The notes under the pieces are model-generated. The model ran no database searches, had not been told where the DNA came from, and saw only the letters and a program-made list of their open reading frames with translations. Below are positions 1 through 64,000 of a stretch of 64,000 bases of DNA, piece by piece. This stretch comes from Mucilaginibacter auburnensis (GTDB taxonomy: Bacteria > Bacteroidota > Bacteroidia > Sphingobacteriales > Sphingobacteriaceae): the NCBI RefSeq assembly GCF_002797815.1, contig NZ_PGFJ01000001.1, positions 1,984,001 through 2,048,000 on the forward strand, in the 5' to 3' direction. A program made the translations under genes and the position numbers. The first letter of the stretch is position 1. Each line of letters opens with the position of its first letter.

Positions 1-6
1 AATAAG

Positions 7-486
7 TTAGTCCTCATTAACAAATGAACGCAGCATCCAGGTGTTTTTTTCTTTAAACTGCATAAACTTGTTCACCATGTCATTGGTGCCGTCATCGCCT
101 GCCTTTTCGGTAATTTCCATTATATCACGTTCCAGCTCAATTAGCTTGGCCATATCTTCAATAATAGCTTTCACCATATCGGTATCTTTCATGCCGATGG
201 TATTAACTTCTTTAATTTGAGATATCTCAATGTATTCTGCAAAAGTACTCACAGGAGGTTTCCCAAGCGTCAACACGCGCTCCGCCAGTTCATCAATAGT
301 TAACTGAGCTTGTGTATATAGTTCTTCAAACTTAATGTGCAGCGTAAAAAAGTTGTTCCCTTTTACGTTCCAGTGGCAACCTCTTAATTTTTGGTAGTGA
401 ATATGATAATTTGCCAACAGATCATTTAAATGATCAACAACGGGTTTTACTGCTTTTTCGGTAAGGCTGATTTCTTTAGCGTCCAT
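7..486 (-). CDS. dps: Dps family ferritin-like DNA-protection protein
   Basis: Dps proteins form dodecamers that bind DNA and oxidise and store iron, protecting cells in starvation and oxidative stress. The 159-residue product shows the family ferroxidase pattern: H38-W39-N40, then H50, then D65-E66 and A68-E69-R70 (HWNVKG, LHIKFEELY, DELAER). Length is normal for the family. An in-frame start 28 codons upstream would add a hydrophobic stretch outside the conserved fold, so the ATG at 486 is preferred. The gene reads toward the window edge and is divergent from the gene at 583. The family call is clear; whether it binds DNA strongly cannot be judged. Confidence 0.93.
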   Translation of the reverse strand: MDAKEISLTEKAVKPVVDHLNDLLANYHIHYQKLRGCHWNVKGNNFFTLHIKFEELYTQAQLTIDELAERVLTLGKPPVSTFAEYIEISQIKEVNTIGMKDTDMVKAIIEDMAKLIELERDIMEITEKAGDDGTNDMVNKFMQFKEKNTWMLRSFVNED

Positions 487-582
487 AATGTTTTCAATTG
501 TTGTGATGTGAACAGGCTTTACGCATGTTTTGTTTAATAAAACTATTATTCTTTTTAGTAATAAGAGCATATTTGTATTTAT

Positions 583-1338
583 ATGACGCAGCTTTTACCA
601 TCCATCAGTAAAGCATTTAATGGCCAGATATGGCGAATAGAAATAGATGAATCTACAGGTATAATTTATCTCGAGTTGCGCAAAACCGAAGATAAGTCGG
701 TATCATTTTCTTCCCTTGATCTTAACACCGGAGATACGTTGTTTGAGAATATCAGTACTCCGGAGCGTTGGCTTGTGGGTATTGAAGCTGCCTATGATGG
801 CGTGTTATTATTGCATGGGTATCAGTCGCAAAACTCTCCTGTTCATAAAGGAATTATTGCAATTGCTAAGGATGGTTCAGAATTATGGAGTAATTACGCT
901 ATTGCTTTTGATCATTTAAGTTTAGATGGCCCTGTAACTTACGCTCCGCAGTTCCAGCCCCGAAAACTTTATTTAACTGATGTTAACACAGGTGCTAACC
1001 TGCGATTATATGATGCTGCAAAAGACAAGCAATACCTCAATAACATCATATTCCCGGAGCAGAAAACAGTAGGCAGTTTAAACTTTAAGCTACCGGTTGC
1101 GTCATATAATCACGTTTTGGATTATGTTGCCTTCAATAAATACATAATTGTATCTTTGCACACGCTTTTGGATGGGATGTTTAACCAGCATTTGTATGTG
1201 TGGAAGGAAGACGAATTAGTGTACGAAGATTTGTTAAATAACAACATACAAAAAATGCAGCCCGAGGCGTTTATTTTGTTTAATAACCGGGTGATCTATT
1301 TAAAAAACAAGACTGAATTGAAGGTTTTGTATTTGTAA
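583..1338 (+). CDS. DUF4905-like protein of unknown function
   Basis: The 251-residue protein has no signal peptide and no membrane segment. Its pattern of short beta-rich repeats (for example IWRIEIDESTGIIYLEL and GIIAIAKDGSELW) resembles a propeller-like fold, and I recall this type of sequence as DUF4905 of Sphingobacteriaceae; that name is from memory. It is followed after 21 bases by the LysM/RlpA-like gene and then udk, so the three are probably co-transcribed. No function can be assigned. Confidence 0.75.
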   Translation: MTQLLPSISKAFNGQIWRIEIDESTGIIYLELRKTEDKSVSFSSLDLNTGDTLFENISTPERWLVGIEAAYDGVLLLHGYQSQNSPVHKGIIAIAKDGSELWSNYAIAFDHLSLDGPVTYAPQFQPRKLYLTDVNTGANLRLYDAAKDKQYLNNIIFPEQKTVGSLNFKLPVASYNHVLDYVAFNKYIIVSLHTLLDGMFNQHLYVWKEDELVYEDLLNNNIQKMQPEAFILFNNRVIYLKNKTELKVLYL

Positions 1339-1359
1339 TTGCCTGATAGTAAAAATATT

Positions 1360-2265
1360 ATGAAGTTTAAAATACTGTTGTTGACTGCGCCTATATTAAC
1401 CCTGTCGGCCAGATTATTTGCTGCCGCTCCGGTTGATTCTATTGGTGTAGAGAACCTGGATGGTAAAAAGGTTATTTTGCACAAACTCGACCCTAAGGAA
1501 ACTTATTATTCTTTAGGTCGAAAATATAATGTTAGTCCCAAAACTATCCAGCAATTCAATAACAATGTGGCTTTAAGAGTAGGAGGCCTTGTTAAAGTTC
1601 CAACTGAGTTGCCGTTTATAGCACCAACATCTCAGCCGGTAGTTACAGCTCCTGTAGCAACATCAACACCTCAGGCTGCTACACCTTCAACAGTTATGGC
1701 AAGCACCAGTTCTGATCCTAATGTGCAGCAATACAAAGTTTCGGCAGGCGAGACACTCTATTCTATTGCTAAACGTTTTAACTCTACAGTTGACGACATT
1801 GTTAAACTGAATAATCTGCCGTCAAGCAATGCGGTTGTGGGGCAATTATTGAAAGTTAAGTTAAATTCTGCCACGCCACCTCCCACACCACAGCCTGTTA
1901 TTGCTAAAAGAGACTCTAACGTTTACACCAATGCACAGGATAGCATCAACGCCGTTAAATTTGGTGCCAACAGATATGGCTTGTATGAGAAAGCAGAGAA
2001 AGGCATAGCCGTATCAATGACCGATGAAGGTTTGGATCCTTCAAAAAAACTGGCGCTTCATGCTACTGCACCTGTGGGCACTGTTATAAAAATTACTAAC
2101 CCCATGACCGGTAAAACTACTTTTGCCAAAGTTGTTGGAAGGTTTACAGAAAGCGAGGCCACTAAGGGTGCCATTATAGTTGTTACTAAAAACGTGTCCG
2201 ATTCAATTGGTGCTTTAGATAAACGAGTTCAGGTAAACATTAGCTACGGCGTTCCTAATGAGTAA
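1360..2265 (+). CDS. Exported LysM protein with RlpA-like C-terminal domain
   Basis: The 301-residue protein starts with a signal peptide (MKFKILLLTAPILTLSA) and has two LysM peptidoglycan-binding modules, roughly residues 33-75 (ETYYSLGRKYNVS) and 120-165 (YKVSAGETLYSIAKRFN), separated by a Pro/Thr/Ala-rich linker. The last 100 residues (from ANRYGLYEKAEKGIAV) look like the double-psi barrel of RlpA-type cell-wall proteins. An upstream in-frame TTG at 1339 is less likely than the ATG at 1360, which begins directly at the signal peptide. It overlaps udk by 8 bases. A role in periplasmic peptidoglycan binding is inferred; catalytic activity is not shown. Confidence 0.88.
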   Translation: MKFKILLLTAPILTLSARLFAAAPVDSIGVENLDGKKVILHKLDPKETYYSLGRKYNVSPKTIQQFNNNVALRVGGLVKVPTELPFIAPTSQPVVTAPVATSTPQAATPSTVMASTSSDPNVQQYKVSAGETLYSIAKRFNSTVDDIVKLNNLPSSNAVVGQLLKVKLNSATPPPTPQPVIAKRDSNVYTNAQDSINAVKFGANRYGLYEKAEKGIAVSMTDEGLDPSKKLALHATAPVGTVIKITNPMTGKTTFAKVVGRFTESEATKGAIIVVTKNVSDSIGALDKRVQVNISYGVPNE

Positions 2266-2896
2266 ACCATATATTATTGGAATTGCCGGTGGAAGCGGCT
2301 CGGGTAAAACTTTCTTTTTAAACCGTTTTCTTGACCATTTTACCACAGATGAGGTATGTTTAGTATCTCAGGATGATTACTATATACCCGTGGCTCATAA
2401 CATGACGCCTGAGGAAAATAAGTTATATAACTTTGACCTTCCACGTACCATTGATGCTGATGCATTTGAAAGAGATGTTCAGCAATTAATTAATGGTAAA
2501 GTAATCTATAAAAAGGAATATACCTTTAATAACCCAAATGCCACTCCGAAAATGCTCGAGATCAAACCGGCGCCGATATTGATCATAGAAGGACTGTTTA
2601 TTATGCATTTTAAAGGCATTGCCGAGTTAATGGATATGAAAGTTTTTGTTGATGCAGATGAGGCTGTAGCCTTAGAGCGCCGATTGAAACGGGATCTGTT
2701 AGAGCGCGGCTATTCTAATGATGATGTAATGTATAAATGGATTCATCATGTTGTGCCGGCTTATAATGAATATTTATTGCCTTACAAGGAAGAGTGCCAC
2801 AAGATCATCATCAACAACACCAATACTACCGAGAATATAGAAAAGGTGACAGAAGAAATATCTGTTGAGTTAAGAAGAACGGTATTCGGCGAGTAA
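2258..2896 (+). CDS. udk: Uridine kinase
   Basis: Uridine kinase phosphorylates uridine and cytidine to UMP and CMP in pyrimidine salvage. The 212-residue length fits the family. The P-loop GGSGSGKT lies at residues 11-18, followed by SQDDYY and NFDLPRTIDAD typical of Udk, then LIIEGLF and the lid RRLKRDLLERG. The start overlaps the end of the LysM gene by 8 bases, so translation may be coupled even though the functions look unrelated. It converges with the lipoprotein gene at 2900 with only 3 bases between stop codons. Confidence 0.95.
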   Translation: MSKPYIIGIAGGSGSGKTFFLNRFLDHFTTDEVCLVSQDDYYIPVAHNMTPEENKLYNFDLPRTIDADAFERDVQQLINGKVIYKKEYTFNNPNATPKMLEIKPAPILIIEGLFIMHFKGIAELMDMKVFVDADEAVALERRLKRDLLERGYSNDDVMYKWIHHVVPAYNEYLLPYKEECHKIIINNTNTTENIEKVTEEISVELRRTVFGE

Positions 2897-2899
2897 TGC

Positions 2900-3586
2900 T
2901 TAAATACCTTCCTTAACGCTTCTAAATGGCTTTTCCGGATCGTCAATGCTGTACATGGTAAGTATACTGTCTTTTACTGTCATGTAATCGCCACGCTGGC
3001 TTACTATCAGCTTTTGTATGCCATTGTGTGTTATGGCCATCGGTTGTATTTTTGATACAATATTTCCGTCAGCATCCATTTCAATAATATAGTATTGTCC
3101 GTCTTTTTTGTCATCGTAAATTATACTGATGGTACCGGCGGCATCATCAATAAATTTTCCTAAAACCGGTTTGCCTGCCATTTCAGACGGGCTTAACGAT
3201 AAAAGGTGTTTTGCGGCCTCAGGGGTAAAGCCTATAAGCTGAAAGTTCAATATCTTATTATCATAATCGCGTACAGTATCTTTAGCGGTTACAATTCCTG
3301 GCTTAGGGTAACCAGCCATAGCATAAACGATTATGCCACCTGAATTTTTGTAGCTGTTACCCGGCAACAAAAATTGTAAATCAAGCGCCTCATAATGTGA
3401 ACTGTCATTTCGGATGTTGCCGGCAATGTCCAACATTTGTTGCCTCGTCAATCTGCCCTTCAACTGTACATCCATTTTAGCGCCTTCAGGTGTTTTTGCT
3501 ACGTTGGTTATGCTGTAAGGTTCGGTTGGTTTGTTTGAACTACAGGCAGATAAAACAACTAATAAAGCAAAAAGTACCTTTTTCAT
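2900..3586 (-). CDS. Lipoprotein of unknown function
   Basis: The 228-residue protein starts with a lipoprotein signal (MKKVLFALLVVLSACSS) with a lipobox cysteine at residue 15. The mature part is beta-rich and contains no motif I recognise. It probably sits in the outer or inner membrane facing the periplasm. A good promoter lies just upstream (TTG and TATATTTG on the minus strand, 3614-3644), so it appears monocistronic, convergent with udk. Confidence 0.8.
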   Translation of the reverse strand: MKKVLFALLVVLSACSSNKPTEPYSITNVAKTPEGAKMDVQLKGRLTRQQMLDIAGNIRNDSSHYEALDLQFLLPGNSYKNSGGIIVYAMAGYPKPGIVTAKDTVRDYDNKILNFQLIGFTPEAAKHLLSLSPSEMAGKPVLGKFIDDAAGTISIIYDDKKDGQYYIIEMDADGNIVSKIQPMAITHNGIQKLIVSQRGDYMTVKDSILTMYSIDDPEKPFRSVKEGI

Positions 3587-3613
3587 ATCAATACATCACA
3601 ATTGGTGCAGGCG

Positions 3614-3644
3614 CAAATATATCCTTTAAAAAAGGCACGGCCAA
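3614..3644 (-). promoter_or_regulatory. Bacteroidota-type promoter of the lipoprotein gene
   Basis: On the minus strand the -33 TTG (3642-3644) is separated by 20 bases from the -7 box TATATTTG (3614-3621). The predicted start is near 3610, giving a leader of about 24 bases before the ATG at 3586. This matches the known Bacteroidota primary-sigma consensus TTG/TAnnTTTG. Confidence 0.6.
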
Positions 3645-3668
3645 TAAAACGTGTAATTGATTGGTCTG

Positions 3669-4205
3669 CTACGACTTAAGATTAAGTTTGGCAAAAAAGT
3701 CCCACAGCACTATACCTGCAGATACCACGATATTAAAGGAATGTTTTGTGCCGAATTGTGGTATCTCAATACAGCCATCAGCTTTACTCATTACTTCATC
3801 GCTTACACCATTAACCTCGTTGCCAAATACAAGGGCATATTTCTCGCCTTCAACCGGAATAAATTCGTTAAGCATGGTGCTGCTTTCGGCTTGCTCAATG
3901 GCTATAACTTTATAACCGTTATTTTTAAGTTGATTAACAGCTTCTTCAACTTCGGCATAATAAGTCCAGTCGACAGATTGGGTAGCGCCAAGCGCGGTTT
4001 TCTCAATTTCACGGTGAGGCGGCTGTGCTGATATACCACATAAACATATCTGCTCAACCGCAAAAGCATCACTGGTGCGGAATATAGAGCCAATGTTGTG
4101 CATACTGCGCACATTATCCAAAACCACAATTACGGGTAGTTTCTCCTGTTCTTTAAACTCCGCAACTGACGGACGGTTCAGTTCATCTAATTTTAATTTG
4201 CGCAT
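3669..4205 (-). CDS. TrmH/SpoU family RNA 2'-O-methyltransferase
   Basis: SPOUT methyltransferases of this family methylate ribose 2'-OH groups in tRNA or rRNA using SAM. The 178-residue protein shows all three family motifs: motif 1 at residues 30-43 (DNVRSMHNIGSIFR), motif 2 at 127-134 (FGNEVNGV) and motif 3 at 146-165 (IEIPQFG then NIVVSAGI). It lacks the extra N-terminal RNA-binding domain of RlmB, so it is nearer the short TrmH/TrmL type. Target nucleotide unknown. Its ATG overlaps the galK stop by one base (TAATG), implying translational coupling. Confidence 0.9.
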   Translation of the reverse strand: MRKLKLDELNRPSVAEFKEQEKLPVIVVLDNVRSMHNIGSIFRTSDAFAVEQICLCGISAQPPHREIEKTALGATQSVDWTYYAEVEEAVNQLKNNGYKVIAIEQAESSTMLNEFIPVEGEKYALVFGNEVNGVSDEVMSKADGCIEIPQFGTKHSFNIVVSAGIVLWDFFAKLNLKS

Positions 4206-5389
4206 TACAGGCTATCCGTATTTTGTTTAGGTACTGACAATAGTTGTATTGATCCAACACCATTGCCAATATTCTGCTGATATACAGTAGGGGCGTAACC
4301 GATTTTTTGGGTGTAATAAGCGGTTATTTCTTTGCTAAAATTATCAAACCCTGCTTTTTTAACTAAAGCAATAGCGCAACCACCAAATCCGGCTCCGGTC
4401 ATGCGGGCTCCTGCTACGTCTGGATTAGTTTTACTGTAATCAACCACGGCGTCCAGTTCAATGCCGCTTACCTCGTACAAGTCTCGTAATGATTGATGAG
4501 ATGCATACATCAGCTGGCCAAATTCCGCAAGCTTGTTCTGTGATAATGCTTGTATAGATTGTTTAACACGTTCATTTTCCAGTATAACATGTTGAGCGCG
4601 TTTGTATACTGTTTCGTCTGCTATCAGGTGGCCGTTTTCTGCAAAAGTTGCCGCGTCTATATCGCAAAGATCTTCAATATCAAAGCGCTGCCTGAAAGCT
4701 TTTAAAGCCGCCGCACATTCTTCAACGCGTTCGTTATACTTTGATTCCACCAGTTTACGTGGCTTATTGGTATTTACCACGGCCAAAACATAATCGCCTA
4801 ACTGCGCGCTCACAAGGTTGTAGTCGAGTGTATCGCAGCTAATGGCCATAGCTTTATCTTTCTCGCCAAAGGTTACCGCAAACTGGTCCATAATGCCGCT
4901 GTTTACGCCAATAAAATTATTCTCCACAGATTTTGAAAATTTCACCAGGTCGAGTTTGGAATATCCGGCGTTAAACAATTCATTAAAAGCATAAGCAGTA
5001 ACTACTTCTATTGATGCTGATGATGACAGACCCGAAGCTATTGGGATATTGCCGTAATACAGCATATCAAGCCCCTGCAGCGTATGGCCATTTTTAATAA
5101 AATAATCGGCCACACCCAACGGGAAATTGTACCAGGTGTCGCCTTGTTTGGTGTAGCCGTTCTGTAATGGTATTTCTATAACCTCATCAAAGTTTAAACT
5201 TTTAAGGCGTATTACATTATCGTTATTAGGGGCGGTGTAAAGTGTTGTGCCAAATTCAATGGCACACGGCAGCACCAGGCCGCCATTGTAATCAATATGT
5301 TCGCCTATCAGGTTGATCCTCCCTGGCGCAAAGAATGCGTTGAGCGCTTGCTTTTGATATATTTCGGTAAATTTAGTTGAAAGATCCAT
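4205..5389 (-). CDS. galK: Galactokinase
   Basis: Galactokinase phosphorylates D-galactose at C1, the first committed Leloir step. The 394-residue GHMP kinase has the signature PGRINLIGEHIDY at residues 22-34, the phosphate-binding loop GLSSSAS at 120-126, NSGIMDQF around 165, and the third motif TGAGFGGCA near residue 335. Length is normal. It is followed directly by the SpoU gene with a one-base overlap. No galT, galE or galactose transporter lies beside it. A near-consensus -7 box (AATATTTG, minus strand, 5417-5424) lies about 28 bases upstream. Confidence 0.95.
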   Translation of the reverse strand: MDLSTKFTEIYQKQALNAFFAPGRINLIGEHIDYNGGLVLPCAIEFGTTLYTAPNNDNVIRLKSLNFDEVIEIPLQNGYTKQGDTWYNFPLGVADYFIKNGHTLQGLDMLYYGNIPIASGLSSSASIEVVTAYAFNELFNAGYSKLDLVKFSKSVENNFIGVNSGIMDQFAVTFGEKDKAMAISCDTLDYNLVSAQLGDYVLAVVNTNKPRKLVESKYNERVEECAAALKAFRQRFDIEDLCDIDAATFAENGHLIADETVYKRAQHVILENERVKQSIQALSQNKLAEFGQLMYASHQSLRDLYEVSGIELDAVVDYSKTNPDVAGARMTGAGFGGCAIALVKKAGFDNFSKEITAYYTQKIGYAPTVYQQNIGNGVGSIQLLSVPKQNTDSL

Positions 5390-5512
5390 GTTTATGCAGC
5401 TGTTTTATTGGGCAGGCAAATATTGTAATTATTACACTATTTAGTTTAATATTGCTTTAAATAAAAAACACAGCAAAGTGTTGCTTTGTTCCATTCACTA
5501 AATCAAAAATTT

Positions 5513-5800
5513 ATGCAATACATTGTAACTGGATACGATCATACTGACGAAGGAGCAGTGCAACGCCGTTTAAACGTGAGGCCGCACCACCTTGAACATG
5601 CCCGTGCTGCAAAGCAAGCCGGTAATCTTATATCAGCCGCGGCTATGCTGAATGAAAAGGGCGATGCTGTTGGATCAGTAATGATAATGCAGTTTAACAC
5701 CGAGGAGGAATTAGAGGCCTGGAAAAGTAATGAACCTTATGTTACGCAGGGCATTTGGGAAACCGTTGATGTTAAAACCGCCAGGGTAGCAGAATTATAA
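5513..5800 (+). CDS. YciI family protein
   Basis: A 95-residue stand-alone YciI-like domain (ferredoxin-like fold). The pattern is recognisable: YIVTGYDHTDEGAVQRRLNVRPHHLEHARAAKQAG, with the family histidine and arginine pairs, then MIMQFNTEEELEAWKSNEPYV. Members are small cytosolic proteins, some with dehydrochlorinase or peroxide-related roles, most of unknown function. The ATG at 5513 is preferred over an in-frame TTG 27 bases upstream because the conserved strand starts at MQYIV. A bidirectional terminator follows directly. Confidence 0.88.
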   Translation: MQYIVTGYDHTDEGAVQRRLNVRPHHLEHARAAKQAGNLISAAAMLNEKGDAVGSVMIMQFNTEEELEAWKSNEPYVTQGIWETVDVKTARVAEL

Positions 5801-5804
5801 AAAC

Positions 5805-5828
5805 AAGGGCCGTTTAAAAACGGCCCTT
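5805..5828. terminator. Bidirectional intrinsic terminator
   Basis: Inverted repeat AAGGGCCGTTT / AAACGGCCCTT with flanking A and T tracts lies between the convergent YciI gene and the 919-residue gene. Confidence 0.8.
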
Positions 5829-5832
5829 TGTT

Positions 5833-8592
5833 TTACTGAACTTTATACCGGTAAACAGATCGCCCGATATTACCGTTGGCATCAATACCCTCAACAATGG
5901 CGCGGTAAGTACCTTTTCCGTCAGAGTTAAAAAAGTCAAAACTTGTAGCACCGGTAGCCTTATCTGTATTTATACGCGGGTTCCAGTAAATAGTGGTACG
6001 CAAATCGCCTCCTATGGCACTTTCTTTAGTAACGTCATAACGCGGGCTGTAAAATGTTCTTGCCGCGCTAAAGCCTTTTGGTTTTATCTTAACACCACTA
6101 TTAGCAGGCATCAGATCCTCTAATGCAGCGGTTATCTGGTCTTTACTCATTTTAGGTGTTTCTACGCGTTTTGAATTGATCACCACAACACCATTCGTGT
6201 TGCTCATGCGGTTAATTCCGCTCACTCCATCATTCATAAATACCTCAACAGATTCAACTGTTTTTGGGTCAACAGATCTAAGCCCCGCATAATCAAGCAT
6301 TATGTTATTTAAATATATAGCTACAGGTCTTTGATCTCCCTGTTGATAATATCTTCTGATGTACAAATTATTCTGGTCGGCCATCAAACCGGCTACCGAA
6401 CCCATTAAGCAATCAAACATGGTTGGGCAAACCAGGGTAGAACCATCAATTGTATGGTCTGCAAAGGCACTTAAACCCGTTAGCGAAGAGTTGTCAGCGT
6501 GACTTGGCTTTTTAACTTTAGGTGCAACATTAGCGCGGATGGTAACCTCATTAAGTACTCTTGAGTTATCAGCTACCTTTTTACTGTTTTGCAGGTAAGG
6601 CCGCATAGCACTATCAATATTAACAAACGCTGCGGGGGCGTTTATACTTGGCGTTATAGGTTGCGCAGACTCATTGTCAACCAATATCATAAAGTTATTA
6701 CTGTTGGCATTTCCTTTAGCGCTCACCATAGCTTGTAACGAATCCGGGAAATACAACTTAGAAAAGGCAAACTCGCCAACTGTATTGGTAGTGGTATTAG
6801 TTGATATGCGGCGATCCTTGATCTCAAAATTTACATTACCACGATTAATTGGCACGCCGGCAGAAGTGCGCAGTGTTCCTGTTATGGTAATCCCATCTTC
6901 AGCTAAAAATTTGGGCTGAACAGGTAAGCGGTTGGCTATAATGTCTTTATAAGCAAATCTGCGATAGCCTTGCGTAAGCATTAATACATCAAGGTCTGCT
7001 GCAGTTTTATCATTAGCATTATTGAAGTAGTAGTTGGGTTTTTCTATATATCCTTTTAAGTCTGATGTTAGCAGCAGATAGCTTAAAATAGTTGTTTCAG
7101 AGTTTTCATCAAATGGTACTTTAGTTTCGTCGAGCACGGTTACTGAAAGGTCAGCTTCTACAGGTTGTGCGCCATTTTTTGCCATTACACTCATCACCAC
7201 TTTATCACGCGAGGTGTAAACAGTTTTAGGCGTGGTTAGTGTAAGTGCTAACTGGTCATCAGGTTTATTGACGAACACAAGCCGCTCTGAAAGCGCATCG
7301 CCGTTACTGCCCAGTACAGTTATCTTGGTTACGCCTGATGGCATTTTGTTGGGCAAAAGAACAGGATAAGTAGTTGCATCAAGTGGAGCCGTTTGTGCAG
7401 CATAAAATATGGCCTGCCCATTTGTTGCCATTAAATAGAACCTTTTGCCTTTGTTTTTTTGAAGAAATGCATCATTACAAAGAAGGTTCATGGTTATGCG
7501 TTGATGTGACACGTTGACTATGCTTATGGTCAAATCCTGAGCACTTACTTTTGGTAGATCGTACGTGTTTTTTGAACCGTCGGCAAACGTAACAGTGGCT
7601 TTATAGGTTTTTCCTGCAGCAGGAGTGAGGCTAAAAACGCCCATACCCAAATGTTGCGATGTAAAATCAACCACGGTTGCGCCGGTATTGTCAGTAACAC
7701 TTCCTTTAACATCAATACCCATACCATTGGGTTGAATGGCTTTAAACGCCACTTTCGAAGCAACACCTGTTATCAGATCGCCACCCTCCGGGAAAAACTG
7801 AAGGTCAATTGAAGCACCGGTATTTTTTAAGGAAAATTGATTAGTTACTTCTTTAGAGTTCGCATCAATGTCAGTGATGAGCTTACTCGTAGCCAGATCT
7901 GTTAACTTATTGGTGTTAAAAGCTACTCTGATGTTTCCGTTGGCATCGGTAGTTTCTTTGCCTTTTGATAGCACCTCGTCATCTTTGGTTTGTACCTTCC
8001 AATTAACCTTTTTTCCTGCTATGGCGCTACCATCCGGATTACGATAGGTAATGACTGCCTGTACTTTAGCAGCGTTATTTTGTGTTGATGATGTTAGTGA
8101 AATATTGGTTTGTACGTTTTTATTAATGGCATCGCCTATGCTTATTGTCTTGTCAAAAAAGTAGGCTGCATCAAAGTTTCGCATCCATTTAGTATAAGCG
8201 CGTATTTGGTAATTACCCTGTTGATACCTTGCTTTTGTTATAGCTATATTGCCAAAAGCAACCCCTTTTGTGGCTGCCAGTTTAAGCTTTTGTACAATGG
8301 TATCCTGATGGATAACATCTACATAAACAACATTACTAAGAGTAGAGGGAACTCTTTGTTTCAATTCGCCATAACTATCGGCAGTTACATAAGCTTTAAG
8401 CCAAACAGTGTCGCCAACTGCATAATAAGGTTTGTCAAAATGCAGGTACACTTTTTCAATTGGAAACTGTGTGTTGTAATCGGCCGTTTTTTGAGCGATC
8501 GTAACTAACGGAATGGAATCGGTTTGTGAAAAGGCCGATGTTGCGACCAATAAAAACAATGACAGTAAAAAGGTAAATCTCTTAAGGCTCAT
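5833..8592 (-). CDS. Exported MG2-domain protein with TonB-plug-like C-terminal region
   Basis: The 919-residue protein begins with a signal peptide (LLSLFLLVATSAFSQ). Residues about 40-140 hold a macroglobulin MG2-type domain (YLHFDKPYYAVGDTVWLKAY), followed by several beta-sandwich segments and a carboxypeptidase-regulatory-like segment near 590 (GTLRTSAGVPINRG). Residues about 745-825 resemble a TonB-dependent receptor plug (PVAIYLNNIML, VESVEVFMN, NGVVVINSK), but there is no beta-barrel after it. This architecture recurs in Bacteroidota and is usually left as plug-domain protein. It is probably an outer-membrane-associated periplasmic protein; its ligand is unknown. Confidence 0.85.
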   Translation of the reverse strand: MSLKRFTFLLSLFLLVATSAFSQTDSIPLVTIAQKTADYNTQFPIEKVYLHFDKPYYAVGDTVWLKAYVTADSYGELKQRVPSTLSNVVYVDVIHQDTIVQKLKLAATKGVAFGNIAITKARYQQGNYQIRAYTKWMRNFDAAYFFDKTISIGDAINKNVQTNISLTSSTQNNAAKVQAVITYRNPDGSAIAGKKVNWKVQTKDDEVLSKGKETTDANGNIRVAFNTNKLTDLATSKLITDIDANSKEVTNQFSLKNTGASIDLQFFPEGGDLITGVASKVAFKAIQPNGMGIDVKGSVTDNTGATVVDFTSQHLGMGVFSLTPAAGKTYKATVTFADGSKNTYDLPKVSAQDLTISIVNVSHQRITMNLLCNDAFLQKNKGKRFYLMATNGQAIFYAAQTAPLDATTYPVLLPNKMPSGVTKITVLGSNGDALSERLVFVNKPDDQLALTLTTPKTVYTSRDKVVMSVMAKNGAQPVEADLSVTVLDETKVPFDENSETTILSYLLLTSDLKGYIEKPNYYFNNANDKTAADLDVLMLTQGYRRFAYKDIIANRLPVQPKFLAEDGITITGTLRTSAGVPINRGNVNFEIKDRRISTNTTTNTVGEFAFSKLYFPDSLQAMVSAKGNANSNNFMILVDNESAQPITPSINAPAAFVNIDSAMRPYLQNSKKVADNSRVLNEVTIRANVAPKVKKPSHADNSSLTGLSAFADHTIDGSTLVCPTMFDCLMGSVAGLMADQNNLYIRRYYQQGDQRPVAIYLNNIMLDYAGLRSVDPKTVESVEVFMNDGVSGINRMSNTNGVVVINSKRVETPKMSKDQITAALEDLMPANSGVKIKPKGFSAARTFYSPRYDVTKESAIGGDLRTTIYWNPRINTDKATGATSFDFFNSDGKGTYRAIVEGIDANGNIGRSVYRYKVQ

Positions 8593-8744
8593 TTGAAATT
8601 GATTTTTCGAATGTTGGCTAATATAGGCAAGTTACACCGGGCATGGCATTTAAACATGCTATTTTAACATTTTTTTAGCATTTATAGTATTTGGAGCGCT
8701 ATAACTTTTCTTTAAATAATAATTTACAGTTTGCTGTTAAAATA

Positions 8745-8778
8745 ACAAGGCAGAACCCTTATCAGAATTCTGCCTTGT
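8745..8778 (-). terminator. Terminator of the 71-residue protein gene
   Basis: Inverted repeat ACAAGGCAGAA / TTCTGCCTTGT with a 12-base loop, about 23 bases past the stop codon at 8802. A downstream T-rich run on the minus strand is weak but present. Confidence 0.65.
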
Positions 8779-8801
8779 AAAATTTCAGGTTGTGGTATTT
8801 T

Positions 8802-9017
8802 TTACCAGCCGCTTCCTTTTTTAGCGGCACCACTGCTAATATGGCCTTCGGCAGTTGCTTTGCTCATAATAGCAGCCATTTTGTTTCCTTGACCATCGGT
8901 ACCGGTTGCAATGTATCTGCCAGATTTTACATCGATAACAGGATCAACCATCGGTACATTTTTAGTTTTTGTCTTCACTGAATAGGCGGTAATGCCGCCA
9001 CTTTTAGGTGTTGCCAT
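8802..9017 (-). CDS. Small protein of unknown function (71 aa)
   Basis: A 71-residue basic, Gly/Ala/Lys/Thr-rich protein (MATPKSGGITAYSVKTKTKN at the N terminus, ending GAAKKGSGW) without signal peptide or membrane segment. It has its own promoter (9075-9106) and terminator (8745-8778) and codon use like its neighbours, which supports a real, probably well-expressed gene. I do not recognise the family. The N-terminal lysine-rich stretch could bind nucleic acid, but that is only a guess. Confidence 0.75.
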   Translation of the reverse strand: MATPKSGGITAYSVKTKTKNVPMVDPVIDVKSGRYIATGTDGQGNKMAAIMSKATAEGHISSGAAKKGSGW

Positions 9018-9074
9018 GATAAGTTCTTAAATGTTTTAAAATTTTTTAACTCTGTTAGGTAATAATTGTTTGTA

Positions 9075-9106
9075 CAAACATAATGTATTGTTATTAACAT
9101 GTACAA
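9075..9106 (-). promoter_or_regulatory. Promoter of the 71-residue protein gene
   Basis: Minus-strand -33 TTG (9104-9106), 21-base spacer and -7 box TATGTTTG (9075-9082). The predicted start near 9071 leaves a leader of about 54 bases. Confidence 0.55.
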
Positions 9107-9298
9107 TGGGTTAACTAAAAGTTATTCCTGAAAATGTTAGAAACGCGCTTTTTTTGATGTTTTTTTGCATTATGTGGAAAACTTATTGCCCATTAACGCA
9201 AAAATGTGTTTGCAGATATACTCAATTTAACCGTTGTGATGTAAGTTTTATAGCATAAAAAGCATTAAATAAGGTTATACATTTTTATATTAAAAGAA

Positions 9299-9328
9299 AA
9301 AAGCCGCTTACAAACGTAAACGGCTTTT
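9299..9328 (-). terminator. Terminator of the YbjQ-like gene
   Basis: AAAAGCCG / CGGCTTTT stem with CTTAC/GTAAA-containing loop, about 20 bases past the stop codon at 9349, followed by a U-rich run on the minus strand. Confidence 0.75.
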
Positions 9329-9348
9329 AATAAATATCACTACTGTAT

Positions 9349-9678
9349 TTACTCTTTTTCAACAACTACTGCTGTACCATAAGCCAATACCTCGGTAACT
9401 CCCTGCATTATTTCGTTTGCATCATAACGCATAGCTATAATTGCATTTGCTCCCATAACCCTTGCGTGCTCAATCAGCAATTGATAAGCTTCCTGCCTGG
9501 TGTTTTCGCAAAGCTCAACATAAATTGAAAGTCTGCCACCAAATAAAGATTGAAAACCACCTGCTATATTACCAAGCGCGCTGCGGCTACGTACAGTAAC
9601 ACCGCGTACAACGCCTAATTGCTTAACAATTTTATAGCCATCTAATGAGTTGGCCGTGGTAACTAATGAAGTATCCAT
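9349..9678 (-). CDS. YbjQ family (UPF0145) protein
   Basis: A 109-residue protein matching the small pentamer-forming YbjQ/UPF0145 family, annotated as heavy-metal-binding domain proteins of uncertain function. Diagnostic parts are the N-terminal TTANSLDGYKIVKQLGVVRG, the central GGR segment, and ARVMGANAIIAMRYDAN followed by EVLAYGTAVVVE. Cytosolic. It stands alone with its own terminator; an imperfect dyad (TTTAAACCCGT / ACGGTTTTAAA, 9697-9731) lies just upstream and could be an operator or the end of ppnP transcription. Confidence 0.9.
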   Translation of the reverse strand: MDTSLVTTANSLDGYKIVKQLGVVRGVTVRSRSALGNIAGGFQSLFGGRLSIYVELCENTRQEAYQLLIEHARVMGANAIIAMRYDANEIMQGVTEVLAYGTAVVVEKE

Positions 9679-9770
9679 TTTTCGTTATAATTTTAAGTTT
9701 AAACCCGTAAGTTAATTAACGGTTTTAAATTAGAATATAATGCGGGCTAAAAATTACATCAGCGCTTAAA

Positions 9771-10052
9771 TTATTTGTATTTACACAAATAAGAGGTTTG
9801 CGCTGTAGCTTTTACTTTGAATGAGGAGTTGGCCGGCACTTCAAATGATTGGCCATTGGTAAAGCTTTTCCATTCGTTATTGTCTGGTAAAAGAGCAATC
9901 AGCTCGCCTTCAATAACTATCATTGTTTCATGGCTTGATGTGCCAAATTCGTATTCGCCGCTTTCAATTACGCCGATGGTTGATTTACCTTCAGCTGATG
10001 CATAGCCAAGCGATTTTACAGCACCATCAAAGTATTCGTTTACGTTTATCAT
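9771..10052 (-). CDS. ppnP: Pyrimidine/purine nucleoside phosphorylase (PpnP, DUF1255)
   Basis: PpnP is a small cupin-fold enzyme that phosphorolyses several nucleosides to base and ribose 1-phosphate. The 93-residue length is exactly that of the family and the diagnostic stretch SLGYASAEGKSTIGVIESG is present, with YEFGTSSHETMIVIEG and a C-terminal YLCKYK. Cytosolic. Monocistronic by spacing. It is a salvage enzyme like Udk but not linked to it here. Confidence 0.9.
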   Translation of the reverse strand: MINVNEYFDGAVKSLGYASAEGKSTIGVIESGEYEFGTSSHETMIVIEGELIALLPDNNEWKSFTNGQSFEVPANSSFKVKATAQTSYLCKYK

Positions 10053-10187
10053 TGTGTTTTTTTATTAAGTGCCCGAAGATGGGAATTTTGTTTCATAGTT
10101 CATAGTTGTTAGTCCATGAGCCAACATTGATAATTCATCACTACGGAATATTGTGTAGAGAACCATTTGACATGTGTCGGCCTACTA

Positions 10188-10910
10188 TTATTTTACTCCG
10201 CCAAACGCAGCAAACCATGAGTTTTTATGCAGTATTTCAACTTGTTTAAAGCCAACTTTTTTCAATAGATCTGTTTGATAGTTTACTGAACGCGGAGTGT
10301 CCTCATAAGCAATATAATCAAGTACTTTTTTACGGTACTCCGGTCCGCCTAATGTGTCCAGATAATCACTGTACTTTTGATGGAACAAACGGTTGAGTGG
10401 TTCAGCATCATGTGTTATCAGGTCTGATATCCAAAAACTGCCCCCCGGTTTAAGCATACGGTATATGTTTTTAAAAACATGTTCCCAATCTGCATCATCT
10501 CTCAAATGATGTAAAGTAGCGGCGGCTAATACTATATCAAAGCTCTCATCACGTAAGTTAAGGTTGCGCATATCCTCCTGTAAAATAGTTACCCTGCCAG
10601 TAGTAGCCGCGCTAACACGTTCCTTTGCTCTATCTAACATCGGCCTGCTTAAATCATTAAGCGTGCAGTTCAAATCGCTTACTTTTTCAAGCATTTTTAA
10701 AGCGTAGTTACCGGCGCCGCAACCAATGTCTAACAGATCTTTAGCGATTGGGTTGACATATTTGGCTGCTTCAGTACAAAGTTCCATTGTAACGGTGGCA
10801 TCAATAGTAGTTAACTGTCCGGTGTCGAGGTTTGAAAATCGTTCAACATCGTTGTCAAAACGTTCGCGTATCTCTTTATTGCCTGCTTTTTTTGAGTAAT
10901 CGTAATTCAT
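10188..10910 (-). CDS. Class I SAM-dependent methyltransferase
   Basis: A 240-residue methyltransferase with motif I LLDIGCGAG at residues 59-67, an acidic strand-2 region, and post-motif FDIVLAAATLHHLRDD followed by LKPGGSFWISD, the usual UbiE/Methyltransf_11 layout. It resembles small-molecule or quinone-type methyltransferases; the substrate cannot be told from sequence. It is divergent from a LysR regulator 92 bases away, and a TAGATTTG -7 box (minus strand, 10933-10940) gives a predicted 19-base leader, so regulation by that LysR protein is plausible. Confidence 0.85.
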   Translation of the reverse strand: MNYDYSKKAGNKEIRERFDNDVERFSNLDTGQLTTIDATVTMELCTEAAKYVNPIAKDLLDIGCGAGNYALKMLEKVSDLNCTLNDLSRPMLDRAKERVSAATTGRVTILQEDMRNLNLRDESFDIVLAAATLHHLRDDADWEHVFKNIYRMLKPGGSFWISDLITHDAEPLNRLFHQKYSDYLDTLGGPEYRKKVLDYIAYEDTPRSVNYQTDLLKKVGFKQVEILHKNSWFAAFGGVK

Positions 10911-10932
10911 AAGTGTTTTTGTTAGCTATTGC

Positions 10933-10940
10933 CAAATCTA
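10933..10940 (-). promoter_or_regulatory. -7 box for the methyltransferase gene
   Basis: TAGATTTG on the minus strand matches TAnnTTTG. The predicted start is near 10929, 19 bases before the ATG. No clear -33 TTG at the usual distance. Confidence 0.45.
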
Positions 10941-10983
10941 ATTGCTTTATCAATATTTGAAAAATATCAATTTTGTCAATTAA

Positions 10984-11002
10984 TGATATTTTAAAGGTAT
11001 CA
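10984..11002. promoter_or_regulatory. Possible LysR-type operator next to the regulator start
   Basis: Dyad TGATA-N9-TATCA, which also contains the LysR-type T-N11-A arrangement (10987 to 10999), abuts the ATG of the LysR gene. Such sites are commonly used for autoregulation. The region is AT-rich, so chance is possible. Confidence 0.35.
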
Positions 11003-11872
11003 ATGGAAATACGACATCTTATTTATTTTAAAACGGTGGCAGAGCTTCTGCACTTTAGGAAAGCCGCCGAGGCGCTGTTTATATCTCAGCCCCCGCTAAG
11101 CAGACAGATAAAAGAATTGGAGGATGAATTGGGCGCACAATTATTTGTCCGAACTAATAAGAGGGTGCAACTTACAGATGCCGGAAGCTATTTTTTACAT
11201 GAAGTAGATGGTATACTAACGCGGCTTGAAGAAAGCAAACGTGTTACAAAACAAATACACGAGGCGGAAAGCGGAGAGTTGCGTATTGGTTATATCAGCT
11301 CACTTTATCAGCCTCGAATGGCAATGGTTCTTAAATTGTTGCGAGAAAATTTCCCCTACGTTAAAACCAGTTTGTTTGAACGACCTACAATTAAACAGAT
11401 AGAGGCGCTTGAACAAGGGAGGTTAGATGTTGGCATTTTGAGAGCTCCGGTACAGTCTACTAAACTGAAGGTAAATAGTTTGTATTTTGAACCATTTATG
11501 TTGGTGATGCAGGCAAAGCATACCCTTCCAATCTCACAAAACGATATTGGGGGAGTTATTAGAAACATGCCTTTCATATTTTTTAATAAAGAATATGCTC
11601 CGCATTACCACGCAAGCTTGTTAGAAATTTGCAGCAGGCTGGGTTTTGTACCTAACATTATTCACGAAGCCAATAATGTGCATTCTATTTTGCAATTAGT
11701 AGAAGCTGGGTTAGGTGTTTCAATATTGCCCTTATCAGCAAAAAATGATAACAAGCAATTGCAGTTTATATCTTTAGCTCATATTCCTGTTAAAACAGAG
11801 GTTGTTCTGGCTTATAAAGCTGCGCATCAAAACGCTGCGCTTAAATGGTTTATTGAAAACTACTCCGAATAA
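11003..11872 (+). CDS. LysR family transcriptional regulator
   Basis: A 289-residue LTTR. Residues 1-60 form the winged helix (MEIRHLIYFKTVAELLHFRK, then SQPPLSRQIKELEDELGAQLF), followed by a linker helix and an effector domain with the two Rossmann-like lobes (GELRIGYISSLYQ onward). The ATG at 11003 starts directly at the conserved helix, so an in-frame TTG 30 bases upstream is rejected. Divergent to the methyltransferase gene, its most likely target besides itself. Effector unknown. Confidence 0.9.
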   Translation: MEIRHLIYFKTVAELLHFRKAAEALFISQPPLSRQIKELEDELGAQLFVRTNKRVQLTDAGSYFLHEVDGILTRLEESKRVTKQIHEAESGELRIGYISSLYQPRMAMVLKLLRENFPYVKTSLFERPTIKQIEALEQGRLDVGILRAPVQSTKLKVNSLYFEPFMLVMQAKHTLPISQNDIGGVIRNMPFIFFNKEYAPHYHASLLEICSRLGFVPNIIHEANNVHSILQLVEAGLGVSILPLSAKNDNKQLQFISLAHIPVKTEVVLAYKAAHQNAALKWFIENYSE

Positions 11873-11949
11873 ATGATGGTAATATTTTTTATTTTTTATT
11901 CGCTGCCGTAAATTGCAGTGTTTTATAATAAATATTCAATTTTAACAAC

Positions 11950-13152
11950 ATGTTTCATCCACCTGTCCCGAAAAACGAATTTGAAAGGGTTTTAGATCTT
12001 TCAGAATTTGACCTGGATTACAGTAGTTTAGAAGATAATTTTAAAGACCTTGCCCGGCTTGCAGCTAACGTTGCAGGTACAAAAATATCATTGGTTAATC
12101 TTATTGATTCATTTACCCAATGGAGTGTATCAAACCATGGTTTGGAAATAGATCAAATGCCGCGCGAGGACTCGGTTTGTCAATATACCATAATGGGTGA
12201 CACGCCATTTGAAGTGGCCGACCTTGCAGTTGATGAACGTTTTAAGGATAAGTTTTATGTAACCGATGACCCAAACCTGAGGTATTATTATGGTTTACCA
12301 CTTACAACGCCGGAAGGTAACAACATTGGCGCTTTGTGCATGCTCGACAAAGAACTAAAAACTATCTCTCCGGAAAAGACCGAACTATTAAAGATAATAG
12401 CCAACGAGATAGTTAATCGTTTGCGGGCTCTTAAGGTGATAAACGATTTAAAGGGAAAGCTAAAACAGGCGGATGAAACCAAAAAGAAAGTTGCTCATGA
12501 TATACGGGGCCCCTTAGGTGGCATAATTGGTTTGGCCCAAATTATAAGTGAGCAGGGTAAAACCAATCAGATTGATGAGGTTTTGGAGTTTATTAATTTG
12601 ATACAGAAAAGTGGTAAATCGCTTTTAGAACTGGCCGATGAGATACTTACTGCCGAAGAGACAAAAGCCCCGGGGGCTGATGAGTTTAATCTTATTTTAT
12701 TGAAGGATAAGTTGGAGAAGTTATACAGTCCGCAAGCGCGGAATAAAAATATTAATTTCGGTGTGCATTTATCGCCGGATACCGCTACTGTTCCTTTTTC
12801 AAAAAATAAATTGCTGCAAATAATAGGTAACCTCATATCTAACGCTATGAAGTTTACACCCGAAGGTGGTCAGGTAAGAGTGTCATTAACTTTGCAAACC
12901 GAAAAAGACACCCCAACAATGCTGCAAATTATTGTTAGTGATAGTGGGGTTGGATTGTCGGCGGAGGCGATCGATCAAATTTTGGGTGGTATTTCTGCAA
13001 CAACAAAAGGTACAGAAGGCGAAAAGGGTTACGGGTTTGGTTTAGCGCTGGTTACACATTTGGTGCATGGCTTGAACGGTACATTCCATATTAAATCAAA
13101 GCCAGGCGAAGGTGCAACCTTTGAAATACAATTACCGCAACTGGTAGTTTAA
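11950..13152 (+). CDS. Soluble GAF-domain sensor histidine kinase
   Basis: A 400-residue kinase without membrane segments. Residues about 25-155 are a GAF domain (ISLVNLIDSFTQWSVS, EDSVCQYTI, YYGLPLTTPEGNNIGALCML), followed by a short coiled coil, the dimerisation H-box with H183 (KKVAHDIRGPLGG), and a HATPase_c domain with N294/N298 (GNLISNAMKF), DSGVGLS and GYGFGLALV. The H-box sequence HDIRGP is characteristic of Bacteroidota GAF kinases. No response regulator is adjacent, so its partner is unknown. It senses a cytosolic signal. Confidence 0.88.
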   Translation: MFHPPVPKNEFERVLDLSEFDLDYSSLEDNFKDLARLAANVAGTKISLVNLIDSFTQWSVSNHGLEIDQMPREDSVCQYTIMGDTPFEVADLAVDERFKDKFYVTDDPNLRYYYGLPLTTPEGNNIGALCMLDKELKTISPEKTELLKIIANEIVNRLRALKVINDLKGKLKQADETKKKVAHDIRGPLGGIIGLAQIISEQGKTNQIDEVLEFINLIQKSGKSLLELADEILTAEETKAPGADEFNLILLKDKLEKLYSPQARNKNINFGVHLSPDTATVPFSKNKLLQIIGNLISNAMKFTPEGGQVRVSLTLQTEKDTPTMLQIIVSDSGVGLSAEAIDQILGGISATTKGTEGEKGYGFGLALVTHLVHGLNGTFHIKSKPGEGATFEIQLPQLVV

Positions 13153-13159
13153 TAATGCG

Positions 13160-13228
13160 TTATCTGCGCATTGTTCTGACAAACATTACCACCAGTATAA
13201 ATAAAACTGCTAAACCAAAAAGTCTCAT
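13160..13228 (-). CDS. Candidate 22-residue single-pass membrane microprotein
   Basis: A 23-codon ORF encodes a peptide with a hydrophobic core (GLAVLFILVVMFV) flanked by arginines at both ends, the layout of a tiny membrane protein. A consensus -7 box TATATTTG (minus strand, 13238-13245) sits just upstream and predicts a start about 6 bases before the ATG. It lies just past the strong terminator that follows the DUF4397 gene. Coding cannot be proved from so short an ORF; it might be part of an untranslated RNA. Confidence 0.35.
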   Translation of the reverse strand: MRLFGLAVLFILVVMFVRTMRR

Positions 13229-13244
13229 CTTTTTAGGCAAATAT

Positions 13245-13282
13245 AAAAGCGGAAGGCCCTTTTTTAAGGGCCTTCCGCTTTT
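13245..13282. terminator. Strong bidirectional terminator
   Basis: A 17-bp inverted repeat, AAAAGCGGAAGGCCCTT / AAGGGCCTTCCGCTTTT, with a 4-base loop, ends the convergent GAF kinase and DUF4397 genes. Confidence 0.85.
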
Positions 13283-13305
13283 ATTATGATATTTTTAATA
13301 CCATA

Positions 13306-13989
13306 TTAATTTTCAACAACCACCTGATAATTTATAGTTGCAGTTGTTTTGCCTGAAAAATAAATAGTATAAATTTTTCCGGCCTGAATAGTAACTGGTA
13401 AGTTTAACAATACGCTTGTTGAACCTGCTGAGTATAAAGAAAATGTAGTGGCGGCATTAACCTCGTTGTAAGCAGAAACTGCTTTGTAGGCAAGGTCTGA
13501 AATGAATTTTGCGCCTGCGTTTAAACCAACATCCGCTTTTGCAGATAATGCCTGGCTAAGGTTTACAAATCTAACACGTGCTTTACCTGATGATGGAGCA
13601 GTTTGATCGTTTTCCTGATACACAATGGCGTTATCATCAGTAAAGTAAACCGAGTACTTTTTGCCTGCAGCGAAGTTTACATTTGAAGTTGCATTAACTG
13701 TAGATGTACCTGCTGATTTAAACTGGACGTTAGTTGCATTTTGAACGTTCACATAACCTGTATTTTGCGAATAAGCCAAAGCGGATGAGTTCATTTTTAC
13801 GTTATTTACATAAAAATCTTGCCCCGTTGACGCAGATGATGCTGCGTTTATGGCAATTACTGCTGATGTACCCATCTGTGCTTCGTCGTTATTTTTTGAA
13901 CATGAGGACAAGCCTAATGATAGAAATAATAAAGAAGCTGATGCGATGAATAGGTTTTTAATTTGATGTGTTTTCACTAAGTGTTTCAT
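13306..13989 (-). CDS. DUF4397-domain lipoprotein
   Basis: A 227-residue secreted protein with an N-terminal signal and lipobox (LFLSLGLSSCSKN). The rest matches the DUF4397 beta-sandwich type: ARVRFVNLSQALSAKADVGLNAG and AGKIYTIYFSGK are typical. Members are cell-envelope or extracellular proteins of unknown function, common in Bacteroidota. The encoded protein is rich in Ala, Ser, Thr and Asn, as in surface proteins. Monocistronic. Confidence 0.87.
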   Translation of the reverse strand: MKHLVKTHQIKNLFIASASLLFLSLGLSSCSKNNDEAQMGTSAVIAINAASSASTGQDFYVNNVKMNSSALAYSQNTGYVNVQNATNVQFKSAGTSTVNATSNVNFAAGKKYSVYFTDDNAIVYQENDQTAPSSGKARVRFVNLSQALSAKADVGLNAGAKFISDLAYKAVSAYNEVNAATTFSLYSAGSTSVLLNLPVTIQAGKIYTIYFSGKTTATINYQVVVEN

Positions 13990-14102
13990 AAGGGTATCTG
14001 TTTTTTATTTAATAATTACTTAACAATGACATATAGCTAATGGTTTTAAAAATGATTTTATGGTGGGTAAAAACAAAAAACCATGTATGTTATTTTTAAG
14101 GC

Positions 14103-15038
14103 ATGGCCTCATCTAAAAAGTCAATTTACAGCGCGTTAGCAGCTAATTTGCTTATAGCAGTAACTAAATTTATTGCCGGCGCGGTGAGCAATAGTTCTGC
14201 CATGATAGCCGAGGGCGTGCACTCGGTTGTTGATACAATTAATCAGCTTTTGCTGCTGTTGGGTATACGGTTAAGCAAGAAAAAGCCCGATAAATACCAT
14301 CCGCTTGGATATGGTAAGGAGCTTTATTTCTGGTCGTTTGTAGTGTCTATTATGATATTTGGGCTGGGTGGCGGTATATCCATTTACCAGGGCATATTGC
14401 ATATTTTGCATCCAATAGAATTAGGTAACCCGAAGTGGAGCTATGTGGTGCTTTCGTTATCTATCGTATTTGAGGGATCGTCATTAATAATAGCCGCTAT
14501 TGAATTTAACAAAATTAGAAATGGTCAAAGTTGGTGGCAGGCTATTGTTAACAGCAAAGATCCATCAACCTTCCTGGTGCTTTTTGAAGATGCCGCTGCT
14601 GTATTGGGTTTACTCATTGTATTAATTTGTTTGTGGCTGAGTCATCATTTAAATAAACCCTTTATTGATGGCGTTGCTTCATTACTTGTTGGTTTGCTAT
14701 TGGTATTTGTATCAATGATACTGGCCAGGGAGAGCAGGAGCTTGTTAATGGGAGAGGGGATAAGCAAGAAAACAAAGGTCAGGGTTAGGGCAATAGTTGA
14801 AGAAGATGCCTCAGTGCTACGTTTAATGCATCTGCTCTCCAGTTACCAATCGCCGGAGGAGGTGCTGTTAATGCTGATTGTTGCATTTAAACCCGACCAA
14901 AACACAGCGCAGATAAATGATGCCATTGACCGCATTCGCGACCATATTAAAGCGGAATACAGGCTGATAAAATTCGTAATAATTCAGCCTGAGGTGTATG
15001 AAAGACGCGTTGACCCGAATATTCAAAAATATATTTAG
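14103..15038 (+). CDS. Cation diffusion facilitator (CDF) family transporter
   Basis: CDF proteins export divalent metals (Zn2+, Cd2+, Fe2+, Mn2+) by proton exchange. The 311-residue protein has the six expected membrane segments, the conserved AEGVHSVVDTINQ in TM2 and KPFIDGVASLLVG in TM5, and a C-terminal cytosolic domain from about residue 215. It has VHSVVD in TM2 and FIDGVAS in TM5, so the metal preference cannot be fixed by eye. Metal efflux at the inner membrane is expected. It lies upstream of the SRP RNA, same strand. Confidence 0.88.
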   Translation: MASSKKSIYSALAANLLIAVTKFIAGAVSNSSAMIAEGVHSVVDTINQLLLLLGIRLSKKKPDKYHPLGYGKELYFWSFVVSIMIFGLGGGISIYQGILHILHPIELGNPKWSYVVLSLSIVFEGSSLIIAAIEFNKIRNGQSWWQAIVNSKDPSTFLVLFEDAAAVLGLLIVLICLWLSHHLNKPFIDGVASLLVGLLLVFVSMILARESRSLLMGEGISKKTKVRVRAIVEEDASVLRLMHLLSSYQSPEEVLLMLIVAFKPDQNTAQINDAIDRIRDHIKAEYRLIKFVIIQPEVYERRVDPNIQKYI

Positions 15039-15109
15039 TTGTTAATGTGCGTGTTAAAGCAAATACCGCCAGTTTTAACATTTTGTTAACCGCAAAGCAA
15101 AGGTTTTTC

Positions 15110-15117
15110 TATATTTG
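15110..15117 (+). promoter_or_regulatory. -7 box of the SRP RNA gene
   Basis: TATATTTG ends 4 bases before the inferred 5' end of the RNA at 15121. The nearest TTG upstream is 24 bases away, longer than usual, so the -33 element is uncertain. Confidence 0.55.
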
Positions 15118-15120
15118 CGG

Positions 15121-15218
15121 TGGGTAAGTCTTTTACGGCCAGCTCCTCTTGAACTCCCCCAGGGTGGGAACGCAGCAAGGGTAGAGAGTTGAGCGGCGCG
15201 ATAAAAGTAGCTTACCCA
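15121..15218 (+). ncRNA. ffs: Bacterial small signal recognition particle RNA
   Basis: The RNA partner of Ffh in co-translational membrane targeting. About 98 bases; ends pair as TGGGTAAG / CTTACCCA. The conserved domain IV is visible around 15155-15185 (CCCAGG, the GGAA apical loop, then AGCAAGG), flanked by GGCCAGCTCCTCTTGAAC and GAGAGTTGAGCGGCGC, a layout typical of Bacteroidota SRP RNA. A run of six T follows at 15219 and should terminate transcription. The boundaries come from the terminal helix. Confidence 0.93.
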
Positions 15219-15330
15219 TTTTTTGTGCATTATTTTTTGGAATGATTTACTAAATGTAAATTTTCTGGTCTTTCTCAACCAATCTTTAATCTTCAAAAAC
15301 TAATCTTTTCAAAACCGCTATCTTAGCACA

Positions 15331-16287
15331 ATGCTTGATTTGATCATTATAGGTGCTGGCCCTATTGGTATTGCCTGTGGACTGCGCGCGCAAAAGGAAG
15401 GTTTGAATTTTGTTATTGTTGAAAAAGGCTGCCTGGTAAATTCATTGTTTAACTACCCGTCAACAATGACCTTCTTTTCCACTTCCGAAAAACTGGAGAT
15501 TGGCGGCGTTCCATTTGTAACCATCAACAACAAGCCAAACCGTGCCGAAGCCCTTGAATATTACCGCAGGGTTGCTACATCTCATAATTTACCTGTAAAG
15601 CTTTTTGAAGCGGTGCAAAGCATAACCGCGGAGGGGGGGATATATACAGTTACAAGCATAAAAGCAGTTTACCAAGCTAAAAATGTAATTATCGCTACTG
15701 GCTTTTATGATGTTGCAGTAACGCTTGATATACCCGGCGAAGACCTGTCAAAGGTTAAACATTACTACAAAGACCCTCATTATTTTGCAATGCAAAAGGT
15801 GGTTGTAGTAGGCTCAAGCAACTCTGCCATTGATGTAGCATTAGAAACACACAGAAAGGGCGCCGAAGTTACGCTTGTTATTCGTGGTGAAGAAGTAAGT
15901 AACAGGGTTAAGTATTGGGTGCGTCCGGATATTGTGAACAGAATAAAGGAGGGGAGCATCAAGGCTTATTTTAATTCCAATTTAAAAGCTATTCGCGAAT
16001 ACGAAGTAGATATTGAAACGCCTGAAGGAGTAGTGACTGTTTCGAATGATTTTGTAATGGCCATGACGGGTTATAAACCCAATTTTGAGCTGCTAAAAAA
16101 ATGGGGACTTAATTTATCTGAAAACAAATTTATCCCGCAATACAATCCTGAAACAATGGAAACTAACCTATCCGGTTTATATCTGGCGGGAGTGGTTTGC
16201 GGCGGATTGGATACACATTTATGGTTTATTGAAAACTCGCGGGTACATGCAGAAATGATATTAGATGATATAGTGTCAAAGCGATAA
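15331..16287 (+). CDS. ypdA: YpdA family FAD-dependent disulfide reductase
   Basis: YpdA-type flavoproteins reduce bacillithiol disulfide using NADPH. The 318-residue protein has the FAD dinucleotide fold GAGPIG at residues 8-13, the NAD(P)H fold VVVVGSSNSAIDVALE near 165, and a C-terminal FAD contact TNLSGLYLAGVVCGG. It lacks the CxxC of thioredoxin reductase, as YpdA does. The family length is about 320. If right, the organism probably makes bacillithiol; bacillithiol synthesis genes are not in this window. Confidence 0.85.
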   Translation: MLDLIIIGAGPIGIACGLRAQKEGLNFVIVEKGCLVNSLFNYPSTMTFFSTSEKLEIGGVPFVTINNKPNRAEALEYYRRVATSHNLPVKLFEAVQSITAEGGIYTVTSIKAVYQAKNVIIATGFYDVAVTLDIPGEDLSKVKHYYKDPHYFAMQKVVVVGSSNSAIDVALETHRKGAEVTLVIRGEEVSNRVKYWVRPDIVNRIKEGSIKAYFNSNLKAIREYEVDIETPEGVVTVSNDFVMAMTGYKPNFELLKKWGLNLSENKFIPQYNPETMETNLSGLYLAGVVCGGLDTHLWFIENSRVHAEMILDDIVSKR

Positions 16288-16376
16288 TTGAATGCTTTTA
16301 TTCACAGCGAATTATTAAGCTATTGTAAACTTATTTTTATTACCTGTTCACTCAGTCAACTTAATCAACTTTTTCC

Positions 16377-16407
16377 TTGTATAAGTTAAAAATAATGCAA
16401 ACTTTTG
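16377..16407 (+). promoter_or_regulatory. Probable promoter of the arginine operon
   Basis: TTG (16377-16379), a 20-base spacer and AACTTTTG (16400-16407, one mismatch to TAnnTTTG). The predicted start near 16411 is 31 bases before the leader ORF. Confidence 0.45.
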
Positions 16408-16441
16408 CGTCAAATTTCAAATAAAACAAACAACGATAGAA

Positions 16442-16564
16442 ATGAACCTTCAAAGCATAAATAAGCCTGCTGCGAGAGCTACCAAAGCTCCGTTAGCCGC
16501 TGCTTTGGTTTCAACTGTTTTATTTACCCCATCTCGACGAAGACTCTACATCCCAAGAGTTTAA
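16442..16564 (+). CDS. Putative arginine-rich leader peptide (attenuator)
   Basis: A 40-codon ORF upstream of the arginine operon. Its C-terminal part reads SRRRLYIPRV: three consecutive arginine codons CGA-CGA-AGA (codons 32-34, 16535-16543) and another AGA at codon 39, just before the stop. Total arginine is 6 of 40. Ribosome stalling at these codons under arginine shortage could alter folding of the RNA behind it. The Arg-codon segment (GACGAAG, 16536-16542) can pair with CTTC-TG-CGTC (16605-16614), which also pairs with GAAGTT at 16591-16596. The ORF is too short to be sure it is translated; the context makes the leader role the best reading. Confidence 0.55.
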   Translation: MNLQSINKPAARATKAPLAAALVSTVLFTPSRRRLYIPRV

Positions 16565-16590
16565 TTGAAGCGCGTTGCCTCAAAAAAACC

Positions 16591-16670
16591 GAAGTTGTTT
16601 TAAACTTCTGCGTCAAAAAACACTTTAATTACTAAGGCCTTAAAAGCCAAAATTTAAAAGTAATTTTTCT
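16591..16670 (+). promoter_or_regulatory. Candidate attenuator hairpins of the arginine operon
   Basis: Hairpin GAAGTT-gtttta-AACTTC (16591-16608) competes with pairing of its 3' arm to the Arg codons of the leader ORF. A second structure pairs AATTACT (16628-16634) with AGTAATT (16659-16665), with GGC/GCC paired inside, and is followed by a run of T just before the GNAT start codon, like a weak intrinsic terminator. Stems are AT-rich, so folding strength is uncertain. Confidence 0.4.
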
Positions 16671-16680
16671 ATCATCAATA

Positions 16681-17337
16681 ATGACCATACAAGATTTTGA
16701 TATACAGGTAGCATCCGCACAACACGTTGATTATGCTCAGCAAATTTGCGATGAGATGGCCAATTCTGCCAAAGCACGCGGTACAGGCATTGCCCAGCGC
16801 TCGCCTGAGTATGTTGCCAATAAGATGCTGGAAGGAAAGGCGGTTATAGCGTTGCATAAAGATGGTACATGGGCAGGCTTTTGCTACATTGAAACATGGA
16901 GCCATGGCGACTTTGTTGCTAACTCCGGCTTGATAGTTTCTCCTGAATTTAGAAAAGTGGGCTTGGCTAAGTCTATCAAGCATAAAATTTTCGAGCTTTC
17001 TCGTAAAAAATATCCTGAGGCTAAGCTATTTGGTTTAACTACGGGGCTCGCGGTGATGAAGATCAACTCGGAGTTAGGTTATGAACCTGTAACTTATTCA
17101 GAACTTACGCAGGATGAAGAGTTTTGGAAGGGCTGCCGCAGTTGCGTTAATTATGATATTTTAACCAGCAAAGAGCGTAAAAACTGTATGTGTACAGCTA
17201 TGCTGTTTGACCCCGCCGAAAAACAAAAGGAACAGGAGAACAAGCTGGAAAAAATAACTCACAAAGCTAATTTGTTTAAACGTATTGAAACTGCTATAAA
17301 GAGTTTTGGGCAAAGTTTGGACGAGTCTTTAAAATAG
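16681..17337 (+). CDS. GNAT acyltransferase, probable N-acylglutamate synthase of arginine synthesis
   Basis: A 218-residue GNAT protein as first gene of the arginine operon. The acetyl-CoA binding core is seen at about residues 80-135 (NSGLIVSPEFRKVGLAKSI with the R/K-x-x-G-L-A loop, then VMKINSELGYEPV). Bacteroidota lack classical ArgA and a GNAT in this position has been proposed as N-succinylglutamate synthase (family BT3761, from memory), fitting the ArgF' specificity seen here. Odd feature: cysteines C152-x-x-C155 and C169-x-C171 form a possible metal-binding cluster. A C-terminal helical tail follows. Confidence 0.78.
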   Translation: MTIQDFDIQVASAQHVDYAQQICDEMANSAKARGTGIAQRSPEYVANKMLEGKAVIALHKDGTWAGFCYIETWSHGDFVANSGLIVSPEFRKVGLAKSIKHKIFELSRKKYPEAKLFGLTTGLAVMKINSELGYEPVTYSELTQDEEFWKGCRSCVNYDILTSKERKNCMCTAMLFDPAEKQKEQENKLEKITHKANLFKRIETAIKSFGQSLDESLK

Positions 17338-17346
17338 AATGAATGG

Positions 17347-17416
17347 TATAGACGCAATATGTAGCGTCTGCTTACAACTATAATTAATAAAAGGCGTAAG
17401 GTATTGCGTCTCTATA
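17347..17416. repeat. Palindromic intergenic repeat, type A
   Basis: Outer inverted repeats TATAGACGCAATA (17347-17359) and TATTGCGTCTCTATA (17402-17416) bracket about 40 bases, with an inner GACGC...GCGTC hairpin at the left. It fills the gap between the GNAT gene and argG. I recall AGACGCAA-type repeats as common in Sphingobacteriaceae genomes. Confidence 0.6.
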
Positions 17417-17426
17417 ACCAACAACA

Positions 17427-18626
17427 ATGGAAAAAAAGAAAGTAGTTTTAGCTTATAGCGGTGGATTAGACACCTCATTTTGCTGTATTTATCTTACAAG
17501 AGATTTAGGTTACGAAGTGCATTCGGTAATTGTAAACACCGGCGGTTTTAGTGAAGAAGAGCTGAAAACGGTTGAAAAACGCGCTTATGAAATGGGTGTA
17601 ACCTCTCACCATGTGGTTGATGAGACTAAGAACTTTTACAATACCTGCGTGCGCTATTTAATTTACGGTAACGTACTTAAGAATAATACTTACCCGCTAT
17701 CTGTAAGCGCTGAGCGCGTTAGCCAGGCTACAGCTATTGCTAATTATGCTAAAGAGATAGGCGCTGAGTTTGTTGCACATGGCAGCACCGGTGCGGGTAA
17801 CGACCAGGTTAGGTTTGATATGATCTTCAATATCCTCATTCCTAACGTAGGTATCATTACGCCAATACGCGATTTGAAATTGAGCCGTGAAGCAGAGATA
17901 GAATATCTTAAAAAACATGGTGTTGAAATGAATTTTGAAAAGGCCAAGTATTCTATCAACAAGGGCATATGGGGTACATCTGTAGGTGGTAAAGAAACGC
18001 TTACTTCAAACCTTGGTTTACCTGAAGATGCATGGCCAACTCAGGTTACTGCAACCGAAACAAAAAACGTTGAGTTGGAGTTTGAGAAAGGCGAGTTAGT
18101 TGGGTTAAATGGCGTAAAATTTGACCATCCAACCAAAGTGATACAAGAGCTGCAAGCTATTGCCGGTTCTTATGGTGTTGGTAGAGATATTCACGTTGGT
18201 GACACCATTATCGGAATAAAAGGTCGTGTTGGTTTTGAGGCTGCTGCACCAATGATCATCATTAAAGCGCACCATACTTTAGAGAAACACACACTAACCA
18301 AATGGCAGTTAACGTGGAAAGATCAGTTATCTATGTTCTACGGTAACTGGCTGCATGAAGGACAGTTCCACGACCCAATTATGCGTAATATGGAAGCCTT
18401 CCTTACCGATACGCAGAAACAGGTAAGCGGTAAAGTATTTGTTGAATTACAGCCTTACCGTTTCCAGGTTGTAGGCATCGAGTCTGACCACGATTTAATG
18501 TCAAACAAATTTGGCAGCTACGGTGAAATGAACAACGCATGGAGTGGGGAAGACGTCAAAGGCTTCTCTAAAATATTTGGTAATCAGGTAATGATCTACC
18601 ATAAAGTAAATGCCACCGAAGCTTAA
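17427..18626 (+). CDS. argG: Argininosuccinate synthase
   Basis: Joins citrulline and aspartate with ATP to form argininosuccinate, the penultimate step of arginine synthesis. The 399-residue protein has the N-type ATP pyrophosphatase loop AYSGGLDTS at residues 9-17, STGAGNDQVRFD around 123, and KSIW-type segment SINKGIWGTSVGG around 180. Length is normal. It lies second in the operon behind a palindromic repeat and is followed after 2 bases by a cupin gene. Confidence 0.96.
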   Translation: MEKKKVVLAYSGGLDTSFCCIYLTRDLGYEVHSVIVNTGGFSEEELKTVEKRAYEMGVTSHHVVDETKNFYNTCVRYLIYGNVLKNNTYPLSVSAERVSQATAIANYAKEIGAEFVAHGSTGAGNDQVRFDMIFNILIPNVGIITPIRDLKLSREAEIEYLKKHGVEMNFEKAKYSINKGIWGTSVGGKETLTSNLGLPEDAWPTQVTATETKNVELEFEKGELVGLNGVKFDHPTKVIQELQAIAGSYGVGRDIHVGDTIIGIKGRVGFEAAAPMIIIKAHHTLEKHTLTKWQLTWKDQLSMFYGNWLHEGQFHDPIMRNMEAFLTDTQKQVSGKVFVELQPYRFQVVGIESDHDLMSNKFGSYGEMNNAWSGEDVKGFSKIFGNQVMIYHKVNATEA

Positions 18627-18628
18627 TT

Positions 18629-19024
18629 ATGGAAGCGGTGTCAAATACATTCAATCAGGTTCCCCCTTTAGGGGGCGGAGGGGGTGTGTTTTCAAAGAGC
18701 GAGTGTATAGCGCATTACACCTGGGGCGATGATTGCCATGGGTGGACCTTTGTTGACACCGAAGCATTGTCTGTTAAGCAAGAATTGATGCCACCTGATA
18801 CTGCCGAGCAACTGCATTATCATGAAAAGGCATCACAAGTGTTTTTTATTTTAAAAGGTCGCGCACTCTTCACTATTGACGGTGTTGAAACCGAGTTAAG
18901 GGAGCAGCAGGGTATGGAAATATTACCTGGTAGGAAGCATATGATTGATAACCGCCAACAAGCAGACCTGGAATTTATTTTATACAGTTATCCATCAACA
19001 AAAAATGATAGAGTTAACTGTTAA
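18629..19024 (+). CDS. Cupin-domain protein with an in-frame repeat in its N terminus
   Basis: A 131-residue cupin embedded in the arginine operon. The conserved metal ligands are visible: H63-x-H65, then Q70 in place of a common Glu/Gln, and H104 (LHYHEKASQVFFILKG, then EILPGRKHMI). Function unknown. Residues 11-20 (VPPLGGGGGV) are encoded by a G/C-rich palindrome (TCCCCCTTTA then GGGGGCGGAGGGGG, 18661-18684) that looks like a half of the repeat family at 21710; it is probably an insertion tolerated in the disordered N terminus. The end overlaps the next gene by 20 bases. Confidence 0.85.
   Translation: MEAVSNTFNQVPPLGGGGGVFSKSECIAHYTWGDDCHGWTFVDTEALSVKQELMPPDTAEQLHYHEKASQVFFILKGRALFTIDGVETELREQQGMEILPGRKHMIDNRQQADLEFILYSYPSTKNDRVNC
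18659..18687. repeat. G/C-rich palindromic repeat inside the cupin gene
   Basis: CCCCCTTTAGGGGG plus GGAGGGGGT lies in frame near the start of the cupin gene and encodes PPLGGGGG. It resembles the CCCTCT/AGAGGG type repeat between argD and argF'. Length is a multiple that keeps the frame open. Confidence 0.5.
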
Positions 19025-19472
19025 ACGCATAACGGCGAATGAGGCTGATCTGGTTGCAGAACTGTTTGATAAATACAGAATATTTTATAAACAAGAATCG
19101 GAAATGGCGTTAGCTGAAAGTTTCATTAATGATAGGCTTAGTAATAACGAGTCGGTTATTTATGTTGCTTTATGGGACAATAAGCCGGTAGGTTTCACGC
19201 AGCTTTATCCAAAGTACTCGTCTATGCGAGCGGTGAAGAATTGGATATTGAATGACCTGTATGTAGATGAAGCCTATAGAAACAAAGGAATTGCGTCAAA
19301 ACTGATACAAGCTGCAATGGATTTTGCAAAAGCTAACAAGGCTAAGTTTGTGCAGTTGGAAACGCAGACTGATAATTTTAATGCCCAACGCTTATACGAA
19401 TCTGTTGGGTTTATACAACAGCAACCGGATACCGAGTTCATGGTGTACCGTAAGGCCGTTGATAACAACTAA
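19005..19472 (+). CDS. GNAT family N-acetyltransferase
   Basis: A 155-residue single-domain GNAT enzyme: LNDLYVDEAYRNKGIASKLI (motif A with R-N-K-G-I-A) and LETQTDNFNAQRLYESVGF (motif B) are clear. The start at 19005 overlaps the cupin gene by 20 bases and fits the conserved beginning; an in-frame ATG at 18945 would add 20 unrelated residues. It is 4 bases from argC. Substrate unknown; its place in the arginine operon is suggestive but not proof of a role in arginine synthesis. Confidence 0.86.
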   Translation: MIELTVKRITANEADLVAELFDKYRIFYKQESEMALAESFINDRLSNNESVIYVALWDNKPVGFTQLYPKYSSMRAVKNWILNDLYVDEAYRNKGIASKLIQAAMDFAKANKAKFVQLETQTDNFNAQRLYESVGFIQQQPDTEFMVYRKAVDNN

Positions 19473-19476
19473 TATC

Positions 19477-20460
19477 ATGACTAAAATAAAAGCAGGAATA
19501 GTGGGTGGAGCAGGTTATACCGGCGGTGAAATGCTGCGGATCCTGATCAATCACCCTGACGTTGATATAGCTTTTGTACACAGCAACAGCAATGCAGGTA
19601 ACCATATTTACGAGGTGCACACCGATTTGTTTGGTGATACCGACATGCGCTTTACCGATGCGTTATCAACCGATGTTGATGTGCTGTTTTTATGCGTAGG
19701 TCATGGTGATGCGCGCAAGTTTTTAGATGCTAACCCAATTCCGGATAGGGTTAAGATAATCGACTTAAGTCAGGATTTCAGGCTTTCTGCAACATCTACT
19801 CATGGCGACAAAAGCTTTGTGTATGGTTTGCCTGAGTTGAATAAGGAAACTATTAAATCGGCTCAGAACATTGCTAATCCGGGTTGCTTTGCAACTACTT
19901 TACAGTTGGGCTTATTGCCTTTGGCTGCAAAAGGTTTGTTGAACAGTGAGGTGCATATATCTGCTACCACAGGTTCAACAGGAGCGGGACAAAGCCTTGC
20001 AACTACGTCGCATTTTACATGGCGTAATGATAACCTTTCTGTTTATAAGGCATTTGGTCATCAGCACTTAAATGAGATAGGGCAATCACTCAACCAATTA
20101 CAGCCTGATTTTGGTCAGACGCTGAATTTTATTCCTTATCGCGGCGACTTTACCCGCGGTATATTCGCTGCTATCCATTTAGATAGCCAGTTGGAGGAGG
20201 ATGAGGCTTTGAAGCTTTATCATGATTTTTACGCCGAACATCCGTTTACGCACGTAACCAGCAGAAATATTGACTTAAAACAGGTAGTTAACACCAATAA
20301 AGTGTTTTTGCAGATTAAAAAACATGGCAGTAAACTTTTTATAATAAGCATTTTAGACAATTTACTTAAAGGCGCGTCAGGACAAGCCGTTCAAAACATG
20401 AACCTACTATTTTGCCTGGATGAACGCGCCGGCTTACGACTCAAAGCAGCAGCCTTTTAA
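19477..20460 (+). CDS. argC: N-acyl-gamma-glutamyl-phosphate reductase
   Basis: NADPH-dependent reduction of N-acylglutamyl phosphate to the semialdehyde, third step of the pathway. The protein from ATG 19477 is 327 residues: NADP-binding GIVGGAGYTGGEMLRIL at residues 7-23, catalytic C137 in NPGCFATTLQLGLLPL, and the C-terminal NLLKGASGQAVQNMNLLF. An open frame extends 153 bases upstream into the GNAT gene but without homology. It follows the GNAT gene after 4 bases and is followed by a repeat-filled gap before argD. Confidence 0.95.
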   Translation: MTKIKAGIVGGAGYTGGEMLRILINHPDVDIAFVHSNSNAGNHIYEVHTDLFGDTDMRFTDALSTDVDVLFLCVGHGDARKFLDANPIPDRVKIIDLSQDFRLSATSTHGDKSFVYGLPELNKETIKSAQNIANPGCFATTLQLGLLPLAAKGLLNSEVHISATTGSTGAGQSLATTSHFTWRNDNLSVYKAFGHQHLNEIGQSLNQLQPDFGQTLNFIPYRGDFTRGIFAAIHLDSQLEEDEALKLYHDFYAEHPFTHVTSRNIDLKQVVNTNKVFLQIKKHGSKLFIISILDNLLKGASGQAVQNMNLLFCLDERAGLRLKAAAF

Positions 20461-20492
20461 GGTAATGATGTAAATCAATAAAATGTTAATAC

Positions 20493-20576
20493 GTCATTCT
20501 GAGGGAAAGAAGCAAGCTCACGTCGACAGTCAGCCGGCATAACATAGTCAGGGATTGCTTCGTACCTCGCAATGAC
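20493..20576. repeat. Palindromic intergenic repeat, type B (GTCATT...AATGAC)
   Basis: About 84 bases with imperfect terminal inverted repeats: GTCATTCTGAGG...GAAGCAAG at the left and the complement of GTCATTGCGAGG...GAAGCAAT at the right. It occupies the argC-argD gap. Elements with the GTCATTGCGAGG signature are common dispersed repeats in many bacteria (recalled). Confidence 0.65.
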
Positions 20577-20591
20577 AGTAAAAAATTAAGA

Positions 20592-21722
20592 ATGAAACTA
20601 TTCGACGTATATCCAATTAATCCTATCAACATTGTAAAAGGTGTTGGCAGTTTAGTTTATGATGATAAAGGCCAGGAATACCTGGACCTATATGGCGGTC
20701 ATGCCGTAATTTCTATTGGTCACACACATCCGCACTACGTAAAACGATTGGAAGACCAGTTGCATAAAATAGGGTTTTACTCTAATTCTATTGAGATTCC
20801 TTTACAGGCTCAATTAGCTGAAAAGCTGGGTAAAGTGTCGGGGAAAGAAGATTATCAATTATTTTTGTGTAATTCAGGTGCTGAAGCCAACGAGAATGCC
20901 ATGAAACTGGCCTCGTTCTATAACGGTAAAAAGAAAGTGATCTGCTTTACAGGAGCATTTCACGGACGTACATCGCTGGCTGTTGCTGTTACTGATAACC
21001 CTAAGATTGTTCCACCGGTTAATGAGAGCGACAATGTGGTACGCCTGCCATGGAAAGATGAAGCCGCTTTGGAGCAAGCTTTTGCCGAGCATGAAATATC
21101 GTCGGTTATAATTGAAGGTATTCAGGGTGTGGGTGGCATACAGGTAGCGCCGGAAAGCTTCCTGCAGAAGATCAGAACACTTTGCGATGAGCACAACGCG
21201 GTATTTATTGCTGATTCGATTCAGTGCGGTTACGGTCGTTCAGGTAAATTTTACTCCCATGATTATGCCGGTGTTGACGCGGATATTTACACCATGGCTA
21301 AGGGCATAGGCAATGGCTTCCCAATTGGAGCTATTAGTATATCTCCAAAAATACAGCCTGCTTATGGCATGTTGGGCACTACCTTCGGCGGAAACCATTT
21401 AGCTTGCGCTGCTGCTTTGGCTGTGCTGGAAGTAATGGAAGAGGATAAACTGATACAGAATGCTGCCGAACGCGGATCTTATTTGATCGAAGAACTTAAG
21501 AAGTTTGATCAGATTAACGAGGTGCGTGGTAGGGGCTTGATGATAGGCATTGATCTGCCGGCCGAGTTGGCTCATGCAAAAAAAGATCTGCTGTTTAAGC
21601 ATCATATATTCACCGGCGAAGCCAAACCAAATGTGATAAGGCTTTTACCTGCACTAAATTTAACTAAAGCACACGCCGACCAGTTTTTAGAGGCGTTTAG
21701 TAAAGTATTGCGCCCCCTCTAA
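20592..21722 (+). CDS. argD: N-acylornithine aminotransferase
   Basis: PLP-dependent class III aminotransferase converting the N-acylglutamate semialdehyde to N-acylornithine. The 376-residue protein has GAEANENA at residues 96-104, GAFHGRT at 121-127, the aspartate D208 in IADSIQCGYGRSG, the Schiff-base lysine K237 in MAKGIGNGFPIGA, and TTFGGNHLAC. Length is normal for ArgD. The last codons (RPL and stop) come from the start of the repeat at 21710, suggesting the repeat inserted at the 3' end and supplied a new stop. Confidence 0.93.
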   Translation: MKLFDVYPINPINIVKGVGSLVYDDKGQEYLDLYGGHAVISIGHTHPHYVKRLEDQLHKIGFYSNSIEIPLQAQLAEKLGKVSGKEDYQLFLCNSGAEANENAMKLASFYNGKKKVICFTGAFHGRTSLAVAVTDNPKIVPPVNESDNVVRLPWKDEAALEQAFAEHEISSVIIEGIQGVGGIQVAPESFLQKIRTLCDEHNAVFIADSIQCGYGRSGKFYSHDYAGVDADIYTMAKGIGNGFPIGAISISPKIQPAYGMLGTTFGGNHLACAAALAVLEVMEEDKLIQNAAERGSYLIEELKKFDQINEVRGRGLMIGIDLPAELAHAKKDLLFKHHIFTGEAKPNVIRLLPALNLTKAHADQFLEAFSKVLRPL

Positions 21723-21813
21723 GTCTCCCCCGGTAGGGGAGATTTTTGCGGGTTCATTTTATAATTAAGATTTTAAGTCCCTCTCTACCGGAGAGGGATT
21801 TAGGGAGAGGCTT
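21710..21813. repeat. Palindromic intergenic repeat, type C (CCCTCT/AGAGGG)
   Basis: Two hairpins, TCTCCCCCGGTAGGGGAGA (21724-21742) and CCCTCTCTACCGGAGAGGG, are themselves inverted copies of each other around an AT-rich centre. The element overlaps the end of argD and reaches the start codon of argF'. It would form strong RNA stems between the two genes. Confidence 0.65.
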
Positions 21814-22761
21814 ATGAAACTTTTTACATCAGTACACGACGTAACCGATATTAACTCGTTAGCAGCCGAAGCATTGGCGCTTAAACAAAATCCATATGCT
21901 TATAAGCATCTCGGCGAAAATAAAACCCTCGGACTTGTTTTTTTAAACCCGAGCCTGCGTACCCGCATGAGCACCCAAAAGGCCGCCATGAATTTGGGTA
22001 TGAATGTTATGGTGTTAAACATAGACAAAGAAGGCTGGGCGCTGGAATTGCGCGACGGCGCTATTATGAATGGTACCACCGTTGAGCACGTACGAGAGGC
22101 TGCTGCCGTAATGGGCCAGTATGTTGATATTATTGGCGTACGCTCTTTCCCGGGATTGAAAGACAGGGAAGAGGATTACAGCGAAACCATATTTAATAAA
22201 TTTGTTGATTTTTGTGGGGTGCCTGTTGTAAGTTTGGAATCTGCTACGCGCCACCCGCTGCAGAGTTTAGCCGATCTGGTTACTATTACCGAACTGAAAA
22301 CCCGTAGGCGACCAAAGGTTGTTTTGACTTGGGCTCCGCATATTAAGCCGCTTCCGCAGGCAGTACCTAACTCATTTGCCGAGTGGATGTGCAAAGCAGA
22401 TGTTGAATTTACCATCGCACATCCTGAAGGTTACGAGTTAAATGCTGATTTCACCAACGGCGCCACCATTACGCATAATCAGGACGAAGCTTTGGCTGAT
22501 GCTGATTTTATCTATGTAAAAAACTGGTCGGCTTATGAGCCTTATGGTAAAGTACTGCCGGGTAATGAAGACTGGATGCTTACCAATGAGAAACTAAAAG
22601 GAACCAATGATGCGAAAGTAATGCACTGCTTACCTGTACGCCGTAATTTGGAGCTTTCTGATGAGATATTGGATGGGCCAAACTCGGTAGTAGTACATGA
22701 AGCCGGTAACCGTGTTTGGGCAGCCCAGGCGGTTTTGAAACATATGTTGGAGGCATTATAA
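21814..22761 (+). CDS. argF': N-succinylornithine (or N-acetylornithine) carbamoyltransferase
   Basis: Transfers a carbamoyl group to an N-acylated ornithine, replacing the normal ornithine step. The 315-residue protein has the carbamoyl phosphate loop SLRTR at residues 47-51, ATRHPLQSLADL, TWAPH-KPLPQAVPNSFAEW and HCLPVRR. It aligns throughout with the Bacteroides fragilis succinylornithine enzyme. Residue 90 (in NGTTVEH) is Val; the acetylornithine enzyme of Xanthomonas has Glu there, the Bacteroides enzyme Pro, and Glu-to-Val is known to convert acetyl to succinyl specificity. Succinylornithine is therefore the favoured substrate. Last gene of the operon. Confidence 0.93.
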   Translation: MKLFTSVHDVTDINSLAAEALALKQNPYAYKHLGENKTLGLVFLNPSLRTRMSTQKAAMNLGMNVMVLNIDKEGWALELRDGAIMNGTTVEHVREAAAVMGQYVDIIGVRSFPGLKDREEDYSETIFNKFVDFCGVPVVSLESATRHPLQSLADLVTITELKTRRRPKVVLTWAPHIKPLPQAVPNSFAEWMCKADVEFTIAHPEGYELNADFTNGATITHNQDEALADADFIYVKNWSAYEPYGKVLPGNEDWMLTNEKLKGTNDAKVMHCLPVRRNLELSDEILDGPNSVVVHEAGNRVWAAQAVLKHMLEAL

Positions 22762-22899
22762 TGATTCTAATCGCGCTGAACTGATTTCCGCATCTCATAT
22801 ACAAGTTGTTAACGAGTTGCCGAAATGAATTCGGTATACCAGTAATTGTAATTAGGTCTTTATACTAATTCATGATTCTAACATCTTGCCTCTCAAACA

Positions 22900-23508
22900 A
22901 TGTATATCCCTAAAATAAACTTAATGGCTGACCGGGCAGAAGCCATCAGCTTTATGCAGCGGTACAATTTTGCAACCATTGTTACGGTTAATAATGGAGT
23001 GCCAAACGCTACGCATCTGCCATTTGTAGTGAAGGAGCGGGATGGCCAGATAGTTTTGTTATCACATTTTGCCAAAGCTAATCCGCAGGCTGATGAATTG
23101 CTGGAGTGCAAACCCTTGGTAATATTTGCCGAACCTCATGCTTACATCTCCACAAAAAACTATGAGCATGAACGCAATGTGCCTACCTGGAATTACATAG
23201 CTGTACATGCTTATGGTACAGTAACTTTGTTAGAAAGTGAAGAGGAAAAGGTAAAGCTACTGGAGGAAAGCATTCAATTTTATGAAGCCGCTTATATGCC
23301 GCAATGGGATGCTTTACCTCAGGATTATCGCTCAGGCTTAATGAAAGGAATTGTTGGCTTTGAAATTGTGGTTAATGATTTGCAGGGAAAAAGTAAAATC
23401 AGCCAAAATCGTTCAGCAGCTGAACGCCAAAATATCATTAAAGACCTTAGCAACCACGCAGATACCGCCGCCCGCGATATTGCCGATTATATGAAAGAAC
23501 AACATTAA
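22900..23508 (+). CDS. PaiB-like FMN-binding protein
   Basis: A 202-residue protein of the PaiB (FMN-binding negative transcriptional regulator) family with split-barrel flavin fold. Typical elements are MYIPKINLMADRAEAISFM, THLPFVV, LLSHFAKANPQ, VPTWNYIAVHAYG and the C-terminal KISQNRS. In Bacillus the homologue affects sporulation and protease genes; in other bacteria the role is unclear and an oxidoreductase function is also possible. Overlaps the convergent antiporter gene by 4 bases. Confidence 0.88.
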   Translation: MYIPKINLMADRAEAISFMQRYNFATIVTVNNGVPNATHLPFVVKERDGQIVLLSHFAKANPQADELLECKPLVIFAEPHAYISTKNYEHERNVPTWNYIAVHAYGTVTLLESEEEKVKLLEESIQFYEAAYMPQWDALPQDYRSGLMKGIVGFEIVVNDLQGKSKISQNRSAAERQNIIKDLSNHADTAARDIADYMKEQH

Positions 23509-24761
23509 TCCGATTCCTGCACTTTTGTTGCATCTGCAGAATTGATGAGCTTGTTCAATGTTAGGCCCTGAACGATTACTGAAAATATCACAATAAAATA
23601 CGCCCCTGCTAAAATAGTATGCTTATAAGGTCCGTTAGGCAGGGCTAACGCTAAAGCTATTGAAATACCTCCCCGCAAACCCGCCCAGGTTAAAATATTC
23701 ACACTCCTGTAGTTTACTTTAAGCCTTCTGCGCAGAAATGTTAACGGAAGCATTATACTTAACCAGCGCGCTACTAAGATAGCCACAATGCCAATGGCAC
23801 CAGCCAGCCAGTACTTATCTAAAAATGGCAGGTTGATCATTTGCAGGCCTATCATTACAAAAAGTAAGGTGTTTAATATCTCATCTATCAACTCCCAAAA
23901 CTTTTCAAGAGATTGATGCGAACGTTCCGTATTATCATAATTAATGGAACGGTTACCGGCAAATAAACCAGCCGAAACAATAGCCAGCGGTATAGAAAAT
24001 TCAAGGTAGGCGCAAATTACCGAGATACTCATAACCAGCGCCAGAGAAACCAGCACAATGGTTTGAAAATCATTAATGGATTTCATGAGTCTGAAAGCAA
24101 TAAAGCCAAATAATAACCCTAAAAAAATGCCGCCAAATACAGATTTGATGAACATAAACACAGCCTCGCCAACATCTATATTTTCTGTGCCGGTGCGGGC
24201 TATTTGCAAAAGGGTGATAAACAGAACCAGGCCAATGCCATCATTAAATAAGGATTCGCCGGTTATAATAGTCTCCAGTTTATCGGGGAGCTTTGAGTTT
24301 TTGATGATGGCACTAACAGCTACAGGGTCAGTAGGCGAAATAAGCGCGCCAAACAAAAAACAATAAACAAGTGGTATATCAAAATCAAAAAGTATTGAAA
24401 TTCCGTAAAATATCACCCCAAATATTGCGCACGATAAAATAACGCCTATGGTACTCAATAGAAATACCGGTCGCATTTCTTTTTTCAGCCGTTTTACATT
24501 CAAGGTAAAGGCACCGGCAAAAAGTAAAAACCCCAGCATAATATTGAGTACAATTTCGGAGAAATCAATATTGCGGGCCAGCAGGGTTAAGTACTTCGCT
24601 GCATCGGGGAAAAAGTTTTTGAACGCTATAGTTAATATAGAACCTATAATAGCTACACTAATAACACCGATGGTGCCCGGCAGTTTAACAAATCGGGCAT
24701 TGATATAAGAGTAAAATGCACTCACTATCACTAAAAGGGCAATTAATGCAAACAGATCCAT
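23505..24761 (-). CDS. CPA1-type Na+(K+)/H+ antiporter
   Basis: A 418-residue inner-membrane protein with about 12 hydrophobic segments. The CPA1/NhaP motifs are present: FGALISPTDPVAVSAI with the PTDP signature, and ETIITGESLFNDGIGLVLF with the essential ND pair, then WAGLRGGISIALALALP. It exports Na+ (or K+) against protons for pH and salt homeostasis. No C-terminal regulatory domain. It follows the NDH-2 gene by 15 bases on the same strand, so the two are probably co-transcribed, which makes sense as both affect membrane energetics. Confidence 0.9.
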   Translation of the reverse strand: MDLFALIALLVIVSAFYSYINARFVKLPGTIGVISVAIIGSILTIAFKNFFPDAAKYLTLLARNIDFSEIVLNIMLGFLLFAGAFTLNVKRLKKEMRPVFLLSTIGVILSCAIFGVIFYGISILFDFDIPLVYCFLFGALISPTDPVAVSAIIKNSKLPDKLETIITGESLFNDGIGLVLFITLLQIARTGTENIDVGEAVFMFIKSVFGGIFLGLLFGFIAFRLMKSINDFQTIVLVSLALVMSISVICAYLEFSIPLAIVSAGLFAGNRSINYDNTERSHQSLEKFWELIDEILNTLLFVMIGLQMINLPFLDKYWLAGAIGIVAILVARWLSIMLPLTFLRRRLKVNYRSVNILTWAGLRGGISIALALALPNGPYKHTILAGAYFIVIFSVIVQGLTLNKLINSADATKVQESD

Positions 24762-24776
24762 TTATGGATAAATTAT

Positions 24777-26072
24777 TTAATGATCGGGATCAACTTTTCG
24801 TGTTTCGGTATTAAAGGGCCTTAAAATAAGCCTGTTATCGCTATTTTTAGTCAGGTAGTTAATTACCCATTCCATAAAAACAGCAGCTTTGTTAGAGAAG
24901 CCAGCCAACGACATAATATGCACAAAACCCCAAAGTATCCAGGCAATAAAGCCGGTTAATTTCAGCTTGCCAATATCAGCAAGCGCTTTGTTGCGGCCAA
25001 CCGTAGCTAAAGTTCCTTTATCATGATATTTAAAGGGCACGGTTGGTTCTTCTTTGATAATTCGCAGCAGGTTTTTAGCCAGTTGCTGCCCTTGTTGTAT
25101 AGCTACAGGCGCAACTCCCGGATGCCCGTTTGGAAATTCTTCGCTTATAATGGCTGATGTATCGCCAATGGCAAAAATATTTTGATAACCCGTAACACGG
25201 TTGATCTCGTCTGTTTGTATACGGGTGCCACGCGCTATGGTAGCATTTTCCAAACCTTCCGGAAACTCACCTTTAACACCCGCGGCCCAAAATACATTAT
25301 GGGTTTTGATCACTTCTCCGTTGTTAATGGTTAAAGTACTTCCATCATAACTTTGCACGCGTACGCCGTTATAAACAGTCACTTTGTCGTTGATCAGATA
25401 TTCTTTAGCAACTGTTGATGCTTTTTCAGACATGGCAGCTAATAAGCGTTCTTTGCTTTCTATGAGGTAAACACTCATGTGTTGCTCTTTTAAGTAACGG
25501 TAGTCTTTACTCAATATCAGCCGGCGCATCTCAGCTAACGCGCCCGATAGTTCAACACCGGTGGGACCGCCGCCCACTACAACAAAGGTCATCAGCGCTT
25601 CTCGTTCTTCCTCGTCGCGTGTTACCAATGCCTTTTCCAGATTTTGTAACACCAGTACACGCATGTTCAATGCTTCCGGCACGTTCTTCATAGGCATGGC
25701 AAAATGGGCTATTTGGTCATTACCTAAAAAGTTGGTGTTTGAGCCGGTAGCTACCACCAAATAATCATAGTGTATTGGGCCAATGTTGGTATCAAGCGTA
25801 TTACTATCCGGATTGATCTTCAACACATTGGCCATGTTGAAATTAAAGTTATCCTGAAAAGTGAATATCCGGCGTATAGGGAAAGCTATGGAGTCTGCCG
25901 GTAAGGCGCCTACTGCAACCTGGTATAAAAGGGGCTGAAAGGTGTGGTAGTTATGCTTATCCAGCATTAATATTTCAACCGGAGTGTTTTTTAAATTTTT
26001 AGCTACTTGCAGCCCGGCAAAGCCGCCACCTATTATTACTACACGGGGTTTTTTATTGATGTTGTTGTCCAT
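24777..26072 (-). CDS. ndh: Type II NADH:quinone dehydrogenase (NDH-2)
   Basis: A 431-residue monotopic flavoprotein that passes electrons from NADH to quinone without pumping protons. It shows the FAD fold IIGGGFAGLQVAKNL near residue 14, the NADH fold VVGGGPTGVELSGALAEM near 170, and IFAIGDTSA near 295. The C terminus carries an amphipathic, hydrophobic membrane-contact region (LTGFIAWILWGFVHIMSLAGF). The ATG at 26072 is preferred over an in-frame TTG at 26087. Divergent from the hydrolase gene, with a perfect 7-5-7 dyad between them. Confidence 0.93.
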   Translation of the reverse strand: MDNNINKKPRVVIIGGGFAGLQVAKNLKNTPVEILMLDKHNYHTFQPLLYQVAVGALPADSIAFPIRRIFTFQDNFNFNMANVLKINPDSNTLDTNIGPIHYDYLVVATGSNTNFLGNDQIAHFAMPMKNVPEALNMRVLVLQNLEKALVTRDEEEREALMTFVVVGGGPTGVELSGALAEMRRLILSKDYRYLKEQHMSVYLIESKERLLAAMSEKASTVAKEYLINDKVTVYNGVRVQSYDGSTLTINNGEVIKTHNVFWAAGVKGEFPEGLENATIARGTRIQTDEINRVTGYQNIFAIGDTSAIISEEFPNGHPGVAPVAIQQGQQLAKNLLRIIKEEPTVPFKYHDKGTLATVGRNKALADIGKLKLTGFIAWILWGFVHIMSLAGFSNKAAVFMEWVINYLTKNSDNRLILRPFNTETRKVDPDH

Positions 26073-26148
26073 GTATCTGTTTTTCAATAAATGTACTCAT
26101 CGGCATTTAAAATAATAATGATATTACACCGTGTATTAAATATAAACC

Positions 26149-26167
26149 TGCAATACGGTATATTGCA
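26149..26167. promoter_or_regulatory. Dyad TGCAATA-N5-TATTGCA, possible operator
   Basis: A perfect 7-bp inverted repeat with 5-base spacer, 17 bases before the hydrolase start codon and in the divergent gap with ndh. Not followed by a T-run, so not a terminator. Confidence 0.4.
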
Positions 26168-26184
26168 ATTACAAAAATTTAAAC

Positions 26185-27144
26185 ATGAAAAAGCTTATAC
26201 TGTTTTCTTTATTCGCATTGATAATAAGCGTAGCGGGTGCTCAGGTTAAAACTGTTGACAGCAATACCGACGGCAAGTATGTGCAGGTTAACGGCGCCAA
26301 ACTTTGGGTTGTTACTATAGGAGAGGGCGACCCCATAATTTTTATAGCCGGTGGTCCCGGTGGCGCTCATCCGGGCCTGCGCAGTTTTGACCCCCTGGCT
26401 GAGAAAAAACATCAGCTCATTTATTTTGACGGCTTTGGCAGGGGTAAATCTGACACGGCAAAAAACGTTGCAGAATACACCATAGCACGCGATGTTGAAG
26501 ATTTGGAAGGTTTGCGCAAAGCCTTAAATCTCAACAAAATTTCTGTTTTAGGTCATTCTTACGGTGGGGTAGTAGCGCAGGGTTATGCTATTAAGTATCC
26601 TCAAAATGTTAGTCATTTAATTTTGGCGGACACTTTCCATAGTTTTATTATGTGGCAGGAAAATGATGACAACTCCAACCACGAAATAAGAGTGGGTTAT
26701 CCGGAAGTGTGGGACGAGCTGATGAAGATACGTGAACAGGGCGCCGTATCAAGCGATGCTAAACACCAGGAAATTTATGGCCGTGTTCCATACGGATTTA
26801 TGTATGCCTATAATCCTGATAAATTTACAGGGCGTGGCGGCAAACCTTATCCTAATTCCTTCAATAGTAAACTGTATTACCAAATGGTGGGTAAGGATGG
26901 CGATTTTATTGTGGGTAGCGATATTGGCAATTTTGATTTCAGAAAACAGTTAAAAGATCTTAAAATGCCCGTACTGATAGTTACGGGAAGATATGATCGT
27001 GTTGCCGTGCCATGGATGGCTGTTAAGTACAAGGAGTATTGCCCGCAGGCACAATTTGTAATGTTTGAAAAATCGGGCCATAACCCACAGGTGGAAGAGC
27101 CTGAAAAAGAGTTTCAGCTCATTAACGAGTTTTTGGCGAAGTAA
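26185..27144 (+). CDS. Exported alpha/beta hydrolase, proline iminopeptidase-like
   Basis: A 319-residue protein with a signal peptide (LILFSLFALIISVAGAQ). The hydrolase fold shows the oxyanion stretch IFIAGGPGGAHPGLR (residues about 50-65), the nucleophile elbow GHSYGG near residue 124, an acid in TGRYDRV near 270 and the catalytic histidine in KSGHNPQVEEP near 303. The GGPGG signature is typical of proline iminopeptidases and relatives. Periplasmic location is predicted. Substrate uncertain: peptide or ester. Confidence 0.87.
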   Translation: MKKLILFSLFALIISVAGAQVKTVDSNTDGKYVQVNGAKLWVVTIGEGDPIIFIAGGPGGAHPGLRSFDPLAEKKHQLIYFDGFGRGKSDTAKNVAEYTIARDVEDLEGLRKALNLNKISVLGHSYGGVVAQGYAIKYPQNVSHLILADTFHSFIMWQENDDNSNHEIRVGYPEVWDELMKIREQGAVSSDAKHQEIYGRVPYGFMYAYNPDKFTGRGGKPYPNSFNSKLYYQMVGKDGDFIVGSDIGNFDFRKQLKDLKMPVLIVTGRYDRVAVPWMAVKYKEYCPQAQFVMFEKSGHNPQVEEPEKEFQLINEFLAK

Positions 27145-27151
27145 CTTCAAA

Positions 27152-27188
27152 AACAAAGCCCCCGGATATTCATCCGAGGGGCTTTGTT
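27152..27188. terminator. Bidirectional terminator
   Basis: AACAAAGCCCCcGGAT / ATCCgAGGGGCTTTGTT stem with ATTC loop region between the convergent hydrolase and citrate synthase genes. Confidence 0.82.
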
Positions 27189-27207
27189 CCATTACAATAA
27201 ATTTTAA

Positions 27208-28494
27208 CTATCTTTTATCCAGGTCTACATACTCACGGTTAGTAGCTCCGGTGTATATTTGACGCGGACGGCCAATTGGCTCCTTGTTCTCTTTCATCTC
27301 TTTCCACTGTGCAATCCATCCCGGTAAACGGCCAAGAGCAAACAATACAGTGAACATATCTGTTGGGAAGCCTAACGCACGGTAAATAATGCCTGAGTAA
27401 AAGTCAACGTTAGGATAAAGCTTACGTTCAACAAAGTATGGGTCTTGCAACGCAACTTCTTCCAGGCGTTTGGCAATTTCTAATACCTCATCGTTAATAC
27501 CCAGTTTTTCTAAAATATCATCGCAAGCTTTTTTAATGATCTTGGCGCGTGGGTCAAAGTTCTTGTAAACGCGGTGACCAAAGCCCATTAAACGGAAAGG
27601 ATCATTTTTATCTTTAGCTTTAGCTATCCATTTATCGGTATCTCCGCCATCGTTTTTGATCTGCTCCAGCATTTCAATTACGGCTTGGTTGGCGCCACCG
27701 TGCAGTGGTCCCCATAAAGCTGAGATACCTGCAGAAACAGATGCGTAAATGTTTGACTCAGATGAACCAACAATACGCACAGTAGAAGTAGAGCAGTTTT
27801 GCTCATGATCTGCATGCAGAATAAGCAAGGTATTCATTGCGCTAACCACTACCGGATCAATTTCCACTTCTTCTGTACGCTGACCGAAGGTCATGTTCAG
27901 GAAGTTGGTAACATAGTCGTATTTGTTTTGAGGATAAATAACCGGATGGCCCAAAGATTTCTTGTATATCCATGATACCACAGTAGCCATTTTAGCCAAA
28001 ACCTTAATAATGCTTTGATTTTGCTCCTCGGCAGTTTGATTGGATTTTAATGATTCAGGGTAAAATGCAGACAGCGCGGCAACTAATGATGAGAGCTGAC
28101 CCATTGGATGAGATTTTGACGGAAAACCATCAAAAAATTTCTTCATATCCTCGTGCAGCAGCGTGTGATGCGTTAAATCACTTTGAAATTTTGTAAGCTG
28201 CTCAGCCGTTGGCAACTCCCCATATATCAATAAATAGGCAACTTCAATAAAAGTTGATTTCTCGGCCAGTTGCTCAATTGGGTAGCCACGGTATTTTAAT
28301 ACGCCCAGCTCACCATCTAAAAACGTAATGTTACTTTTTGTAGCTCCTGTATTTTTGTAGCCCACATCAAGCGTTACATAACCCGTTTGATCTCTTAATT
28401 TAGAAATATCTATCGCTTTTTCACCCTCCGAACCCTCAATTACAGGGAGTTCATACGTTTTTCCATCAAGTTGTAGTTGTGCTTTGCCAGACAT
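27208..28494 (-). CDS. gltA: Citrate synthase
   Basis: Condenses oxaloacetate and acetyl-CoA to citrate in the TCA cycle. The 428-residue size and HADHEQNCSTSTVR, GPLHGGANQAVIEML and FGHRVYKNFDPRAK motifs place it with the hexameric, NADH-regulated type II bacterial enzymes. Key His and Asp residues are present. The start MSGKAQLQL at 28494 is preferred over an upstream frame extension. A TATATTTG box on the minus strand (28516-28523) predicts an 18-base leader. Monocistronic. Confidence 0.96.
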   Translation of the reverse strand: MSGKAQLQLDGKTYELPVIEGSEGEKAIDISKLRDQTGYVTLDVGYKNTGATKSNITFLDGELGVLKYRGYPIEQLAEKSTFIEVAYLLIYGELPTAEQLTKFQSDLTHHTLLHEDMKKFFDGFPSKSHPMGQLSSLVAALSAFYPESLKSNQTAEEQNQSIIKVLAKMATVVSWIYKKSLGHPVIYPQNKYDYVTNFLNMTFGQRTEEVEIDPVVVSAMNTLLILHADHEQNCSTSTVRIVGSSESNIYASVSAGISALWGPLHGGANQAVIEMLEQIKNDGGDTDKWIAKAKDKNDPFRLMGFGHRVYKNFDPRAKIIKKACDDILEKLGINDEVLEIAKRLEEVALQDPYFVERKLYPNVDFYSGIIYRALGFPTDMFTVLFALGRLPGWIAQWKEMKENKEPIGRPRQIYTGATNREYVDLDKR

Positions 28495-28515
28495 AGAAAG
28501 AATGTTAGTAAGCAA

Positions 28516-28523
28516 CAAATATA
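28516..28523 (-). promoter_or_regulatory. -7 box of gltA
   Basis: TATATTTG on the minus strand; the predicted start is near 28512. No TTG at -33 distance was found. Confidence 0.5.
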
Positions 28524-28611
28524 GAAAATGAAAGCGTAATCCCTACACTATCGCATCTGTCAATTGTAAAAAACTTGTCCCGAAAACTATATTTTTTTCT
28601 ACTGTTACGGC

Positions 28612-28642
28612 TTTGCTACGCACCTGTTAATTGTTATCTTTA
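28612..28642 (+). promoter_or_regulatory. Promoter of the hybrid histidine kinase
   Basis: TTTG (28612-28615), a 19-base spacer and TATCTTTA (28635-28642, last base mismatched). The predicted start near 28646 leaves a 29-base leader. Confidence 0.5.
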
Positions 28643-28674
28643 AGAGCGTAAAATCGAAACGTTATTGTACATAA

Positions 28675-31473
28675 ATGCATTTCAGCCTCTACCTTATAGT
28701 TGCTTTTGTCGGTTTAACATTATTATCTTTTTTAGTCATATTACTGGTACGCGGTCTATTAAAAAGGTTAGACAACAAAGTATCTGCGCACCTCAATGCA
28801 CGCGATGATCTGAACGCTTTGTTAAATTCATTGAACGATGTAATATTTGAATTTAACGAGGAGAGAGTTTGCCTTAATGTTTGGTTCAATGAACGCGACG
28901 ATAGGGTAGTTGATCCGCGGGTTTGTATCGGCAAAAAGCTGGAAGAAGTTATTGGTTATGAGAAAGCGCTTAAATTTAATCAAGCACTTGATTTTGCTAT
29001 AGATTACAAGCAGCCAACTTCATTAGAGTATGTATCAGACTTTGGTACCGGAGCCTGGTTGTTAGCTAAAGTTACCCCGGTATTTGATAACAAGGGTAAA
29101 TACCTCAATCGTGTTTCGGCATCGGTTTCAAATATATCAGAGCAAAAAAGATATGAGAGTAAGCTGAAAGAGAAAGAGCTGCTTTTACTTGAAGCACAGC
29201 ATGTGGCCAAAATAGGTAATTGGCTGTATGATAAAGCAAGTCAGGAGATATTCTTATCGGAAAGCCTTTTCCGCATAATGGGAAGCGAGGGTTTAGCGCT
29301 AAAAGGCAGAGCCGCTTTTGAGTATTATATCAGTCTGGTTCATCACGACGACAGGGAAAAATGCCAATCTTTTTTGAGTGCTGTTTCATCTTCCGCAACG
29401 AAGCAGTTGGAGCACAAATTGATTACACCGGAAGGTGAGCTCAAATACATCAGGATTATTGTTGGAGACAAAACCTTAAATAACGACGGTACTATTCAGC
29501 GGGTGGCTGGAATTATACAAGACATTACGGAGATAAAATTATCCGAAAAACTTATTAAACGCGGCAAAGCGGAACTTATAGAAGCACAAACTATTGCCAA
29601 AATAGGTAATTGGAGTTGGCGCCCATCAACCAAAAAGTTATCATATTCTGATGAGCTTGTCAATATTTTTGAGGTAAATACCACAAAGTTTATCAGCATT
29701 TCTCCTTTTCGGTTCTTGTTGAAAGTGGTACACGAAAACGATAGGCAGATAGTTAGAAACCTATACAAAAGTGGTATCAATGCTTCAGATCATAGTTGCG
29801 TTTTCAGAATACTCACCTCTCAAAAAAAAGTAAAGTATATAAGTATTATCATTGGGAAGATACTGAGAAACGAAAAAGGACAACTAAACAAAATAATAGG
29901 TACGATTCAGGATATTACCGAACAAAAACAGTTTGAGCTGGATTACACCAGAACTGACGATAAATTTAAACGAATTTTAGAGGCCGTTAACCTGGTTGCA
30001 GTAACAGTTGACAGAACGGGCACCATTGTATTTTGCAACCAGCACCTGGCAAATTTGCTTGGCTACACACGCGACGAAATAATTGGAATGAATTGGTATA
30101 ACTCATTTATTCCTGACGGCATAGTTCAGCACATAAACGGAATGATTGACGCGGATGCACTACCGAGTAAGTATACCAACGCCATCAAATGTAAAGATGG
30201 GAGTGAATGCATCATCAGTTGGAAAAACACCATGACGCGCGATGAGAACGGTGAGATAGACGAGATAACCGGCATTGGCGAGGATGTAACTGAGCAATTT
30301 CGTGTAACACAGGAATTGATATCGGCCAAGGAGATGGCTGAAAAGTCTTCAAAATTTAAATCAGAGTTCCTTTCAACCATGAGCCATGAGATACGCACAC
30401 CCATGAACGCTGTTATAGGAACAACCAATTTGTTATTGAATGAAAATCCTCGTCCGGAGCAGATGGAATATCTTAATATATTGAAGTTTTCGGGCGAAAA
30501 TTTATTGGCTATTATCAATGATATACTTGATTACAATAAAATTGAAGCAGGTAAACTTGAACTAAATCCTCAAAATTTTGACTTGCGGCAATTGGCCCAA
30601 AAAACCATTCATATATTTAGTGCGAGGGCAGCTGAAAAAAACCTGCAGCTTGAACTTTTAGCAGATGATGGTATTCCTGATAATTTAATGGGCGACCAGC
30701 AAAGGCTAAGTCAAATATTAAATAACCTGATAAGCAATGCGATCAAGTTTACAGATAGCGGAAAAATAACGTTGCAATTGCAACTAATAATTAAAGGTGA
30801 TGCAGGCGTTACGGTGAAATTTGTTGTGGCAGATACGGGAATAGGTATTTCACCCGAACATCAATCTGTGATATTTGATCCGTTTGTTCAAGATCCGGTA
30901 ATTAATCAACCGGTGCATATGGGCACAGGGTTGGGTTTGGCTATAACCAAACGTTTGGTAAATCTGCACAAAAGCGATATATCGGTAGTTAGCGATACAG
31001 GCAAAGGCGCACAGTTTACATTTGTTATCACGTTTGCATTAGCTCATACTGAAATAACCGAAGAGAAAAAGAATGTTGGCGTTCAGGATGTAGGCGCATT
31101 GAACGGAATGCAAGTGCTGGTTGTAGACGATAATAAAATGAACCTTTTAATAGCGTCGAAGTTTTTAAAGAAATGGCATATCAACGTAGATTCTGCAAAC
31201 AACGGCGAAGAAGCAGTTAGCATAGCGGCGCAAAAGCGCTACGACTTAATCATAATGGATCTGCAAATGCCATTTATGAACGGTTTTGAAGCTACCGAAA
31301 AGATCCGCGAGTTTGATATTGAAGTGCCGATAATCGCGCTTACTGCAGATGCAATGCCTGATACTTACGACAAAGCTATATCATCTGGTATGAATGACTA
31401 TCTAACCAAGCCATTCGTACCAGATGTTTTGTTTAATAAAATATCTACCTACTATAAAAAGCGCGATTATTAA
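28675..31473 (+). CDS. Membrane-anchored PAS hybrid histidine kinase with receiver domain
   Basis: A 932-residue hybrid kinase. One N-terminal membrane helix (residues 4-26), a PAS-like segment (about 45-155), two tandem duplicated PAS_3 modules (about 168-290 and 300-418, both starting EAQ-x-x-AKIGNW), another PAS (about 428-545), H-box with H571 (SHEIRTPMNA), HATPase_c (N688 region, DTGIGISPEHQ, GTGLGLAI), and a C-terminal receiver with D862 (IIMDLQMP) and K912. No output domain, so it must pass phosphate to a separate partner; none is adjacent. The signal is probably cytosolic. Its stop overlaps the convergent proC gene by 4 bases. Confidence 0.92.
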   Translation: MHFSLYLIVAFVGLTLLSFLVILLVRGLLKRLDNKVSAHLNARDDLNALLNSLNDVIFEFNEERVCLNVWFNERDDRVVDPRVCIGKKLEEVIGYEKALKFNQALDFAIDYKQPTSLEYVSDFGTGAWLLAKVTPVFDNKGKYLNRVSASVSNISEQKRYESKLKEKELLLLEAQHVAKIGNWLYDKASQEIFLSESLFRIMGSEGLALKGRAAFEYYISLVHHDDREKCQSFLSAVSSSATKQLEHKLITPEGELKYIRIIVGDKTLNNDGTIQRVAGIIQDITEIKLSEKLIKRGKAELIEAQTIAKIGNWSWRPSTKKLSYSDELVNIFEVNTTKFISISPFRFLLKVVHENDRQIVRNLYKSGINASDHSCVFRILTSQKKVKYISIIIGKILRNEKGQLNKIIGTIQDITEQKQFELDYTRTDDKFKRILEAVNLVAVTVDRTGTIVFCNQHLANLLGYTRDEIIGMNWYNSFIPDGIVQHINGMIDADALPSKYTNAIKCKDGSECIISWKNTMTRDENGEIDEITGIGEDVTEQFRVTQELISAKEMAEKSSKFKSEFLSTMSHEIRTPMNAVIGTTNLLLNENPRPEQMEYLNILKFSGENLLAIINDILDYNKIEAGKLELNPQNFDLRQLAQKTIHIFSARAAEKNLQLELLADDGIPDNLMGDQQRLSQILNNLISNAIKFTDSGKITLQLQLIIKGDAGVTVKFVVADTGIGISPEHQSVIFDPFVQDPVINQPVHMGTGLGLAITKRLVNLHKSDISVVSDTGKGAQFTFVITFALAHTEITEEKKNVGVQDVGALNGMQVLVVDDNKMNLLIASKFLKKWHINVDSANNGEEAVSIAAQKRYDLIIMDLQMPFMNGFEATEKIREFDIEVPIIALTADAMPDTYDKAISSGMNDYLTKPFVPDVLFNKISTYYKKRDY

Positions 31474-32288
31474 TCTTCGGCTTTGTAAAGGTCGCCGGCT
31501 TTCTCGGCAGATAGTTTAATGCCTTTTATCATAGCTGAACTAAACCCGTTATGTTCCATTTCATTTAATCCGGCAATGGTACAACCTTTCGGAGATGTTA
31601 CCTTATCTATCTCTTGCTCAGGGTGCGAAGATAGCTGCAGTAAAAGATTTGCAGCGCCTTTAGCAGTTTGAGCCGCCATTTTTAAAGCATCATGTGCATG
31701 AAAGCCAATTTCGGTGCCACCCTGCGAAGCTGCCCGTACCGAACGCAAAAAGAAAGCTATGCCGCAGGCACACAAAGCAGTTGCTGATGTCATCAGCTCC
31801 TCATTGATCTGGATGCTTACGCCAACCGTGTCAAATAATGATTTCACCAGGTTTACATTTTTTACGCTGCCGTTATCAGTTGCTATACAGGTCATGGAGT
31901 CGCCTATGGCTATGGCCGTATTTGGCATAGCGCGTACCACCTGTACGTTCATTTCTAAATAGGAGCGTATGTCCTCGCAGCTAACGCCTGATATAACCGA
32001 TACGAGCAATTGTTTTTCCGACTTGATAGCCGGTTTTATTTCATCAAGCAGTTTGTTGAGCTGTTGAGGTAATACTGCAAGTATAACAATGTCGGCACGT
32101 TTGGCGGCCTTCATATTATTGGTAGTGGTTTGATAACCCTGTGTTGCGTACTCGGCCATAGCGTCAACGTTACGGCGTGTAAGTGTTATTTGTTGTGGCT
32201 GCCACAGGCCTGATTTTACCAAGCCTTTAGCCAATGATAGACCAATATTTCCGCTGCCTAAAATGGCAACATGTTGTTGCGAACTCAT
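31470..32288 (-). CDS. proC: Pyrroline-5-carboxylate reductase
   Basis: Last step of proline synthesis, reducing pyrroline-5-carboxylate with NAD(P)H. The 272-residue protein has the Rossmann start VAILGSGNIGLSLAKGLVKSG, AVLPQQL, VVRAMPNTAIAIGDSMT and the C-terminal TSPKGCTIAGLNEME. Its ATG overlaps the argB stop (ATGA), showing coupling with argB. proC sits within the arginine cluster in several Bacteroidota (recalled), so this pair looks like a piece of that cluster moved away from the operon at 16-23 kb. Confidence 0.93.
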   Translation of the reverse strand: MSSQQHVAILGSGNIGLSLAKGLVKSGLWQPQQITLTRRNVDAMAEYATQGYQTTTNNMKAAKRADIVILAVLPQQLNKLLDEIKPAIKSEKQLLVSVISGVSCEDIRSYLEMNVQVVRAMPNTAIAIGDSMTCIATDNGSVKNVNLVKSLFDTVGVSIQINEELMTSATALCACGIAFFLRSVRAASQGGTEIGFHAHDALKMAAQTAKGAANLLLQLSSHPEQEIDKVTSPKGCTIAGLNEMEHNGFSSAMIKGIKLSAEKAGDLYKAED

Positions 32289-33088
32289 GTGTTTTTACTT
32301 AATCGTGTACCAAACGGTTTATTCTCTCTAATATTACCCAGATCGTCTGATCGTCCTATCACTACCGCTTTAACACCACAGGCTATTGCCGTAAATGCGT
32401 TATCCAGTTTAGGTAGCATACCACTGTGGATGATCTGCTGTATTTTTAAATCTTCATAGCGTGCCGGATCAATTTCCCTGATAACTGATTCGTCATCATT
32501 CACATCCATCAACACACCCTTTTTCTCAAAGCAGTAGATCAATGTAGTTTCAAATAATCCTGACATTGCCACCGCTAAAGCCGACGCAATTGTATCGGCG
32601 TTGGTGTTTAATAGCTGCCCTTCGCCATCATGCGTAAGCGCGCTAAAAACCGGTGTAAAGCCTGCCTGTAATAAACTGGCTATACCGGTGCTGTTTATTG
32701 AACCATCAAATAAATCGCCTACAAAACCATAATCAATAGTTTTTACAGGGCGTTTACGTGCTTTTATCAGGTTGCCATCGGCACCTGTTAACCCAATAGC
32801 ATTGGTGCCAAAGCGTTGCAGCTGTGCTACAATATTTTTGTTAACCAAGCCTCCGTATACCATGGTCACTACCCTAAGTGTCTCAACGTCAGTTATACGC
32901 CTGCCGTCAATCATTCTGGCTTCAATGCCCAAACTTTCAGATACCTGCGTGGCAATCTTTCCTCCGCCATGTACTAATATCTTGTAACCGTCTAAATCTT
33001 TAAAATCTTTAAGAAAATGATATAGATTTTCAGAATTATCTATAACATTTCCACCAATTTTAATAATATTAAGGGTGTTTGCAGTCAT
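32285..33088 (-). CDS. argB: N-acylglutamate kinase
   Basis: Second step of arginine synthesis: phosphorylates N-acetyl- or N-succinyl-glutamate. The 267-residue amino-acid-kinase protein shows IIKIGGNVID at the N terminus, ILVHGGGKIATQVSESLGI, GLTGADG, NTNADTIASALA and GGMLPK-like SGMLPKLDNA. The ATG at 33088 starts directly at the first strand; ten more codons upstream are open but lack homology. Coupled to proC by a 4-base overlap. A -7 box TATTTTTG (33106-33113, minus strand) predicts a 14-base leader. The other arginine genes lie about 10 kb away on the other strand. Confidence 0.94.
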   Translation of the reverse strand: MTANTLNIIKIGGNVIDNSENLYHFLKDFKDLDGYKILVHGGGKIATQVSESLGIEARMIDGRRITDVETLRVVTMVYGGLVNKNIVAQLQRFGTNAIGLTGADGNLIKARKRPVKTIDYGFVGDLFDGSINSTGIASLLQAGFTPVFSALTHDGEGQLLNTNADTIASALAVAMSGLFETTLIYCFEKKGVLMDVNDDESVIREIDPARYEDLKIQQIIHSGMLPKLDNAFTAIACGVKAVVIGRSDDLGNIRENKPFGTRLSKNT

Positions 33089-33105
33089 TATTCTATAATA
33101 ATCGG

Positions 33106-33113
33106 CAAAAATA
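33106..33113 (-). promoter_or_regulatory. -7 box of argB-proC
   Basis: TATTTTTG on the minus strand, predicted start near 33102. It lies only about 35 bases from the first dyad upstream of blaI. -33 not clear. Confidence 0.4.
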
Positions 33114-33146
33114 ATCAAAAAACCATCAAAAATGTGTCAAATAGGT

Positions 33147-33160
33147 GTTATATAGATAAC
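33147..33160. promoter_or_regulatory. Dyad GTTAT-N4-ATAAC upstream of blaI
   Basis: A perfect 5-bp inverted repeat in the gap between argB and blaI, related in outline (GTT...AAC) to the two dyads nearer blaI. Possible distal operator. Confidence 0.35.
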
Positions 33161-33192
33161 AAACTGATTGTTTAATTATAAAACTTATAAAT

Positions 33193-33225
33193 ACGTTGAT
33201 TAACGTAAAAAATAGTTGTATAACT
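33193..33225. promoter_or_regulatory. Paired operators GTTGWWTAAC upstream of blaI
   Basis: Two dyads, GTTGATTAAC (33195-33204, extended to ACGTT-GATT-AACGT) and GTTGTATAAC (33215-33224, extended to AGTT-GTAT-AACT), have the same outer bases and are spaced exactly 20 bases apart, two helical turns. The second overlaps the -33 TTG of the predicted blaI promoter, an ideal place for repression by the dimeric BlaI-type protein encoded next. Confidence 0.5.
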
Positions 33226-33246
33226 GAAAAATAAGTTTTACATTTG
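33216..33246 (+). promoter_or_regulatory. Predicted promoter of blaI, probably leaderless
   Basis: TTG (33216-33218), a 20-base spacer and the perfect -7 box TACATTTG (33239-33246). With the +1 four bases after the box, as at the SRP RNA gene, transcription would start at 33250, the A of the blaI ATG. Confidence 0.5.
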
Positions 33247-33249
33247 GTT

Positions 33250-33612
33250 ATGGAAGAGTTGACCAAAACTGAAGAGCGCGTAATGCAGGTAATATGGAAG
33301 TTGAAAAGCTGCTTTGTTAAAGATGTTATTGATGCCTTGCCTGATGACCCTAAACCGCCGTATAATACCATATCTTCTGTTGTTCGCATCCTGGAAAAAA
33401 AAGGGTATTTGAATTATAAAGCTTATGGCAAAACGTACCAGTATTTCCCTGCTATAACTAAAGCAGAATACCGGAAGGCTTTCTTCAAAAAAATGATATC
33501 GGGTTATTTTGATAATTCGGTGGAGAGCCTGGTATCATTCATGGTAAAGGAAGAGCAGTTGAGCAAGGAAGATATTGATAAGATCAAAGACATCATCAAC
33601 AAAAACAAATAA
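33250..33612 (+). CDS. blaI: BlaI/MecI/CopY family transcriptional repressor
   Basis: A 120-residue winged-helix repressor: MEELTKTEERVMQVIWKL and ALPDDPKPPYNTISSVVRIL with the recognition helix, then LEKKGYLNYKAYGKTYQY, the wing with the SPOTS of the family, and a C-terminal dimerisation helix. In this family the repressor is inactivated by proteolysis by the membrane sensor encoded next to it, and the next gene (4 bases away) is such an M56 sensor. The start is the ATG at 33250 because the conserved helix begins there. The target may include itself. Confidence 0.9.
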   Translation: MEELTKTEERVMQVIWKLKSCFVKDVIDALPDDPKPPYNTISSVVRILEKKGYLNYKAYGKTYQYFPAITKAEYRKAFFKKMISGYFDNSVESLVSFMVKEEQLSKEDIDKIKDIINKNK

Positions 33613-33616
33613 GCTT

Positions 33617-35785
33617 ATGAACGCCGTGGTTTATTTATTTCAGGTAAGTGCATGCATGGGTATATTTTACCTGTTTTATTATGCGCTATTGAGCAGGTTT
33701 ACCTTTTTTACAATTAACCGCTGGTATTTACTAATAACAATGGCGCTTAGCTTTGTTATACCATTGTTGACCATTACAGTGCAGCAAAACGAAGCCTATC
33801 CTGAAATTATTCAAAAGGTGGTGTATGTTAACCAGTTGCAAACTGTAGCCGAACCTCTAAAAATAAGCGCCGCGCCTGCAGTATCTGAACGTGTAAGCAC
33901 GCCATTAAACTGGATGGAGGTTTTAACGACCCTTTACAAGCTTTCTGTTTTCGCGCTTTCTGCAAGACTTATAATTATAGTTGTTAGGTTTTTATCCAAA
34001 ATGCGCAACAAAAAGCGCACTAAGGTGGACGGTGTGCAAATAGTAACTGGCGACAAAACACTCAACAACGGCTCCTTTTTTAATTATATTTTTTTAAACA
34101 GCGATGAGCTTACCGCTGATGAACTGCAACAGATCATTGCGCATGAAATGCTGCACGTTAAGCTGCTCCACTCTGTTGATCGCATTTTGGTTAAAATTGC
34201 CCAGGTATTTTTATGGTTTAACCCATTTGTTTACCTGTACGCCCAAGCTATTGAGCAAAATCACGAGTTTGAAGTGGATAGAGAAGTGGGTAACTCAACC
34301 AACAGACACAAATACGCCGAATTATTGCTGCATTTATCGGTCGCATCCGGTGGTAGTTTGTACCACAACTTTAGTATGGTTCCGCTTAAAAAACGTATTA
34401 CAATGCTTTTTACTAAACCCACACATAAAATGAAAAAAGTAATTTACCTGCTTACAGTGCCGGTGGTGCTGATAAGCTGCCTGGCTTTTGCCAAATTGAA
34501 AAGCGACGATTCAACTTACAGAAAAGTTAAAATTGAAGCCGCTACCGATAATTCAGATACATCAAAGGTTCAATACAGGCAAAAGTCAAAACTCACGCCG
34601 GCACAACGTAAGGCGAATGATGAAGGCCGCCGAAAGGCGCTTGCCTATATGGAATCGGCAGAGGGAAAGAAGAAAATGGAACAAAGCAGGGCTGTATGGG
34701 GTAAAGAAATAACTGTTGCCGTTTTGAATGATTACAATAACGAAAAAGGCTTGTTCAGAGGAAGATTAGTTAAGGAAAAAAATACCGGTGCTGAGTTTTT
34801 GCTACCAAGTTGGTACGGACAATCAAAAAAGCTTAACACGCAAATTAAACAAGGCGATGAGTTGACAATTAAAGTTTTTAGCGGTGGGGTTAACCAGGAA
34901 AGCCCGGTAATTATCACGCCTGCTTATGTTATAAAAAACGGTAAGAAGATTTTTCAGTTAGCTGAGGCTGACAAAATCCCTGACTACCCATTTCTGTTTG
35001 AAGCTAATAAAGTGCGCTTTGCCGACGGGCAAATTACCCGGATCACAAAATATCCAAATGGTAAATGGAAAACAGCCGTATTTGAGCGTGTTAACGGTTA
35101 TAAATTTAATTTAAGCTTTAAGCCCAACGCACCCGATCTGAATGGCATTGCAGACGGCGATCATGTTACATTACGCTTTGTACACGAAGTGAAAACCGGT
35201 GCTAAAGCGTACAAAATAGCCGACTGGGTGGCCATATCGCCAGATATAAAAGATTATGGCATTAAAAACCCCGACTTTTTCTTTAAGTTTTATGAAGTAA
35301 AAACTGATAAGTCAGATGTTTTAAAAGGCCAGCGTTCAGGCAGTAACAATTTAAATTCGATAAAACCTACAACAATAGGCAATGTAACAGAGCCTGTAAA
35401 TAATCCGGTTGATTCGGAGCTTCCCGATAATGTAATTGACTCTATGGTTAAAGCGAAGTTTGGCGGCAAGGTGAGTATCGTTCGTGACATATTGGGAACT
35501 AAACTGGTTATTATTAGAAATGGTGAATACTTTGCGGGGTATGCTAACCTTAAAACGGTAAATAATATAAAAGAGGGCGACGAGATAGCAGAGGGTCAGG
35601 TATTAGGCAAAGCGGGTATTGACATGGACAACAACATTGCATGGAGCTTTGAGCTATACCATGGACAACAGCGAGTAACCCGGGAGGAAGAGCAACAGGC
35701 TATCATAAATAGTTTAGCATCGCCTAAGTTTAATTTCAGAATTAAATACAATGATGGTGTTTTTAGTTTAGCATCAACACGTTAA
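33617..35785 (+). CDS. M56/BlaR1-type membrane sensor metalloprotease with a large C-terminal extension
   Basis: About 722 residues. Residues 1-290 are the M56 domain: N-terminal membrane helices (from residue 4 and 35), the zinc site H176-E-x-x-H180 (AHEMLHVKLLH) and NHEFEVDREV, followed by a membrane helix (KKVIYLLTVPVVLISCLAFA, about 275). It lacks the penicillin-binding sensor domain of BlaR1. The extracytoplasmic part of about 430 residues ends with a segment (VSIVRDILGTKLVIIRNG, GDEIAEGQVLGKAG) that resembles a degenerate peptidase M23/lipoyl-like domain. It is probably the signal sensor that relieves BlaI repression. Signal unknown. Confidence 0.87.
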   Translation: MNAVVYLFQVSACMGIFYLFYYALLSRFTFFTINRWYLLITMALSFVIPLLTITVQQNEAYPEIIQKVVYVNQLQTVAEPLKISAAPAVSERVSTPLNWMEVLTTLYKLSVFALSARLIIIVVRFLSKMRNKKRTKVDGVQIVTGDKTLNNGSFFNYIFLNSDELTADELQQIIAHEMLHVKLLHSVDRILVKIAQVFLWFNPFVYLYAQAIEQNHEFEVDREVGNSTNRHKYAELLLHLSVASGGSLYHNFSMVPLKKRITMLFTKPTHKMKKVIYLLTVPVVLISCLAFAKLKSDDSTYRKVKIEAATDNSDTSKVQYRQKSKLTPAQRKANDEGRRKALAYMESAEGKKKMEQSRAVWGKEITVAVLNDYNNEKGLFRGRLVKEKNTGAEFLLPSWYGQSKKLNTQIKQGDELTIKVFSGGVNQESPVIITPAYVIKNGKKIFQLAEADKIPDYPFLFEANKVRFADGQITRITKYPNGKWKTAVFERVNGYKFNLSFKPNAPDLNGIADGDHVTLRFVHEVKTGAKAYKIADWVAISPDIKDYGIKNPDFFFKFYEVKTDKSDVLKGQRSGSNNLNSIKPTTIGNVTEPVNNPVDSELPDNVIDSMVKAKFGGKVSIVRDILGTKLVIIRNGEYFAGYANLKTVNNIKEGDEIAEGQVLGKAGIDMDNNIAWSFELYHGQQRVTREEEQQAIINSLASPKFNFRIKYNDGVFSLASTR

Positions 35786-35824
35786 ACAATATAAAAGTTA
35801 TTTTTAACCTAAACATTACCAGTT

Positions 35825-35858
35825 AGGCCGCTGATTTTTTTTAGCGGCCTTTTTATTT
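35825..35858 (+). terminator. Terminator of the blaI-M56 operon
   Basis: AGGCCGCT / AGCGGCCT stem with a T-rich loop, then TTTTTATTTT. Typical intrinsic terminator on the plus strand. Confidence 0.85.
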
Positions 35859-35883
35859 TCTAACGTGGCCCAGCCATTTGCTA

Positions 35884-35921
35884 AATTGGTTTAAATAACT
35901 AAATTGCGCTATAAACCAATT
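35884..35921. promoter_or_regulatory. Dyad AATTGGTTTA-N18-TAAACCAATT upstream of satP
   Basis: A perfect 10-bp inverted repeat 29 bases before the SatP start codon. TATAAACC occurs twice at its right side. Spacing suits a dimer bound over two turns, or a hairpin in the leader. Confidence 0.4.
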
Positions 35922-35949
35922 ATAAACCCTTTTACCGTAACAATTTTTT

Positions 35950-36522
35950 ATGAGTACCCCAAACGCTATAGCCAACCCGGCTCCGTTAGGTTTGTGCGCT
36001 TTCGGCATGACCACCATTTTGTTGAACATTCACAATGCAGGCTTTTTTGAAATGAACTCCATGATACTGGGCATGGGCATTTTTTATGGCGGCCTGGCTC
36101 AGGTTATTGCCGGTATTATTGAAGCAAAAAAAGATAACACTTTCGGCTTAACAGCCTTCACCTCATACGGCTTTTTCTGGCTGTCATTAGTATGTTTAAT
36201 TGTGATGCCTAAGTTGGGTTGGGTAGAAAAAACCTCCAATAATGCCATGGTAGCTTACCTTTCTGTTTGGGGATTGTTTACGCTATTGTTGTTCTTCGGT
36301 ACACTGCGTTTAAGTAAGGCACTGCAATTTGTGTTTGGCTCGTTAGTGATATTGTTTGCTTTATTGGCCATAGGCGATGCTATGGAAAACCCAACCATTA
36401 AAACGCTGGCAGGTTACGAAGGTATCATCTGCGGTGCATCTGCAGTGTATACCGGGATTGCGCAGGTATTGAATGAAATTTATGGCAAAACAGTTTGGCC
36501 TTTAGGTCCGGTTCAAAGATAA
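35950..36522 (+). CDS. satP: Acetate/succinate uptake transporter (SatP, GPR1/FUN34/YaaH)
   Basis: A 190-residue inner-membrane protein with six predicted helices. The family signature NPAPLGL is at residues 9-15, followed by FGMTTILLNIHNAG and MGIFYGGLAQVIAG; the end YTGIAQVLNEIYGKTVWPLGP is also characteristic. It co-transports acetate or succinate with protons. A striking dyad lies just upstream. The SRPBCC gene follows after 19 bases and may be co-transcribed. Confidence 0.93.
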   Translation: MSTPNAIANPAPLGLCAFGMTTILLNIHNAGFFEMNSMILGMGIFYGGLAQVIAGIIEAKKDNTFGLTAFTSYGFFWLSLVCLIVMPKLGWVEKTSNNAMVAYLSVWGLFTLLLFFGTLRLSKALQFVFGSLVILFALLAIGDAMENPTIKTLAGYEGIICGASAVYTGIAQVLNEIYGKTVWPLGPVQR

Positions 36523-36541
36523 AATGCTGTAACTTGCAGCC

Positions 36542-36922
36542 GTGAAAGACTTTAAAAAATATTATATCATTCCGGCCGATCCTGAGGAGGTTTACCTGGC
36601 CCTTACCAATGCTGCAACCATTCAATTATGGACAGGTGATGTTGTAGAAATGGATGCCACACCAGGTGGTGAATTTTCTATGTGGGATGGTGCTATAGTG
36701 GGTAAGAATATTGAGCTGGATCCTGGAAAAAAGATAGTACAGCAATGGTATTTTGATGGCCAGCCCGAGGAATCAATAGTTACTATTAAACTACATGCGG
36801 ATAAAGCTGGAACATCAGTTGAATTACGCCATGCCAACATCCCCGATGAGGATTATAATGACATTACAGAGGGGTGGAACGATAGCTATTTTGCCTCCCT
36901 TATAGAATTTTATGAGGATTAG
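36542..36922 (+). CDS. SRPBCC (AHSA1-type) family protein
   Basis: A 126-residue START-like protein beginning at GTG (36542), which gives the expected start KDFKKYYIIPADPEEVYLAL. Signature parts are TPGGEFSMWDGAIVG and QQWYFDGQPEESIVTIKL, and the C-terminal EGWNDSYFASLIEFYED. Members bind hydrophobic ligands or help chaperone activity; function here unknown. Follows satP by 19 bases. Confidence 0.85.
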   Translation: MKDFKKYYIIPADPEEVYLALTNAATIQLWTGDVVEMDATPGGEFSMWDGAIVGKNIELDPGKKIVQQWYFDGQPEESIVTIKLHADKAGTSVELRHANIPDEDYNDITEGWNDSYFASLIEFYED

Positions 36923-36941
36923 ATAAAGTAAAAAGTATATA

Positions 36942-36980
36942 AACAACAACGCCCGCGGATTATCCGCGGGCGTTGTTGTT
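36942..36980. terminator. Bidirectional terminator with a 19-bp perfect stem
   Basis: Arms AACAACAACGCCCGCGGAT and ATCCGCGGGCGTTGTTGTT are separated by one base, so the real loop is the GATTATC centre. Lies between the convergent SRPBCC and OsmC genes. Confidence 0.85.
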
Positions 36981-36994
36981 ATATCAATAAGTGC

Positions 36995-37429
36995 TTATGC
37001 AGTTACTTCCGGATGCACAAATACTTTAGAGTTGATTTGCGCACCGGCTTTTTCAAGGGTAGACGCAACGGAGCAATATTTACCTAATGAAAGGTCAACT
37101 GCTTTGGCTGCCTTATCAGGGTCAATATCTCCGTAAAGGTGAAATTCAACCTCAATATTTTGCCATAAAGATGGTTCCACACCCGCTTCGCGGTCGCCGT
37201 TAATAACCATTTTATAATCTTTTACATCCTGACGCTGTTTCTTCAATATAGCAATTACGTCAATGGCCGAGCAACCTGCCAAACCCATTAACAATAACTG
37301 CATAGGGCGGGCGCCATAATCCAAACCTCCGCTTTGCGGATTGCTGTCCATTTTAACAATATGTCCGTTTTCGTCTTTGGCATCAAAGCCATAGTCGCCG
37401 CTAACACGGCTTAATTCAATTTTTGGCAT
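36995..37429 (-). CDS. OsmC family protein
   Basis: A 144-residue OsmC/Ohr-fold protein. The two reactive cysteines typical of the superfamily are seen: C54-like in GLAGCSAIDV and another in LGKYCSVASTLE. It lacks the exact Ohr length and is nearer the YhfA branch. Members reduce organic peroxides or bind sulfur species. Cytosolic. Monocistronic, convergent with the SRPBCC gene. Confidence 0.9.
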   Translation of the reverse strand: MPKIELSRVSGDYGFDAKDENGHIVKMDSNPQSGGLDYGARPMQLLLMGLAGCSAIDVIAILKKQRQDVKDYKMVINGDREAGVEPSLWQNIEVEFHLYGDIDPDKAAKAVDLSLGKYCSVASTLEKAGAQINSKVFVHPEVTA

Positions 37430-37531
37430 AACTTAAATGTAAAAAGTATGCTAAGTTAAACATAAGCCACCGCATTCTTTTTGATGTAGTTTAAGTTTAA
37501 TGTAATTTTAAACCCTATAGTAATTAACCTG

Positions 37532-38008
37532 ATGATGAAAAAGATCCTTATCACCCTTATTTTTTGTTGCGTGGCTTGCGTTGGTTTTGGGCAAGGCAAA
37601 TTAATATCATACGAGGAAGTGAACCTCATGCTTCACAACAATATCAACAGGAACGACAGTTTGTTATTGGGCAAGGGTTACACACAAAAAGCAAAGAACG
37701 AAAAGAAGAAAACCCGCGAATATACGTTAGCTACTAACAGGGGTACATTTGTAAATGTAGCTTTGCGTGCGGATGGTCGCAGGATGTTTATTGAGGTAGA
37801 AACTAATGACAACCAGCAATATGATATACTGATTACTTCTATTAAACAATACCCTTATAAAAAGGATGATATTGGCGATGTGGAAGTATACGTTTTAAAA
37901 GATCTGGGAAGTATCTACATAACCTCAAATCAGAATAATCCCGATCCGTTAAAAAAATACCACCTGATTCAGATAGCTCCGGATAAAAATGTGATGGCGT
38001 ATGATTAA
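37532..38008 (+). CDS. Secreted protein of unknown function (158 aa)
   Basis: Signal peptide (MMKKILITLIFCCVACVGFG then QGK) with cleavage likely after GFG. The mature part has alternating charged stretches (QKAKNEKKKTREYTLATN) and beta strands, with no known motif. Two adjacent ATG codons at 37532 and 37535 make the start ambiguous by one codon. A hairpin terminator follows at 38012. Probably periplasmic. Confidence 0.75.
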   Translation: MMKKILITLIFCCVACVGFGQGKLISYEEVNLMLHNNINRNDSLLLGKGYTQKAKNEKKKTREYTLATNRGTFVNVALRADGRRMFIEVETNDNQQYDILITSIKQYPYKKDDIGDVEVYVLKDLGSIYITSNQNNPDPLKKYHLIQIAPDKNVMAYD

Positions 38009-38011
38009 TAT

Positions 38012-38041
38012 AAACTGACCAACTTTACAATTGGTCAGTTT
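38012..38041 (+). terminator. Terminator after the 158-residue protein gene
   Basis: AACTGACCAA / TTGGTCAGTT stem with an 8-base loop and a T-rich end. Confidence 0.7.
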
Positions 38042-38069
38042 GTGATCATAGCTCAAATTTGTGTATTGA

Positions 38070-38224
38070 AAGCTGTCCCAAATGGTGGACCAAAAAAACG
38101 ATTTCTCATAAGATTGCCATGAAATCTTAAAGTGCCAAAATCTTAAAACATTGATTATCATAGGCAAGTTGTCCAGGTTGATTGTTTAATTTATGCAAGG
38201 CGCCTATTTAATTGGGACAGCTTG
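38070..38224. mobile_element. MITE-like element with terminal inverted repeats
   Basis: About 155 bases bounded by AAGCTGTCCCAAAT (left, 38070-38083) and ATTGGGACAGCTTG (right, 38211-38224), which are inverted copies. Both sides carry the same 9-base sequence GTGTATTGA (38061-38069 and 38225-38233), a typical target duplication. The interior has no gene and contains AAATCTTA repeats. It is too short to encode a transposase, so a non-autonomous element moved by an outside transposase is likely. Confidence 0.7.
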
Positions 38225-38243
38225 GTGTATTGAATTGAGTAAC

Positions 38244-39191
38244 TTAAAGGGATGTGGTGCCTGGTTTTAAGAAGTTGATATTGCGTTTCAGGCCGGCGTA
38301 TTTAGTGCGTTTAACCGCCGATTTTTGGAAGACCTTTTTAAACACATCCTCTGTTATCTCTTGAATGTCATCACGACTCAAACCTAACAGATCGGGATGC
38401 GGGTCAAACGGCGGTTCCGAATGAATTACCGAGAACTTGTTCCAGGGACATACATCCTGACATATATCGCAGCCAAACATCCAGTTATCCATTTTGCCTT
38501 TAAATTCGGCAGGGAGTTCATCTTTCAGTTCAATGGTGAGGTAGGAGATGCATTTGCTGCCATCAACTACGTAGGGGCCAACAATTGCATCGGTAGGGCA
38601 GGCATCAATACAACGGGTGCAGGTACCGCAATGATCGGCAGTTGGCTCACTATCGTACTCCAGTTCAATATCAACAATCAGTTCGGCCAAAAAAAAGAAA
38701 GAGCCGGCCTTTTTGTTGAGCAGATTGCTGTTCTTGCCTACCCATCCTATTCCTGCCTTTTTGGCCCAGGCTTTATCCAAAACAGGAGCTGAATCGACAA
38801 AAGCCCTGCCACCAACTTCGCCGATCTGCTCATTTATGGTTTGGAGCAACTGCTTAAGCTTATCCTTTATAACAGCGTGATAGTCCTGACCATAAGCATA
38901 TTTGGATATTTTAGGAGCAGATGGGTCGGTTTGCCGGGCATCGGTGTAATAATTCAGCGCCAATGAAATTACCGACTTTGCCCCGTCAACCAACAAACGT
39001 GGGTCGAGACGTTTATCAAAGTAATTTTCCATGTACTGCATTTTGCCGTGCATGCCTGCGTTAAGCCAGGCCTCCAGGCGAGGTGCTTCTGCTTCCAGGA
39101 AACCGGCTTTGGCAATGCCGCAAAACATAAAGCCCAGTTTTTTGGCTTCATCTTTGATTAGCTTACTATATGCTGAACGGCTTTGTTGCAT
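38244..39191 (-). CDS. queG: Epoxyqueuosine reductase
   Basis: Reduces epoxyqueuosine to queuosine in tRNA, using a cobalamin and two [4Fe-4S] clusters. The 315-residue protein shows the cluster motif [12 protein letters not shown] near residue 190, [10 protein letters not shown] near 240, and the N-terminal cobalamin-binding region. The ATG at 39191 ([10 protein letters not shown]) gives the family start; ten upstream codons are open but not conserved. The 3' end lies 10 bases past the target duplication of the MITE. Confidence 0.95.
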
Positions 39192-39253
39192 TGCAGGCAA
39201 AGATAGCACAATTAAAAACACCCATTTTTATACAACTACCAAAAACTAAAATC

Positions 39254-39514
39254 ATGGAAAACCAAACAAATGATCCGATAGAAGAACAAATCACCAACAA
39301 CGATGATTCAGTTACTAATAAAGATGGCGACAATATGTTAGAACAGCAGGAGGGTGCCAATGTGCAGGATAAACCCGACGAAGTACGTGTGCCTACGGTT
39401 ACGCCCGGCAGTGAAGATGCAGAAGCGGCAGACGATGTAGTTGAAGAAGATACATCCGTAACAGAGGATGACGCCTCCAACAAAGGTCAAGGCCCAAAAG
39501 GAGAAAACCTTTAA
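39254..39514 (+). CDS. Small acidic, disordered protein (86 aa)
   Basis: An 86-residue protein with about a third Asp and Glu (MENQTNDPIEEQITNNDDSV at the start, DDVVEEDTSVTEDD near the end) and no hydrophobic core, so it is probably disordered and cytosolic. Starts at ATG 39254, 62 bases from divergent queG; an intrinsic terminator follows right after. The family is unknown to me. Confidence 0.7.
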   Translation: MENQTNDPIEEQITNNDDSVTNKDGDNMLEQQEGANVQDKPDEVRVPTVTPGSEDAEAADDVVEEDTSVTEDDASNKGQGPKGENL

Positions 39515-39516
39515 AA

Positions 39517-39555
39517 GCAAAAATCCCTTAGCAATTAATGCTAAGGGATTTTTGC
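39517..39555. terminator. Strong bidirectional terminator
   Basis: GCAAAAATCCCTTAGCA / TGCTAAGGGATTTTTGC stem with a 5-base loop, between convergent genes. Confidence 0.88.
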
Positions 39556-39571
39556 TTTAACGCATGCTCTA

Positions 39572-40174
39572 TTAAAGGGCAGCTGTCACTCTGAAGTTTC
39601 TCGGAGTGCGACTAAATGTTGGTTTAACAATCTCTCTTTCGCTGCTGCTGTAAGCTTCCAGTTCGTTTTTGTTGACGCTTGCAGTAGCACTGTAATCAAT
39701 GTGGTAGTTTTGAATCATTCCATACAAATCAGCACGGGCATTGTCGTTTACTGTGATGTTGGCTGCAACCGCATCAACGTCTAAACTTGCTATGGCTTTA
39801 TCGTTCAAATCTATGTTTAATGACAAAGCTGATAAACCATTGTATGATTTGATAATAGCATGGTCATTAGCAGTAATAGCACGAAGATCGGTTACCGTAA
39901 CCAAAACTATTAAAGCATCATTTTTATAAGAAGCTATACGCAGTGTACCGTCCTCATTCTGAACCATAGCGTTTTGCGCGTAATAGTCATTGTAAACTTT
40001 AACGCCATCTTCTTTACCGTTGGTAATATAGACTTCCACATTGCCACTGGCTTCTATTTTGTTGATATGGCCGGCGCTTGTTAGGGTAACCGCGTCATCG
40101 TTGGCTTGGGCAATTGTAATAGTGCTAATTAATAATGCTACTGTTGCAATGATTGTTGTGAATTTAGTTTTCAT
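39572..40174 (-). CDS. GIN-domain (DUF2807-like) exported protein
   Basis: A 200-residue protein with a signal peptide (MKTKFTTIIATVALLISTI, ending AQA). The beta-helix pattern INKIEASGNVEVYITNG and ITANDHAIIKSYNGLSALSLNIDLND is that of the GIN/DUF2807 family, whose members are periplasmic or surface proteins of unknown function in Bacteroidota. The last 30 residues are basic. Monocistronic. Confidence 0.83.
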   Translation of the reverse strand: MKTKFTTIIATVALLISTITIAQANDDAVTLTSAGHINKIEASGNVEVYITNGKEDGVKVYNDYYAQNAMVQNEDGTLRIASYKNDALIVLVTVTDLRAITANDHAIIKSYNGLSALSLNIDLNDKAIASLDVDAVAANITVNDNARADLYGMIQNYHIDYSATASVNKNELEAYSSSEREIVKPTFSRTPRNFRVTAAL

Positions 40175-40354
40175 GTCTTTTATTTTTAATGTGTGAGTAT
40201 GTTATTTTTATTAAATACACCTCTATGACATGCTGAAAGACAGAAAGTTAAATTGACTATAGTGTATAGTAGACAACCAGTTGTTTTGTGCAGGCGAAAG
40301 CCAGCAATGTGTCGTCAAATAGTTTTAAACTGATGGGGTAGGTATGCAAATAAA

Positions 40355-40383
40355 AAAGCCGCAGTCCCGTTGGATGCGGCTTT
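40355..40383 (-). terminator. Terminator of the deacetylase gene
   Basis: AAAGCCGCA / TGCGGCTTT stem with an 11-base loop, about 25 bases past the stop codon at 40407, with a T-rich run on the minus strand. Confidence 0.75.
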
Positions 40384-40406
40384 CGTTATATTTTCTAAGC
40401 TTTTAC

Positions 40407-41318
40407 TTAGAAGCTGTTTTTAATGGCGTTGTGCAATGTCTTGGTGCTCCAGTAACCACTATCTAAAATACGGCGAACAGTCATAAGCGGATCATTGGCG
40501 TCGCGCTTGTCGGCTAACTGGAATGCCATTTTGAAGCCGCGTTTGTGCAACTCAGGCAGATTTTCAGCATTCCATATACCGAAAGGAAAAGCAAAATAAG
40601 TTATTTTTTTGCCCGTTATCTCTTCCAGCTTGGCAGTTGGTTTATCTAATTGCGTAACCCAATCATCTGTTGGTTTAAGCGTTACCTTACCATTTTTACC
40701 CAATATTTTCAGAGAAGAGTTATGCGACAAGCGGTCAAAACGGTGGTGATCCCATGTGTGGCTGCCAATCACATTACCATCATCCGATAGCTGTTTGATC
40801 TGTTCCTTACTCATGTAGTTAGGGCGACCAATGGATACCGTCATGATGAAATACACAGCCTTGAAACCATATTTTTTCAATTCGGGGGCTGCAATGGTGA
40901 ACTGATCAAGGTCAGTATCATCAAAAGTTAGCATAATAGGCTTGCTTGGCAGCTTGGCGCCTGTAGTTAAATAAGCATATAACTGATCTGGTAGTATAGT
41001 GTGATACCCGCTATCGGCCAAACTTTTTATTTTCTCTTTGAAAGCTGCGACCGGAACGATATAGTCTTTAGCTCCTTTTGAATCTTTTGGTCGCCAGTCA
41101 CGTATTTGGTGGTAGCAAAGTATAGGCACTTGCTTGCGCGCCATAATGGCTTCCTTATCAATTTTTACCGGCCCTGTTGGAGCGGCAGGTTCATTTGCAA
41201 CTTTGGTATTCGCAGCAGGGATTGAATCGCCTACAGCGCCCTTTTTTTCTGATTTTGACTGGCATGAAGTAGCAAGCATTAAACTCGCCAGCAGTAACGA
41301 TTGGTATGATTTTAACAT
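40407..41318 (-). CDS. Polysaccharide deacetylase lipoprotein (NodB homology)
   Basis: A 303-residue lipoprotein (lipobox LATSC at residues 15-19). NodB motifs are present: MLTFDDTDLDQF (motif 1, Asp pair) and SHTWDHHRFDRLS (motif 2, H-x3-H), then FAFPFGIWN. This family deacetylates GlcNAc-containing polymers such as PNAG or peptidoglycan. The neighbouring genes give no clue to its substrate. A -7 box and -33 TTG (41363-41390, minus strand) lie upstream. Confidence 0.9.
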   Translation of the reverse strand: MLKSYQSLLLASLMLATSCQSKSEKKGAVGDSIPAANTKVANEPAAPTGPVKIDKEAIMARKQVPILCYHQIRDWRPKDSKGAKDYIVPVAAFKEKIKSLADSGYHTILPDQLYAYLTTGAKLPSKPIMLTFDDTDLDQFTIAAPELKKYGFKAVYFIMTVSIGRPNYMSKEQIKQLSDDGNVIGSHTWDHHRFDRLSHNSSLKILGKNGKVTLKPTDDWVTQLDKPTAKLEEITGKKITYFAFPFGIWNAENLPELHKRGFKMAFQLADKRDANDPLMTVRRILDSGYWSTKTLHNAIKNSF

Positions 41319-41362
41319 AGTAGATATAATGCAAAAGCGGATTTAAAGTTTTGCTTTTAAAA

Positions 41363-41390
41363 CAAATATATACAAAACTGTTTGCCGCAA
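41363..41390 (-). promoter_or_regulatory. Promoter of the deacetylase gene
   Basis: TATATTTG (41363-41370) with TTG at 41388-41390 on the minus strand, spacing 17. Predicted start near 41359. It overlaps no coding sequence but lies just 9 bases past the ruvB stop codon. Confidence 0.45.
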
Positions 41391-41398
41391 ATTATTGA

Positions 41399-42421
41399 TT
41401 AAAATAATGAAGGAGTACCACCTGGTTTTATTTTACCAAGGTGCTTGTAAGCGCTCTCTGTAGCTTCCCGGCCGCGTGCGGTACGCATCAGAAAACCTTC
41501 CTGTATTAAAAATGGCTCGTAAACTTCTTCAATGGTTCCTTCATCTTCACCAACGGCGGTAGCGATGGTTTTTAAGCCTACCGGACCGCCTTTAAACTTG
41601 TCGATAATGGTTGACAATATTTTGTTGTCCATTTCATCTAAACCGTGTTCATCAACGTTTAACGCGTTAAGTGCATATTGAGCAATGTTGGTGTCAATGC
41701 GTCCGTTGCCTTTTATCTGCGCGAAATCTCGTGTTCTTCTTAACAACGCATTAGCTATACGTGGCGTACCACGACTTCTGCGGGCAATTTCATAAGCGCC
41801 TTCATCACTAATCGGAGTTTTTAAAATAGAGGCAGAACGCAAAACGATAGTAGTAAGCAACTTCGCATCATAATATTCTAATCTGGAATTGATGCCAAAG
41901 CGAGCCCTAAGTGGCGCAGTCAATAAACCGGAGCGTGTGGTAGCGCCAACCAGGGTGAAAGGGTTTAAAGATAACTGCACCGAGCGGGCGTTGGGTCCGC
42001 TCTCCAACATAATATCTATCTTAAAATCTTCCATTGCCGAATACAGGTACTCTTCAACCAACGGACTTAAGCGGTGTATTTCGTCAATAAATAAAATGTC
42101 TCCGTTCTCCAGATTGGTAAGCAGGCCTGCGAGATCTCCCGGTTTATCAAGTACCGGCCCGGATGTTATTTTGATACCAACGCCCATTTCATTGGCTATG
42201 ATATGCGATAGTGTTGTTTTTCCCAATCCGGGAGGGCCGTGCAATAAAACATGGTCGAGCGCTTCGCCGCGTTGGCGCGCTGCCTGTACAAATATTCTTA
42301 AATTGGCGAGTATGTTATGCTGACCTGTAAAATCCTCAAAAGCCTGTGGACGAAGCGCTTTCTCAATGTCGCGCTCTACAGGAGTGAGGTTCTCAAGGTT
42401 GGGATCGAGATTTTCGTTCAT
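41399..42421 (-). CDS. ruvB: Holliday junction DNA helicase RuvB
   Basis: RuvB drives branch migration of Holliday junctions with RuvA. From M at 42421 the protein is 340 residues: Walker A GPPGLGKT at 62-69, Walker B with DEIHRLSP, and the arginine/sensor region [16 protein letters not shown]. The C-terminal winged helix follows. Six extra codons upstream are open but nonconserved. ruvA and ruvC are not in the window, common in Bacteroidota. Confidence 0.96.
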
Positions 42422-42525
42422 TGCCAACGAATTTAGCATTTTTTTATGAGTCGGAAAGTCCGCAAGTTAGAAAGTCCGAAAGATAATTTGAATGACAATA
42501 GTCAAAATTGTCGCTTTCGGCTAAA

Positions 42526-43257
42526 TCATCCCTCGGGATACTTCCTGAAAATTGCATTTATCCGCATTTGGATAACGCCGAAAAAAGCCTCCTTAAATAT
42601 GCCTTTTGACATCTTTGACTCGCCGGCGGTTCGATCTGTAAATATAATGGGCACTTCCTTAACCGAAAAGCCATGTTTTACAGCGGTGTATTTCATCTCG
42701 ATTTGAAAAGCGTAGCCTACAAATTTTATCTTGTCTAAAACTATAGTTTCTAAAACTTTGCGTTTGTAGCACATAAATCCGGCAGTGAAATCCTGAATGT
42801 CAACGCGGGTGATAAATCGAACATATACGGACGCAAAATAACTCATTAGCACACGACTCATGGGCCAGTTAACCACATTTACACCTTTTATATAACGCGA
42901 GCCAACAGCTACATCTGCTCCTTCAACACAAGCGCGCCTTAAACGCAGCAGATCTTCAGGATTGTGCGAAAAGTCAGCATCCATTTCAAAAATATAGTCA
43001 TACTTATGTGCTATGGCCCATTTAAATCCATGGATGTAAGCAGTGCCAAGACCTTGTTTCCCTGCACGCTCTTCAATAAAAAGAGAATCCGGGTAAACGT
43101 TTCTTAATGATTTTACAATGATGTTGGTACCATCGGGTGATCCGTCGTCAACAATTAGTATATGAAAGTCATGAGGCAAAGAAAATACCTTACGGATCAT
43201 CTTCTCGATGTTCTCGCGCTCATTGTATGTGGGTATAATAACTAAGCTATCAGGCAC
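42526..43257 (-). CDS. Dolichol-phosphate mannose synthase-like glycosyltransferase (GT2)
   Basis: A 243-residue GT2 enzyme transferring a sugar to polyprenyl phosphate. Start SLVIIPTYNERENI, the nucleotide-binding LIVDDGSPDGT, DxD-type EMDADFSH and GSRYI are the hallmarks of DPM1-like synthases; the C-terminal region lacks the extra membrane domain, so the protein is cytosolic or peripheral. The sugar is not determinable. It lies upstream of ruvB with a 104-base gap, probably not strictly co-transcribed. Confidence 0.88.
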   Translation of the reverse strand: MPDSLVIIPTYNERENIEKMIRKVFSLPHDFHILIVDDGSPDGTNIIVKSLRNVYPDSLFIEERAGKQGLGTAYIHGFKWAIAHKYDYIFEMDADFSHNPEDLLRLRRACVEGADVAVGSRYIKGVNVVNWPMSRVLMSYFASVYVRFITRVDIQDFTAGFMCYKRKVLETIVLDKIKFVGYAFQIEMKYTAVKHGFSVKEVPIIFTDRTAGESKMSKGIFKEAFFGVIQMRINAIFRKYPEG

Positions 43258-43328
43258 TTATTGATTTAGATAATGCAGCTTTAAATTTCGGCTAAAATAA
43301 CAGAAATAGCGGCTTTAAAAAATAAAAA

Positions 43329-43354
43329 AGCAGGACCTGTTATTTGGTCCTGCT
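43329..43354 (-). terminator. Terminator of the POT transporter gene
   Basis: AGCAGGACC / GGTCCTGCT stem with an 8-base loop, about 18 bases past the stop codon at 43373. Confidence 0.7.
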
Positions 43355-43372
43355 GTATAACGTTGAGCTACT

Positions 43373-44854
43373 TTATAAATTGTTAGTTTCTGCAATTACT
43401 TCGTTGTCATCAACACCAACGTAACTGCGCTCTTTTAAACGTGGAGATATAAACAAAAAGGCAACGAAAAAAGCAGCACAAATTATTACAAACATCCAAT
43501 AGAAATCGGCGCCCGTAAATTGTGCAAAAAAACCTCCTTCTGAAATATTTCCGTTTATTAAAGCCACAGACAGATTACCCGCTGCTACTGTTAATAACCA
43601 AATAGCCGTCATTGTACTTTTCATCGATTTAGGAGCCTGTGTATAAGCATATTCAAGCCCTGTAATAGATACCAATACTTCGGCAGCAGATAAAACAACG
43701 TAAGCAAATATTTGCCACCATACAGACGGATGGCCACCTTTGTCAACGCTCTCCTGTACTATCGCTATAATTACAAATGACAAAGCGGTTAAAGCTAAAC
43801 CTGTTCCAATTCTGCGCAGCGGGGTGGTTTTTAATCCTATTTTATCAAAAAATGGATAAACAAAATAGGTGAATAAAGGAATGAATGTTAGTAAAAATAC
43901 CGGGTTAGCAGTTTGTACCTGTCCTGGTAAAATTGTAAAATTAACAAATCCCAGATTAATGTGTCTGTCTAATTTCTCAGCCTGTAAAACCCATTCAGAT
44001 AGATTTTGATCCCACATGGCCCAGAATATAGGAGCAAAAGCAAACACAGACATTACACGGTAAACGGCTTTAACACCTTCAACTTTTTCAGGATCGTAAT
44101 TACCTTTGGCAACATCAAGTAATGATTCGCCTTTCTTTTTCTTGCCCATGTTTAACAGCGCGTAAACAGATATAAAAACAAAGTTATTTCTGTTTATACC
44201 GCTTGGAGGCACACGGACATATTTTTTGCGGCCTAAAAAGAATATGATAGTAGCCAGCGCCATCAACAAGCCCGGAATTCCAAATGCCATACTAGGGCCG
44301 TACTGATCATAAACCCAGGGAATCAGCACTGTTGCAATTACCGAACCCGAATTAATGCTGAAATAGAACCAGCCGTAAACTTTTGACATTAAACTTTCGT
44401 TTGTTTTGTCAAACTGGTCGCCTACGTTAGCTGACACGCACGATTTTATACCACCGGCACCAATAGCTATCAGCAATAAACCCACCAGGAACATATCAAG
44501 GTTGTTTTCAAATATTGCCAGAAAAAGGTGGCCAAAACAATAAACAATTGATATGTAAAGAATGATTTTATATTTGCCTGTAAACCAGTCGGCAACTAAG
44601 CCGCCTATGAAAGGTAGGGTGTAAGCAAGGGTAACAAAAAAGTGGGTGCTCTCATTGGCTTTAGCTTCAGCAACTGTTTGCAGCGCCGGATTCATTGTTG
44701 GGTTAAAGAACTGCGCCACCAGGAAGGTCGCCAGAATGGAACGCATCCCGTAGAAACTGAAGCGTTCAGCTGCTTCATTGCCAATAATAAAAGGAATACT
44801 TTTAGGGTAACGCGGTTTATTTGCTGCGGTGGCCGCAGTTATTGTTTCGGACAT
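43373..44854 (-). CDS. POT family proton-coupled oligopeptide transporter
   Basis: A 493-residue inner-membrane protein with about 12-14 helices. The POT signature is NEAAERFSFYGMRSILATF near the N terminus with the E-x-x-E-R-F motif; FYFSINSGSVIA (PTR2 signature) near residue 165. It imports di- and tripeptides with protons. A C-terminal cytosolic tail is short. It stands alone, with its own terminator. Confidence 0.93.
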   Translation of the reverse strand: MSETITAATAANKPRYPKSIPFIIGNEAAERFSFYGMRSILATFLVAQFFNPTMNPALQTVAEAKANESTHFFVTLAYTLPFIGGLVADWFTGKYKIILYISIVYCFGHLFLAIFENNLDMFLVGLLLIAIGAGGIKSCVSANVGDQFDKTNESLMSKVYGWFYFSINSGSVIATVLIPWVYDQYGPSMAFGIPGLLMALATIIFFLGRKKYVRVPPSGINRNNFVFISVYALLNMGKKKKGESLLDVAKGNYDPEKVEGVKAVYRVMSVFAFAPIFWAMWDQNLSEWVLQAEKLDRHINLGFVNFTILPGQVQTANPVFLLTFIPLFTYFVYPFFDKIGLKTTPLRRIGTGLALTALSFVIIAIVQESVDKGGHPSVWWQIFAYVVLSAAEVLVSITGLEYAYTQAPKSMKSTMTAIWLLTVAAGNLSVALINGNISEGGFFAQFTGADFYWMFVIICAAFFVAFLFISPRLKERSYVGVDDNEVIAETNNL

Positions 44855-44939
44855 AAGATCAGTTTAATGGTACGAAAATACTATTTATATTGTAAATACA
44901 AATTTGCTAACTAACAGGCCATAGTTACTTTACAAGCTA

Positions 44940-45860
44940 TTACTGGACTGTTTTTCGGGGAACAGGTTTAACTTCCAATCGAGGCATTTCTGTAGGTTTA
45001 GGGTCTATATAACTGGCATCACTTTCATTGGGCACATTGCGCATATCCAGGTCTTCAATCAATTCCCATCTGCCATTTTTTAGCTTGTAACCGTTGTAAC
45101 TCAAATCAGGGCCGTAGGTTTCAGGCTTATCTTTTGATTTTTTATCCGGAGCTGCCAGGTTATCAAAAACGATCAGGTTCTCCCCAGGCACGTAACGTAG
45201 CAGCATGGAAGCCTGACGGGTATATTGAAAAACCACCCTGTTACGCTTCTTTTCTTTGCTTGCAAAAATTGGCATACCTAATACCGGCTTATCATTTCTG
45301 AAGGTAAGCACATCTATTACCTTTTTGGTTGATCGGTCGGTGTAACCTTTCCATCCCAATAAAACGTAATGCGGATCAGCGCCCTGTACCGGGATGATGG
45401 TATAGTACTGCGCGCCATACCACTTGGCATTGCTGGTAACCGTATCTTCCGGATGAGCCATCAGCGGCGAGTAGTCTTCTAAAGGGTATAATTTCAGAGG
45501 CCCGCCGGTGTTCATCTGTATTGCACCGTAAAAGCGGTAGCTGCCATCATCATGCGCAATATGCCAGCTAAATATTCTGAAACGATTATCGGGCGAGTTA
45601 AGGACACTAATAGTTTTTACAGAATCAAACTTATATAAATAGGAATTGGGCGTTTTAAGCGCGCTTACCAGCGTTTTTATAAATACGTAATTGGCGTTTT
45701 TTCGTTCAGGTTCGCCTGGATTATTAACTATTTCAGCGCCGAGGTGTTTTAAACTATCACGGTACATATTTAGTGTAGTGATGTCCTTTTGCGAGAATTG
45801 CGCATAGCCTTCTCTAAGACCCAGGAGAGCGATAAATAAAAGGAATAATTTTTTGATCAC
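44940..45860 (-). CDS. Secreted protein of unknown function (306 aa)
   Basis: Signal peptide (IKKLFLLFIALLGLREGYA, then Q), then about 285 residues of beta-rich sequence ending in a Pro-rich tail (DPKPTEMPRLEVKPVPRK). I recognise only that related proteins are common in Bacteroidota. It lies 23 bases after the thiolase stop, so they may be co-transcribed. Confidence 0.78.
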   Translation of the reverse strand: MIKKLFLLFIALLGLREGYAQFSQKDITTLNMYRDSLKHLGAEIVNNPGEPERKNANYVFIKTLVSALKTPNSYLYKFDSVKTISVLNSPDNRFRIFSWHIAHDDGSYRFYGAIQMNTGGPLKLYPLEDYSPLMAHPEDTVTSNAKWYGAQYYTIIPVQGADPHYVLLGWKGYTDRSTKKVIDVLTFRNDKPVLGMPIFASKEKKRNRVVFQYTRQASMLLRYVPGENLIVFDNLAAPDKKSKDKPETYGPDLSYNGYKLKNGRWELIEDLDMRNVPNESDASYIDPKPTEMPRLEVKPVPRKTVQ

Positions 45861-45883
45861 TATTTATCTAATTGTTATATGCG

Positions 45884-47062
45884 TTAACGTAAATTTTCAA
45901 TAACAATTGCGCTTGCTCCGCCGCCTCCGTTACATATGCCGGCAGCACCGTACCTGCCGTTGTTTTGCTGCAATACATTAAGCAAGGTTACAATAATGCG
46001 TGCGCCTGATGCACCTAACGGATGTCCCAACGATACGGCGCCGCCATTAACGTTCACTTTTGCAGGATCAATCTCCAACTGTTGATTATTGGCTATCGCT
46101 ACAACAGAGAAAGCTTCATTTATTTCGAAGTAGTCGATATCACTCAAAGACAAATTTGCTCTTTGAAGTGCCAGTGGAAGAGCTTTTGCAGGTGCTGTAG
46201 TAAACCATTCGGGAGCCTGCTGAGCATCGGCATAAGATAGTATGCGGGCCAGGGGTTGTAAGCCCAATTCAGTTGCTTTTTCATCGCTCATTAACACCAG
46301 CGCTGCGGCTCCATCATTTAAGGCAGATGCATTAGCGGCTGTTATAGTGCCATCCGCTTTAAATACCGGCTTCAGCTGTTGTATTTTATCAAATTTTACT
46401 TTTTTAGGTTCTTCGTCTTCTGAAATAAGCGTCGTCGCACCGCTCTTGTCTCTTATTTCCAAAGGAGTTAATTCATCAATGAATTTTCCTTTCAATTGTG
46501 CCTTTAACGCCCTTTTGTACGACTCAATAGCGTATTCGTCCTGTCGCTCACGGCCGATGTTGCATTCAGTAGCACACAGCTCAGCAGCCGAAGCCATGTG
46601 ATAATCGTTATATACATCCCACAAGCCATCTTTTAACAAACCATCCATAAGTTGACCATTCCCTAAGCGGTAACCTGTACGCGCCTTATCCAGATAGTAA
46701 GGCACATTGCTCATACTTTCCATGCCACCTGCCACAACAATTTCATTTTGACCCAGCGATATGCTTTGAGCTGCAAGCATTATTGCCTTCATACCTGATG
46801 CGCAAACTTTGTTAACAGTAGTAGCGGGTAAATACGGCAGACCTGCAAACATGGCAGCCTGTGTTGCAGGAGCCTGACCTAATGCGGCAGACAACACATT
46901 ACCCATCAAAACTTCTTGCACGCTGTTCGGCGTTATACCGGCTTTTTTTATTGCCGAAGCTATTGCAAAACCGCCCAGTTGAGTTGCAGTAAAGGCTGAT
47001 AAATTGCCGCCAAAGCTACCAATAGGTGTACGGGTTGCTGATACAATTACAACTTGTTTCAT
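45884..47062 (-). CDS. Acetyl-CoA C-acyltransferase (thiolase)
   Basis: A 392-residue thiolase condensing or cleaving acyl-CoA. The acyl-enzyme cysteine is C88 (NKVCASGMKAIMLAAQS), the second catalytic set NEAFSVVA, GGAVSLGHPLGASG and GICNGGGGAS with the general-base Cys. Length and NVNGG-type stretch fit acetyl-CoA acetyltransferase (AtoB/PhaA). It could serve beta-oxidation or ketone metabolism; genes around do not decide. The -7 box TAATTTTG (47079-47086, minus strand) predicts a 13-base leader. Confidence 0.92.
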   Translation of the reverse strand: MKQVVIVSATRTPIGSFGGNLSAFTATQLGGFAIASAIKKAGITPNSVQEVLMGNVLSAALGQAPATQAAMFAGLPYLPATTVNKVCASGMKAIMLAAQSISLGQNEIVVAGGMESMSNVPYYLDKARTGYRLGNGQLMDGLLKDGLWDVYNDYHMASAAELCATECNIGRERQDEYAIESYKRALKAQLKGKFIDELTPLEIRDKSGATTLISEDEEPKKVKFDKIQQLKPVFKADGTITAANASALNDGAAALVLMSDEKATELGLQPLARILSYADAQQAPEWFTTAPAKALPLALQRANLSLSDIDYFEINEAFSVVAIANNQQLEIDPAKVNVNGGAVSLGHPLGASGARIIVTLLNVLQQNNGRYGAAGICNGGGGASAIVIENLR

Positions 47063-47159
47063 AGCATTTGATCAAATACAAAATTATTGGTTTATTCGAA
47101 CTTATTTGAAGCCTGAAAAAAAGAACGATGATTAACTCTGAATACAGCTCATCAACTAC

Positions 47160-47624
47160 TCAATAGGGGTAATATCTTTCTTCTTCCTCTCCAAATTGTT
47201 TCTTTATGAAAAATAGTACAATACTACCTAATAGCGTCGCTATCATTGTGGCTACCCATAACCAGTAACCTGCTTTATAAGCGGTAATGTATGATTCCCG
47301 GCCGGGTTGCTGATCGGCAATTTCGGTGAAAAGCAAGAATGATAAGGAAATTGCAGTTGCCGCGCCGCTGAAGTAGATGGCTTTTTTGGGTTGTTTTTTT
47401 AGGAACCACCACGCAGCCCAAAGTAGTGGATTTGCGTACCAAACCAAACCGGCAGCACTTAAAATACCACCTATGGCGCCCAATGCCACCATAGCAAATC
47501 CGTTCCAGTTACCGCCACAACGCGTTACCGTGCAAAAACCTTCCTGGGTAAGAGATATTACATAAAGCAAAATGCTTAATGTGAAAACTGTTTTAAGCGC
47601 TATAGGATAAGGATTATTAGTCAT
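47160..47624 (-). CDS. Multi-pass membrane protein of unknown function (154 aa)
   Basis: Four predicted membrane helices (around residues 12-30, 40-62, 83-100 and 120-140) and a charged C-terminal tail (KKQFGEEEERYYPY). It has a cysteine-containing loop CTVTRCGGNW between helices 1 and 2. No family recognised. It lies in the minus-strand series before the sigma factor pair, but is separated by about 170 bases. Confidence 0.72.
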   Translation of the reverse strand: MTNNPYPIALKTVFTLSILLYVISLTQEGFCTVTRCGGNWNGFAMVALGAIGGILSAAGLVWYANPLLWAAWWFLKKQPKKAIYFSGAATAISLSFLLFTEIADQQPGRESYITAYKAGYWLWVATMIATLLGSIVLFFIKKQFGEEEERYYPY

Positions 47625-47796
47625 GCTGTTGTAGCAAAGCTAAATAAAATATACGCTTTTTATTATTAAAACAGATGTTTTACTTCGGATGACAACACTT
47701 CGCTGGTTAAGCCTTTTTTAGTCTTTAACGTAAGGTAGGATAAAGTGATATTGATTGGCAAACTACCTCTCATGAAGATGAGATGGCTGCAGTAAG

Positions 47797-48387
47797 TTAA
47801 TCAAACTGCTCTTGCAATCGTACCAACCTGTCTATCATCAAATTAAGTTTCTCCTGCTCGGTTTTTACAAAGTGTGAACGTATGTACGAGCTACAGAATA
47901 AAATGAACAGCGCATAACTGCTGTAGGCTATTATTTTAAATATTGCTGACGAACTTTCTAACACTTCAAAAAAGTACAAAAGTAATCCTGTACTCATTAA
48001 AATTACATAAAGGTAATACAGCCAACCATACACTTCGGTACGGTTTTTTTGATACTCTTTAAGGCTTTGCAAATACTCGGCTGGGTTAATGGTTACATCC
48101 TGTTTGCTTATAATACGGTAGTCGCGCACCATCATCATGATATATAATAACATGGTAATGAGTATTATAGTAAGCCCAACGTAAGTAACCCAAGATGTAA
48201 ACACAAAAAACAGCATAGCCGCAAACAAGCCTACTAAGCAGGCCCCCATACCGGTTATATTCCAAAACAGCTTACTGCTCATCCCGCTAATTCCCTTCTT
48301 CACCTGCTTCAGCACGTCATCTACTGAAAGCTGATCCCGTTTTGGCTGTTCCTGCCAAACCGACATTAAATGATCAAAGTCTTTCAT
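47797..48387 (-). CDS. Membrane partner of the ECF sigma factor, probable regulator
   Basis: A 196-residue protein with a 60-residue soluble N terminus (MKDFDHLMSVWQEQPKRDQL and a basic helix) and four membrane helices between about residues 40 and 165. It overlaps the sigma gene by 14 bases, so it is translated with it. Its position and topology suggest an anti-sigma factor, although it is not a FecR or zinc anti-sigma type. The soluble N-terminal helix is the likely sigma-binding part. Function is inference. Confidence 0.75.
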   Translation of the reverse strand: MKDFDHLMSVWQEQPKRDQLSVDDVLKQVKKGISGMSSKLFWNITGMGACLVGLFAAMLFFVFTSWVTYVGLTIILITMLLYIMMMVRDYRIISKQDVTINPAEYLQSLKEYQKNRTEVYGWLYYLYVILMSTGLLLYFFEVLESSSAIFKIIAYSSYALFILFCSSYIRSHFVKTEQEKLNLMIDRLVRLQEQFD

Positions 48388-48871
48388 ATTGATTATATAA
48401 TTCTGTTAATTTTTGTTTTATACGAAATATCTTCACCCTTAGATTGCCCTCGGATATACCGGATATTTCTGCTATCTCCGGATACGGAAGCTCATCTAAC
48501 ACCATGGTGATAATGATCCTTTCTGATTCCTCCAGCTTTGATATACATTTATACAATAACGCCACCTGTTCGTTCTTTGGCGAATAATCTTCAGGTTTTG
48601 AATCGGCCAGTTCCGGCGTCAGCTCATCTTTAGCCTGTCTTTTCTCCGAGCGTAAATAGGTTAAACACGTGTTCACGGCAATACGGTATATCCACGTAGA
48701 TATCATTGCCTGGTTACGAAACTTCTCCAGATTTTGCCAGACTTTTAGAAAAGTTTCCTGTAGCAGATCGTTAGCCGCGTCATCATCGCCGGTATAACCA
48801 TAGCATAAATGGTATATCTTTTTTGAGTTGGCCTGAAATATCTGCTTAAAAACAGCTTCCTTGTCTGACAC
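48374..48871 (-). CDS. ECF-type RNA polymerase sigma factor
   Basis: A 165-residue sigma-70 family protein with region 2 (YHLCYGYTGDDDAANDLLQETFLK and KFRNQAMISTWIYRIAVN) and region 4 (LEESERIIITMVLDELPYPEIAEISGISEGNLRVK). No region 1 or 3, as in extracytoplasmic-function factors. The overlapping membrane gene downstream is presumably its regulator. Targets are unknown. Confidence 0.92.
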   Translation of the reverse strand: MSDKEAVFKQIFQANSKKIYHLCYGYTGDDDAANDLLQETFLKVWQNLEKFRNQAMISTWIYRIAVNTCLTYLRSEKRQAKDELTPELADSKPEDYSPKNEQVALLYKCISKLEESERIIITMVLDELPYPEIAEISGISEGNLRVKIFRIKQKLTELYNQYERL

Positions 48872-48917
48872 GTTCAGTTAATGGTTTTCTTATTATGACG
48901 CTAATATAGGCAGTATG

Positions 48918-49445
48918 TTACAACACGTAAAGTTTCTTGCTGAACCAGGAGTGTTTTTTTTCGGCGTTATCTAATAATTGGTCGTATTCACTTATAAAAT
49001 CAGCCTGTACGTCTTCGTGCAGTTTAGCAATAGTTGTTTTTATTTTTTCAATCTGCCGGGTTAGTATCAGGCGTAGCGGTTTATAGCTGCTTTTACGATC
49101 AGCATACTGTAAATAGTTATTGCAAAAATTAAGCAGCAGTTCAATTTCTGCCTCTTTTTCAGCTATAAATTTTACGTATTTGCCTATTAATCTTAAAATC
49201 TTTCGCATATACTTGGCAGCATTGTAACTTTGCACCGGCATTTGGCTAAACATAAATCCAACTTCGGCTTTAACTTTTTCAATAAAGGCAGCCTGGTTAT
49301 CGGCTTCAAAAAGTAAATAGGCTATTAACTCCTTGTTCTCCTTTTTGTGCCTTGCCAGACGTAAGCACAGGTCGGTTAACTGCAAGGCAGATAGGTGTTG
49401 AATTTCTTTTTTGATATCCTGTAACCCGTAAGTGGTGGTACTCAT
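48918..49445 (-). CDS. Alpha-helical cytosolic protein of unknown function
   Basis: A 175-residue protein without signal or membrane segments, rich in long charged helices (for example KEIQHLSALQLTDLCLRLARH and LILTRQIEKIKTTIAKLHEDV), probably a helical bundle or coiled coil. Start at ATG 49445 begins at MSTTTYGLQ; nine more codons upstream are open. Follows the sigma genes' direction but is 46 bases upstream of the sigma gene. Not recognised. Confidence 0.72.
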   Translation of the reverse strand: MSTTTYGLQDIKKEIQHLSALQLTDLCLRLARHKKENKELIAYLLFEADNQAAFIEKVKAEVGFMFSQMPVQSYNAAKYMRKILRLIGKYVKFIAEKEAEIELLLNFCNNYLQYADRKSSYKPLRLILTRQIEKIKTTIAKLHEDVQADFISEYDQLLDNAEKKHSWFSKKLYVL

Positions 49446-49499
49446 GTAGTAATTAATGTTTATTTTAGGCAAATGCTCATTAACTGATATTGTCCAAAT

Positions 49500-50885
49500 A
49501 TGAAAAAAAACAAACTCACGCTGTACATTTTTATAGCGCTGGTTGCCGGTATTATTGTAGGTTATGTTTATAACACTTCCGTTTTAAGCGATTATAATAA
49601 TAACATCAGCTCGGCCGAAAATGTTATTAAAACAATTGATAGCCGCATAGCCTCGTCAACAGATACTACCACTGCGCAATATGCTCAACTAAAAGTACAA
49701 CGTGCCGAGCAGGTCAAAATCAGAACAGAAAGCAACAGTCAGCGTGAAAGCAAGGTAGAATATTTTACCATTTTAAGCGATATATTTTTACGACTGATAA
49801 AAATGATAGTTGCCCCGTTAGTGTTTACCACGCTTGTGGTGGGCGTTGCCAAAGTTGGTGATATAAAGGCAGTTGGCCGTATTGGTGGGAAAACTTTGCT
49901 TTGGTTTATCAGCGCTACATTAGTGTCACTGTTGTTGGGTATGTTATTAGTTAACTTCTTTCAACCGGGTGCAAAGATGAATATTATGCTGCCCGATTCG
50001 CACGTTAGCACAGGCATCCAAAAAGCAGCTATCTCCCTGAAAGATTTCATAACTCACGTTTTTCCTAAAAGCTTTTTTGAGTCGATGGTTACCAACGAAA
50101 TATTGCAAATTGTTGTATTCTCTTTGTTTTTCGGTGTGGCTACTGCTTCAATAGGGGAGAAAGGGGAGATTGTTATCAAAGCTATGGATGCTATCGCCCA
50201 CGTAATCATGAAAATAACAACTTCTATAATGGGGTTTGCACCTTTTGCAGTTTTTGGCGCTATCACAGCTATTGTGGCCAAGCAGGGCTTGGGCATTATA
50301 TCAACCTACGCTATTTTTATAGGAGAATTTTACTTCTCGTTATTGGTGTTATGGATAGTAATAGCATTTGCGGGTTTTATTGTATTAAAGTCTCGTGTAT
50401 TTAACCTTATTGGTAAAATAAAAGACGCTATGCTCATAGCTTTCAGTACTTCAACAAGCGAGGCTGCTTATCCAAAATTGTTAATGGAGTTAGAGCGCTT
50501 TGGTTGCAGCAATAAAATAGCAAGTTTTGTGTTGCCCTTAGGCTATTCCTTCAACCTTGATGGCTCTATGATGTATATGACCTTTGCATCTATTTTTCTG
50601 GCGCAGGCTTATAATATCCATCTTTCTTTCGCGCAGCAAATATCTATGTTGTTGGTGCTGATGCTAACGAGTAAGGGCATTGCGGGTGTACCGCGTGCAT
50701 CACTTGTAGTTATTGCAGGCACTATTGCGATGTTCAATATTCCCGAAGCAGGTTTGGCCTTGCTTATTGGTATAGATCCGCTATTAGACATGGGCCGCTC
50801 AGCAACGAATGTGTTGGGCAACGCTATGGCTACTGCCGTTGTAAGTAAATGGGAGGGAGAACTGGATGGTAGCGAAGCTGTTTAA
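49500..50885 (+). CDS. Dicarboxylate/amino acid:cation symporter (DAACS family)
   Basis: A 461-residue inner-membrane transporter of the GltP/DctA family. Signatures: AAYPKLLMELERFG and LPLGYSFNLDGSMMYMTFASIFLAQA, SKGIAGVPRASLVV and PLLDMGRSATNVLGNA, matching the hairpin and substrate sites. An unusual feature is a coiled, hydrophilic insertion of about 60 residues between helix 1 and helix 2 (about residues 24-86), longer than usual. Substrate is an acidic amino acid or C4 dicarboxylate. Confidence 0.92.
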   Translation: MKKNKLTLYIFIALVAGIIVGYVYNTSVLSDYNNNISSAENVIKTIDSRIASSTDTTTAQYAQLKVQRAEQVKIRTESNSQRESKVEYFTILSDIFLRLIKMIVAPLVFTTLVVGVAKVGDIKAVGRIGGKTLLWFISATLVSLLLGMLLVNFFQPGAKMNIMLPDSHVSTGIQKAAISLKDFITHVFPKSFFESMVTNEILQIVVFSLFFGVATASIGEKGEIVIKAMDAIAHVIMKITTSIMGFAPFAVFGAITAIVAKQGLGIISTYAIFIGEFYFSLLVLWIVIAFAGFIVLKSRVFNLIGKIKDAMLIAFSTSTSEAAYPKLLMELERFGCSNKIASFVLPLGYSFNLDGSMMYMTFASIFLAQAYNIHLSFAQQISMLLVLMLTSKGIAGVPRASLVVIAGTIAMFNIPEAGLALLIGIDPLLDMGRSATNVLGNAMATAVVSKWEGELDGSEAV

Positions 50886-50892
50886 TCTTCAA

Positions 50893-50921
50893 TTGTCAAA
50901 TATGTTTTAATTGTATCTTTG
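50893..50921 (+). promoter_or_regulatory. Promoter upstream of the 169-residue protein gene
   Basis: TTG (50893-50895), 18-base spacer, TATCTTTG (50914-50921). Predicted start near 50925, so the 16-base tandem repeats lie in the leader. Confidence 0.55.
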
Positions 50922-50950
50922 CGCGCTAAAGTGAAAGAGTTCGATAAATT

Positions 50951-50998
50951 GCTCATTCACTAATTCGCTCATTCACTAATTCGCTCATTCACTCATTT
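50951..50998. repeat. 16-base tandem repeat (two and a half-plus copies)
   Basis: Two exact copies of GCTCATTCACTAATTC (50951-50966 and 50967-50982) and a partial third, GCTCATTCACTCATTT (50983-50998), lie just before the ATG at 51006. Array length can vary by slippage. Confidence 0.8.
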
Positions 50999-51005
50999 AA
51001 AATAG

Positions 51006-51515
51006 ATGTATCAATTATCTAAAGGGAAAAAAATATTTCTCGCTATTTGTATCACGCTGCCGTTCTTAATATACTGTGTTTACTACTACAGCATCATGAT
51101 AAAAAACGCTCCATATAAGTTTACAGAGTTTGAGTCATTTTCATTCCAATTTGGACCGAGAGGCAGCCTGCAAAACACTTACGATTCAAAAACAGGCAAT
51201 TATCAATATGTGGACAGTAAGGATTCTGTAGTAAGAACCAAATTACACTTAAGTAATGATGATCTGCTTTATTTACACCGCAAGGCCGCAATGCAAGGTT
51301 TTTGGGATTTCCCTAAGGATGAAACTGGCGATAGCGTTAAAGCCGGCCTGCAACCATTACGCTATATAATTGAGTTTACTTACAAGCGTAAAAGCAAACG
51401 TGTAGTATTTGACCAGAACTACGTTGGCGACCCGAAATTAATAGACGCTAACAAGCAAATGATAAAGGAGATTGACCTGGTTATGGGCCAGGCAGAAGGC
51501 AGGCAGAAAAAGTAA
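51006..51515 (+). CDS. Single-pass membrane protein of unknown function (169 aa)
   Basis: One N-terminal membrane helix (residues about 9-30, KKIFLAICITLPFLIYCVYYY) anchors a 140-residue domain outside the cytoplasm with a basic end (MGQAEGRQKK). No motif recognised. Promoter and tandem repeats upstream; rplU promoter 50 bases beyond. No relative known to me. Confidence 0.75.
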   Translation: MYQLSKGKKIFLAICITLPFLIYCVYYYSIMIKNAPYKFTEFESFSFQFGPRGSLQNTYDSKTGNYQYVDSKDSVVRTKLHLSNDDLLYLHRKAAMQGFWDFPKDETGDSVKAGLQPLRYIIEFTYKRKSKRVVFDQNYVGDPKLIDANKQMIKEIDLVMGQAEGRQKK

Positions 51516-51522
51516 TTGAGTA

Positions 51523-51553
51523 TTGTTTATTGAAATACTTATTTCTATATTTG
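51523..51553 (+). promoter_or_regulatory. Promoter of rplU-rpmA
   Basis: TTG (51523-51525), a 20-base spacer and a perfect TATATTTG (51546-51553). Predicted start near 51557, 32 bases before rplU. Confidence 0.65.
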
Positions 51554-51588
51554 CACCTCGAAATTTAAAACAAAACAAATAACAAACC

Positions 51589-51897
51589 ATGTACGCAATA
51601 GTAAGTATAGCCGGACAGCAATTTAAAGTTGCTAAAGACCAGCAGATCTTTGTACACAGATTACAAGGTGACGAGGGCGCTAGTATTGAATTTGACAATG
51701 TGTTGTTAGCAGAAAACGAAGGTAAATTCAAATTAGGTTCTGATTTGCAAGGCGCTAAAGTATCGGCTAAGATCGTGTCTCATTTAAAAGGTGATAAAGT
51801 AATTATCTTCAAAAAGAAAAGAAGAAAAGGTTACAAAAAGAAAAACGGTCACCGTCAGCAATTTACCAAGATCGAGATCACTGGTATATCATTATAA
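51589..51897 (+). CDS. rplU: 50S ribosomal protein L21
   Basis: A 102-residue L21: MYAIVSIAGQQFKVAKDQ at the start, SHLKGDKVIIFKKKRRKGYK and KKNGHRQQFTKI at the end, the conserved rRNA-binding basic region. It binds 23S rRNA. Co-transcribed with rpmA 50 bases downstream, the standard L21-L27 pair. Confidence 0.97.
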   Translation: MYAIVSIAGQQFKVAKDQQIFVHRLQGDEGASIEFDNVLLAENEGKFKLGSDLQGAKVSAKIVSHLKGDKVIIFKKKRRKGYKKKNGHRQQFTKIEITGISL

Positions 51898-51947
51898 TTT
51901 AAGTTAAACACCGGTCTGTTTTTAACAGATCATAAAGATAATTAGAA

Positions 51948-52322
51948 ATGGCACATAAAAAAGGAGCCGGTAGTTCACGAAACGGTCGTGAGTCGCACAG
52001 CAAACGTTTAGGTATCAAAATATTTGGTGGTCAGCCAGCAATTGCCGGTAACATCATCGTTCGTCAGCGTGGTACACAACACAACCCAGGCCTTAACGTA
52101 GGTTTAGGTAAAGACCACACTTTATTTGCATTGGCTGATGGTCAGGTGGTTTTCAAAAAGAAAGCAGATAACCGTTCATACGTTTCTGTTTTGCCTTTTG
52201 CTACTGCTCCTGTAGCAGAAGATGCTGCTCCGGCTGTAGTTGCTGAAGAAGCTCCAAAAGCTAAAAAAGCACCTGTGAAAAAAGCTGAAGCTGCTGAAGA
52301 AACAGAAGCTGCTGCTGAGTAA
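51948..52322 (+). CDS. rpmA: 50S ribosomal protein L27 with acidic/Lys-rich tail
   Basis: A 124-residue L27, longer than the usual 85-90. The conserved part includes [37 protein letters not shown] and [17 protein letters not shown]. After residue about 85 it has a 35-residue tail of Ala, Glu and Lys ([22 protein letters not shown]), low complexity and probably disordered. An intrinsic terminator follows. The protein has no N-terminal extension needing cleavage before MAHKK. Confidence 0.96.
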
Positions 52323-52343
52323 TTTCAGGTTCAAAACATAAAT

Positions 52344-52378
52344 AAAAAAGCCCTTATCAAAATGATAAGGGCTTTTTT
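52344..52378. terminator. Bidirectional terminator after rpmA
   Basis: AAAAAAGCCCTTATCA / TGATAAGGGCTTTTTT stem with a 3-base loop. Confidence 0.9.
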
Positions 52379-52394
52379 ATTGCCACAGCTTTTA

Positions 52395-54254
52395 TTAATT
52401 CTTCCATGTATTATCAATAGCGTTGGCGTCTACAAATATGCCGCCGTCAAGTTTAACTTCTTTAAGCTCTTTACTTGCTTTTAACTTAAGGCTGATGTTT
52501 TTTTGGTCTTTTTCCCAAACAGCAGGGGTTTGATGGAACGTTTCGGTTGAGCCATCAGTATAAGTTACATTTACGTCAAATGGAATGGCAAAACCGCCTT
52601 TATTGTTTATTTCGATTTTTGCGTCACTTCCGGTTTTAGTAACTGAAAGTAAAGTTAAGTCGATGTATGAAGGTGTGTAGAACCAATTATAAAAGAACCA
52701 ATCAAGATTTTTACCCGAGCCGGCTTTCATTGCGTTAAAGTAATCCCACGGAATAGGGTGTTTCCCATTCCAATTGTTCATGTAATAGTGCAAAGCTTTT
52801 TTAAACAAGGCATCACCTAAGTAATCTTTCAACGCTAAATAACTTAATGATGGCTTGCCGTACGCATTGCTTCCTGGTGAAAACGTAACTTCGGGGGAAG
52901 GGGTGATGATCGGGTTTTCTTGGTCATGTTTGCCGCGGGTCCATCCGTTAACGCGAAAGGCCTTATAAAACTCATCTGCCGCTTTCTGCCCCTTTTCGCT
53001 TATACCTATCAGGTATTCAAATGTGGTGGCCCAGCCTTCATCCATAAAAGCATAGCGGCTTTCATTGATACCCATATAGAACGGCATATATGTATGCGCT
53101 TGTTCATGATCTTGTACCAATTGTGCAAATGTTGCGTCAGTTTGTTTGCTGTCATTCATCATCATAGGATATTCCATATCCGCATAGCCGTGTACTGCTA
53201 CGCTCTTTTCAAACGGATACGGTATGCCTGGCCAATTGTCAGAGAACCATTTCAAAGAATAACGGCTGAATTGTACAGAACGGGCAAAACTTTGTGCTGA
53301 ATTATCATACGCTGCCTGGGCACTTACACGGCGGTGGGTTTTGCTGTCCAATTCAACACTGCCAGCATCCCAATTATAATGGTCGCTGATAGCTGCGGTA
53401 ACGTCACTTATGTTTTTTGATGTGAATGTCCAGGTATTAGTAGCATTCTGAGCCGTAATGTTTTTTGAAGCGAGATCTTCAGGTGTTACAATGCGGATAG
53501 TAGAATCGCTGATTAAAGACGCTTTAAATCGTTTTGCATATTCAGGCTGCAGCACTTGATCCGGATTGGTGTGCGTGCCTGTTGCCCATACAACAAAGTT
53601 TTTTGGCGCGGTAACATTTAGCGTATAGTCATTAAAGTCATTATAAAACTCTAACGAGCCGGTATGCGGCTGCTTGTCCCAGCCTTGATAATCATCAAAC
53701 ACGGCAACGCGCGGATAAAAATAAGCCAGGAAATAAGTGGTTGGGTCAATGGCACCGTCGCGATCTTTTCCGTCGGCTATTTCAAAATGCCAGGTTATGT
53801 CCATTGCCACGGAGTCTTTCGGCATCAATGCTTTAGGCAAAGGCAACATATAATTGGTAGTAGTGGCTGCGGCATTATCCCATACAGCTGGAGTGCCATT
53901 TATTTTTAGTTGGTCAACAGTAACGCCTTGTGCTATATTAGGCGCGGCGTTTCTTCGCCCTGCACGGTGAACATTTACGATTAGTTTCATGTTCAAACTA
54001 TCAAGCCTATGCGGACTGTTATTAAAATAAACAATGTGCTCTGTCCCGCTTACCAGTTTATTTGGTGGTGCTACGTTTACATTGATTTCATACCGCGCAC
54101 GGTTTTGCCACCAGTTTTTGCCGGGCTTGCCGTCGGTTGTACGGGTACCGTTGGTGTAGCTGGGGGCGATACGTTCCGGGATGGTTAATTTCTGGGCTTT
54201 AGCGCCCATGAAAAAACTGCATGCAAGTGCAGGCAGAAATAAGTATTTCTTCAT
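52395..54254 (-). CDS. Exported M1 family metallopeptidase
   Basis: A 619-residue zinc aminopeptidase with a signal peptide (FLPALACSFFMGAKA). The zinc site is H383-E-x-x-H387 (DHEQAHTYMPFYMG) with E406 in FMDEGW, an 18-residue spacing matching HExxH-x18-E. The exopeptidase motif GAMEN is replaced by HGYADMEYPMM (about 355-365). Periplasmic or outer-membrane peptide processing is likely. It is preceded on the same strand by the TonB-domain genes but with a 95-base gap. Confidence 0.9.
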   Translation of the reverse strand: MKKYLFLPALACSFFMGAKAQKLTIPERIAPSYTNGTRTTDGKPGKNWWQNRARYEINVNVAPPNKLVSGTEHIVYFNNSPHRLDSLNMKLIVNVHRAGRRNAAPNIAQGVTVDQLKINGTPAVWDNAAATTTNYMLPLPKALMPKDSVAMDITWHFEIADGKDRDGAIDPTTYFLAYFYPRVAVFDDYQGWDKQPHTGSLEFYNDFNDYTLNVTAPKNFVVWATGTHTNPDQVLQPEYAKRFKASLISDSTIRIVTPEDLASKNITAQNATNTWTFTSKNISDVTAAISDHYNWDAGSVELDSKTHRRVSAQAAYDNSAQSFARSVQFSRYSLKWFSDNWPGIPYPFEKSVAVHGYADMEYPMMMNDSKQTDATFAQLVQDHEQAHTYMPFYMGINESRYAFMDEGWATTFEYLIGISEKGQKAADEFYKAFRVNGWTRGKHDQENPIITPSPEVTFSPGSNAYGKPSLSYLALKDYLGDALFKKALHYYMNNWNGKHPIPWDYFNAMKAGSGKNLDWFFYNWFYTPSYIDLTLLSVTKTGSDAKIEINNKGGFAIPFDVNVTYTDGSTETFHQTPAVWEKDQKNISLKLKASKELKEVKLDGGIFVDANAIDNTWKN

Positions 54255-54349
54255 ACGTATAATAATTCAGTTAATGTTGGAAAAGTTAATAAAAATAACG
54301 GCTTTAAGCAAAGCACCGATAAATTATTGTGCGGAAAGGATGTGACTGT

Positions 54350-54784
54350 TTAAAGTACATTAAAGTTGGAATCGGGGTCAACTTTGTCCAGTAACTCAAA
54401 GTTGATGGGGACTGAGCAAACCACCCGAACAGGAATACCATTTTTAGTGGCAGGTTTCCAGCGGTCCAATTTTTTAGCTACGCGAAGGATCTCTTTATCC
54501 TGAATTACTGACAGGCCACGCACGACTTTAAGATCGCTTAAACGCCCATCGCTTTCAATAGCCATTAGCAGATATACTTTGCCTTTGCGAAGGTTCAGCC
54601 TGTCCCAATAGGTATAAGGAATGCGTTTTAAGCGCTTGTAGAATTTCTCCATGCCGCCTTCGTATTCGGGCATGGCATCGGCATCGTTTACCATTACATT
54701 AACGCCTGTGTTAACGGCAGGATGTTGCGCTTGTAAACTTAATACAAACACAACAGCAAGTAAAGTGAGAAATACCTTTTTCAT
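54350..54784 (-). CDS. TonB C-terminal domain protein without membrane anchor (copy 2)
   Basis: A 144-residue protein with a cleavable-looking signal (VFLTLLAVVFVLSLQAQ) and a TonB C-terminal-type fold (MPEYEGGMEKFYKRL, GKVYLLMAIESDGRLSDLKVVRG, DRWKPATKNGIPVRV). TonB proteins normally anchor in the inner membrane and end with this domain; here the anchor is a secretion signal. About 35% alike by eye with the gene at 54840. Function unknown, possibly a periplasmic decoy or partner. Confidence 0.82.
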   Translation of the reverse strand: MKKVFLTLLAVVFVLSLQAQHPAVNTGVNVMVNDADAMPEYEGGMEKFYKRLKRIPYTYWDRLNLRKGKVYLLMAIESDGRLSDLKVVRGLSVIQDKEILRVAKKLDRWKPATKNGIPVRVVCSVPINFELLDKVDPDSNFNVL

Positions 54785-54839
54785 AACCGTAAATGTAATT
54801 TGTGCTTTAACTTAACTGGTTAATAAATATAAGCACTTA

Positions 54840-55265
54840 TTAATTTGAACCAAAAAAAGTTAAAGCTTTACTCATTGGAAGTACAAAATTAATAGGGTAG
54901 GTAAATTGTGTACGCACGGGCTCTCCATTAACAATACCCGGGTTCCACTTAGGAGAAAGATTAACAACCCTCAAGGCTTCTGCATCAAGGTCGTCTACCG
55001 TAGGACGAATTACCTTACTATTAGTGATCTGTCCATCTTTTTCTATAACAAACGTAACCAATACACGGCCTTGTTTACCCCGCGTTCTGGACTTAACAGG
55101 GTACCGTATATTTTTAGCAAGAAATGTAGCAAACTCTTTTAACCCTCCCGGAAACTCCGGTGCTTTGTCGGTAGCGAGGTATATTTTATTTGCAATAGTA
55201 TCGCTTTGAGCTTTTACTGTAAATGCGCAAAGTGCAATAAATAAGGTTAGTAAGGTTCTCTTCAT
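54840..55265 (-). CDS. TonB C-terminal domain protein without membrane anchor (copy 1)
   Basis: A 141-residue protein with a signal peptide (LTLFIALCAFTVKA, then Q) and the TonB C-terminal domain: APEFPGGLKEFATFLAKNIRYP, GRVLVTFVIEKDGQITNSKV and NPGIVNGEPVRTQFTYPINF. The YP..SR.RG pattern is the classical TonB core, clearer than in the neighbouring copy. Begins 12 bases after the prenyl synthase stop, so it is co-transcribed with it and RNase R. No proline-rich linker, unlike TonB. Confidence 0.86.
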   Translation of the reverse strand: MKRTLLTLFIALCAFTVKAQSDTIANKIYLATDKAPEFPGGLKEFATFLAKNIRYPVKSRTRGKQGRVLVTFVIEKDGQITNSKVIRPTVDDLDAEALRVVNLSPKWNPGIVNGEPVRTQFTYPINFVLPMSKALTFFGSN

Positions 55266-55277
55266 AGAACCAAGTTA

Positions 55278-56252
55278 CTAATTTTCCCTCACCATCAAGC
55301 TGTCAGCAAAGTTTCTCAGGTAGTCTTTTTTATCTTTAGCGATACCTAAACTATCTAACGCGGCAAATGCTTTTTCAGCATAAAACTGCATAGCACTTTC
55401 TGCATGGTGCCTAACGTCAACAGTATTGTAAATTTCTGTAACCGCTGCTACTTTATTAGCGGAATCAAACTTTGCTGCAGAAAGCCAGTTGTTCAGATCA
55501 TCTTTGGCTGCACCTTCAGTCAGTTCAAGCGCTTTAATGAGTAAGTAGGTTTTTTTGTTAGACAAGATATCGCCACCTACTTGTTTGCCAAACTTCTTCG
55601 GATCTCCGTAAACGTCCAATATATCATCCTGCAACTGAAAGGCTAAGCCCAGGTTTTCGCCAAACTCGAGCAACAGGTCAGCATCTCTCATATCAGCTCC
55701 ACCCACCAACGCGCCAATTTTTAAAGCGCCACCCAGTACTACCGCTGTTTTAAGGCGTATCATTTCAATATACTCAGGTATGCTTACATCAGCGCGGTCT
55801 TCAAACTCCATATCCAACTGCTGCCCCTCACACACGCCCACCGCAGTATCGTTAAAAATGTTCAGTATGGTGCGTAGCAGATGATCCTCTACTTGCATAA
55901 TGAGTTTATATCCCTCAATCAACATAACGTCGCCTGAAAGTATAGCTGTATTTGAATTCCAGCGTTCATGAACAGTGGCGCGTCCGCGTCTGAGCGGGGC
56001 ATTGTCCATGATATCATCATGCATCAGCGTAAAGTTGTGAAATACTTCAATAGCCAGGGCAGGAGGAATGGCTTTTTCAATGTCGCCGTCAAACAGGTCG
56101 CAGGCCATTAAAAGCAGGGCAGGGCGCATACGTTTGCCGCCCATATCCAGTATGTACGCTATGGGTTCGTAAAGTTTTGATGGATGCGCCGGGAACTGAA
56201 TTTTTTCAACCGCTTTCTGTATAATTACCTGTAATTCGTTTATATCTCTCAT
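55278..56252 (-). CDS. Polyprenyl diphosphate synthase
   Basis: A 324-residue trans-prenyltransferase. First aspartate-rich motif DDIMD at residues 79-83 (FHNFTLMHDDIMDNAPLRRG), second motif QLQDDILDVYGDP near 210, and GGKRMRP at 38-44. The FARM type (DDxxD with a Phe five residues before) does not clearly set product length; FPP, GGPP or longer are all possible. Follows RNase R by 20 bases. Confidence 0.9.
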   Translation of the reverse strand: MRDINELQVIIQKAVEKIQFPAHPSKLYEPIAYILDMGGKRMRPALLLMACDLFDGDIEKAIPPALAIEVFHNFTLMHDDIMDNAPLRRGRATVHERWNSNTAILSGDVMLIEGYKLIMQVEDHLLRTILNIFNDTAVGVCEGQQLDMEFEDRADVSIPEYIEMIRLKTAVVLGGALKIGALVGGADMRDADLLLEFGENLGLAFQLQDDILDVYGDPKKFGKQVGGDILSNKKTYLLIKALELTEGAAKDDLNNWLSAAKFDSANKVAAVTEIYNTVDVRHHAESAMQFYAEKAFAALDSLGIAKDKKDYLRNFADSLMVREN

Positions 56253-56272
56253 GTATGTATTGTCAGGCTTTG

Positions 56273-58411
56273 TTAACCCTGAACCAGCGAAAAATCTATT
56301 TGCTTTTTGGTAAGATCAACTTGTTTAACTTTGATCTGTACTTCATCGCCAAGTCGGTAAATCTTCTTTTTACGCTGACCAATGATGGCAAAGTTTTTCT
56401 CGTCTAAAGTATAAAAATCATCAGAGATATCACGCAAACGGATCATTCCCTCGCATTTATTTTCGATGATCTCTACATACATTCCCCATTCTGTAACGCC
56501 TGATATAACCCCATCATATATTGTACCTATGTGGTCTTCCAGATACTCCGCCTGTTTGTATTTAACCGAAGCGCGTTCAGCATCAGCAGCGCGTTTTTCC
56601 ATTTGAGAGCTATGCTGACTTAACTTCTCGTAATGTTCGGCATTAACAGACTGCCCGCCATTTAAATAATGAAACAACAAACGGTGCACCATCACATCCG
56701 GATAGCGGCGAATAGGAGAGGTAAAGTGTGTATAATAATCAAACGCCAAACCATAATGACTACTGGTTTTGGTGGTATAAATGGCCTTCGCCATTGAGCG
56801 TATAGCCAAATGTGTAAGTACGTTCTGCTCCTTTTTGCCTTCTACATCTTCCATAAGATGATTTAGTGAGCGTGCTACTTCTTTATCAGATTTAGTATTG
56901 ATCTTATAACCAAACCTTGAAGCAAACTGCGCGAAGCTGGCCAGCGCGTCGGGCTTTGGCGAATCGTGTGCGCGATAAACAAAGGTGTATTTATGTTTGC
57001 CTTTACCTTTTTTGGATATAAATTCGGCAACCTTGCGATTGGCCAACAGCATAAAGTCTTCAATAAGTTTATGCGCGTCTTTGCGCTCCTTTACATAAAC
57101 GCCAACGGGCTTGCCTTTTTCGTCGAGTTTGAATTTAACCTCGGTAGTTTCAAAGCTGATAGCGCCGTTTTTGAATTTGCGGTCGCGCAGAATGTAAGCC
57201 AGTTCGTTCAGCTTTAAAATATCTTCTTTAAAATCACCCTCTTTGGTTTCAATTACTTCCTGCACTTCTTCATAAGTAAAGCGGCGGTTAGAGTGGATAA
57301 CTGTTTTGCCAAACCATTCATTTACAATGTTGGCGTTATCATCCAGTTCAAAAACGGCAGCAAAGCAAAGCTTGTCTTCATTGGGGCGAAGTGAGCACAA
57401 ACCATTCGACAAACGTTCTGGTAACATAGGTATAACCCTGTCAACCAGATATACAGATGTTCCTCGCTCAAAAGCCTCTTTATCCAAAGGCGAATCAGGA
57501 ATAATGTAATGCGCCACATCGGCAATATGAACGCCTACTTCGTAATTTCCATTTTCCAGTTTTTTGAAGGATAGCGCATCATCAAAATCTTTCGCGTCGA
57601 AAGGATCAATGGTGAAGGTAATCGTATCTCTGAAATCGCGACGTTTAGCTATCTCTTCAAGACTGATATCAGCCGGAATAGCTTCAGCTTCGTGTTCCAC
57701 CTCGAGAGGGAAGGAAAGCGGGAAACCATACTCTGCAAGTATGGCATTCATTTCAGTATCGTTCTGCCCCTGTTGGCCCAAAACATGTTTTATGCGCCCA
57801 ACCGGGTTACGTGCTCCAGCCGGCCAGTCGGTAATTTCTGCAACCGCTTTGATACCATTGGTGGCCGAGTTGAGCTCCGTCATAGGGATAAAGATGTCGT
57901 GCATCATCTTGCGGTCGTCAGGTATTAAAAAAGCGTACCTGTCAGACATTTTTACAACGCCCGTAAACTCAGTTTTAGCACGTTGTAATATCTCAATCAC
58001 TTCTCCCTCTTTCCGGCGGCCCTTGGTTTTTGCGTATACGTAAACCTTAACCCGGTCGCCGTGCAGGGCATTACGCAATTTGCGTGGAGCAACAAAAATG
58101 TCGCTTTCTGCTTCGTCGTCCGTAACTATAAAGGCTGAACCATCATTGGTAAGATCAACTTTGCCTTCAACAAAGGTTTTTAATTCAAGTAATTGAAATT
58201 TACCGGGAGATACTTCTTTCAAAACCTGCTTAAAGGTTTCTTCGTCCATTATATCCCGTATCACATCGCGCGATTCGGGGTCACGTATATTTAGTTTGGC
58301 CGACACCTGTTTATAGTTAAGCGGTGTATTTCCGTTCTGCTCGAAAACATCGAGCACCATTTGGGTGAGAACCTTATTTATAGAGGAATTATTATTTTTC
58401 TTTTTAGACAT
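56273..58411 (-). CDS. rnr: Ribonuclease R
   Basis: A 712-residue 3'-5' exoribonuclease. It has an N-terminal winged helix (about 1-75), cold-shock domains (about 80-225), the RNB catalytic domain with TIDPFDAKDFDDALSF carrying the metal aspartates (near 267-282), and a C-terminal S1 domain (WGMYVEIIENKCEGMIRLRD, about 640-705). Acts in degradation of structured RNA and rRNA quality control. First gene of a set with the prenyl synthase and TonB-domain gene. A TATATTTG box (58510-58517, minus strand) lies upstream. Confidence 0.95.
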   Translation of the reverse strand: MSKKKNNNSSINKVLTQMVLDVFEQNGNTPLNYKQVSAKLNIRDPESRDVIRDIMDEETFKQVLKEVSPGKFQLLELKTFVEGKVDLTNDGSAFIVTDDEAESDIFVAPRKLRNALHGDRVKVYVYAKTKGRRKEGEVIEILQRAKTEFTGVVKMSDRYAFLIPDDRKMMHDIFIPMTELNSATNGIKAVAEITDWPAGARNPVGRIKHVLGQQGQNDTEMNAILAEYGFPLSFPLEVEHEAEAIPADISLEEIAKRRDFRDTITFTIDPFDAKDFDDALSFKKLENGNYEVGVHIADVAHYIIPDSPLDKEAFERGTSVYLVDRVIPMLPERLSNGLCSLRPNEDKLCFAAVFELDDNANIVNEWFGKTVIHSNRRFTYEEVQEVIETKEGDFKEDILKLNELAYILRDRKFKNGAISFETTEVKFKLDEKGKPVGVYVKERKDAHKLIEDFMLLANRKVAEFISKKGKGKHKYTFVYRAHDSPKPDALASFAQFASRFGYKINTKSDKEVARSLNHLMEDVEGKKEQNVLTHLAIRSMAKAIYTTKTSSHYGLAFDYYTHFTSPIRRYPDVMVHRLLFHYLNGGQSVNAEHYEKLSQHSSQMEKRAADAERASVKYKQAEYLEDHIGTIYDGVISGVTEWGMYVEIIENKCEGMIRLRDISDDFYTLDEKNFAIIGQRKKKIYRLGDEVQIKVKQVDLTKKQIDFSLVQG

Positions 58412-58509
58412 AGAATAGATAGAATTTTAGATTGGTGCTTAATAGCAATGCTTCATTGTTTATAACGCTTTAGCGTTCGTGTTATTTGCTTTTACAACAA
58501 CCATTTTTC

Positions 58510-58517
58510 CAAATATA
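58510..58517 (-). promoter_or_regulatory. -7 box upstream of rnr
   Basis: TATATTTG on the minus strand in the gap between the ABC gene and rnr. The predicted start near 58506 leaves a leader of about 95 bases. No -33 TTG found. Confidence 0.4.
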
Positions 58518-58540
58518 GTGAATATGAAGTTAAACCGCTT

Positions 58541-60235
58541 TTAATACACACTTGGTATAGCCGATATTAACTTCCGTGTATACGCTTCTTTAGGCGCATT
58601 ATAAATATCTTCAGGATAACCGGCTTCCACAATTTCGCCTTTGTTCATCACCATCATCCTGTCGGATATATGCCTGATCACCGCCAGGTCATGAGAAATA
58701 AAAATATAGGATAAGCCCAATTCTTCCTGTAGCTGACGTATCAGATTTAAGACCTGTGCCTGTACAGATACGTCAAGCGCTGATACCGACTCGTCGCAGA
58801 TAATAAACTTCGGTTCCAGAGCCAGCGCTCGGGCAATTACAATGCGCTGCCTTTGCCCGCCCGAAAACTCATGCGGGTAGCGATTGAAATGATCGGGCGA
58901 CAGGTTAACGAGATCTAATAACTGCTTTACTTTTTGTGTGCGTTGCGTATCGTTATTGTAAAGCCGGTGTACTTGTAAAGGTTCCAGAACAGCTTGACCG
59001 ATAGTCAGCTGCGGATTCAACGACGAGTAGGGGTCTTGAAATATGATCTGCATGTCACGACGCATGGTTCTTAAAGCATCGCCGCTTAATTTCCTGATAT
59101 CGTTGCCCTGAAAATTTATGCTACCTGCAGTTGGTTCAATTAAACGAAGTATACTTCGTCCAAGGGTGGTTTTACCGCAACCCGATTCTCCTACTAATCC
59201 TAAAGTCTCACCGTGATAAACCTCAAAGCTCACATTGTTTACCGCTTTTACAAAATTTTTATTGCTAATAAATAAACTTCCGTTTTGGCTAAACCAGGTA
59301 CTTAGGTTCTCAACTTTTAAAATGGGTTTGCTATTATACAATTTTTCGCGCCGCGCTGTTATCTCTCCCGGTTGGTAGCCGTTCAATTGTCTCATGGTTT
59401 CAACAGTGGCCGACTTATAGGTCATAAAATCGGCGATTACGGGCAGTTTTTTTAGGTGAATGTTGACAGATGGCCGGCAAGCCAGCAAGCCTTTGGTGTA
59501 AGGATGCTGCGGGTTGTTAAAAAGTTCAGCAACACTACCCTGCTCTACAATATCTCCTCTGTACATCACCAAAACGTTATCGGCAATTTCGCTTACCACA
59601 CCCAGATCATGCGAGATTAAAATGAGGCTCATGCCACGCTCATTTTTTACTTTGCGAAGTAACTCAATAATGGTTTTTTGAACGGTAACGTCTAAAGCAG
59701 TTGTTGGTTCGTCGGCAATTAGTAGTTCCGGGTCGCAGGCCAACGCCATCGCAATCATTACCCGCTGTTTTTGCCCGCCCGATAACTGATGCGGATAGCT
59801 GTCAAATATAGCCTCAGGGCGGGGGAGCTGTACTTCGTTGAAGAGTTCAATTGCTTTAGCTTTTGCATTGGTTTTATTTAAACCGGTATGCAATTGTATC
59901 GCTTCAATAACCTGAAAACCGCACGTAAGCACAGGATTAAGTGAGGTCATGGGCTCCTGGAAGATCATGGCTATTTTATTGCCACGGATACTGCGCATTT
60001 CCTTCTCACTCAGTTCAAACAAATTTGAGTTTTCCAGTTGGGCGCTGCCAGATATATTCGCATTTGTGTTTAACAACCGCATCAATGCTAATGAGGTAAC
60101 CGATTTACCCGACCCAGATTCGCCAACTATACCTAAGGTTTCACCTTTATTAAGCGCAAAGCTGATGCTATTAACAGCCCTTACCACACCGTTTTGCATG
60201 TTAAAATCAACTGCTAAATTCTCAACTTTTAACAT
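58541..60235 (-). CDS. Fused double-ATPase ABC transporter protein (oligopeptide/YejF type)
   Basis: A 564-residue protein with two complete nucleotide-binding domains. N-half: Walker A GESGSGKS at 38-45, LSGGQKQR and Walker [11 protein letters not shown]-half: Walker A GESGCGKT near 356, [16 protein letters not shown], and [12 protein letters not shown]. The oligopeptide signature stretches [11 protein letters not shown] and [11 protein letters not shown] are present. Membrane permeases are not next to it, so it serves permeases elsewhere. Its ATG is one base after the exonuclease stop, which indicates coupling. Confidence 0.9.
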
Positions 60236-60236
60236 A

Positions 60237-60944
60237 TTAGCCCACTATGGTAATGTTATCATCGGATATTAATTCTTCGCCCCGGTAGCGCCTTAGCAGT
60301 TGCGCGGTAGCAATCACATCTTTTTGGCAATACGTGCAAATACGTTCTAACTGGTTGTCTTTCCAGTAAACATCGCCAACCACGCTGCCATCAATATCGT
60401 CTTTGGGGGTTGGTATGTTAAATATGGCGGTAAGTAAGTTTAATGATGTGAAGCTTTTGTAGTCGCCAAACTTCCACAGTTCCATGGTATCTAAATGGTT
60501 GATCTCCCATGGTTTTTTGCCTGCAATCTCCAACTGTGCGGGCAGCGTTAATCCATTTATAAGCATACGGCGGCACAGATACGGAAAATCAAATTCTTTG
60601 CCGTTATGCGCGCAAAGCACCAAAGTGTTAGGCTGTCCTTTCAGCATTTTAGAAAAATTGATCAACACCTCGCGCTCATCATGCCCTGCAAAAGATTTAA
60701 TACGCATACCCATGTCGCTGCCACCGGTGAAAATACCTACAGATATACAAATGATCTTACCAAACTCGGCCCAGATACCTGCGTTACGGTAAAAGTCTTC
60801 GGCGGTTTCTTCTTTGCGGTTATAAACTGTTTTTTTATCCCAAAGCAGTTTTAAATGATCTGGTACCTGGTCATACGTACTGTATTGCGGAACGGTCTCA
60901 ATATCAAGCACCATTAAATTATTCAGATCGTATTGCTCAAGCAT
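60237..60944 (-). CDS. PolB-like 3'-5' exonuclease
   Basis: A 235-residue DEDD-type nuclease resembling the exonuclease domain of DNA polymerase B. MVLDIETVPQ (D14, E16) is the first motif, LCAHNGKEFDFPYLCRRM the second, and YCQKDVIATAQLLRRY the third with its aspartate. No polymerase domain follows. Probable role in DNA repair or nucleic-acid trimming. It is upstream of the ABC gene with a one-base gap. Confidence 0.87.
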   Translation of the reverse strand: MLEQYDLNNLMVLDIETVPQYSTYDQVPDHLKLLWDKKTVYNRKEETAEDFYRNAGIWAEFGKIICISVGIFTGGSDMGMRIKSFAGHDEREVLINFSKMLKGQPNTLVLCAHNGKEFDFPYLCRRMLINGLTLPAQLEIAGKKPWEINHLDTMELWKFGDYKSFTSLNLLTAIFNIPTPKDDIDGSVVGDVYWKDNQLERICTYCQKDVIATAQLLRRYRGEELISDDNITIVG

Positions 60945-61024
60945 TTTTTACAGAAATTATTTAACGGCAATATAGTAAATGTACCAAAGCTTACATACGG
61001 CGTGATGTTGTATAGTTGTAAAAT

Positions 61025-61058
61025 AAAAAGAGGCATCAGTTAAGTGATACCTCTTTTT
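61025..61058 (-). terminator. Terminator of the YhcH-like gene
   Basis: AAAAAGAGG / CCTCTTTTT stem with an imperfect middle (ATCA/TGAT), about 21 bases past the stop codon at 61079. Confidence 0.7.
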
Positions 61059-61078
61059 ATTTTATGTAAGATGGATAA

Positions 61079-61714
61079 TTATTGCTGCGGAACAGCTTTA
61101 ACTTTTACCACTATTTTTTTATCACGATCCGGTCCGTCGTCTGTTTTAATAGCCGGGCGGTGGGATGTTTTAGGGAAGAATATTAAAAGTGTTTCCGGGT
61201 CACCAACAAAATATTCGCCGGGAAGTGAGCTTTCGTAAAAACCAATATCGCTGTTAGCATTGAATGGTGTCGCCCATTTAGCATCTGAAGGAGGAGCCAT
61301 CTTACCCATTTTTTCTTTACCTCTGATCACCATTTGCAGGTCAATGTATTTTTCGTGAACTTCCCATCTGCTCACATCAAATGTTTTTAAAGGGCCATCT
61401 GTAGTTATACCGTAAGCGTTAGTTCCGCTGATTGGTTTTGTTCCAACAGGTAAGTTTTGCAGGTCGGTAGTAGCTAAGTAGGTAAATACGCTATCCCACA
61501 AAGGTTTATTGGCATGATATTGAACGGCAAACTGTAGGTAATCCACACTTTCAGAGAGCTTTGGTTTAAAACCATTGCGCCATTCGCCTTTCTCGGCCCA
61601 GGCTTTAGCTGTTTTTTCGGTCCATTTTTTTTGCGCGAAAACAGTGTTTGCAGTGATAGCTAAAATTGCAAAGCAAGCTAATTTGTAAATGAATGTCTTT
61701 CTCATTTTTTGCAT
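61079..61714 (-). CDS. Exported YhcH/YjgK/YiaL family protein
   Basis: The YhcH family (DUF386) is a cupin-like fold met in sialic-acid and alpha-uronate operons; EbgC is a cytosolic relative. The 211-residue protein, however, begins with a signal peptide (KLACFAILAITANTVFAQ), so it is periplasmic. Family parts are FDVSRWEVHEKYIDLQMVIRG, and EYFVGDPETLLIFFPKTSHRPAI with conserved H. Two in-frame ATGs (61714, 61705) are possible starts. Next to an ACS-type transporter and LacI regulator, suggesting sugar-acid uptake. An 11-bp perfect dyad lies 28 bases upstream. Confidence 0.86.
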   Translation of the reverse strand: MQKMRKTFIYKLACFAILAITANTVFAQKKWTEKTAKAWAEKGEWRNGFKPKLSESVDYLQFAVQYHANKPLWDSVFTYLATTDLQNLPVGTKPISGTNAYGITTDGPLKTFDVSRWEVHEKYIDLQMVIRGKEKMGKMAPPSDAKWATPFNANSDIGFYESSLPGEYFVGDPETLLIFFPKTSHRPAIKTDDGPDRDKKIVVKVKAVPQQ

Positions 61715-61741
61715 TTAATGTTGTATGATCGGCCTTAGCGG

Positions 61742-61772
61742 CGTATAATTGGATTAACAGACCAATTATACG
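61742..61772. promoter_or_regulatory. Dyad CGTATAATTGG-N9-CCAATTATACG, possible operator
   Basis: A perfect 11-bp inverted repeat with 9-base spacer, 28 bases upstream of the YhcH-family start codon. A candidate binding site for the LacI regulator at the window edge or another regulator. Shape and lack of a T-run argue against a terminator. Confidence 0.5.
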
Positions 61773-61981
61773 AGTATTAGTTTAAACGCGGGAATGCCCG
61801 CAGTAAAATTTACGCTATAAAGGCTTAGTTTAAAGCGTTTCGCCTATTTCGATTTCGTAAAAATTAAACTGCTATTTGCTGTTAATTATGACAAGTAATT
61901 GTAAAATTGCCAATCATTATATTTTTCAATACCTATATTAAGGCAATAAACATTATTGTCAGTTAAGCTATTAAACCAAAA

Positions 61982-63292
61982 ATGAACCAAACAAAAACAG
62001 GCAATTTCCGCTGGACCATTTGCGCACTGCTATTTTTTGCTACCACCGTTAACTACCTTGACAGGGCAGTGATCAGTTTGTTAAAAACAGATCTGACGAA
62101 AGAGTTTAGCTGGGACGATGGAGACTATACCAACATTGAAATAGCCTTTAAAATATCATACGCAGTTGGCTTACTCATATCGGGCAGGCTCATTGATAAG
62201 TTAGGCACTAAAATGGGTTATTTTGGGGCTACAGCATTATGGAGCGTATCAGCTGTTTGTCATGCGTTTGCTAACAGCACATTAGGTTTTGGTGTAGTGC
62301 GTGCCGCATTAGGCTTGAGCGAATCGGGCAACTTTCCCGCCGCCATAAAAACTACTGCGGAGTGGTTCCCCAAAAAAGAACGGGCTTTTGCAACCGGTAT
62401 ATTCAACTCAGGTGCCAATATAGGCGCTATAGTAGCGCCATTAACTGTGCCATTTATAGCAGTAGCCTGGGGATGGAAGTGGGCCTTTATCATCACAGGT
62501 TCGGTTGGTTTTATATGGCTGATACTGTGGCTGGCTATATATGAAATACCCGCCCGTCAAAAAAGAGTTAGCAAAGCAGAGTTAGATTACATTAACAGTG
62601 ATGCCGATGAAAAAGACAGGGCCGATCAACTAACCGAAAGTACCAAAGTATCATGGTTCAGCTTGTTAAAATTTAAGCAGACCTGGGCTTTTTCTGTAGG
62701 TAAGTTTTTAACAGATCCTATATGGTGGTTCTATCTTTTTTGGTTGCCTGATTTTTTAGAGAGTCAATATGGCTTAAAAGGAACCGATATAGCGTTACCG
62801 GTAGCACTGGTTTATACCATATCAACTTTTGGTAGCGTGTTTGGCGGTTACTTGCCTAAAAAATTGATTGATAAAAACTGGCCGGTATTTAAAGCGCGTA
62901 AAACTTCCATGTTAATATACGCCATTGCGGTAATACCAATTGTATTCGCACAGGTATTGGGTAATATTAACATGTGGTTAGCGGTGCTGATAATTGGTTT
63001 AGCGACATCGGCTCACCAGGCATGGAGCGCAAATATTTTCACTACTGTATCTGACATGTTTCCTAAAAAAGCTATTGGTTCTGTTACAGGTATAGGAGGT
63101 ATGTTCGGTTCAATTGGTAGCGTTTTGCTATCATGGTTGGTTCAAAAGAAGATGTTTATGCATTACAGGGCCATTGATCAGATTGAAACCGCTTATTACA
63201 TTATGTTCTTTGTTTGTGGTATTGCATACCTGTTAGCCTGGTGCATAATGCATGTCCTGGTGCCGAGAATGAAACAGGTGGAGTTAGATTAA
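61982..63292 (+). CDS. MFS transporter of the anion:cation symporter type (ExuT-like)
   Basis: A 436-residue inner-membrane transporter with 12 helices: RWTICALLFFATTVNYLDRAV, GLSESGNFPAAIKTTAEWFP and GIFNSGANIGAIVAPLTVPF are the signature of the ACS family that carries hexuronates, galactonate and similar acids. Adjacent YhcH-like protein and LacI regulator fit sugar-acid use. Exact substrate unknown. Confidence 0.9.
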   Translation: MNQTKTGNFRWTICALLFFATTVNYLDRAVISLLKTDLTKEFSWDDGDYTNIEIAFKISYAVGLLISGRLIDKLGTKMGYFGATALWSVSAVCHAFANSTLGFGVVRAALGLSESGNFPAAIKTTAEWFPKKERAFATGIFNSGANIGAIVAPLTVPFIAVAWGWKWAFIITGSVGFIWLILWLAIYEIPARQKRVSKAELDYINSDADEKDRADQLTESTKVSWFSLLKFKQTWAFSVGKFLTDPIWWFYLFWLPDFLESQYGLKGTDIALPVALVYTISTFGSVFGGYLPKKLIDKNWPVFKARKTSMLIYAIAVIPIVFAQVLGNINMWLAVLIIGLATSAHQAWSANIFTTVSDMFPKKAIGSVTGIGGMFGSIGSVLLSWLVQKKMFMHYRAIDQIETAYYIMFFVCGIAYLLAWCIMHVLVPRMKQVELD

Positions 63293-63304
63293 TTGCAGAT
63301 ATTA

Positions 63305-63312
63305 TATATTTG
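63305..63312 (+). promoter_or_regulatory. -7 box of the LacI regulator
   Basis: TATATTTG; predicted start near 63316, leaving a 20-base leader before ATG 63336. No clear -33 TTG. Confidence 0.45.
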
Positions 63313-63335
63313 TACTCCATTAACGATACAGATTT

Positions 63336-64000
63336 ATGAGTAGTTACAAGGCTCTAACGATGAATGATATCGCGAAAGCGTTAAATCTTTCGGCGTCTAC
63401 CGTTTCAAAAGCGCTTAGCGATAGCTACGAGATCAGCGAGAAAACCAAGCAATTGGTTAATGATTACGCTAAGAAAAATAATTACCGCCCTAATTTAATT
63501 GCGCAGAGCTTAAAACAGGGTCACAGTAATTCTATCGGCGTAGTGGTATCTTCTGTAGATAATCCATTCTTCTCGCAGATCATTAATGGTATTGAGTCTG
63601 TAGCGTATGATGAAGGGTATAACATCATCATTTCGCAAACGCATGAGTCGTACGATTTGGAAGTAAAGAACGTAAATCACTTGGCTCACCGCTCTGTAGA
63701 TGGTATGTTAGTGGCTATATCTACCGAAACCCAGAATATAGATCACCTTAAAAAGCTACAGCAACACGGTTTGCCAATTATTTTTTTCGACCGCGTTACT
63801 GATGATATGGATACCCATAAGGTTACCGTTGAGAATTTTAAAGGTGCATACGATTCGACGGCTTATCTGGTAAATTTAGGGTACAAACGAATTGCACATA
63901 TCACATCGGCAGACGAGACATCTGTTATGCGTGAGCGATTGGCCGGGTATGAAAAAGCGTTAACAGATAAGGGCCTTACCGTAGATCAAAGCCTTATTAA
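63336..64000 (+). CDS. LacI family transcriptional regulator (cut by window end)
   Basis: At least 221 residues before the window ends. The N-terminal helix-turn-helix is clear: MNDIAKALNLSASTVSKALS, then YEISEKTKQLVNDYAKKNNY and hinge RPNLIAQSLKQG. The ligand domain begins with SIGVVVSSVDNPFFSQIINGIE. It is separated from the transporter gene by 43 bases and probably controls the local sugar-acid genes. Incomplete: the C terminus is outside the window. Confidence 0.92.
   Translation, partial: MSSYKALTMNDIAKALNLSASTVSKALSDSYEISEKTKQLVNDYAKKNNYRPNLIAQSLKQGHSNSIGVVVSSVDNPFFSQIINGIESVAYDEGYNIIISQTHESYDLEVKNVNHLAHRSVDGMLVAISTETQNIDHLKKLQQHGLPIIFFDRVTDDMDTHKVTVENFKGAYDSTAYLVNLGYKRIAHITSADETSVMRERLAGYEKALTDKGLTVDQSLI

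Follow-up and report, generated by a model that had tools for sequence, protein, structure and literature searches.

The arginine operon of Mucilaginibacter auburnensis raises the question of what controls arginine synthesis in a genome without ArgR, and whether a 40-codon open reading frame (ORF) directly ahead of the operon takes part in that control. The window analysed here is a 64,000-nt stretch of this genome, and all positions refer to it. Sequence comparisons lend good support to a ribosome-mediated arginine leader that would regulate the operon. We consider the whole to be best explained by a ribosome-mediated arginine sensor that would be turned on by scarcity, with a probability of about 0.78; that the leader acts through the ribosome is, taken by itself, very probable.

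A short arginine-rich ORF precedes the arginine operon

The first-pass annotation had described an ORF of 40 codons with Arg at codons 32 to 34 and at codon 39, and our ORF calling in the window reproduced its coordinates and codons (Table 1). The encoded peptide is MNLQSINKPAARATKAPLAAALVSTVLFTPSRRRLYIPRV. Codons 32-34 read CGA CGA AGA (16535-16543), codon 39 is AGA (16556-16558), and codon 12 is an additional Arg. Its placement of the ORF right before the first gene of the arginine operon was also correct, as the next gene starts at 16681, 116 nt past the leader stop. No Pfam family matched the leader peptide, DUF2618/SpeFL (PF10940) included, and no Rfam covariance model (riboswitch, T-box and others) matched positions 16380-16700 at E values up to 1.

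We found the gene order GNAT acetyltransferase, argG, a cupin gene, a second GNAT gene, argC, argD and argF'. The GNAT assignment of the first gene comes from PDB sequence matches, with Pfam and NCBIfam below cut-off, and this gene is a candidate N-acetylglutamate synthase. Despite argG in the operon, PF14698, the C-terminal domain of argininosuccinate lyase, had no match in the genome, whose argininosuccinate lyase may be divergent. Another Mucilaginibacter genome (G205, locus L173) carries a second copy of the acetyltransferase gene, 55% identical, with no Arg leader seen ahead of it. The window also contains a small SRP RNA of the Bacteroidales type (RF04183) at 15115-15221.

Table 1. Positions of the leader, its associated elements and the downstream genes in the window
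Feature	Positions	Strand	Details
Bacteroidota-type promoter	16377..16407	+	TTG 16377-16379, 20-nt spacer, AACTTTTG 16400-16407
Arginine leader ORF	16442..16564	+	40 codons, stop TAA 16562-16564; homologous ORF in relatives
CGA CGA pair, codons 32-33, proposed stall site	16535..16540	+	invariant 97/97 and 77/77, zero synonymous changes on trees
Third Arg codon AGA	16541..16543	+	Arg kept in genus, codon free
C-terminal peptide YIPRV	16547..16561	+	amino acids conserved, synonymous changes at -3 and -2
Hairpin P2, GAAGTT-GTTTTA-AACTTC	16591..16608	+	-6.0 kcal/mol, z -4.9
Weak AU stem AATTACT/AGTAATT, T-rich 3' side ending 12 nt ahead of first gene	16627..16668	+	-3.4 kcal/mol, z 0.11
GNAT-type acetyltransferase, first operon gene	16681..17337	+	PDB GNAT PA4794 E 1.5e-7; weak Pfam GNAT
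argG, argininosuccinate synthase	17427..18626	+	TIGR00032 above cut-off
argC, N-acetyl-gamma-glutamyl-phosphate reductase	19471..20460	+	TIGR01850 above cut-off; start approximate
argD-type aminotransferase	20592..21722	+	TIGR00707 E 1.4e-105, under its cut-off
argF', N-acetylornithine carbamoyltransferase	21814..22761	+	NF003384 above cut-off

The promoter that had been proposed 35 bases upstream of the ORF was confirmed as a Bacteroidota-type motif. We found the TTG-spacer-TTTG pattern in 96 of 97 Mucilaginibacter sequences compared to 1% in shuffles, and its end lies mostly 34-36 nt ahead of the leader ATG in this genus; the strict pattern was present in just 15 of 77 Sphingobacterium sequences. 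Transcription would start a few bases past 16407. Bacteroidota ribosomes rarely use Shine-Dalgarno pairing, and an A-rich region before the ATG is expected for efficient translation start in this phylum. The 20 nt ahead of the leader ATG are 58% A, while T (46%) and A (31%) predominate in the 20 nt ahead of the first operon gene.

The leader is conserved and occupies the position of argR

Comparison with relatives indicates that the leader ORF is real and under strong selection. Among 80 named relatives, gathered by scanning for the first operon gene, all 80 have one short ORF with a similar C-terminus (Arg codons, P-R-x-stop) directly ahead of the acetyltransferase-argG operon. The leader is present in 97 distinct Mucilaginibacter sequences; five further loci of the genus were missed by the pattern, of which three share the C-terminus but lack an ATG start, another has an extended C-terminus, and the fifth runs into a contig end. 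It is likewise present in 77 distinct Sphingobacterium/Parapedobacter sequences, all of which end in LPRA-stop and 76 in RRPILPRA-stop. At more distant Bacteroidia loci we required an upstream ORF with at least three Arg among its last 14 codons, and found one at 45 of 80 loci, against 7.5% in shuffled sequence and 7 of 80 on the reverse strand. Conservation of the ORF and its Arg run, which the first-pass annotation had named as a check, extends across the family and beyond. At one locus (L155) two tandem Arg-rich ORFs, MHTSNKTNQISLRRRRPMRRR and MQSYNTFLSLPIIIITTDNRISVRRFFPRP, stand ahead of the acetyltransferase gene.

ArgR (PF01316) is absent from the M. auburnensis genome and from the 12 other family members drawn, and PF01316 scores above cut-off in 14 of 296 Bacteroidia. 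Among the strong-ArgR Bacteroidia genomes drawn that have both genes, argR directly precedes the acetyltransferase gene in nine of nine (G031, G069, G099, G129, G155, G179, G221, G274 and G291), with 290-368 nt from the end of the ArgR DNA-binding domain to the acetyltransferase match. An Arg-rich leader occupies this position in most other Bacteroidia examined. The picture is that of a regulator swap at one spot, with either argR or an Arg-rich leader ahead of the acetyltransferase gene. Soil, water and guts all harbour many Bacteroidota, and the literature that we searched does not describe how most of them control arginine synthesis without ArgR.

Selection acts on the codon pair and on the end of the peptide

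All 174 sequences (97 Mucilaginibacter and 77 Sphingobacterium/Parapedobacter) share an unchanged CGA CGA pair. Half of its possible single-base changes are synonymous, yet none occurred on the trees, while other Arg codons vary. Counted back from the stop, the pair occupies codons -9/-8 in Mucilaginibacter and -8/-7 in Sphingobacterium, and CGA makes up 8% of the Arg codons in the genes of the window. In Pedobacter the invariant Arg codon is CGG (24/24). The third Arg codon, by comparison, is AGG, CGA, CGG or AGA in relatives, with 11 synonymous and no nonsynonymous changes. In Mucilaginibacter CGACGA has fewer downstream pairing partners than in shuffled sequence, which argues for a cause at the level of the codon rather than of pairing. 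In the Salmonella his leader CGA is slower to read than CGU and CGC, and Arg pairs that contain CGA are prone to stalling (PMC4046918); theory with supporting data holds that attenuators prefer the codon most sensitive to starvation (PMC1183508). The CGA CGA pair is likely to be a ribosome pause site.

Selection is also evident past this site. In Mucilaginibacter the leader ends with Phe or Tyr at -5 (97/97), Pro at -3 (91/97) and Arg at -2 (97/97), and the aromatic residue at -5 is common to Mucilaginibacter and Pedobacter leaders. The non-Arg positions of the Sphingobacterium P-I-L-P-R-A end show 20 synonymous changes and one nonsynonymous change. The N-terminal two thirds of the leader drifts, with 448 nonsynonymous and 221 synonymous changes in the N-terminal part of the Sphingobacterium leader. 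Simple codon sensing does not require conserved amino acids past the proposed pause site, and arrest at the stop codon is therefore possible.

TnaC and SpeFL are bacterial arrest peptides that depend on a metabolite. By analogy, arginine or a relative of it could stall the ribosome at P-R-x-stop and turn the operon off, possibly with CGA CGA acting alongside. The residues past the codon pair are kept via synonymous changes even where RNA pairing changes by compensation, and the distance from the codon pair to the peptide end is fixed, as such an arrest would have it. However, the peptide has no Pfam homology to DUF2618/SpeFL, the C-termini differ among clades (PRA, PRV, PRI, PRT and RR), and arrest leaves the codon-level lock on CGA CGA unexplained. 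We therefore consider an arrest peptide unlikely. Tentatively, the two ideas might be combined in a two-stage sensor, in which CGA CGA would read charged tRNA-Arg and P-R-x-stop would arrest the ribosome when arginine (or ornithine or citrulline) is plentiful, which would keep the stop-codon hairpin from closing and the operon silent; this too we hold to be improbable. An invariant codon pair, a kept peptide end and no strong terminator make the locus a testable system in which to study any coupling of codon choice, nascent peptide and translation start on ribosomes that seldom rely on Shine-Dalgarno pairing.

RNA hairpins are conserved around the leader stop codon

We examined pairing with a test that needs no alignment and compares own arms with arms swapped between species. 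By this test, in which noise of up to about t +3.9 makes single values modest, hairpin P2 is kept while its sequence varies between species (t -4.9 in Mucilaginibacter and -4.0 to -4.2 in Sphingobacterium), and so is a hairpin, P1, that encloses the leader stop codon (t -3.4 in Mucilaginibacter, -4.9 in Sphingobacterium, -2.6 in other Bacteroidia and -3.6 in Daejeonella/Pelobium). Arm swapping did not find P1 in Pedobacter. Direct counting of P1 arms revealed compensatory changes, with CTGCC facing GGCAG in 58 of 58 cases and CTACC facing GGTAG in 16 of 16, never crossed, although these sequences are related and non-independent so that the counts overstate the number of events. The P1 of the window itself departs from the form common in the genus.

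In Sphingobacterium/Parapedobacter the Arg codons, as CGACC(C/T), are complementary to (G/A)GGTCG approximately 10-20 nt ahead of the first-gene start. The Pro codon CCC co-occurs with G in 16 of 19 cases and CCT with A in 49 of 55, a covariation that follows few clades, and GGTCG or GGTCA stands ahead of the first-gene start in 73 of 77 sequences. This long-range pairing was seen in Sphingobacterium/Parapedobacter only, and we found no pre-start partner for the Arg codons in Mucilaginibacter. In Mucilaginibacter folds, ACTGTT of the leader is predicted to pair with AACGGT ahead of the first-gene start; this pairing failed by-eye comparison, gave no arm-swap signal and was rejected. Folding models with a ribosome at either the pause or the stop predicted only weak switching: the first-gene start became more exposed by +0.02 in Mucilaginibacter and +0.07 in Sphingobacterium, both ribosome positions being alike. 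Pair probabilities averaged on a MAFFT alignment were diluted by gaps and uninformative.

The first-pass annotation had paired the Arg codons with the 3' arm of the hairpin at 16591-16608. The hairpin exists (P2 in Table 1), but in the predicted fold the codons pair, as GACG, with CGTC at 16611-16614, which lies just 3' of the hairpin and is not its arm. Neither this pairing nor that with the arm is conserved, in keeping with the shortage of CGACGA partners in Mucilaginibacter. Three loci (L017, L020 and L245) have, in place of P2, a palindrome that resembles a repeat (GACGCAA...TTGCGTC) in the stretch from the leader to the first gene; it may be a mobile element of the REP type co-opted as a hairpin.

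The conserved stop-codon hairpin and the Sphingobacterium pairing between Arg codons and pre-start region point to translation or the stability of the mRNA as the controlled step, rather than to intrinsic termination. The output is probably translation start or mRNA stability and not an intrinsic terminator. A related possibility is that translation of the leader shields the transcript from Rho-dependent termination or from a nuclease, with arginine acting via the Arg codon pair. In Salmonella, translation of the orf34 leader guards the speF transcript against Rho-dependent termination (PMC6386406), and the architecture described here (adjacent Arg codons, a stop-codon hairpin and no intrinsic terminator) fits that system. 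On the other hand, orf34 governs a catabolic gene, and the sequence here reveals neither a Rho site nor a cleavage site; we regard such protection as possible but unlikely.

A strong predicted intrinsic terminator follows the Trp leader but not the arginine leader

In classical transcription attenuation, as in the his and trp operons of E. coli, the position of the ribosome would select between an antiterminator and an intrinsic terminator. The first-pass annotation had pointed to a weak terminator-like stem with a T-run before the operon. This stem is at chance level (z 0.11) and is not conserved as a terminator, and a terminator scan of the window returned no terminator-like site at the arginine leader. 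The scanner also missed a strong terminator elsewhere in the genome because of a loop-size limit, so the scan is not decisive alone, and folding and relatives were used too. The arms of the AU stem (16627-16633 and 16659-16665) show weak covariation (t -1.9 by arm swapping), and the stem might instead cover the translation start region. A weak hairpin with a T-rich stretch was found in 26 of 60 Mucilaginibacter sequences compared to 21% of shuffles, and in some Daejeonella and Parapedobacter. A terminator-like site was found in none of 22 Pedobacter sequences, and further clades were near the shuffle rate.

The strong terminator in question belongs to a Trp leader, MIKNNNRNFWWHSLNWAAGVSFDQQD, that stands ahead of trpE in the same genome (L337, reverse strand, about 80 nt before trpE). 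It is followed by the intrinsic terminator AAAAACCCGGCGAGTCCTCCTCTGCCGGGTTTTTT (-19.5 kcal/mol, z -5.4), and the two together look like a classical trp attenuator, here in a member of the Bacteroidota. The organism thus appears to use attenuation by intrinsic termination, which, along with the weak hairpins of some relatives, speaks for the same mechanism at the arginine operon. Against it stand the stem at chance level, the lack of terminator-like sites in Pedobacter and the near-shuffle rates of other clades, and we find classical attenuation of the arginine operon rather doubtful. A His-rich leader, MGLFNLHHLQLHHHRLVMNR, lies directly ahead of hisG (L333:1221-1283) with no obvious terminator. 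The genome has several leader peptides, and its arginine leader is built unlike its Trp leader. Of the arginine leader attenuator claimed by the first-pass annotation, the leader is supported by conservation of the ORF and its Arg codons, while the proposed RNA switch is not conserved and its terminator is at chance.

It is very improbable that the short gene encodes a trans-acting small protein or passes ribosomes on to the following gene through reinitiation, a role proposed for antenna-type leader genes including those of Bacteroidetes (PMC4833913), since its N-terminal two thirds drifts freely, the gap to the next gene is 80-155 nt against 11-14 bp in the antenna class, and the leader is always at the arginine operon.

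A model for the arginine leader

In the ribosome-mediated sensor that we prefer, the mRNA would begin at the conserved promoter and first encode the 40-residue leader peptide behind its A-rich start region. When charged tRNA-Arg is scarce, the ribosome would pause at CGA CGA, 8-9 codons ahead of the stop; when arginine is ample, it would proceed to the leader stop codon. A ribosome at the stop would open the hairpin that encloses it, while a paused ribosome would permit the hairpin and cover the Arg codons. In Sphingobacterium the first-gene start would be accessible while the ribosome is paused, and once the ribosome has departed the Arg codons could block it. The operon would be on when arginine is scarce, most likely via translation initiation or mRNA stability. 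From the conserved elements we infer that the ribosome pauses, which way the operon responds, at which step this takes effect, and that the signal is arginine itself.

Comparison with known leader peptides

Leader-peptide control of amino acid operons is already known, and the arginine leader in Bacteroidota would be a variant of it. A survey from 2010 knew such control only from Proteobacteria and Actinobacteria, with Firmicutes then added (PMC2965389). Bacteroidota transcriptome papers mention leader peptides in their main text in general terms, without detail (PMC9723704, PMC7366714). Our literature search found no paper on arginine leaders in Bacteroidota; supplements outside the search may already list one.

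The closest worked example is orf34 (SpeFL)/speF of Salmonella. Like the arginine leader as modelled here, this small ORF senses arginine through a pair of neighbouring Arg codons; its stop-codon hairpin depends on ribosome position, the next start is blocked, and an intrinsic terminator is not needed (PMC6386406). It differs in its peptide (no DUF2618 match here) and in that it controls ornithine decarboxylase and not arginine synthesis. Furthermore, rare and frequent Arg codons are equivalent in orf34 (PMC6386406), whereas the codon pair of the arginine leader is invariant. The his and trp attenuators of E. coli and Salmonella share with it a leader rich in codons for the product directly ahead of the operon; in contrast, the leader here would sense Arg instead of His or Trp, has no recognisable antiterminator/terminator pair and occupies the argR position of ArgR-bearing Bacteroidia.

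Two further systems resemble parts of the model. In the actinobacterial LEU element, the Leu codons pair with the leuA ribosome-binding site and classical attenuation was judged unlikely (PMC1262725). Its regulatory codons are complementary to the first-gene start region, as in the Sphingobacterium version, but it reads Leu instead of Arg, and no pseudoknot was found here. In rbfL of Staphylococcus aureus, rare leader Arg codons sense arginine limitation with an output at translation initiation; there the pausing ribosome directly occludes the following ribosome-binding site and silences the gene (PMC13009471), whereas a pause at the arginine leader would be expected to activate the operon.

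The arginine attenuator peptide of fungi lies upstream of an arginine synthesis gene, has its conserved part near the stop, and undergoes arginine-induced arrest. We know of no sequence relation between it and the Bacteroidota leader. If the two-stage sensor were true, the leader would be a bacterial counterpart of this fungal peptide, replacing ArgR across much of Bacteroidia.
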